Made by a program: the position numbers and the translations under genes. From the IMG/VR virus record IMGVR_UViG_3300033144_002260, positions 1 through 28,192 of that record: 28,192 nt of DNA. One strand, written 5' to 3'. How positions within the stretch are numbered: the first letter of the stretch is position 1; each line of letters begins with the position of its first letter. Shown here in pieces: positions 1 through 28,192 of this stretch. The notes under the pieces are model-generated. The model made no database searches. It was not told the origin of the DNA and saw nothing but the letters and a program-made list of their open reading frames with translations. Source of the DNA: a virus.

Positions 1-86
1 CCAGAAAAATACACCAAGGTCTATCTGATACACAAGCACTCGAAGATTTTATTGTAGTTCACTGGGCTAATAAAATAGGAGATAAC
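1..86. other. Window-edge sequence upstream of the first complete gene
   Basis: These 86 bases precede the first gene. On the plus strand one frame reads to a TAG at 55-57 and could be the C-terminal end of a gene cut by the window edge. The frame of the following gene is also open back to the window start, so a longer version of that gene cannot be excluded. A strong ribosome binding site (AGGAG at 77-81) before the ATG at 87 favours an independent start there. Confidence 0.3.
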
Positions 87-278
87 ATGAGCGGTTTAAC
101 ACAAAAAGAGAAAGAATATTATAGTGACCTGGCTATAAAACATGCTGACTTCTTATGTGATAAAATTTTCAAGCCTGCTTTTGAGATAGCTTTTATACAC
201 GGAGCTAAGCATATGAAAGATGATATAGCAAGTGGCACATTTACTAAACCACAAACATCGGAGGTAAATTTTGTATGA
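87..278 (+). CDS. Small hypothetical phage protein (63 aa)
   Basis: I do not recognise this protein. It is a short, soluble, mixed-charge, mostly helical-looking protein with one cysteine and no membrane segment. The start at 87 is supported by AGGAG five bases upstream. The 15-base leader ATAGGAGATAACATG is identical to that of the holin-like gene on the other strand (8881-8895). Its TGA stop overlaps the ATG of the radical-SAM-like gene (ATGA at 275-278), so the two are probably translated together. The frame stays open upstream to the window edge, so a longer N-terminus is possible but less likely. Function unknown. Confidence 0.7.
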   Translation: MSGLTQKEKEYYSDLAIKHADFLCDKIFKPAFEIAFIHGAKHMKDDIASGTFTKPQTSEVNFV

Positions 279-997
279 AAAAGCGAAACCCTAAGCAAAT
301 TGGTACAATCTTATATGATTGCATACCGCAGCATGGTCCATGTCCTAATAACTGCAACCAGTGTTATTATAATGAGTGCTTTTATGCTGGACATGAACCC
401 CTTATACCTGAGCCGCGTGATGTAGCTGGTGGTATTGTGAGAATGAATAGTGGACACGATAGTAATCTTGAGAAGGATTTGGTACTTGAAACCGCTAAGC
501 AGTATAAAGACGTTTTCTTTAACACGAGCATACAGCACAAGAAACTAGTCGAAGCATCTTTTGCAGAACCGTATGTTCTAACAGTGAACCCAAAAGAAGA
601 ATCTAAAAGCCCCTTTGATACACCAGGCTTTGGTATAGCGAAGTCTCTTATGTTCGTACGCTTTAGAACGTCTGCTACTAATATAGACTACGTGTTAGAA
701 TGCGCTGTTACATGGGCAAAGAGATATATACCTGTTGTCCTAACACTAATGCGCTATCGTACGAGAGACGACATACCTAAAGGACATGAATCATCTTACG
801 AAAATAAGCTACATGTCGAACATGACTGGTGGGTTCCAACAGCAAGCTTCTGGCATACTGTCACAAGCCGATCTAAGTTTCAATCAAACAGAATGATTCA
901 TACATGCGGTTCTTATGAGTCTCACCTATGCAAAGATTGCGGATTGTGTGAGTGCTACTACAGAATAACAAAGAAAAGGCTCGAGGAAAATGGATAA
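275..997 (+). CDS. Radical-SAM-like iron-sulfur protein
   Basis: The protein is 240 aa. Near the N-terminus it has Cys23-x3-Cys27-x2-Cys30, the spacing that binds the [4Fe-4S] cluster cleaving S-adenosylmethionine in radical SAM enzymes. A second cysteine group (C211, C219, C222, C225, C227) at the C-terminus could hold an auxiliary Fe-S cluster or zinc. Between them are segments that look like strands of a short TIM-barrel core, such as VLTVNPKEE and VVLTLMRY. From memory, phages carry such small radical-SAM-like proteins with unknown substrates. The core is shorter than in most enzymes of the superfamily. The gene is coupled to the preceding ORF by ATGA, and the ATPase gene follows five bases after its stop. 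Nucleotide, tRNA or protein modification are all possible; the substrate cannot be read from sequence. A purely zinc-binding protein is the alternative. Confidence 0.75.
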   Translation: MKKRNPKQIGTILYDCIPQHGPCPNNCNQCYYNECFYAGHEPLIPEPRDVAGGIVRMNSGHDSNLEKDLVLETAKQYKDVFFNTSIQHKKLVEASFAEPYVLTVNPKEESKSPFDTPGFGIAKSLMFVRFRTSATNIDYVLECAVTWAKRYIPVVLTLMRYRTRDDIPKGHESSYENKLHVEHDWWVPTASFWHTVTSRSKFQSNRMIHTCGSYESHLCKDCGLCECYYRITKKRLEENG

Positions 998-1002
998 TAC
1001 AA

Positions 1003-2187
1003 ATGACAAGAAAACTACACAACGGAGTCGTAGAAGCTATATGCAAGTTTACAGAGGATACAGAGGTCCCAGCTATATTCTCAGTGTGGGCTGGGATCTC
1101 TGCCGTTGGAGCTGCTATGGGTCGAGATTGCTTTGTCGATCAAGGGTATTTCGCAATTTACCCGAACACCTACGTCATTCTTGTCGCAGGTTCTGCCCGT
1201 TGCCGGAAGAGTACGGCTGTGAATATAGCTGGGGATTTCGTAAGCAAAGTGACGCCGAAAGTAAATATCATCTCGCAAAAAGCAACTCCAGAAGGTCTAA
1301 TTGGTATGTTGAGTGGGCTAATAGGAGAAGAAGGAGCTACATCAGTGGTGCCTTCAGCCGTTGGAATAGCAATAGTAGATGAACTATCTACACTCATAGA
1401 TAAAAACGCTTTTAAGAGTGGACTCATCGCTCTACTAACGAACCTGTATGACAGTAAGGATTTTGAATACCTCACTCGCGGACGCGGTCGTGAGGTTGTC
1501 AAGAATCCTTGTCTATCAGTCTTGGGTGCGTCGACTATAAGGTGGATAAAGGATACTATCCCTGAGGTAGCTGTAGGCGGTGGGTTCACTTCTCGTGTTA
1601 TCTTTGTGTATAAAGATAGGAGGGAGAAACTAGTACCTTGGCCTGTCATGAGTATTGAGAACAAGCTATTAGCCGAAGATATTGTGCATGATCTATGTGA
1701 GGTCTCCAAGATGAGAGGCCCAATTGCACTTGACAAACTATCATTGGATATGTATAAAGAAGAATACTCAAACTTTTATTACGACAGTCCTCTGATGAAT
1801 GATGAGGGATTATCAGGTTATGCTAACAGACGCCACCATATCTTATTAAAAGTAGCAATGATTATAAGCGCATCTCGTAATGATAGTAGACTGATAACAA
1901 TTAAGGATATGGATGTAGCTATTAAGCTATTACGGAAGGCTGAGCACTCTATGCCTATGGTTCTTAAGACTATCATGAGCGAGAAGGTTGGAGATATATT
2001 TGATCATATACTGAGATTCGTTATGAGTATGAATGTTGTTAGCAGGAGCAGACTGATAAGAGAGTTCCGTCATAAGATGACGTCGCAAGAACTTGATATT
2101 ATGATGAGAACACTAGAAGAAGAAGGCGTGATACAACAATTAGTAGATGGCGGTAAGATAACTTATAAATATATGGGTAAGACTTAA
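1003..2187 (+). CDS. DUF3987-like P-loop ATPase, probable replication helicase/primase-associated protein
   Basis: The product is 394 aa from the ATG at 1003. The frame also opens from a GTG at 952, but that would overlap the upstream gene by 46 bases; GAGG at 983-986 fits 1003 better, though the spacing is long. An ATPase core is visible. A Walker-A-like loop GSARCRKST (63-71) is followed by a Walker-B-like GIAIVDEL (121-128, D126/E127). LSVLGAST (171-178) looks like sensor 1, and GGFTSRVIF (193-201) looks like an arginine-finger segment, as in DUF3987/YfjI-type proteins. The last ~60 residues look like a winged helix (DNA binding). The glycine before the Walker A lysine is replaced by arginine. 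DUF3987 proteins of phages and plasmids are linked to replication. Likely role: helicase or primase partner in phage DNA replication; exact activity unproven. Confidence 0.7.
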   Translation: MTRKLHNGVVEAICKFTEDTEVPAIFSVWAGISAVGAAMGRDCFVDQGYFAIYPNTYVILVAGSARCRKSTAVNIAGDFVSKVTPKVNIISQKATPEGLIGMLSGLIGEEGATSVVPSAVGIAIVDELSTLIDKNAFKSGLIALLTNLYDSKDFEYLTRGRGREVVKNPCLSVLGASTIRWIKDTIPEVAVGGGFTSRVIFVYKDRREKLVPWPVMSIENKLLAEDIVHDLCEVSKMRGPIALDKLSLDMYKEEYSNFYYDSPLMNDEGLSGYANRRHHILLKVAMIISASRNDSRLITIKDMDVAIKLLRKAEHSMPMVLKTIMSEKVGDIFDHILRFVMSMNVVSRSRLIREFRHKMTSQELDIMMRTLEEEGVIQQLVDGGKITYKYMGKT

Positions 2188-5100
2188 CGAGGTTTCCTCG
2201 CATTACGTTCTTTACGATCTTCACGCTCACTCCTACCTGTGTCTTCTCTCTTGGGCAGTTCAGGTAATATATGTACTATTCTATCTGTAGTTTCATATAA
2301 TATCCTAGCTACGTTCTTAATAATGTCATCAGTATCCTCACCATCCTGACCTAGTTTACTCAACTCAAATCCGATTTCAGTAAGACCTGTAGCTGTTATA
2401 CTAAGAGCAGGGGATAGAGGAGTCCAGAAAGCGCGTCCTAAAGCATAAGCCGAACCTAGTCCTAATCCGACGAGGATCGTATTAGCAGCAAATCTACCTG
2501 CTAATTGATTAGCTACATTAAATGCTCCTCTCCTAGCACGAGCCCTACTCTGAGGAGTGTTATCCTTAATACCTTCTATCATAGGTCTAATACCGCGATT
2601 GTAAAATAGATCATACACACCTCTGGGATATGTATAGATGCCTATCTTTTCTCTCTGTGCCCTCGTCCTCTCAATACCGGCCCGCTCAGTTGTCTCATAT
2701 GCTCTGAATATATCATACGTGTAAGTGTCAGCTATATAGTTCGATAGTGCTCTTATATCACCAGAAGATAACAGTTCACGAGCTACACGAGTTTGTGAGT
2801 TACTCATCATAGTATCTACGTTTGTCTTATGTAGATACTTATTATAGTCCTTAGTAGTCTTAGCACTTTTACTGTACTCAATCGCTGCGTCCTTAGTACT
2901 TTTATAAACTGTAGGCCACAGACATGCTCTACTAACAGTATCAACACCTACATATGCGAAGCCTGTCTTATCGAGTAACCACTTTGTCATCTCAACGCCA
3001 CGAGCAGGTAAGTTATCAGCCCTAGCTTTTGCGTCTATATCACGGAACATAGCATCCTTATATTGAGAACCTCTCTGACTAATATAACTATCAAATGAGT
3101 TATGAAAGTCTTCTGCCATCTGAGGGTCTATCTGTGCAAGTGTATTACCTCTTACTAACTGATTAACTATATCAAACCCTGTCTTAAGCATCTCTGTAGT
3201 ATTAGTAGCCCCACCTGACTCGGCCATAAACTGGAGACTGTTCCTTATAGTTGCCTTAGTTGCACCATATGGATTAGTTACAAGTGATAAGTGAGTTCGC
3301 CAGAATGTAGCATGTAGCTTCTGTAGCATTACAGAGTCTGAGTCAAGATTACCTTTTAACAGTACATCACTATATAGACTATTAAGATACGCGTCATCTT
3401 TGTTACTCAAGGGTGCTTTATTGTATCTACTATACAGTGTCTTAATGTCCTCAGAGACTGCGTTTCTAACTGACGTCTTTTCATGAGCGTTCATGATATT
3501 AGCAAACACTGACCCAGTCTTGGGAGTACTTTTACCTCTACGAGCACGAGCCTTGCCGCTTATAGAAGATGGTTCTAGTGCTTCAGCAGACGCATATGAG
3601 TCTATGGGGTCAGCAGTCGCGTTCTTCAGTAAGTCTAGGACTTCATTAGTATGCTCACCTTCCGCTGGATAGTAATAACGTCTGAGACCTATACGAAGAC
3701 CACTGTCATACATCTGTTTAGAATGCTCACTAAGACGGCCTGCTTTCTGAGCAGCCTTAGCTTGGTCAAACATTTCCTTCTTCTGCTTTTTAGTAAACAG
3801 CGGACGCCCTGCATCATCAGTTCTATTAAGATTAGCAGGCATCTTACCATTATCAACCCAGAGTCTCATAGCTTCGAGCATTGATTCTTGTGCTACAATA
3901 CTGTCTTGTAGAATATTATCTAACGATTGTGCTGTGTTAAGATCAGTCTTAGACATATCAGGTGTTAACTCATCGCGGCCTTCTTGATCTTCGAATAACC
4001 AGTTGGCAATCTGCTTATTTGATTCTATACTAGTGTTCTGTATGAGTGTATCAACACCTTTCATAACTGCTTTAGTCTGCTGTTTAGTTAACTGTTTATC
4101 ATGAGGGAATCCTGCAAGTATTTTTGCGAACTCTTCACGGGCGTTATGCCCAGTTATCTTGGCTTTCTTAAGTGTTTGGTAATGTAAGTATGTGACCGGT
4201 ATGCTAGTCTTATCTTCAAACTGTGCAACCGCTACACGAGATGGTGCAAGTTTGTTTATGAGATCCTTCTTCTTACCCCTAGCATCGGCAGTCTTAACTT
4301 GGCGATTTGTAGTATTAACATTCCGCATCTGCTTACGTCTATCTATATCTTGTTCTTTTCTAATATTCTTGTCAGGTGATACTATCTTAGAACCTGTGTC
4401 ACCTGCTAAGAGTATACGGTTCTCAGTTGTGATATTACTAGTTACGTAAGTGCTCTTGAGAGCATTGTTGAATTCTGTTAATTGTTCCTTATTCATTGTA
4501 GCTGCAGACCGCTTACCTGTGGTCTTGAAAGCAATGTGTCTGTACTGAGCATCGCCGATCTTCATTTCCTTCTGTGTCTTATGAACAGTGCTCTTGAGAG
4601 CATTGAGTTCTTTCTTCGTTGTAGCAGCAGCCTTAGGATCAGTGATTTGATTTAATGCTCTCTTCATAGCAGCAACAGCTTTTGGTTTTTTTGATAGCAA
4701 CAATCTTGCAAAGACTTCTGCTCGTACTGCGTCTTGAACTACACTGCTAACGCCTAAAGACGCTTCTGCTCCGCCTTCAGGCGTTTTAAGCCATTCTTGC
4801 AACCCAGCATCTATCTGTTGTGGCGTAAAACGTTTTCCTAACTCTTTCATTACATCGACAGTTTTCATCAACATAACTTCTGATGTTGGATCTTCAAATT
4901 TGACGCCCTCAGCAGTAAGCGGATCTTCACTAATGAACTCGCCAGTCCGAGCATCTTGTATAACAGGTCTACCGATCACACTTTCAATGTCACGCATTAG
5001 GTCATTGTGAGCAGTTAGCTTTTCACTATTAGTCAAGTCTTTGCCTTTTAATAGTTTAGTCTGCTTACTCGTCAACTGATTAGCTATCTCATTTTCTTCA

Positions 5101-6539
5101 CCTGTCAGGTGATCCCTGTCTATAGTTAAGTATTCAGCTTGTTCTATAGTTTCTACCTCACTGATAGGTACAGTCTGCTTAGTACCAAGTGAATCAGTTA
5201 TGACAACCTGCTCGATACCGTCTTTGAATATGACTTCACCAGTTGCAGTACCCTCGAAGCCTTTAATCAAGTTACCGTCTGCGTCTAACTTATCCGCTGT
5301 AACTACATGTTGCTCAGCAAACTCACTAACATGACCAGTCAATTCAGTACCGTCAGCGGGTAGAATACTAGTAACCTTAGCCACAGATTCCTCAGATTTC
5401 ATTAGTACATTTACAGCTTTTGATACAGATTTAGCATCACTAGAAGCAGTTTGTTCGTACTTTACAATAGCAGTAACCGCTTCTCTATTATTCCGCACAA
5501 CGCTCGGTGGAACATTCTTAAAATACTCACGTGCAGTTATTCTAGTAAAGCGGTCTATGTCTCTAGCAACATGCTTAATAGCAGTCTTTTCTATCTTAGT
5601 AAGATCCTTAGCAGTTTTACCTGTATAAGCTTTGATTTCTTTAAGAACGGCTTTAATAGAAGATGCACTAGGATCTTTTCTGATAACATCTGCATATAGA
5701 GGCCACTTAGCTGCTATCTTAACCGTAACATTTTGAGCTGCTTTATCAACTGCACGACCAAAAGTAGTACCCGCTAACTTTTTAATTGTAGGATTCGCAG
5801 CACTACTAAGATAACTAACACCAACTCCTGCACCCATACTAGCTAAAACCATCGATGCTCCTTGATACCCAAACTCAGTATCTGGATCTATCTCCCCTGC
5901 TACAGCCTTAGATATTTCCTCACCCGTACTTATAAGACCAAACTTAGTTGCTAGTGCTAGTGCTTTTTGACTGGCTCCCTTCGGTACGCCCATTTTACCT
6001 ACTGTACCTTTTACAGTCTTAAGCCCACCAGTCAGTTCAGCTAATCCACCCATAAATCTCATGACTCTACCAGGATCATACCCTAAAGCTTCATCTATTG
6101 ATGTTCCTAAATCTTTACCCTTAAGTTCCTTCTGCATATCCTTAGGTAATATCTGCTTAAGCATAGCCCAACCTACTTCTGGTGTTCCAAGTAACCGACC
6201 CTTTACAAATTTATACATAGTACGAATAGCAGGATCACTTACTATATGCAACGCTCTATCAAGTCTCTCTATAGGTAACGCGTTGTCAGGAAGCTTAGGA
6301 CGCTTAGCTAGATCTCTAATGTTCCTAGGAGATGCTTGTTCAAGAGATGGATATACTTTGCTACGGGTGAAGTCAATAGGCTCCTCAAGTTGAGGCGGTT
6401 CACTAGGATCAAACACAGACTGATCTGTAGCAAACTGACTAGGATCAAAGTCTCGCTCGAAGTCAGATCTATTAAAGTCCTGCTCGAAATCGGACTTATT
6501 AAAATCATTCACGTAGTCTTGTCTATTAAAGTCTACCAT
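2184..6539 (-). CDS. Giant internal virion / DNA-ejection-like protein (1451 aa)
   Basis: This is the largest gene in the window and the last of the late block. The N-terminus has four 9-residue repeats of the form DF[ND][RKP]x[DQ][YF]xx (residues 3-38). A long, mostly helical, Lys/Glu/Thr-rich body follows, then a C-terminal region with a stretch reading FWRTHLSLVTNPYGATK, a glycine- and alanine-rich hydrophobic segment around 1350-1375, and a strongly charged tail. Large terminal proteins of this build, next to two smaller helical proteins, are typical of podovirus internal core or ejection proteins (compare T7 gp16, P22 gp16 and gp20) and of phage 'large polyvalent' proteins. No lysozyme or transglycosylase catalytic motif was recognised. 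It starts two bases after the stop of the upstream gene with only a weak Shine-Dalgarno, suggesting coupling. Its stop overlaps that of the opposing ATPase gene. Confidence 0.65.
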   Translation of the reverse strand: MVDFNRQDYVNDFNKSDFEQDFNRSDFERDFDPSQFATDQSVFDPSEPPQLEEPIDFTRSKVYPSLEQASPRNIRDLAKRPKLPDNALPIERLDRALHIVSDPAIRTMYKFVKGRLLGTPEVGWAMLKQILPKDMQKELKGKDLGTSIDEALGYDPGRVMRFMGGLAELTGGLKTVKGTVGKMGVPKGASQKALALATKFGLISTGEEISKAVAGEIDPDTEFGYQGASMVLASMGAGVGVSYLSSAANPTIKKLAGTTFGRAVDKAAQNVTVKIAAKWPLYADVIRKDPSASSIKAVLKEIKAYTGKTAKDLTKIEKTAIKHVARDIDRFTRITAREYFKNVPPSVVRNNREAVTAIVKYEQTASSDAKSVSKAVNVLMKSEESVAKVTSILPADGTELTGHVSEFAEQHVVTADKLDADGNLIKGFEGTATGEVIFKDGIEQVVITDSLGTKQTVPISEVETIEQAEYLTIDRDHLTGEENEIANQLTSKQTKLLKGKDLTNSEKLTAHNDLMRDIESVIGRPVIQDARTGEFISEDPLTAEGVKFEDPTSEVMLMKTVDVMKELGKRFTPQQIDAGLQEWLKTPEGGAEASLGVSSVVQDAVRAEVFARLLLSKKPKAVAAMKRALNQITDPKAAATTKKELNALKSTVHKTQKEMKIGDAQYRHIAFKTTGKRSAATMNKEQLTEFNNALKSTYVTSNITTENRILLAGDTGSKIVSPDKNIRKEQDIDRRKQMRNVNTTNRQVKTADARGKKKDLINKLAPSRVAVAQFEDKTSIPVTYLHYQTLKKAKITGHNAREEFAKILAGFPHDKQLTKQQTKAVMKGVDTLIQNTSIESNKQIANWLFEDQEGRDELTPDMSKTDLNTAQSLDNILQDSIVAQESMLEAMRLWVDNGKMPANLNRTDDAGRPLFTKKQKKEMFDQAKAAQKAGRLSEHSKQMYDSGLRIGLRRYYYPAEGEHTNEVLDLLKNATADPIDSYASAEALEPSSISGKARARRGKSTPKTGSVFANIMNAHEKTSVRNAVSEDIKTLYSRYNKAPLSNKDDAYLNSLYSDVLLKGNLDSDSVMLQKLHATFWRTHLSLVTNPYGATKATIRNSLQFMAESGGATNTTEMLKTGFDIVNQLVRGNTLAQIDPQMAEDFHNSFDSYISQRGSQYKDAMFRDIDAKARADNLPARGVEMTKWLLDKTGFAYVGVDTVSRACLWPTVYKSTKDAAIEYSKSAKTTKDYNKYLHKTNVDTMMSNSQTRVARELLSSGDIRALSNYIADTYTYDIFRAYETTERAGIERTRAQREKIGIYTYPRGVYDLFYNRGIRPMIEGIKDNTPQSRARARRGAFNVANQLAGRFAANTILVGLGLGSAYALGRAFWTPLSPALSITATGLTEIGFELSKLGQDGEDTDDIIKNVARILYETTDRIVHILPELPKREDTGRSEREDRKERNARKPR
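6426..6533 (-). repeat. Four tandem 27-bp coding repeats
   Basis: Residues 3-38 of the giant protein are four consecutive 9-residue units: DFNRQDYVN, DFNKSDFEQ, DFNRSDFER, DFDPSQFAT. The DNA units have diverged in sequence but kept the phase, so the repeat is selected at protein level. Such acidic and aromatic short repeats could be docking motifs for portal, core or capsid. Confidence 0.8.
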
Positions 6540-6541
6540 AA

Positions 6542-7720
6542 TTATTTACTCGGTACATAACCGTGCTGCTTAGCAAAATCGACATCTTCTGGAGCAGTCC
6601 ATACAACGTCGTTAGGATCTGTAGAGCCTTTAGGTATCATCTTTATAAAGCCTCTATCATCAGTTACAGTCTTAGCATCAGGTGCTTTCTTAGTACCAGA
6701 CGTCTTCTTAGTACCAGTAGTTTTCTTAACAGCAGCCCTAACATTATCCTTCACTGGTGTCTTAGTGTCTTCAGGAGGAGACTGGGCATCCCACTGAGCA
6801 CCAAAACCTCTAGATCGAGCTTCCTGTTCCGTCATAACTTGGAACTCCTTAGGACCTATCCATCCGTAAGGACCTGTTGTACCGAAGCCTACATTTTCTT
6901 TAACTTTGATCTTCCTAAGCTCAGGGGCAACCCCTCCAGTATCTTGTGCAATACGTAGCTGTGCCATAGCATCTGGACTGTACTCAGTCCTATTATCAAT
7001 ATCAGACTTGATAGTAGACTGAGTAACAGGCGTAGTTTGCTTCTGTGTAAGCTTTTCACCTGCACCTTTAGCTCTCTCTGCGTCTCTATATGCTATCTCA
7101 CCAGCCGCTGCGAGTTTAATACCTTCCTGGTCACCTGCTTGTATAGCCTGTGCCATAGCTACGCGATCATTAGGGCTCTCCATAGTTGCAATCCCTTGCA
7201 TCTGTTGATTAAGAGCACTAATCTTATATTGCTGCTCTAGGGTCATTAGTTTGATAGTTTGATTCGCTGCGTCGTTCTGTGTAGCTAGGCCTTGCATCTC
7301 GGCTCTGGAAGTCTTAGCAATCTCATCTGCGAATACCATAGATCTTTGTTCAGCTGGTGACATCTTGTCTAATTGAGCAATTCTGATCTCGTTCTCTTGT
7401 CTCTTAGCCTTTGCAGCTTGAGCGGCGTCTTTGATTCCAGCAGCACGGAGAACGCGTTCTTCTCTACGTAAGTTAACAGAGTCTTTAGACGTGAACTCTT
7501 TATACTCAGCGATCTTCTGAGCTGTAACTATATCCATGTTATTAGCTTGAGCGAGGTTAAGAGCGTTTTTAGGACCGAGTGCTTCTCTATCAATATCTAT
7601 TTGCTGTTGCCGTAATTTCCTAGTCTTAGCTTGCTCACTAAGAGACGACATCTGGAGCATGAAGTTCATTATTTGACTAGGTCCAGTATTTTCTTTTGGA
7701 GCAGGTACTACAAAACTCAT
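6542..7720 (-). CDS. Helical internal virion-like protein (392 aa)
   Basis: The first ~230 residues are rich in Gln, Ala, Lys, Arg and Glu with heptad-like spacing, so a long helix or coiled coil is likely. A linker follows with a short structured patch (around residues 270-300), then a Lys/Thr repeat tail (KKTTGTKKTSGTKKAPDAK) and a C-terminal end rich in Pro and Asp. There is no signal peptide or membrane segment. It sits between a Gly/Ala-rich protein and the giant protein, the usual place and style of podovirus internal or ejection proteins. The start at 7720 has a GGAGAT ribosome binding site upstream. The assignment rests on position and composition; no conserved domain was recognised. 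Confidence 0.55.
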   Translation of the reverse strand: MSFVVPAPKENTGPSQIMNFMLQMSSLSEQAKTRKLRQQQIDIDREALGPKNALNLAQANNMDIVTAQKIAEYKEFTSKDSVNLRREERVLRAAGIKDAAQAAKAKRQENEIRIAQLDKMSPAEQRSMVFADEIAKTSRAEMQGLATQNDAANQTIKLMTLEQQYKISALNQQMQGIATMESPNDRVAMAQAIQAGDQEGIKLAAAGEIAYRDAERAKGAGEKLTQKQTTPVTQSTIKSDIDNRTEYSPDAMAQLRIAQDTGGVAPELRKIKVKENVGFGTTGPYGWIGPKEFQVMTEQEARSRGFGAQWDAQSPPEDTKTPVKDNVRAAVKKTTGTKKTSGTKKAPDAKTVTDDRGFIKMIPKGSTDPNDVVWTAPEDVDFAKQHGYVPSK

Positions 7721-7739
7721 TATATCATCTCCTTAGTTT

Positions 7740-8606
7740 TTAATCTAATAAACCGCCGCCTATGCTTGACCCTATACGTGCACCCATTAGTGCCTGGGTA
7801 GCAGTCAGACCACCAGGCATTGCAGCAGCAACACCGAGTCCAGCTAACGCACCGAGTCCAGATCCTAAGCCGCTCTTAGAACCCTGTATACCTACAGCAG
7901 TCTTAGTCGGAGTAGTTGCAAAACCTAAGGCCGCTGATATCAAAGCATTGTACTGCTCACGAGCTATGTCCATAGGTAACTGCCTCAGTGATCTCTCGGC
8001 CTCAGCGATACCAGCAAACATTCCAAACTCAAGACCTGGTAATCTTGTTCTCTGATCAATAGCAGCACTTACACGACCAGCTGCGGCCTCACCACTTTGA
8101 AACGCCCGAGACTCATCAGCCTGATAAGCATCATATAGTCTAGGTGTTATGTTCTCACCTACAAATCTATTTAGTTCTTTAGTAACACCCCTTGCACGGT
8201 CACGAGACTGAAAACCGCCAGGTATCCCAGCAAACTGCTCTTCTACCATTGGCAGAACATTTTGGATATAAGTCTCTATCATAGGATTAGCAAAGTTCTG
8301 TTGAAACCTATTCTTTGTAGCACCCTCATCAAAGGCGTAAGCTGGAATCCCACGGATCTGTCTATCCAGAGCTATCCTATTAAGAGCACTAGTATCACCG
8401 AAGACACTGAACTGATCCTCTGCTCTCCCATATGCTCTATTAAACAACTCAGGTGCTCGTGCTGAAGCGCCCAAACCAAAAGGTAGATTGCCACTCTGTA
8501 GAAAGCGATCAAACATAGGGCCCAGATTCTTATTCGTAGATTGAGCAGCGTCTGATAATAGATTTACTATCTTAACCTTACTACTACTACCACCAAATAA
8601 TCCCAT
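7740..8606 (-). CDS. Gly/Ala-rich internal or ejection-like virion protein (288 aa)
   Basis: The product begins MGLFGGSSSK and ends with a ~50-residue Gly/Ala-rich low-complexity hydrophobic tail (GLGSGLGALAGLGVAAAMPG and following). The middle (about 60-220) is helical with many Arg and Gln. Phage proteins with this build, adjacent to tail hub and core genes, are often DNA-injection proteins whose glycine-rich tail can interact with membranes. The start at 8606 has AAAAGGAG seven bases upstream. The intergenic gap before it contains one copy of the recurring palindrome, between the stop of the holin-like gene and this ribosome binding site. The ejection role is inferred from position and composition only. 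Confidence 0.5.
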   Translation of the reverse strand: MGLFGGSSSKVKIVNLLSDAAQSTNKNLGPMFDRFLQSGNLPFGLGASARAPELFNRAYGRAEDQFSVFGDTSALNRIALDRQIRGIPAYAFDEGATKNRFQQNFANPMIETYIQNVLPMVEEQFAGIPGGFQSRDRARGVTKELNRFVGENITPRLYDAYQADESRAFQSGEAAAGRVSAAIDQRTRLPGLEFGMFAGIAEAERSLRQLPMDIAREQYNALISAALGFATTPTKTAVGIQGSKSGLGSGLGALAGLGVAAAMPGGLTATQALMGARIGSSIGGGLLD

Positions 8607-8621
8607 AATTATACTCCTTTT

Positions 8622-8644
8622 ACTTGTTCAATAATTGAACAAGT
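8622..8644. repeat. Intergenic palindrome, copy 1 of 3
   Basis: A perfect inverted repeat: arms ACTTGTTCAAT and ATTGAACAAGT around a single A. The core TTGTTCAAT-A-ATTGAACAA is identical in copy 3. It lies between the stop of the holin-like gene (TAA at 8644-8646) and the AAAAGGAG of the next gene. No T-tract follows on the minus strand, so an ordinary Rho-independent terminator is unlikely. Confidence 0.9.
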
Positions 8645-8883
8645 TAATGTGTTGTAAGGTGATCATATAACAACTTACCTGCTAGTGTAAGCAATACACC
8701 TACTTCAGCTATCGTTACCCAAATTAGTAGTTTGTGTCTCTGCTCATTCTTAACAACACGAGTGACTAGACCCTCTTTACCGTTTCCTCTAATAGCAGTA
8801 TCCACAGCCCTTATCATTGTTTTGAGTTCGGCAAATTCCGCTTTGCATATATCGTTGTACTGATCTTTGTAACATTTATCCAT
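8644..8883 (-). CDS. Small holin-like / XhlA-like membrane protein (79 aa)
   Basis: The N-terminal ~50 residues are charged and look like an amphipathic helix or coiled coil. A single predicted membrane helix follows (about residues 52-70, LLIWVTIAEVGVLLTLAG), then a short charged tail. Size and layout match XhlA/haemolysin-type holin partners and small phage class III-like holins. The gene lies between a virion surface protein and internal proteins, and no endolysin is visible nearby, so a membrane-anchored virion or spanin-like role remains possible. The start at 8883 has a strong AGGAG. The leader is identical over 15 bases to that of the 63-aa plus-strand gene. Its stop abuts palindrome copy 1. 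Confidence 0.5.
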   Translation of the reverse strand: MDKCYKDQYNDICKAEFAELKTMIRAVDTAIRGNGKEGLVTRVVKNEQRHKLLIWVTIAEVGVLLTLAGKLLYDHLTTH

Positions 8884-8891
8884 GTTATCTC

Positions 8892-9665
8892 CTATATTGA
8901 CTCTTCACCTAAGCTATCACATAAGTACTCAAGATGGTACTCTCCAATTAGAGCATCCCCAGTATAGTTATCATCTTCTGCTTCCCCCGCTCCGCCTGTA
9001 TATGTACCATCTACATCGCGGAAGAACCTAAACAGAACTATATGTTCCTTACTAATACCTGTAGTATTAGGTGTACATATATCGCTCTCATGCCAAACAT
9101 AATTACCTTCACCATTTGCAATAGTAATATTTACAGAATGGCCAGCATCAGGAGTGTCAAAATTAGCTGGGAACGTATCCCCAGGAGCAATACAAATACA
9201 CTCAACACCCATAGCTACGTGTGCAAGTCCATTTTCATTCGCTACCATGCCATTAAAGTGACCACGAATACTCGCAGCACCTTCATAATAATTACTTGGT
9301 ACATGCCACATAAAGAATACATGTTCTTCAGACGTATCATCATAAGCGTCGAATAGAAGAAGATTAGCAGGATAATAAACAGCATCTGGATTGTTTGCTG
9401 CTGGGTGTTTTACTGTCTCAGGGTCTAAGTCTACACAATTCCATACTTTTGCTGTACCTGCCATTGTCTGATGGCCGTTAGTACTAATATCTGTGTAGTT
9501 ATCTGGGCTACCTATCCTAGTACTAACAAACTCCTTAGGTCCACCTTCAAGTAAGGAGCGGTCAATGAGTATACGTCGGAGCTCAACAAGGAAACGTCTC
9601 ATATCATCAGAGGAATCCTTAGGTATATTCGGGAAGATAAACGGAATTTCTATATTTTCTGCCAC
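8892..9665 (-). CDS. Beta-rich virion protein, probable fibre or receptor-binding protein (257 aa)
   Basis: After a short helical N-terminus (about residues 17-40, enough for oligomer contact or tail attachment), the protein is acidic and aromatic-rich with alternating strands. Segments such as HVFFMWHVPSNYYEG and NYVWHESD fit a jelly-roll or beta-sandwich. No enzyme motif is seen. It starts at a GTG (9665) that overlaps the TAG stop of the tail-hub gene by one base (TAGTG), implying coupling with the hub. A GGGA lies upstream as a weak ribosome binding site. Neighbour position and strand-rich composition suggest a tail-associated surface protein; it could also be a head fibre. Confidence 0.5.
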   Translation of the reverse strand: MAENIEIPFIFPNIPKDSSDDMRRFLVELRRILIDRSLLEGGPKEFVSTRIGSPDNYTDISTNGHQTMAGTAKVWNCVDLDPETVKHPAANNPDAVYYPANLLLFDAYDDTSEEHVFFMWHVPSNYYEGAASIRGHFNGMVANENGLAHVAMGVECICIAPGDTFPANFDTPDAGHSVNITIANGEGNYVWHESDICTPNTTGISKEHIVLFRFFRDVDGTYTGGAGEAEDDNYTGDALIGEYHLEYLCDSLGEESI

Positions 9666-11668
9666 TAATCCCTCGCAGTCTGTGGTTCAACCTTACACTT
9701 AAATAAGCCACGCAATTGCACATCTTTATCAGATGCTTGATATAGTCTAAACATTATACGTCTATTCACAACATCAAGTGGTAATCTGTGTGTAGTCCAC
9801 TCTTGATTTAGATTAACGGGTGAACCAGTTAATTCTGTCCAACTAGATCCGGAGTTAGTACTATACTGAACGACCAAAGTAGAATCAACAACACTACTAA
9901 GAGCCTGAAAAGAGAACCATGTCCATCTACCATATTGCTCTTCTTCATTCACTATAAACTCTGGTGTATATAAGTCAAACGTTATATCTGTAGAATCATC
10001 CTGACCCGTTACCTCATCTAACTGATACACGTAACCATCATCAGATATAAACGCAGCTACCTCATAATCTGTCTGCCCCGAACCGTCATCGCAGTACAAA
10101 GCACTCTCATCACAATATACATCTTTCAAAGGATCTTCGTCACAGTACCAGTTAAACCCAGCTTGTATACTACCAAAGCCTCTTATGGTTTTAGAAAAAT
10201 CATGAGTCTCCCATGAGAGCATACTTGATCTATAGTTGAAACAATAACTGAAATTCGCATAGTTCTCAGCCCCAGATCTTGGTAATAAAAAGTGTACTTT
10301 ATACTTACTCCTATCAACACCTGATGCTATGTGTTGCTTCTTACTAACATCTAATGTAGTGAATAAGCTATCATCAACGAACTCACCAACGGGTACTAGA
10401 TCGGTGTCGCCATAGTATGCGTATACTTTCTGATCGCTTCCAAGTATGATATGAACACTAGCGATCTTAGCAACTGACTTAGTAGACATAATACCAGTAC
10501 CAAATACTAAGGTCGGGAATGTAAAGATAGTTAGCCCACCATAGTACCGACCGACAGTTATAGAATCTTCTGAATAAAGAATAAGTGCTGAACCCAACTT
10601 GACAGCTGCAAGTAGAGCACCTATAGTATCTGTAAGTGTATTAGCACCTGCGTTATCAGAAGCATGATCATCTACATCACCAGCGGCTGCATATAGCAAA
10701 GTCTTGACTTCTCTTTTAACAGCAATTGTAGGATGAATCAGCATCATGTGGTTCCAGAACTCAGATAATAATCTACATGTAGAAGCACTAGAACCGTGTA
10801 CTAATAGCTGAAACCTATCATTAGACTGGCCTTCGTAGTAATATATATCATCTACACCATTACAGATACACAATGCAGTACCACTATTATGACTAAATTC
10901 TGTTGTATCTGTACCGTCGAACTCTGTAGCATGATTAGCATACACAGATACAGACTGAGCACCGTCTATATCTGGAGTAGCCATATCAACTGTAAATGCC
11001 AATCTCGTCCATGTATCAGCTGGAGCCGCTGCATGAACAGCACTGATAACCTCAGTTCCTCCCTTAGCACCATTTACTTCTTCAGTCACAACTATCTCAA
11101 GAGAATTAGCAGATAACCCAGTACTCTTGGGATAAACCCAGAGTCTAATCTCAGTATAAGCAGTAACATCCGTAGCACCAGTTAGTGCAATATATGCTAA
11201 CAGATCACCGTCACTTACATCAGCTACACAATCTATAAAGATAGCAGCACTTGAGGGAGGAGAGGATACAAAATGGGGCGTAATTATTAAGTTATCAGCG
11301 GATACACTATCAGCACTAGCAGCACTAGCACCATCCGTCCAGTTACTAGATCCATTAGCTAGTACAACACCTGGAGTAATATCATCCCAACTATCGTGAG
11401 TACCATTATACTCAAACGCTGATGTAGTTGTGACAGCAATCTCGTGTCTAGAACCTACAGCATCTACATAGGTAATAAGATCTGTACCAACTCCTGGAAG
11501 TGGGAGAGCTACGGCACCAACTTGGGATATCCCACGACGCTTACGAACTTTAGTCAACTCAGCATAAGCATTCTTCATAAAAGGAGAGAACGCATCTGAG
11601 AACTTTGTAGGTTCCTGGTTAGTATTCAACCCTTTTGTAGGAACAGGATATGCTAATATCTCACTCAT
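9665..11668 (-). CDS. Tail hub / nozzle-like protein (667 aa)
   Basis: The N-terminal pattern (KGLNTNQEP, then SPFMKNAYAELTKVRKRRG) resembles the opening of podovirus tail-hub or stabilization proteins (P22 gp10-like; T7 gp12-like nozzle), where a strand pairs and an Arg-rich segment precedes a beta-propeller. The rest is strand-rich with many Asp and Tyr. The middle looks like a carbohydrate-binding or beta-sandwich insert (about 120-250). Around residues 505-535 there are three closely spaced YCD[ED] units (YCDED, YCDES, YCDDG). The start overlaps the stop of the 48-aa gene (ATGA at 11665-11668), and the following gene begins within its stop codon. The hub assignment follows from N-terminal resemblance and position; the length is in the normal range. 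Confidence 0.55.
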   Translation of the reverse strand: MSEILAYPVPTKGLNTNQEPTKFSDAFSPFMKNAYAELTKVRKRRGISQVGAVALPLPGVGTDLITYVDAVGSRHEIAVTTTSAFEYNGTHDSWDDITPGVVLANGSSNWTDGASAASADSVSADNLIITPHFVSSPPSSAAIFIDCVADVSDGDLLAYIALTGATDVTAYTEIRLWVYPKSTGLSANSLEIVVTEEVNGAKGGTEVISAVHAAAPADTWTRLAFTVDMATPDIDGAQSVSVYANHATEFDGTDTTEFSHNSGTALCICNGVDDIYYYEGQSNDRFQLLVHGSSASTCRLLSEFWNHMMLIHPTIAVKREVKTLLYAAAGDVDDHASDNAGANTLTDTIGALLAAVKLGSALILYSEDSITVGRYYGGLTIFTFPTLVFGTGIMSTKSVAKIASVHIILGSDQKVYAYYGDTDLVPVGEFVDDSLFTTLDVSKKQHIASGVDRSKYKVHFLLPRSGAENYANFSYCFNYRSSMLSWETHDFSKTIRGFGSIQAGFNWYCDEDPLKDVYCDESALYCDDGSGQTDYEVAAFISDDGYVYQLDEVTGQDDSTDITFDLYTPEFIVNEEEQYGRWTWFSFQALSSVVDSTLVVQYSTNSGSSWTELTGSPVNLNQEWTTHRLPLDVVNRRIMFRLYQASDKDVQLRGLFKCKVEPQTARD

Positions 11669-11811
11669 CTATGTTTCTTCTTCCTAACCTTCTTTCCTGT
11701 CTTAAGACTCCGACTTGTTTTAGCTTGAGCAATTCGAGCGGCAGATGCATTACTCTTCCCACTTCTCAACAGTGCTTTGTATATCTTATGTACTTTAGTT
11801 CCCTTAGGCAT
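11665..11811 (-). CDS. Small basic protein (48 aa), coupled to the tail hub
   Basis: A 48-residue ORF begins MPKGTKVHKIYKAL and ends KKVRKKKHR. It is strongly basic, with a central small-residue helix (NASAARIAQAKT) and a Lys/Arg C-terminus. I recall similar 40-60 aa 'MPKGTKVH' proteins encoded between structural genes in other phages, usually without a known function. Its TGA overlaps the ATG of the tail-hub gene (ATGA), so it may couple hub translation. It starts two bases after the stop of the preceding fibre-like gene. It fills the only gap in the coding of this stretch. A nucleic-acid-binding or virion minor component role is possible but unproven. Confidence 0.75.
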   Translation of the reverse strand: MPKGTKVHKIYKALLRSGKSNASAARIAQAKTSRSLKTGKKVRKKKHR

Positions 11812-11812
11812 T

Positions 11813-12712
11813 TTACTGTCCGATAGCGCAACTTTTTATATCTGTTCCACTAAACCCTACATCCTCAACCTTCCAAGTCCAGCCATTAGGAATTAAACCA
11901 TTAACACTATATGTCCAGTCAGCTAATGGATCGTCGCCATGTGTAGTCGAGGCATATGCCTTATCAATAATTACATAGCTGCCACCAGAAGCTTTACCAT
12001 ACAGAATTAATGTCCAGTCTGTTCCAGAGGCAGGTAAATTTACTTCGGCGTAAGCTCTTACAAATTCAAATTTGGCAGTTACTTCATATTCTGTGTCTAT
12101 ATCTTTTGCTGCATAATCAGCTGTTGCGATACTATCATCTACATACTTCATATTAGCAACATGACCGTCTACTGTAGGAGCAGCAGATGTCATAAGCACA
12201 GCTGCATGGGCAGATGCTATTTCAAGGACACCAGTTGAGTTAACTTTAATCATATCAATAGATGTAGACGGTTCACCTGCTTTAAGTGCTTTGATAAAAG
12301 CATCATTATCAAGACTTACACGTACAGCTGTACCGGCATAAGCGGCCCGTACACCTTGAAAACCCGTACTTACACCAGCACTTGTTGCTACATATACTCT
12401 CATAGTATTAGTCAACCCAGTACTAACACCACCACCAGTAACAATAGCAACGCGGCCGTTATTAGTACCAGTACTTGCATCTGTACCTAGGCTAGTAACT
12501 CCATCTGGCATAAGTGTAGGAAGTGAACCACTCATGTAAACTCTAGCGGCACCTTTGAGATGCTGACCGCCGCTATTAGACGCACCTAGTGCTGCGTGTT
12601 CCTTCTGTATGATCGTTTTAGTAGCTAACTTAAGATCTCTAGTCTGACTCGGTCTAGCAGATACTTTACTATGATCTATAGGAACATCTACATCCCAATC
12701 CTGACCAGCCAT
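11813..12712 (-). CDS. Fibre-like virion protein (299 aa)
   Basis: The N-terminal 60 residues (basic, with a helical stretch DLKLATKTIIQKEHAAL) look like an attachment segment. A beta-rich low-complexity middle follows, with repeated small residues (Gly, Ser, Thr, Ala). HVANMKYVDDSIATADYAA resembles the strand-helix junction common before a C-terminal domain in phage tail fibres. The last ~90 residues are a separate beta-sandwich-like domain. No catalytic motif is seen. The start has AGGAG upstream. It lies between the adaptor-like protein and the small basic or hub genes, so a tail or head fibre is the natural reading. Confidence 0.55.
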   Translation of the reverse strand: MAGQDWDVDVPIDHSKVSARPSQTRDLKLATKTIIQKEHAALGASNSGGQHLKGAARVYMSGSLPTLMPDGVTSLGTDASTGTNNGRVAIVTGGGVSTGLTNTMRVYVATSAGVSTGFQGVRAAYAGTAVRVSLDNDAFIKALKAGEPSTSIDMIKVNSTGVLEIASAHAAVLMTSAAPTVDGHVANMKYVDDSIATADYAAKDIDTEYEVTAKFEFVRAYAEVNLPASGTDWTLILYGKASGGSYVIIDKAYASTTHGDDPLADWTYSVNGLIPNGWTWKVEDVGFSGTDIKSCAIGQ

Positions 12713-12727
12713 ATTACTTACTCCTAA

Positions 12728-13498
12728 TTAGTACCATATATCTATAGAACCGTACCTATCATGATTAGTTGCATTTCCTTGTCGGTCGTAGTTTATTAAA
12801 CCATTCTTAACTGCTATGCCCCCACTTCTAGTACATGCTCCAGGCCCCTGAGCAACCATCTCTTCTGATATGTCATACTTGTCAGTTCTAATAGCATGAC
12901 CCAGAGTACCACCGACTATACCACTATCCCACTTGAAACCCAGTGCTATATTCTTCCAATATGCGTAGCTCTCTGTATTCTGTAGAGATAAGAACACAAA
13001 GGCTGTGACGTACTGAGTGATAAAAGTATCTAAGATCTTTATAGGTGTCTCAGTAGAATCATTGGTAAAGGTCTTCTCTTGAGAGACTATGAGTTGTAGC
13101 TGCAAATCGTCTGAGGCAGGTCTCTCTAATAAGATTGTAGACTCCCACCTAAGACCGTTCCTAGGCCAACCCTTCTGATTATCGTCAGGATTCACAACAT
13201 TCCTATCCCACCACGACCTATCACGCATAAACAGCGGTGCATATAGACTACCACTATCTTGTATAATGCGAGCAGTTACTATATGTACGAGATCGGATAT
13301 AGCAGATATATCAACTGATGTCGCATCCTCTGTGATGTCTATAATAGTAGGATCATCTTGCGAGTCTCGAAACGGGTGCTCATTGATGGCTACCTTAAGA
13401 GCTTCATCACAGAGGGACTCTATAAGAGTAGCCTTCTCAGTACCACGACCTGTATTATTATCCACAGCTGTCTTGATCTGAGCCCTTGTTTTAGCCAT
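12728..13498 (-). CDS. Head-to-tail connector / tail adaptor-like protein (256 aa)
   Basis: The protein opens with a helical segment (LIESLCDEALKVAINEHPFRDSQDD) followed by strands. It contains a WW-bearing loop (RDRSWWDRNVVNPDD) and a later helix-rich segment (YVTAFVFLSLQNTESYAYWK). This strongly helical N-terminus, a mixed middle and ~200-260 aa length are typical of podovirus tail tubular A or adaptor proteins that sit under the portal (T7 gp11 class). It lies between a small virion protein and a fibre-like protein, before the hub, the usual place for an adaptor. Start at 13498 has GAGGT upstream. No alternative family is recognised. Confidence 0.55.
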   Translation of the reverse strand: MAKTRAQIKTAVDNNTGRGTEKATLIESLCDEALKVAINEHPFRDSQDDPTIIDITEDATSVDISAISDLVHIVTARIIQDSGSLYAPLFMRDRSWWDRNVVNPDDNQKGWPRNGLRWESTILLERPASDDLQLQLIVSQEKTFTNDSTETPIKILDTFITQYVTAFVFLSLQNTESYAYWKNIALGFKWDSGIVGGTLGHAIRTDKYDISEEMVAQGPGACTRSGGIAVKNGLINYDRQGNATNHDRYGSIDIWY

Positions 13499-13510
13499 TT
13501 TATCACCTCA

Positions 13511-13819
13511 TTATGCGTGCATCTGAATGAACGTAGCAGCGGTTGCAGCAGCTGGAGCGACACTACAAATAAACGCTTCATCAGTGTCTTCTCTATATGC
13601 TAGATCTCCAATCTCAACTGGGTATGTATCATGACTATTAGCATCCACAGCGGGATCGGCTGAAGCCGCGTACCACACCCGCTTCTGCCACTTACGCAAG
13701 TTCAGACTGTGTAAACTACCATCTGCAGCAGTTATATAACTAGTACCTCTTAACAATCTTTGAAGAATCTTTGAGAAGACTCTTCTTTGAGACTTAACAA
13801 CTGTTAGTGAATTAGCCAT
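13511..13819 (-). CDS. Small virion-associated protein (102 aa), function unknown
   Basis: I do not recognise this protein. It starts basic (KSQRRVFSKILQRLLRG), then looks beta-rich with Ala and Asp, and has no membrane segment. The start at 13819 lies eight bases inside the end of the aminotransferase gene and has AAGGAG seven bases upstream. It is followed immediately by the adaptor gene. By position it is probably a minor head or neck protein of the same operon, not part of the sugar cassette. Confidence 0.6.
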   Translation of the reverse strand: MANSLTVVKSQRRVFSKILQRLLRGTSYITAADGSLHSLNLRKWQKRVWYAASADPAVDANSHDTYPVEIGDLAYREDTDEAFICSVAPAAATAATFIQMHA

Positions 13820-14912
13820 CTTTGTACTCCTTAACAGATTCTATAATATGATCTCTTTGTGCAATAGATAACCACCACCCTACAGGGATACATACATGGT
13901 GCTTATCAAAGAATTCTACACCTGGAAGTTCGGTCGCACTAGCTACAAATATCTTCTTAGTGTCATTCCTATCGTGTACTCTACTACAAGCGATACCACA
14001 ATTCATCATATATGCTATGAAAGAACTAACGTTATCTACTATGATCGTATATAACCAGTACGAAGGATCTACGTTATCTGGTATACTAGGTAAGGTCACA
14101 GTGGATAAACCATCAAATGCTTCGTTGTACTTAGTAGCATTACATCTCGCAGCTTTTATTATGCCTTTCACATGTTTCAAGTTACTCAAACCAATGGCCG
14201 CAGCTATATCATTCATGTGCATCTTATAACCAAACTCAGGCGGATCTTGGTTACATCTCATATCACTGGACAACTCACGATCAAGACCGAACCATTTCAT
14301 GAGACGTGCTCGCTTAGTAGTTTCTGCGTCTTTCATAAAGAGTGCTCCGCCATCTCCACAAGTTACTGCTTTGATAGCTTGAAAAGACGTACATACATAA
14401 TCACTATGATTACCGATCTTAGTATGATCGATTTCAGTACCGAAAGCTTGAGCGGCATCTTCTATAACTGGCACATCATACTTACGACCCAAGTCATTTA
14501 TACTCAGCACATCACAAGGAGTCCCGCCCCAGTGCATACACATAATAGCTTTGATAGAATGCTCAGACAGTACAGCGTCTAGACTATCCGGAAGCATATT
14601 TCCAGTACACGCATCAACATCTACCCATACAGGAATAGCACCAAGCATAAGTATTGCTTCATTAGTCGCCAAGCACGTCATAGGAGTACTAGCAACTAGG
14701 TCACCTCTTCTTACACCTGCTAGTCTTAGTGCAAGCATGAGAGCACTAGTACCACTATTAGTAATTGCAACATTAGGATTTCCTACATAGCGACCGATTG
14801 CTTCTTCAAACTCCTTAACAACAGACCCTTCACCTATGTAGCCTGAACTAAGAACAGTACGAACAGACTCATGAGCAACCTTAGACATGAACACTTTGAA
14901 TAATGGTATCAT
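13812..14912 (-). CDS. DegT/DnrJ/EryC1/StrS-family PLP aminotransferase
   Basis: The product is 366 aa, the usual length of this family of sugar aminotransferases, which transfer an amino group onto a nucleotide-keto-sugar using pyridoxal phosphate. Hallmarks are clear. NSGTSAL (52-58) is the phosphate-binding loop. VIEDAAQAFG (149-158) carries the Asp152 that contacts the pyridine nitrogen, with Gln155. SFQAIKAVTCGDGG (176-189) holds the Schiff-base Lys181. A later patch, GYKMHMNDIAAAIGLSNL, is conserved in the family. The N-terminus (IPLFKVFM, then SGYIGEGSVVKEFEE) also fits. All catalytic residues seem present, so the enzyme is probably active. It is the last of four genes coupled by ATGA overlaps: GT-A, GT-B, methyltransferase, aminotransferase. 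Likely product: an amino-sugar donor; the precise sugar is unknown. Confidence 0.9.
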   Translation of the reverse strand: MIPLFKVFMSKVAHESVRTVLSSGYIGEGSVVKEFEEAIGRYVGNPNVAITNSGTSALMLALRLAGVRRGDLVASTPMTCLATNEAILMLGAIPVWVDVDACTGNMLPDSLDAVLSEHSIKAIMCMHWGGTPCDVLSINDLGRKYDVPVIEDAAQAFGTEIDHTKIGNHSDYVCTSFQAIKAVTCGDGGALFMKDAETTKRARLMKWFGLDRELSSDMRCNQDPPEFGYKMHMNDIAAAIGLSNLKHVKGIIKAARCNATKYNEAFDGLSTVTLPSIPDNVDPSYWLYTIIVDNVSSFIAYMMNCGIACSRVHDRNDTKKIFVASATELPGVEFFDKHHVCIPVGWWLSIAQRDHIIESVKEYKDG

Positions 14913-15403
14913 CTTAACACCTTTCTAGTTTTTTTGTGTTGCTCAGCAACAATACTTATCTGTGACCCCTTAATAGGAGTCATAACTACAGTAATTAAAC
15001 CTTGTTCTTGGTACTCATATACAAGTAGATTCCACGGCTTAGGTTCATATACTTTATACTTCACATGGTTAGGAGTATAGTACAAAAATGTCCACTCATT
15101 CGGACAGCTATAACCGATAGGATCATGGTGAGCTCTATCACCTTTGTAATACTGATCTATGATCTGCAACTTACAATCAGGTGCAAGAATACGCCAACAC
15201 TCATCCATAAAATGTATTCTATACTTAGGCTCTATGATTTGCCAAGCGAGTCTCATCAGTATAGCATTACAACTATTATCTTCAAGAGGCCAAGGAAACT
15301 TACATACATTATGTACTATATCCACACCTGTAACAGCACGTATATCCATGCCAGTAAAACCTTCTTGCTTGTACTGCCCACAACAGACATCTAACTTAAT
15401 CAT
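14909..15403 (-). CDS. Small class I SAM-dependent methyltransferase-like protein (164 aa)
   Basis: Short methyltransferase fold: a motif I-like LDVCCGQ (4-10), the Asp20 that should bind the SAM ribose (GMDI), a strand FPWPLEDNSCNAIL (36-49) typical of motif III, and FMDECWRILAP (65-75), the helix and loop before motif V. It is shorter than most enzymes of the class; the C-terminal half is rich in Tyr and probably substrate-binding. The genes on both sides overlap it by ATGA, making it the third cistron of a sugar cassette. A sugar O-methyltransferase is a plausible role, based on context. Protein or nucleic acid methylation is not excluded. Confidence 0.75.
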   Translation of the reverse strand: MIKLDVCCGQYKQEGFTGMDIRAVTGVDIVHNVCKFPWPLEDNSCNAILMRLAWQIIEPKYRIHFMDECWRILAPDCKLQIIDQYYKGDRAHHDPIGYSCPNEWTFLYYTPNHVKYKVYEPKPWNLLVYEYQEQGLITVVMTPIKGSQISIVAEQHKKTRKVLR

Positions 15404-16221
15404 ACTATTAACTCCTTATAAAGAGGTATGATTTTATCTATATGATACTCTTGTGCTTTAGCATAAGCCGTCTCAGCTATAGATTCATAAGCTGCTTCCG
15501 ACCCCTTAAGTATCTTTACACGACTCACTATTTGATCTAAATTCTCAGCACGAATAAAGCATCCATCCCACTCAGCGACGTAGCTCATCTCAGGATATGC
15601 TATAGTAGGTATCTTGAAAGAACCTGCGTTTGCAAGTTTTAATGGATTCTTCAATGCAGGCTCAAACTGAGAAGCATACATAGCTCCAGGTTTTCTAAAG
15701 CACAACTGAACATCTATGCTCTTATAGAAGTTACAGATATTCACACGATCTTCCATCTGCGTCTCAGTAACAAACTCAACATCTATACTCGCAAGTGCAG
15801 TAGAAACAGCACCAAACTGCAGATGGAAGTTCTCTGTATAACCACAGAACCCAACACGTTCTACCTTCGGTCTATCACGTACTTCGTTTTTGAAGTTACA
15901 ATGATGCTCAGGTATTAAAATAATATCGTCTCGACCAAGTAGCTTAGTCAGATAACGATGAGCAGTTACACCTATAGCAATAACCCCAATATGCGGCATA
16001 TCTTTTGCACGTTCCGCAAGTGCTACGCTATCTACAATGTCTAGATAATAACTACTAACATAATCAGCAATTTCCTTATTAGGACAACACTTAACACAGA
16101 TAAGTATATCATCACAGTGAATATGCTTAGGATTCACAACAGCGTTTTCTAGTCTCGCTGCTATTTGCTCACCTCTTATCTTAGCTGAGGCCCACGGATT
16201 AGTAAAAAATACATATCTCAT
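15400..16221 (-). CDS. GT-B-type glycosyltransferase-like protein (273 aa)
   Basis: The C-terminal half carries the donor-site pattern of GT-B glycosyltransferases: VGFCGYTEN (123-131), then KNPLKLANAGSFKIPTIA (191-208) and the following AYPEMSY, as seen in CgeB/group-1-like enzymes. The N-terminal half (residues 1-110) is the first Rossmann-like domain, short for this fold. No membrane segment is seen. It lies between a GT-A glycosyltransferase and a methyltransferase, with ATGA overlap at both ends, so all are likely made in a fixed ratio. It probably transfers a sugar onto a glycan, protein or lipid; donor and acceptor are unknown. Confidence 0.75.
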   Translation of the reverse strand: MRYVFFTNPWASAKIRGEQIAARLENAVVNPKHIHCDDILICVKCCPNKEIADYVSSYYLDIVDSVALAERAKDMPHIGVIAIGVTAHRYLTKLLGRDDIILIPEHHCNFKNEVRDRPKVERVGFCGYTENFHLQFGAVSTALASIDVEFVTETQMEDRVNICNFYKSIDVQLCFRKPGAMYASQFEPALKNPLKLANAGSFKIPTIAYPEMSYVAEWDGCFIRAENLDQIVSRVKILKGSEAAYESIAETAYAKAQEYHIDKIIPLYKELIV

Positions 16222-16922
16222 GGCGACACACTCCTTGAGTCAAAATACTCGCCTGTTTGTCCGTGCCTAAGAAGCATTTGGTCAAGTTCGATCCCATGAT
16301 TCTGATTATAATACTCAGCACTCTGCGGATATACAATGCGTCTTTGTCCCAGATGGCCCACTAAAACGCGAGTATCAATAAACATCTTCTCACCTATATC
16401 CCTAAACATCTTACAGAGATTGACGTCACTACGGATATTGACGCCTTCAAAACAAGTATCCCTAAAATACGGTTTCTTAAGCTTCTTTAACTTCTCAAGG
16501 TTAATCAACGTACAACCGAACGCACAAGTTGATACTTCATAAACTCGGCCGTCCAGAGGTAGTGTGACTTGGAAGAAATTTTCTTTACCTTCTACCTCAT
16601 GGACTTCCCAAGCTACTTGTTGAAAATTCTCACCTTTCTTACAAATAAGCCCAGATACCATAGCTTCATCAGCACACTCAACTAGATAATCAAGTGAGTT
16701 CTCTGTAATAAGGTGATCACCATCCAGAAAAAACGCATGAGTACAATTCTCTGCAAAGCACTTCTCAATTATCCTATTCCGTGCTTGTGCAGCTTGTAAC
16801 CCTTTCTTTCCTACAAATACAATATCGTACTTCTTACCCCAGTTAGCTGATAAGTATAAATGATTGAAGTACACATCAAAGTCCACTGTATCAAACACGT
16901 GGATACACAATGCGATTCTCAT
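16218..16922 (-). CDS. GT-A-type glycosyltransferase-like protein (234 aa)
   Basis: Compact GT-A fold: a strand MRIALCIHVF, the QARNRII patch (46-52), and a hydrophobic strand ending in FLDGDH (65-70), the DxD motif that binds the metal and nucleotide-sugar phosphate. C-terminal to it are segments typical of small phage GT-A enzymes, such as VSGLICKK and FGCTLINLEKLKK. It is the first gene of the coupled sugar cassette; its stop overlaps the start of the GT-B gene. Its start at 16922 has GGAG upstream. The role is sugar transfer, with substrate unknown. Alternative: a glycan-binding protein that lost activity, but the DxD is intact. Confidence 0.8.
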   Translation of the reverse strand: MRIALCIHVFDTVDFDVYFNHLYLSANWGKKYDIVFVGKKGLQAAQARNRIIEKCFAENCTHAFFLDGDHLITENSLDYLVECADEAMVSGLICKKGENFQQVAWEVHEVEGKENFFQVTLPLDGRVYEVSTCAFGCTLINLEKLKKLKKPYFRDTCFEGVNIRSDVNLCKMFRDIGEKMFIDTRVLVGHLGQRRIVYPQSAEYYNQNHGIELDQMLLRHGQTGEYFDSRSVSP

Positions 16923-16950
16923 AAACCGCTCCTTTCATTATTTTTAGCTA

Positions 16951-17508
16951 TTAAAGACACCTGATGTCCACGTAAGCTGAGTATGCTGTAGCAGCACCCG
17001 TTGTTGCGTGCAGTCTAACTAACCTAACACTCTTAGCGACGTGCATAGGAGCAAGACCTGCAGAGTCAATAGGTACAACAGACCTCGCCCATGCTGAATC
17101 AACAGCATCAGTCGGTATAGAAATTGCACCAACCAACTGATCAGCGGCAGTTGCACTCTGTGTCATACTAACCTTCTTTAACCCCTTAACCTGAATCCAT
17201 CCGTAATCGCCCGTATCAGAACCGCTTGGTCCAATAGCAGTCATCGCAGCCCCAGCAGCATTATTAACAGCGGCACTGGCTGCAGTAGACGGCCCAGCCG
17301 CAGAAGGCGCTACAACCCGCTTATTGATAGCATCGATAGCAGATGTTGGCAATACTAGACACGGTGCTGTACCAGTTAAACCTGTAGTACCTGCGTTCTT
17401 AACCCATCTATAGACTTTCCCCTTATGAGGATACAGAGAACCTATTACATCTGCATCATATGTTCTCAACTCATTAAGAGGAACCTTAATTAAACGTTTG
17501 TCAGCCAT
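16951..17508 (-). CDS. Probable head decoration or capsid-associated protein (185 aa)
   Basis: The protein lies just after the capsid gene (apart from the homing endonuclease) and is small, Ala/Thr/Gly-rich and probably beta-rich. The second half has short strand segments such as YGWIQVKGLKKVSMT and SVRLVRLHATTGAA. Composition and place are those of a head decoration protein that stabilises the mature shell, or of a head fibre. It has no enzyme motif. Its leader shares TGGAGATTT with capsid and portal genes, a likely strong ribosome binding site, and lies downstream of palindrome copy 2. The role is inferred. Confidence 0.55.
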   Translation of the reverse strand: MADKRLIKVPLNELRTYDADVIGSLYPHKGKVYRWVKNAGTTGLTGTAPCLVLPTSAIDAINKRVVAPSAAGPSTAASAAVNNAAGAAMTAIGPSGSDTGDYGWIQVKGLKKVSMTQSATAADQLVGAISIPTDAVDSAWARSVVPIDSAGLAPMHVAKSVRLVRLHATTGAATAYSAYVDIRCL

Positions 17509-17514
17509 TTCTAA

Positions 17515-17523
17515 AAATCTCCA
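17515..17523 (-). promoter_or_regulatory. Shared extended ribosome binding site TGGAGATTT, decoration gene
   Basis: Minus-strand TGGAGATTT ends six bases before the start at 17508. The same nine bases lead the capsid and portal genes, so it looks like a strong, shared translation signal for high-copy head proteins. Confidence 0.7.
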
Positions 17524-17544
17524 ATCTGTATGTTATTGATTTTT

Positions 17545-17567
17545 AGTTGTTCAACATTTGAACAACT
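17545..17567. repeat. Intergenic palindrome, copy 2 of 3
   Basis: Arms AGTTGTTCAA and TTGAACAACT (10 bp, perfect) around CAT. It is placed just after the stop of the homing endonuclease gene (TAA at 17570-17572) and upstream of TGGAGATTT. The arms match copies 1 and 3 apart from one compensated base pair (AGTTG..CAACT against ACTTG..CAAGT in copy 1), which keeps the pairing. Confidence 0.9.
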
Positions 17568-17569
17568 GA

Positions 17570-18004
17570 TTATAACCCTCGATGATTTAACTCCTTGATA
17601 CGCTCGATTATCATACGCTCTTCATCCTCATTAGTCTTTCCATGGTAACCGTCATCAAACCTTAGATCAATAAACTGCATGATCAACGCAGCGTGCTCTT
17701 GCTTCACAACTAAGTAAGGCTTAAGTATATCGCACAGTGTATATACATTCTTGCTACTAACAACGTTAATCTCATAACACATCTTACGATTACCTGTGGT
17801 TGTTTTCCTGGACATAGATGCATGTATACCCCAACCGTCTAACACACACTGAATCAAGTACAGCACTTCATAATGAGTATTTCCTACCTGCACTCTAGGC
17901 TGCCCTCTGGAGTTTTGCTCCGACACAGCTATCCTAAAACAGCCTTCACCATCGAAGAACCCTGCGAGGTAGCAAGCAACTTCGTTGTAACTAAGATTTA
18001 GCAT
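17570..18004 (-). CDS. LAGLIDADG-family homing endonuclease (144 aa)
   Basis: The core motif LAGFFDGEG (13-21) is the LAGLIDADG helix; Glu20 is at the position of the metal-binding acid. Only one motif is present, so it would act as a homodimer. The rest of the protein has strand-helix segments that fit the DNA-binding sheet (GCFRIAVSEQ and RKMCYEINVVSSKNVYTL). It starts 15 bases after the capsid gene stop, with its own GGAG, and both flanking structural genes are complete, so it is free-standing and not intron-encoded. Expected role: cut a genome lacking it near the capsid locus and spread by repair. The gene is followed by palindrome copy 2, then the decoration gene. Confidence is high for the family; whether it is active is unknown. 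Confidence 0.9.
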   Translation of the reverse strand: MLNLSYNEVACYLAGFFDGEGCFRIAVSEQNSRGQPRVQVGNTHYEVLYLIQCVLDGWGIHASMSRKTTTGNRKMCYEINVVSSKNVYTLCDILKPYLVVKQEHAALIMQFIDLRFDDGYHGKTNEDEERMIIERIKELNHRGL

Positions 18005-18019
18005 ATCAAGTACTCCAAC

Positions 18020-19081
18020 TTATGACGCATAGAGCATAGTTCCATGCCGCCTAGGCTGTGATGTCGCTAGTCCTGGAGTCATACAGACAATATATGAAAC
18101 ACGCTCAAACTGGTTGGCCGTGTCCTTCCAAGGTGTCATCTCAAACCACACGTTCGGATGGAAGTTGAAATCTATGTAGTTCATGTTGAGCATATCCATT
18201 CTCAACGTAGTGATCTTATCCGTGTAAGAATAAGTAGCACCCCTGAACGTCACAGTTTCAAAGCCTAGATCCGCAGCTTTCTTATTGAACCCAGTTCTGA
18301 CAATCTGAATTCTATCACGCATCTCAGCAACGTATGCTTCATACAGTAACTGACCCGATATAATAAAGTTCGGGGACTCAGCGTTTGCAGAGATGGTATT
18401 GAAGAAATGGTCCATGTCCGAGACAAGGTTCAGATCATACGGCTCATTAGTTGGACCTGCAATTCTACTAGCGTTTGTCTGAGTCAGACCGTCTGCCATA
18501 ACCCAGTTACGCCACCAAGTATTGGTCCTACTAATATTACCGTTACTTGTACCCGTAGCATAAGTATCACTAGCAGCAACCGCACCTGACGGTGTAACAG
18601 CAGAATTAGGAGCAACAATATCTATGAGTCCATTCATCTGCTTGGGTGCATCATAGAACGCACCGTACTGTGATAGATAAGTCTCTATATCCTGTACGAT
18701 CGCATCACGGGCAGCACCGAGCCGCCGCGTCAAGTACGATTTGATCTGGAACTTGCCAGAATTCTTAGCATCATCAATGAGCGACCTGTTTACATCGACA
18801 CAGAAATAACGCCAGTCTAAGCGAGCAAAGGTATCCAACTGAGGTGTATCCTGATCTAAGGTACTACCTTCTTGGAACCGTTGAGTAGACTTCGTACCGT
18901 AACCAACAGTATCAGTCCACCCAAACTCGCCACCTACTTGCGGCTTCATAGCACCAAACTCTTTGAGAGCCAAGGTAAAAACAGTAGACTCAAGAATGTT
19001 GTCTACAACTTGTGCCCTGATCTCATACCAGGTGTTTACGAAGTCGTCTTCCAACTGTCTAGTCAGTGATGGAAGTGCCAT
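18020..19081 (-). CDS. Major capsid protein (353 aa)
   Basis: The N-terminus is helical (LEDDFVNTWYEIRAQVVDNIL), which is typical of the N-arm of HK97-fold capsid proteins. Next is a spine-like helix region (residues ~100-145, with DDAKNSGKFQIKSYLTRRLG). The middle and C-terminal half is strand-rich. The protein lies directly after the scaffold gene, with an unusually long 86-base gap holding a hairpin and the shared leader TGGAGATTT. Place, length and fold pattern all point to the coat protein. No sequence signature of a pre-cleaved delta domain is visible, so the scaffold is separate. The fold class is inferred, not proven. Confidence 0.85.
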   Translation of the reverse strand: MALPSLTRQLEDDFVNTWYEIRAQVVDNILESTVFTLALKEFGAMKPQVGGEFGWTDTVGYGTKSTQRFQEGSTLDQDTPQLDTFARLDWRYFCVDVNRSLIDDAKNSGKFQIKSYLTRRLGAARDAIVQDIETYLSQYGAFYDAPKQMNGLIDIVAPNSAVTPSGAVAASDTYATGTSNGNISRTNTWWRNWVMADGLTQTNASRIAGPTNEPYDLNLVSDMDHFFNTISANAESPNFIISGQLLYEAYVAEMRDRIQIVRTGFNKKAADLGFETVTFRGATYSYTDKITTLRMDMLNMNYIDFNFHPNVWFEMTPWKDTANQFERVSYIVCMTPGLATSQPRRHGTMLYAS

Positions 19082-19085
19082 TTGT

Positions 19086-19094
19086 AAATCTCCA
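19086..19094 (-). promoter_or_regulatory. Shared extended ribosome binding site TGGAGATTT, capsid gene
   Basis: Minus-strand TGGAGATTT ends four bases before the capsid start at 19081. The same nine bases precede the portal and decoration genes. Confidence 0.7.
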
Positions 19095-19122
19095 AAAATT
19101 CTTTAGTTAACAATACACAGCG

Positions 19123-19158
19123 CGTTATGGAAATCCACTAAGTGAACTGAACATAACG
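19123..19158. other. Nested inverted repeat in the leader of the capsid gene
   Basis: In the 86-base gap between the scaffold and capsid genes, CGTTATG (19123-19129) faces CATAACG (19152-19158). The 22-base loop holds a smaller palindrome, CACT-A-AGTG (19136-19144). There is no T-tract on either side, so a mRNA-stabilising or processing structure is more likely than a terminator. Confidence 0.5.
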
Positions 19159-19167
19159 ACCGACTAT

Positions 19168-19956
19168 TTATCGGCCTTCAACTGACAAAATCTTATCCGC
19201 AGCAGCATTTGCAATCTCCATAAAGCCTGCCTTACCGTGCTTCTGCGATCCTGACCTAGCTTCCCTGCCTCTTTGAGCAATAATCTCCATATTATCCGCT
19301 GTCATTGCCGTAGGATTCGGTTGACCAGGAGGAACCGCACCAGTAGACTGCGGCTTCTCAGTGTCAATCTGCCCTCTCGGCGGCGTAGCACCGGCTTTTT
19401 GACTCTTCGCTAGCAAATACGCATCTTCGTAATCCATACCTGGATACTTGTTGAGCACGTCTCGGATCTCTTCAGTGTGAGCATCAAAATCATCGTGCTT
19501 GTTTCTTGCTTTCTGAACTCCAAGACCTGCTATAATTTGCAGTGTGGTCTTTTCAAGCGTTCCAACCTTATCAAGTTGTGGCTGCATATCTGCTATGACA
19601 CTTTCTCGAACAGTCTGAGCATTACTCTTAAGAGCGCTATCTACTGAAGTACTGATGACGTCTAACAACTGCCTATTACTAAGTTTATCATACTTATCAT
19701 CATTATTCATATCATCAAGCATAGCATCTATATCTTGCTCAGGAGTCTTACTAGGTTTACTTTCCAAGCGGATTTGCGACTCCTGTAACGCCTGATACTT
19801 TCCCTGCAAGTCCACTAATGCTTGCTGGATTGGTGCCACTACTTCTCCCAGTGCTTGTTGCATTTGTAGCTTTTGCTTGTTCAGCGCTTCTTGTTCCTCT
19901 AATTTCTTTGCTTCCGCTTCCTTCGCTCTTTGTGCTTGTAGTTCCTCTGGCGTCAT
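19168..19956 (-). CDS. Scaffolding protein (262 aa)
   Basis: Almost wholly hydrophilic and helical: residues 1-70 are heptad-rich (Glu, Lys, Gln, Leu, Ala), as in a coiled coil. They are followed by acidic patches (DDMNNDDKYDKL), a helix pair, and a Pro/Gly/Thr linker before a basic C-terminal helix (FMEIANAAADKILSVEGR) that could bind the capsid. Position directly before the capsid gene is classical for a scaffold that shapes the procapsid and leaves before packaging. Its ATG at 19956 has AGGTGA seven to eight bases upstream. In its frame a TGA lies two codons before the ATG, so translation cannot run in from upstream. The first 200 bases overlap the end of another ORF in a different frame. 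Confidence 0.8.
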   Translation of the reverse strand: MTPEELQAQRAKEAEAKKLEEQEALNKQKLQMQQALGEVVAPIQQALVDLQGKYQALQESQIRLESKPSKTPEQDIDAMLDDMNNDDKYDKLSNRQLLDVISTSVDSALKSNAQTVRESVIADMQPQLDKVGTLEKTTLQIIAGLGVQKARNKHDDFDAHTEEIRDVLNKYPGMDYEDAYLLAKSQKAGATPPRGQIDTEKPQSTGAVPPGQPNPTAMTADNMEIIAQRGREARSGSQKHGKAGFMEIANAAADKILSVEGR

Positions 19957-20164
19957 CTGTCACCTGACCTTTCTTTTTCAATTCATAGTCTGCGATAATC
20001 TTATCTTTTCGATACTTCTTGATTATCAATCTCTGTTCCTTTTTGAGTGCCCTGATACACAGGTCTAACTCCTTCTTGTTTATGTAGTCACCATCGAAAG
20101 TAACCTGCGGATGCTGGTTATCTTCAAGAACTACTATAAACTTCCTAGGTGGACGTTCTTTCAT
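19757..20164 (-). CDS. Small protein overlapping the scaffold gene by 200 bases (135 aa)
   Basis: The first ~68 residues do not overlap another gene and look like a real small domain: strand FIVVLEDN, then a basic helix (KKELDLCIRALKKEQRLIIKKYRK). From residue 70 the ORF runs in a different frame inside the scaffold gene and becomes a Ser/Thr/Gly/Asn-rich tail, the composition expected where the scaffold frame imposes the bases. The start at 20164 has GGAG displayed in a small hairpin (ATTAAC-TGGA-GTTAAT). It follows the zinc-ribbon gene by 18 bases. Function unknown; a minor head or packaging factor is likely by position. The tail may be a by-product of a lost stop codon. Confidence 0.6.
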   Translation of the reverse strand: MKERPPRKFIVVLEDNQHPQVTFDGDYINKKELDLCIRALKKEQRLIIKKYRKDKIIADYELKKKGQVTDDARGTTSTKSEGSGSKEIRGTRSAEQAKATNATSTGRSSGTNPASISGLAGKVSGVTGVANPLGK

Positions 20165-20165
20165 A

Positions 20166-20181
20166 ATTAACTCCAGTTAAT
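20166..20181 (-). promoter_or_regulatory. Ribosome binding site inside a small hairpin
   Basis: Minus-strand ATTAAC, TGGA and GTTAAT form a 6-bp stem with a four-base loop, and the Shine-Dalgarno GGAG is partly in the loop. It lies one base before the ATG at 20164. The structure may tune translation of the small protein preceding the scaffold. Confidence 0.45.
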
Positions 20182-20182
20182 C

Positions 20183-20443
20183 TCAAAGTAATGCTCCTAA
20201 TTCTAAATTATTTTCTCTAGCATATCGCTTCATCTCACTCTTAGAGTGAAAGGTCTTACCTTCTGGGCATACGTGTTTTAGATGAATCCCATCTTTAGGA
20301 AACTGATCAGGGACAAATGTTAGTGGAAATTGCCGCTTCATAACACCACCACACTTATCACATATTACGACTTTCTCCCAGTGAGTCACAAACTCGTCAG
20401 TTTTCTTAGCACCACAATTACACTCATAATCATATATCGGCAT
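20183..20443 (-). CDS. FmdB-type zinc-ribbon protein (86 aa)
   Basis: The N-terminus MPIYDYECNCG matches the start of FmdB-family zinc ribbons. The four zinc ligands would be Cys8, Cys10, Cys28 and Cys31 (CDKCGG, 28-33); the first pair is CxC where CxxC is usual. The remaining 50 residues are basic and helical (SKSEMKRYARENN) and might contact DNA or protein. The start codon overlaps the portal stop (TAATG), so it is translationally coupled to the portal gene. Many phages carry such a protein between portal and capsid genes, with no settled function. It could help the portal or terminase, or regulate late genes. Confidence 0.8.
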   Translation of the reverse strand: MPIYDYECNCGAKKTDEFVTHWEKVVICDKCGGVMKRQFPLTFVPDQFPKDGIHLKHVCPEGKTFHSKSEMKRYARENNLELGALL

Positions 20444-22137
20444 TATCTTTGTCCTCCTGATACTTGCCCCTGTCCAGGATTGGTGGGCAGCGAGGCGGAG
20501 GAACGCTGCCCACCACTACCTGCAGTGACCGGAGCTAGTATGTTCTCAAAAGCGGGGTCAGAAGAAGCATCCGCTAAGTACTGATACAGTGCCTGAGGAT
20601 TGATACCAGGTAATTGTGCTAACTGAGCTGTAAGCATCAAAGCTTCTACTTTTCTCTCTGCCCTACTAATGTTTCGTTTAGTTGATAAACTAGCGTCATA
20701 TAGATAATCTCCAGCTAAATCCTGCCCTGTAACATTCTCAAAACCTTCGTCGTGCATTACCTCTCTTGGAATAGTCCAGAACGCAAAGATAAGCTGATTC
20801 ACTTTCTTGATGCAGTTAATGTAGAAACCGACAACCGCTTGAGATCGCTTACTATCACGTCTCCCAGAACCGCCAGCTACCTCAATAGTCTCAGCCCTAG
20901 TCTTACGACCCTTAGAGAACTCACCAACCTGATTACTACTCATGCCAACTGCTTCACGAGCCTCTCTTCTGTTACCTTCAGAAGAAGCCACAGCGTCCCA
21001 GTTAATACTTGTCTGTATAGGTGTAATCACATCTTTGAGAGGAAAACTTGAATCAACACCCTCAGCACCACCGACATCTGCAGATAAAAGACGAGACAAT
21101 GCAGTCTTAGTAAGAGCTCCTTTACGATATAAGAACTTAAGAACCGACAGGCGTCTTTGTTTCTCCGCTTGCAAACTAATATCAAATTGTGTCTTCTGAA
21201 TCTGTCCCAAGTAGTAAGCCGGTGGAGTTGTCCAAAAGCTTCTAGGATGCTGATTAAGTGTTGCATTTACAAACGGCATACCACAAGCCATCTGAATAGC
21301 ATCCGGAGCTTTTCGCAAATACTTATCATAGTCTCTAGATACCACTAGAATCTCACCAGTTAGTCTATCTCGAATTTCCCACATCTCTACAAACTCAGGT
21401 TTCTTGTGATACTTAGCAATACCTCTTAGTTTTGCCTTTTGCTGTTTAGTCCCAGGTGTAAGATAAGACTCCATGAAATCTTCTTGACTCATCTGAGCTT
21501 GTAACCGACTCTTGTTACTATACTTAGGATCTGCTTTAATATGATCTATGTGTCTAATAGTTCTATGAGCAGCCCAAGGAGCATCTTCAAGATAGATAGT
21601 ACCCCAAGGAACTACAAAGTTATGAGGTAGAACGGGCCTCATCCAAGGCCAACCTGGTTGAGTATCAGGCGTCTCAATCCTATTACCTTTCTTATTAAAC
21701 TGAGTAAACGTCATACCCATTAGGTTATTACCTTGACCTATATCATAATAAGGAGCCCATCCATACTCGCTATCATAGCCTATCTTCATAATCATATTAC
21801 CGTAGAGATAACCGCGAGTAATAGATATATCAGTGTACTGCTTCATACGAAGTTTAGATACAAAATAGTTATCTAAGGATTCTAAGATTGGAGCCTTCAT
21901 GAGACCTATACGCTTAGTAGCTTTAATAACAAACTCAGGATCAGGAACACTAAGAGCACTAGTCAGAGAATCTCCCATTGAGTAAACCAAGTTAGGACCT
22001 ACAGCCGTATCTCCATTAGGGTCATTTAAGTAATTCATTTCAAGTTTATTCCATGCGGCTTCACGACCAAAGATCTCACGGTAGCACAAGGCAGCGTCAA
22101 TCTCTTCCATCCATTCATCTGGAGTTTTTCTTGCCAT
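20443..22137 (-). CDS. Portal protein (564 aa)
   Basis: The portal assignment rests on order (directly after TerL and before scaffold and capsid), length and pattern. A helical start leads to PNLVYSMGDSLTSALSVPDPEF, found in many podovirus portals. A beta-rich wing with many Trp and Pro (PGWPWMRPVLPHNFVVPWG) follows. A long helical stem comes late in the protein (around 340-430, with QKTQFDISLQAEKQRRLSVL). The C-terminal region is Ala/Ser/Gln-rich and disordered. The portal forms the dodecameric ring through which DNA passes. The gene follows palindrome copy 3 and the shared leader TGGAGATTT, and its stop overlaps the start of the zinc-ribbon gene. Confidence 0.85.
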   Translation of the reverse strand: MARKTPDEWMEEIDAALCYREIFGREAAWNKLEMNYLNDPNGDTAVGPNLVYSMGDSLTSALSVPDPEFVIKATKRIGLMKAPILESLDNYFVSKLRMKQYTDISITRGYLYGNMIMKIGYDSEYGWAPYYDIGQGNNLMGMTFTQFNKKGNRIETPDTQPGWPWMRPVLPHNFVVPWGTIYLEDAPWAAHRTIRHIDHIKADPKYSNKSRLQAQMSQEDFMESYLTPGTKQQKAKLRGIAKYHKKPEFVEMWEIRDRLTGEILVVSRDYDKYLRKAPDAIQMACGMPFVNATLNQHPRSFWTTPPAYYLGQIQKTQFDISLQAEKQRRLSVLKFLYRKGALTKTALSRLLSADVGGAEGVDSSFPLKDVITPIQTSINWDAVASSEGNRREAREAVGMSSNQVGEFSKGRKTRAETIEVAGGSGRRDSKRSQAVVGFYINCIKKVNQLIFAFWTIPREVMHDEGFENVTGQDLAGDYLYDASLSTKRNISRAERKVEALMLTAQLAQLPGINPQALYQYLADASSDPAFENILAPVTAGSGGQRSSASLPTNPGQGQVSGGQR

Positions 22138-22141
22138 CTAT

Positions 22142-22150
22142 AAATCTCCA
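22142..22150 (-). promoter_or_regulatory. Shared extended ribosome binding site TGGAGATTT, portal gene
   Basis: Minus-strand TGGAGATTT ends four bases before the portal start at 22137 and immediately follows palindrome copy 3. The same nine bases lead the capsid and decoration genes. Confidence 0.7.
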
Positions 22151-22152
22151 TG

Positions 22153-22171
22153 TTGTTCAATAATTGAACAA
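22153..22171. repeat. Intergenic palindrome, copy 3 of 3
   Basis: TTGTTCAAT-A-ATTGAACAA, a perfect 9-bp inverted repeat around one A, is identical to the core of copy 1. It sits one base from the TGA stop of the large terminase gene (22173-22175) and directly before TGGAGATTT of the portal gene. Confidence 0.9.
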
Positions 22172-22172
22172 G

Positions 22173-23786
22173 TCAATTATACATATAGTCTAGTCTTGGT
22201 ACTACATTTATAGTGCGTTCAGATAAGTTACCAATATCATACGGATATTGCTTTATCTTAATAGGCCTATCTAAGAGTTCCTCTAAGATCACTGATCCTG
22301 AAAAAGGATCATTTATTAAGAGCTCATCCTCTTCTTGTTTAGCAGACTCACACATCTTTGTCCAAAAATCTATTTGCATAGACAACGCATCTACAACATC
22401 ATCGTGACCTGTTCCAGACTTCTTGGTAGGATCAAAAGATAAAAGCTCACGTTCAAGGTCTGTATGTTCCTTCTTCATATATACTTTATCAGCAGCATAC
22501 CAAGGCTGCAGACCAAGTATACGGGCATTCTTACTTATACGGGCATTCTTCACTTCCTCAATATAGAACCTCTCACCACACTGCTCCTGTCTACGCGTGA
22601 TCCAATAGCATAGCGTACGCTGATATGCGACACCTTCGACTCGTACAACCAGAGGCTTATATGCTCTGTAGTGACTAAATATCCTATCAATTACATCACC
22701 TGGATCTATACGCTCTCTATTATAATGAACAATGTATATCTCACCGGTCTTAGGATTGAGACCTGTTGTAAGAATAACATTATAATCACTATCAGTATTA
22801 GTGGCGGCCTCAGAAGTAGGAGCGGGATCTACTGATGTACAGAATAACAAATCACGAGGCATCTTATCATAGTAGTGTATATACTCACGTTTGAACACTT
22901 GATTTATCGCGGCCGTCGGTATATTTAAGTAGAGCATGTAGAACATAAATAGCCCAACTCCAGCGTCACTCTTTAATTCCTCTAAAACACTTGAGTTAAA
23001 GCGATCCCATATAGGTACTCCACCTTGATCTTCGGTGGCGGGCTCACCAATCCGACCTGGTTTCTCTAGTGCTGACCTGCTTATTATTTTATAACCAGGT
23101 CCGTTTTCAAATATCCAACCTATCAAGTCTTTGGGAGCCCACCTAGTACCGATAATAACTATCTGTGCCTTAGTTGGATGAAGTAAGAGCGGATGACACA
23201 TCTTATGAAACCCGATCGCTTTATCGATTTCAATTTGTGTTGGCTGCTGTATTTCACTAGTCATCTGATCAAAGTCAGGAGCTACAGTATCATCTTCTAT
23301 TATTAAATCATAGTGACGAGATGTAACAGCAGTACCTGTACCACAAGGCTCAAATGTCCCCTCAGGAGCGGCCAATCTACGATTAACAGTTAAACACTCA
23401 GAAGACCAAGGATTTTTACCTTTTGGCATGATCTCAGGAAACAATACCTGCAATAGCTCATTGGTCTCAAAGATTGCTTTTATTGAGTTTGTTTTCTTCT
23501 TAGCATTACTCATAGAATTCTGGGCTATTAAAATTCTGATGTTAGGATTATTGATAGCGCGCCATATAGGATATGCTACGGAGCCAATAGTAGACTTAAA
23601 CCAAGTACGAGGCAGAACTATAGCCATTCTCGTGTTCTTAGTATAATCCTGTAACGCACGGCAAATAGGACGGTGAATATGTTTAGTAAGATCATCAAAT
23701 CCTAAGACAAAATATGCAAAGAAGAATAAAGAGCTTTTCGCCTTCTCACGTAGCTTACCTAAAGTTTTGTCGTCTACTTGTTCCAT
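22173..23786 (-). CDS. terL: Terminase large subunit (TerL)
   Basis: The motor and nuclease that cuts and packages the phage genome into the procapsid. The N-terminal ATPase has a Walker-A-like loop VLPRTWFKST (57-66, Lys64), Walker B YDLIIEDD (159-166) with the catalytic acid following, and the coupling motif GTRWAP (213-218). The C-terminal RNase-H-like nuclease shows its acids at Asp320 (SVDPAP), Glu384 (VRVEG) and the HDDVVDA patch (461-467). The length (537 aa) is normal. Its start overlaps the TerS stop by one base (TAATG), and its stop is followed by palindrome copy 3. All active-site positions seem intact. Confidence 0.95.
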   Translation of the reverse strand: MEQVDDKTLGKLREKAKSSLFFFAYFVLGFDDLTKHIHRPICRALQDYTKNTRMAIVLPRTWFKSTIGSVAYPIWRAINNPNIRILIAQNSMSNAKKKTNSIKAIFETNELLQVLFPEIMPKGKNPWSSECLTVNRRLAAPEGTFEPCGTGTAVTSRHYDLIIEDDTVAPDFDQMTSEIQQPTQIEIDKAIGFHKMCHPLLLHPTKAQIVIIGTRWAPKDLIGWIFENGPGYKIISRSALEKPGRIGEPATEDQGGVPIWDRFNSSVLEELKSDAGVGLFMFYMLYLNIPTAAINQVFKREYIHYYDKMPRDLLFCTSVDPAPTSEAATNTDSDYNVILTTGLNPKTGEIYIVHYNRERIDPGDVIDRIFSHYRAYKPLVVRVEGVAYQRTLCYWITRRQEQCGERFYIEEVKNARISKNARILGLQPWYAADKVYMKKEHTDLERELLSFDPTKKSGTGHDDVVDALSMQIDFWTKMCESAKQEEDELLINDPFSGSVILEELLDRPIKIKQYPYDIGNLSERTINVVPRLDYMYN

Positions 23787-24229
23787 TAGTCTTTGTCTAA
23801 ATCTAAAGCTTTCTGCAGCTTAACAAGATCATTACCTGTTAGAGTAACTGATAAACTCTGATGCTCAATCTTACTGACTTTCGGAAAACCTGCTCGATCA
23901 AGTACTTCAGTTGCGGCCCGCACAGCTATATTTTCATCTACTGATTGAACACAACCTATTATTCTATCAACAGCAGCCTTTGCACCTTCTCGAATAGAAT
24001 CAGTAATGTCTTGGTCACTCTCGACTATCCTTTGATTACTCAGAGCCTCAAGTTTGGCTCGACGTAGTGACACCTCATGCTGAAACGACTTACTCCGCGT
24101 TACAACGGATACTGTACCCTGAGCAATATCAAAGTGATCTGCGATCTGCTTGTTCGTCCAGCCTCTTAGAACAAACTCTAAGATTTTATAGTGACGTGGG
24201 TTTAATTGTTGTATACTGTTTGCACTCAT
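23786..24229 (-). CDS. terS: Terminase small subunit (TerS)
   Basis: The N-terminus has a helix-turn-helix (about residues 20-48: LRGWTNKQIADHFDIAQGTV followed by SVVTRSKSF), resembling the LuxR/sigma-like HTH used to recognise the packaging site. The middle is helical and should form the oligomer ring. The C-terminal part is beta-like and charged and probably contacts TerL. Size (147 aa) and the one-base overlap with the terL start fit. It lies four bases after the stop of a small virion-like gene. The function is DNA recognition for packaging initiation. Confidence 0.85.
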   Translation of the reverse strand: MSANSIQQLNPRHYKILEFVLRGWTNKQIADHFDIAQGTVSVVTRSKSFQHEVSLRRAKLEALSNQRIVESDQDITDSIREGAKAAVDRIIGCVQSVDENIAVRAATEVLDRAGFPKVSKIEHQSLSVTLTGNDLVKLQKALDLDKD

Positions 24230-24233
24230 AGTA

Positions 24234-24722
24234 CTACCATGGCCTAATATAAACTTTTGCTATTCCATCATCGTCAGATGAAGTTATTGCAGTTACTAAC
24301 CCAACTATATTTTTGAAACCTAAGGTATCAAACTTAAGAGTTGCTATTCCATTACTCATATTTTGAATTGCTACTGTATGCTGTCCAGCTACGGACTCAA
24401 CAAACTCATCGACATAGAAATAACCATCAGCGGCTACAGCTGCATCAGTCGTATAAGTATAAGTACCCAAGAACTCAGCATCACCGCCTGCTGGGTAACC
24501 CCAAAGTTCTAAGGTTCCTGTATCACCATCAACTTGAGACCGCAGAGTAACAAAAGCACCGTTTGTCCACGATGGTAAATCAACAGAGTTATCTGTGAGA
24601 TTAGCTTCAAGATAAACGCGCGTTAAATTAACGGTATCAATAAGTGTTGCATCCTCAGAACCGTTAGCTGTAGAACACAGTAAAAGCGGCACAGACTGAG
24701 GTTGTATTGATAGTCTAGACAT
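24234..24722 (-). CDS. Small beta-rich virion-like protein (162 aa)
   Basis: I do not recognise a domain. The sequence is acidic, with alternating strands (NLTRVYLEAN, FVTLRSQVDGDTGTLELWG, EFLGTYTYTTDAAV) typical of a beta-sandwich, and no signal peptide. The start at 24722 has GAGGA upstream. It precedes terS in the same direction and follows a secreted or anchored protein, in a block of probable surface proteins. A virion decoration or fibre-associated role is a guess from position and composition. Confidence 0.5.
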   Translation of the reverse strand: MSRLSIQPQSVPLLLCSTANGSEDATLIDTVNLTRVYLEANLTDNSVDLPSWTNGAFVTLRSQVDGDTGTLELWGYPAGGDAEFLGTYTYTTDAAVAADGYFYVDEFVESVAGQHTVAIQNMSNGIATLKFDTLGFKNIVGLVTAITSSDDDGIAKVYIRPW

Positions 24723-24738
24723 TATTAGTATCCTCTAT

Positions 24739-25329
24739 TTAATTACTTTTATCATATACAGCACCATTATCTATATAAGTAATAATAACGGCCCACCTAC
24801 CAGCACTCAGCGTACTCCAAAAATCAGTTGGTTGCAGCCCTACCCAAATATGCCTTGCTGCGTTTGTGGCAACTACCTCAGGACATTCGCCTGCTGCTGT
24901 GGCCATTAAGTCATTCAAATCATTAGGAGTACCAGCAGCTAATATCTCATCACCACTATCACTTGTTCCAAGAGTCATAGCTGTAATAAGATCAGGATCA
25001 GCCCCAGATGACACAAGAGCTTCTGTGCACCTTACCTGTGCAGATAATATCTCGGCATAAGCTGGTATAAGAACCCCAAAGTCTACCGTCTGTTCAGCAT
25101 TATTCTCGGCATCAGGAGTAGGAAACTGAAAATCATCAGCTGACACAGCAAGCACGGATATTGTCTTAACAATCGTTTTCGTAGCAAGATATGTATCTGT
25201 GCCGACTTTCGGTAAAGACGGCGGCCCTGAGTACCGATCTCTGTACTGAGCTATGGAAGGAGTAATAGCTATGACCAAATAGACAATACACACTATCAGT
25301 GCTAAGATAGATAAATATTTATTTCTCAT
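24739..25329 (-). CDS. Secreted or membrane-anchored beta-rich protein (196 aa)
   Basis: The start at the ATG 25329 has GAGG upstream. An in-frame TTG 11 codons earlier would overlap the collagen-like gene and is less likely. Residues 5-23 form one hydrophobic helix (YLSILALIVCIVYLVIAI) after an Arg/Lys-bearing start. S-I-A (25-27) is a possible signal peptidase site; otherwise it anchors the protein. The rest is acidic and probably a beta-sandwich with two cysteines (TMTLGTSDSGDE and GLQPTDFWSTL segments). Next to the predicted cleavage site is RDRYSG (30-35), which also occurs at the N-terminus of the adjacent collagen-like protein. A signal peptide is unusual in a phage virion operon. Superinfection exclusion, cell-surface modification or a virion-membrane protein are all possible. 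Confidence 0.5.
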   Translation of the reverse strand: MRNKYLSILALIVCIVYLVIAITPSIAQYRDRYSGPPSLPKVGTDTYLATKTIVKTISVLAVSADDFQFPTPDAENNAEQTVDFGVLIPAYAEILSAQVRCTEALVSSGADPDLITAMTLGTSDSGDEILAAGTPNDLNDLMATAAGECPEVVATNAARHIWVGLQPTDFWSTLSAGRWAVIITYIDNGAVYDKSN

Positions 25330-25339
25330 AGTAACGCCT

Positions 25340-26044
25340 CTATTTAATTCCAGCTTCTTCAAGTCTCTTCTTCAGTAACATAATCTCATTCATGAAATAG
25401 TTAACCTCAGAAGGAGCAATCCCTGGAGGCCCGGTTTTACCTACGCCACCCAGACGGCCCTTCTCACCTACAGCTCCATCCTTACCATTCTTCCCATTAG
25501 CCCCTTTTTCTCCTACAGGCCCACGTAAGTCAACTGAATCGCCCCAAACACCATTAGGTTGCTGAAAAGATAAACAACTGCCGTTCCACTTATGAACCGA
25601 CATCTTACCATTCTTCCCGTCTCTTCCATCCTTACCGGGCTTCCCGTTAATACCGTTAATTCCACTCTTTCCATCTTTTCCGTCCTTACCGTTCTTCCCA
25701 TCTTTTCCTGCACGGCCATCAGTACCGTTTCTATAATCTATACCAAGAACAGGAGTCTTACCGTCTATACCGGGAGAACCGTCTATACCGTCTCGATAGT
25801 CTATGCCTTTAATAGGCGTCTTACCATCTTTCCCATCCTTACCATCTATACCATCCTTACCCTTAGCACCCTTAGCACCTGTATCACCCTTAGCTAATAA
25901 ATTAAGCTTCACATCACCTGAATCACCGCAGAAGAATACATTACCACTTCGTACAACAATCCTAGACATAAGAAGCCGTGCTAGTATATCACCTTCAGTA
26001 ACTTGCTTCTTACCGCTATATCTATCTCTATTACCTTGTGGCAT
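25340..26044 (-). CDS. Collagen-like protein (234 aa), probable fibre
   Basis: Gly-X-Y triplets run from about residue 53 to 147 and again from 175 to 209, rich in Lys-Asp/Gly-Lys pairs (GKDGIDGKDGKDGK). Two inserts of the type GKTPIKGIDYRDG interrupt the first run, as often seen in phage collagen-like fibres. A 26-residue non-collagen patch separates the runs. The C-terminal helix (NYFMNEIMLLKKRLEEAG) has heptad spacing and could nucleate trimers. The N-terminus has RDRYSG at 6-11. The start has AGGAG upstream. The gene lies between a secreted protein and a repeat-rich fibre, upstream of terminase. Likely role: trimeric triple-helical stalk of a virion fibre. Confidence 0.8.
   Translation of the reverse strand: MPQGNRDRYSGKKQVTEGDILARLLMSRIVVRSGNVFFCGDSGDVKLNLLAKGDTGAKGAKGKDGIDGKDGKDGKTPIKGIDYRDGIDGSPGIDGKTPVLGIDYRNGTDGRAGKDGKNGKDGKDGKSGINGINGKPGKDGRDGKNGKMSVHKWNGSCLSFQQPNGVWGDSVDLRGPVGEKGANGKNGKDGAVGEKGRLGGVGKTGPPGIAPSEVNYFMNEIMLLKKRLEEAGIK
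25418..25888 (-). repeat. Collagen-coding GXY triplet repeat region
   Basis: DNA coding for residues 53-209 of the collagen-like protein; nine-base (Gly-X-Y) periodicity is visible, with a gap at about residues 148-174. It is coding repetition, not a CRISPR or transposon. Confidence 0.8.
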
Positions 26045-26053
26045 TTTAGTCTC

Positions 26054-27370
26054 CTATTTAGCAGTGTATCTTTGCACGGGTTCCTGATAACGGTTTTGTA
26101 TTGAAAACGTAGCAATAATAGCACTTACAGTATCACTACCTATAGTCGCAGCACTGAGTACAACACTGTAGTCTGCTTGCGAATCATAGTCTGCATCTAA
26201 AAGAACAATTGCAACTTGATGTACATTAGTCTCAGCAGGATCGCCCATATTTACATCAAGAGTTACAGACGCCGTTACCAGCTTTGTATCATTATCATCT
26301 TTATAAACATTTACAGTTGGAGCTGCACCTAATGTATCCGTTGTAGAAAATGCAAACTGAACAGTATCCCCAAGTTCAAAATCACCCAGATAACCGGCTT
26401 GCTTAACTGATTCCGCATTAGAACTTCCAGCACCGCCACCTACATCATCAACTGTCTGTGCTGTAGCAGCATCAGCATTATCATAAAATGTAGAAAAATT
26501 TGTAGCTAAATTCGAAGCAGTTGATTCTGTGATTGCAGAACCATGTATCTTAGTAATATCCACCTCTGCACCAGCCACAGGTGTTACGTCTCCAGTTACT
26601 GAACCTATAAGATCCCCAGTAATATCTGCGTTTAGATCTGTTCCTGTTCCCGCTCCTGTAAGTGTCATACCATCGTCATTTGTTTGAGCAACGCCTTTAA
26701 TCCCAGCTCCACCATCAGCGCCGCCACGTCCGCTTATCCCACTTCCTGTTGCACCACCACGAGCATCAATACCATCTCCGGTTGTAGTACCTGTAGCATA
26801 CAACCCAGCCCCAGCAGTACCTTGACCGTCTAGTCGGAGACCGTTGCCGCTACTACCAACAACCTGAGCTCCACTAACTGTTCCAGAAACATCGAGTCCT
26901 ATTCCAGCGTCATTCGTGATAGTTAATGATCGCATCTGAAGATCCACATCATCAGCGATACCTGTCCCACCTAAGATAGAATCTAGTTTAGCGATATTAG
27001 CGGAGTTCAAGTCAAAGTCAGTGAGCTGAATTTCTAAGAGCAATGGAGCCATATTAGTAGCACCTTTGAGCATAACCACAGCACTATCAACACCAGCAGC
27101 CAGTACAGCGTCTATAATATCTAATCTATATACCCCTGGCATATTCGTAGAATCTATTTCAATAAAGCCGCCGGCATCAAAAGCTGCATCAATAGCTACT
27201 GTTTTAAGAGTAAGCACTTGACGAGCCGCTCCGGGCCGTACATAAGACGCAACAAGGTTCGCAGAATTCCACAATAAACCTGTGAGTCCTGCCCCTGTAG
27301 TAGAAGATGAGTCCTGTATGAATACAATAACAGAGACACTTGTTTCAGCTTTTTTGAGGATTAGTTTCAA
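26054..27370 (-). CDS. Repeat-rich fibre or surface virion protein (438 aa)
   Basis: The product starts from a TTG (27370) with GGAGG upstream, overlapping the stop of the beta-helix gene (TTGA). Three parts are visible. Residues 1-130 form a beta-rich N-terminal domain (VSVIVFIQDSSSTTGAGLTG) that I have seen in other phage surface proteins. Residues 156-245 hold 11-12-residue units beginning G-[LIM] (G177, G189, G200, G211, G223, G234), a beta-helix-like shaft. A C-terminal Ig-like sandwich (about 330-430) follows. No enzyme motif is seen. Probably a tail or head fibre. Confidence 0.6.
   Translation of the reverse strand: MKLILKKAETSVSVIVFIQDSSSTTGAGLTGLLWNSANLVASYVRPGAARQVLTLKTVAIDAAFDAGGFIEIDSTNMPGVYRLDIIDAVLAAGVDSAVVMLKGATNMAPLLLEIQLTDFDLNSANIAKLDSILGGTGIADDVDLQMRSLTITNDAGIGLDVSGTVSGAQVVGSSGNGLRLDGQGTAGAGLYATGTTTGDGIDARGGATGSGISGRGGADGGAGIKGVAQTNDDGMTLTGAGTGTDLNADITGDLIGSVTGDVTPVAGAEVDITKIHGSAITESTASNLATNFSTFYDNADAATAQTVDDVGGGAGSSNAESVKQAGYLGDFELGDTVQFAFSTTDTLGAAPTVNVYKDDNDTKLVTASVTLDVNMGDPAETNVHQVAIVLLDADYDSQADYSVVLSAATIGSDTVSAIIATFSIQNRYQEPVQRYTAK
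26639..26842 (-). repeat. Six 11-12-residue G-[LIM] coding repeats
   Basis: Residues 177-244 of the fibre protein contain six units with the pattern G-[LIM]-x3-x(5,7), with G at 177, 189, 200, 211, 223 and 234. This regular spacing fits a stacked beta-shaft. Confidence 0.6.
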
Positions 27371-28192
27371 CCGCCGATCCCTCCAGTCATTCCTGGATGG
27401 ACTAAGACGCCACTGCCGCCACCGCCTGCACTGGGTGGTAGTGCACCAATCAATGTTCCATTGACGCCTAAATCCAGAAGCGGACTGCTCGAAGTTGGGA
27501 TGTAATTATTCGCTCCTTGGTCTGTATATAATGGATTCGTAGTAATACTGGCTACTGATCTCAGCTCGGCCAAGCCTTCTGTCGAACCTGCATTGTCGAA
27601 AATACCGCTACCATTATTATACCAATCGTTGTAATCAATTCTGAAATTCCGTAATACACCAGTTGTATGTATAAATTTGAGACCAAAATTATCGCTGTTC
27701 GATATTACTGAATTTATTAATGTAATTGCGGCTGCATAATTCGTCCCATTAGCAATAATTCCCTCCAAATTACCATCAATTGTCAGATTAGATCCCCAAA
27801 GAATGCCAGGACTGGTAATATAAATACCAGCCGATGTGTTATCGTATATTTGTGTATTATTCAAGAACATCTCTATATGATTTTTTATTCCATATGCATT
27901 GTTATAAATCATACAATGCTCTACAACTATTCCCCCTCTTTGCGGATTCGATCCCGCTATGCCTGACGTGCCATTATCATGAATCGAGCAACCCCTGAAA
28001 TGCCAATAATTTTCACTTGTCGCCGTTCCCCTTGAAGATACTCCATCAATTTTAGCATCTCGAATCTCGCATTCATCAAACTGAATCCCTGACGCGGTGT
28101 CAGCAGGATTGTAAATACAATAATTTGCCCCATCCGCAGTTAGCACACCATCAAACACAAAACCATGCCATTGGATATAGTCAGATGTAACC
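27367..28192 (-). CDS. Right-handed beta-helix protein, 5' end cut by the window (partial)
   Basis: The frame is open to the window edge, so the N-terminus lies outside; no start was chosen. A GTG at 28158 is internal, since upstream residues read VTSDYIQWHGFVFDG. The visible 275 residues carry parallel beta-helix rungs with Asn ladders and repeated short motifs (SIHDNGTSGI, MIYNNAYGIKNH, QIYDNTSAGI, INSVISNSDNFGLKF), as in pectate-lyase-like or tailspike-type proteins. The C-terminus is Gly/Ser-rich. Such helices often bind or cut polysaccharide. No catalytic acids can be assigned. Downstream, its stop overlaps the TTG start of the fibre gene. Confidence 0.7.
   Translation of the reverse strand, partial: VTSDYIQWHGFVFDGVLTADGANYCIYNPADTASGIQFDECEIRDAKIDGVSSRGTATSENYWHFRGCSIHDNGTSGIAGSNPQRGGIVVEHCMIYNNAYGIKNHIEMFLNNTQIYDNTSAGIYITSPGILWGSNLTIDGNLEGIIANGTNYAAAITLINSVISNSDNFGLKFIHTTGVLRNFRIDYNDWYNNGSGIFDNAGSTEGLAELRSVASITTNPLYTDQGANNYIPTSSSPLLDLGVNGTLIGALPPSAGGGGSGVLVHPGMTGGIGG

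Follow-up and report, generated by a model that had tools for sequence, protein, structure and literature searches.

Glycosylation of tailed-phage virions was demonstrated only recently, in mycobacteriophages; Che8, Corndog and Myrna are described cases (Freeman et al. 2023, as reported in passages of PMC12363180, PMC11256854 and PMC12619734). In the archaeal virus STIV, the A197 protein is essential, and the capsid protein, which is glycosylated, is the proposed acceptor of this cytoplasmic enzyme according to the consulted passages of PMC10551542. The A064R protein of the algal giant virus PBCV-1 combines soluble GT-A, second glycosyltransferase and methyltransferase domains in one polypeptide, which builds and methylates the end of a capsid glycan (PMC9614988). 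The titles and abstracts searched contained no report of a phage decoration protein that is modified by a glycosyltransferase encoded next to it, with subscription literature mostly outside the scope of that search.

Here we describe a sugar-gene locus in the 28,192-bp IMG/VR record IMGVR_UViG_3300033144_002260 (the window, that is, the whole stretch of DNA analyzed), which belongs to a tailed, podovirus-like phage. Phage virion glycosylation as such is already known from the mycobacteriophages; the locus described here would be a variant in which a decoration protein is paired with a GT-A glycosyltransferase and accompanied by swappable tailoring genes. The phages of this group probably carry, on their own capsids, a sugar coat that can be changed.

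The phage and its four sugar genes

The minus strand of the window carries the terminase, the capsid and further virion-type genes, and a primase gene is found at one end on the plus strand. Positions 25340-26044 encode a protein with collagen repeats. The major capsid protein (18020..19081, minus strand; phrog_9953, E=4.7e-17) was used as a yardstick for phage kinship. The nearest named phages are remote, with terminase identity of at most ~27% and a capsid identity of 24% to one environmental podovirus. Among the annotated phages searched, no relatives of GT-A or GT-B were found and only that single remote capsid was recovered (24%, MW202803); no glycosyltransferase is annotated by the capsid gene of MW202803, and the GT-A profile has no match there. 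Neither a host nor a prophage was found in the GTDB genomes searched. Relatives of the phage were gathered by alignment-based capsid scans of IMG/VR (capsid identity 35-89%); single-protein scans of IMG/VR yielded at most two relatives, and high divergence made the GT-A alignment unsuitable as a scan query.

Read 5' to 3' on the minus strand, the four sugar genes follow one another in the order given in the preliminary description: a GT-A glycosyltransferase (16218..16922), a GT-B-fold glycosyltransferase (15400..16221), a methyltransferase (14909..15403) and a DegT-type aminotransferase (13812..14912). The ATGA overlaps noted there, 4 nt long, are present at each of the three internal junctions, and all four genes are preceded by a Shine-Dalgarno-like stretch. 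The DegT gene in turn overlaps by 8 nt a conserved 102-aa virion-type gene (13511..13819, minus strand), which closes the module and follows the capsid more than GT-A. The block lies between the genes in decoration and connector position, but the labels of both flanks are weak and the 102-aa gene intervenes before the conserved 'connector' (12728..13498, minus strand), which is named by position only and follows the capsid. The cassette is not a product of chance, because the same four genes occupy the same place in two relatives, L002 and L068, the latter sharing 55% capsid identity with the L013-group query. The L002 proteins are 86, 60, 79 and 71% identical to GT-A, GT-B, methyltransferase and DegT of the window, with pN/pS ratios of 0.14, 0.43, 0.21 and 0.31, respectively; these ratios are rough, synonymous sites being near saturation, and they place the constraint on GT-A near that on the capsid (0.11) and leave GT-B and DegT looser.

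By sequence, the family identity of the 366-aa DegT-type sugar aminotransferase is certain: it matches PF01041 over residues 14-360 with 258 bits against a cut-off of 19.8 (E=1.7e-76). Its PLP lysine is intact (K181 in SFQAIK, invariant in 6/6 sequences), and among solved structures its closest full-length relatives are 4zwv/4xau and CalS13, with ArnB next. The class I SAM-dependent methyltransferase (164 aa) matches PF08241 below the cut-off of 21.2 bits (18.8 bits, E=0.0026), and the homologous copy in L068 reaches 27.8 bits. GT-A (234 aa) scores 17.1 bits against PF00535 (Glycos_transf_2; E=0.0055), below the curated cut-off of 23.3, and 1.7e-9 against phrog_1574; its distant homologues in L057 and L078 exceed the PF00535 cut-off. 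The DxD motif of GT-A is intact, as had been claimed (D67-G-D69), D69 being invariant and D67 nearly so in 17 homologues, and EHD stands in place of the expected DxD in L024. GT-B (273 aa) had no family match at all in the family searches.

Since GT-A and GT-B were almost without sequence support, AlphaFold2 models were built for both on alignments of relatives (17 sequences for GT-A and 8 for GT-B) and compared by fold. The GT-A model (pLDDT 89.5) matches 152 solved structures at E <= 0.001, with GT-A enzymes at the top, and the best of them is STIV A197 (2c0n; E 4.6e-10, TM 0.62/0.75, 18% identity). The next-nearest folds are the protein glycosyltransferases LH3, COLGALT1 and GalNAc-Ts (collagen and mucin-type). 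The GT-B model (pLDDT 90.8) matches the GT4-like GT-B enzymes SenB, GtfC, BshA and PimA with E-values of 1e-8 to 1e-6. These models support the assignment of the two proteins as a GT-A glycosyltransferase and a GT4-like GT-B glycosyltransferase, with candidate catalytic functions. The structure prediction recommended in the preliminary description points to sugar enzymes in both cases, and its view of all four genes as sugar enzymes is upheld, for GT-A and GT-B by way of the models.

Gene order and the mosaic decoration protein in related phages

Of the 29 relatives whose contigs extend past the decoration gene, 28 have a GT-A homologue as the gene immediately behind it, at capsid identities of 35-89%. 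Two pairs of records appear near-identical (L009/L010 and L068/L069), which leaves 26 of 27 distinct relatives with GT-A in this position; the lone exception is L011, where the decoration gene is followed by a different, truncated ORF. The genes behind GT-A vary and are nearly always sugar-modifying enzymes. The full set of the window is found in L002 and L068/L069. Other relatives carry a GT-B-LicD fusion and DegT (L007), GT-B, a sulfotransferase-methyltransferase fusion and DegT (L008), GT-B and DegT (L014, L027), or GT-B only (L020). A methyltransferase is fused to GT-A in L009/L010, L013, L016, L018, L019 and L025, and such a fusion is accompanied by a deacetylase in L021 and by GT-B in L023. 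A pyruvyltransferase follows GT-A in L074 and another methyltransferase in L079, and no sugar gene follows it in L012, L024, L058, L076, L078, L080 and L081 (the L051 and L057 contigs are cut). Thus, in the comparison across related phages that had been called for, and which proved the most informative part of the analysis, the core GT-A is near-universal and the genes behind it differ. Because these follow-on genes vary, the four-gene cassette originally described represents a single form of a broader organization, consisting of a core GT-A and variable tailoring enzymes.

The decoration (cement-like) protein (185 aa; 16951..17508, minus strand), which we propose as the acceptor, was assigned by position, size and a weak match to PF09956 (Phage_cement_2), seen in one of 16 decoration members with E=0.0016; sequence searches found no solved relative of these proteins. 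The protein is a mosaic. Its residues 1 to ~42 (17508-17383) follow the capsid, whereas residues ~43-185 (17382-16954, ~140 residues; the C-domain) follow GT-A, and mosaic distances place the switch point near residues 25-48. The partial correlation of residues 1-~40 is 0.54 with the capsid and 0.22 with GT-A, and that of the remainder is 0.16 with the capsid and 0.72 with GT-A. In the control genes, the capsid/GT-A partial correlations are 0.87/0.28 for the portal, 0.66/0.32 for the 102-aa gene and 0.88/0.15 for the connector-position gene. The 102-aa gene therefore retains a GT-A signal, of 0.32, or 0.53 without L024. Compared with these three controls, pure linkage of adjacent genes is weakened as an explanation. 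The tie between C-domain and GT-A was observed again in nine phages fetched later (partial 0.57, 3/2000 permutations); in this small, deep set alone the tie between N-terminal segment and capsid was not significant (0.21, 370/2000 permutations), and shared ancestry is incompletely removed in these permutation tests.

The capsid and GT-A trees conflict, and individual pairs of phages depart in both directions. The capsids of L024 and L025 are 89% identical, whereas their C-domains share 29% and their GT-A proteins 24%; between L023 and L009, the respective values are 52, 68 and 59%. Trees built for 25 phages group the eight GT-B-type phages in a single clade for both the C-domain (100/100) and GT-A (100/99). 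This clade is rejected by the capsid data (p-AU 2.5e-5) and, conversely, the capsid clade of L023, L024 and L025 (100/100) is rejected by the C-domain and GT-A; since the tested clades were named after the first trees, the p-values are somewhat optimistic. The phage-encoded glycosyltransferase is thus genetically tied to a virion protein. Judged from these sequence comparisons, the unit includes the decoration gene as well, a point absent from the preliminary description.

Proposed function and alternative explanations

Taking together the observed gene order, the fold-level identity of the enzymes, their linkage throughout the family, the variation in tailoring genes, the mosaic nature of the decoration protein and the co-inheritance, we consider it fairly probable that the locus is a virion self-glycosylation module, in which GT-A acts on the decoration C-domain, the other enzymes elaborate the glycan, and all are exchanged together. 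The N-terminal part of the decoration protein would fit the phage's own shell and the C-terminal domain, presumably facing outward, would be the acceptor. GT-A would be a cytoplasmic enzyme that needs no lipid carrier and adds the first sugar to it; the absence of membrane segments from all four enzymes fits cytoplasmic glycosylation before or during assembly, a route that has been proposed for STIV A197 (PMC10551542) and described for enzymes of PBCV-1 (PMC9614988). GT-B could then add a further sugar, and the methyltransferase could cap the glycan. DegT would aminate a host-supplied NDP-keto-sugar to give an amino-sugar donor; an NDP-sugar dehydratase (PF16363) was sought and found in 0 of 11 records, so the keto-sugar would come from the host. 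The modified amino-sugar suggested earlier is accordingly plausible for the window, which has DegT, but it is not central to the system, as most relatives lack DegT at this place. Acceptor and enzyme would have to match and hence to move together, so that a phage may exchange the unit of decoration C-domain, GT-A and tailoring genes and keep its own capsid and connector genes. By such exchange, closely related particles could carry different glycans, with a presumed benefit in shielding or changing the particle surface.

The glycan might instead be placed on another virion protein (the major capsid, tail or fibre), with the C-domain merely travelling beside GT-A, whose gene the decoration gene adjoins. 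This is unlikely in our estimation, even though mycobacteriophages have glycosylated capsid and tail tube proteins (according to passages of PMC12619734) and the GT-A fold resembles collagen glycosyltransferases, for which the collagen-repeat protein at 25340-26044 could be a target. The capsid protein does not track GT-A (r 0.25), and the 102-aa gene, although equally near to GT-A on its other side in phages with a GT-A-methyltransferase fusion or GT-A only, follows the capsid more than GT-A when all phages are taken together.

We regard action on the host surface, for example against superinfection or re-adsorption of progeny, as improbable. In favor of such a role, loci for surface polysaccharides also contain enzymes of the DegT, LicD, deacetylase, pyruvyltransferase and sulfotransferase types. 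Against it, the four enzymes have no membrane segments, no tyrosine integrase was found in nine records (three of them ~45 kb), and the location in the virion block is group-wide and coupled to co-inheritance with a virion-protein domain. Some phage glycosyltransferases do change the host serotype (work cited in a passage of PMC12619734), but of the two destinations left open in the preliminary description, the phage's own virion is favored and the host surface disfavored, because the adjacent decoration C-domain is co-inherited with GT-A. Hypermodification of phage DNA is very improbable. Although DNA-glycosylating phage glycosyltransferases exist (likewise cited in PMC12619734), no homologue of thymidylate synthase or hydroxymethylase was found in nine records, three of ~45 kb, with models that have matches in 9 of 14 control genomes. 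Moreover, the nearest GT-A folds are protein glycosyltransferases, and the tie to the decoration domain would be left without explanation.

If virion self-glycosylation is the function of the locus, a whole group of uncultured phages would glycosylate a capsid decoration protein by default, with the glycan as a swappable trait and with the acceptor pointed out by sequence alone. The purpose of a phage-capsid glycan could then be tested in laboratory E. coli, using small soluble proteins, and matched acceptor-enzyme pairs would be on offer for cytoplasmic protein glycosylation. We further propose, more tentatively, that the C-domain, its dedicated glycosyltransferase and the tailoring enzymes together make up a 'capsid serotype' unit, with acceptor and enzyme matched, which tailed phages swap among themselves by recombination inside the decoration gene; by analogy, and equally tentatively, such swapping may be comparable with serotype switching in bacteria.

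Comparison with known systems

STIV A197 is, like GT-A of the window, a viral protein and provides its best solved fold match (2c0n). However, STIV is an archaeal virus with a jelly-roll capsid, the two proteins share only 18% identity, and the consulted STIV passages (PMC10551542) mention no tailoring cassette. PBCV-1 A064R resembles the window set in domain composition, and GT-A-methyltransferase fusions are also found in relatives of the window; it differs from GT-A, the proposed first-sugar enzyme, in working on an existing glycan chain in a giant virus of algae. The environmental podovirus ctKR88 (MW202524) encodes a GT-A-like protein (profile E 9.8e-10, hhalign 95%); its gene is surrounded by methyltransferase genes and belongs to a sugar block that lies between the capsid and stabilization genes. 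The phage was nevertheless missed by the capsid search, the decoration, GT-B and DegT profiles have no match in it, and its gene block is otherwise different.

The mycobacteriophages are tailed phages that encode glycosyltransferases acting on their virion proteins, a property that is proposed here for the window group as well. According to the cited passages on these phages, their glycans are attached at the C-termini of capsid and tail tube proteins, whereas the proposed acceptor here is the decoration C-domain. In Maravista, a related mycobacteriophage, the passages place the glycosyltransferase genes close to the genome's 3' end and apart from the structural genes, whereas GT-A of the window group lies directly behind the decoration gene. 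Unlike the mycobacteriophage arrangement, as these sources present it, the decoration C-domain is co-inherited here with its neighbouring GT-A.

A variable site in the virion block and a split terminase match

The virion block varies at a second place, the interval between the 102-aa gene (window 13511-13819, minus strand) and the gene in the connector position (12728-13498, minus strand): in two related uncultured phages, L007 (15279-18170) and L013 (10412-15415), it holds kilobases of extra genes. Some of the products of these genes resemble, as judged by eye, concanavalin/LamG-type domains. In another relative, L014, the terminase match (1305-3632) is split into two pieces ~800 nt apart, and the gene looks as if it were interrupted by an insert.

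Surroundings of the capsid and decoration genes

An ORF resembling LAGLIDADG homing endonucleases (window 17570-18004, minus strand; PF14528, E=1e-9) is located between the capsid and decoration genes. The related phage L002 lacks this ORF at the capsid/decoration junction, where the gap is only ~60 nt. Just upstream of the capsid gene, two minus-strand ORFs in different frames (19168-19956 and 19757-20164) share an unusually long coding overlap of 200 nt, and both are conserved in L002 (67% and 65%, respectively). L011 is the sole relative in which the ORF directly after the decoration gene (5640-5948) encodes no evident GT-A; this product of at least ~100 aa is partial, being cut by the contig end.

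A possible alternative acceptor and a sugar block in another phage

Collagen glycosyltransferases are among the likenesses of the AlphaFold2 model of GT-A; therefore, a collagen-repeat protein (window 25340-26044, minus strand; PF01391, E=2.5e-17) is a possible alternative candidate for the glycan acceptor, though it is encoded far from the cassette. A large sugar block is also present in the environmental podovirus ctKR88 (MW202524, 3147-11978), where it is flanked by capsid and stabilization genes and includes several glycosyltransferase and methyltransferase genes, with one GT-A-like homologue.
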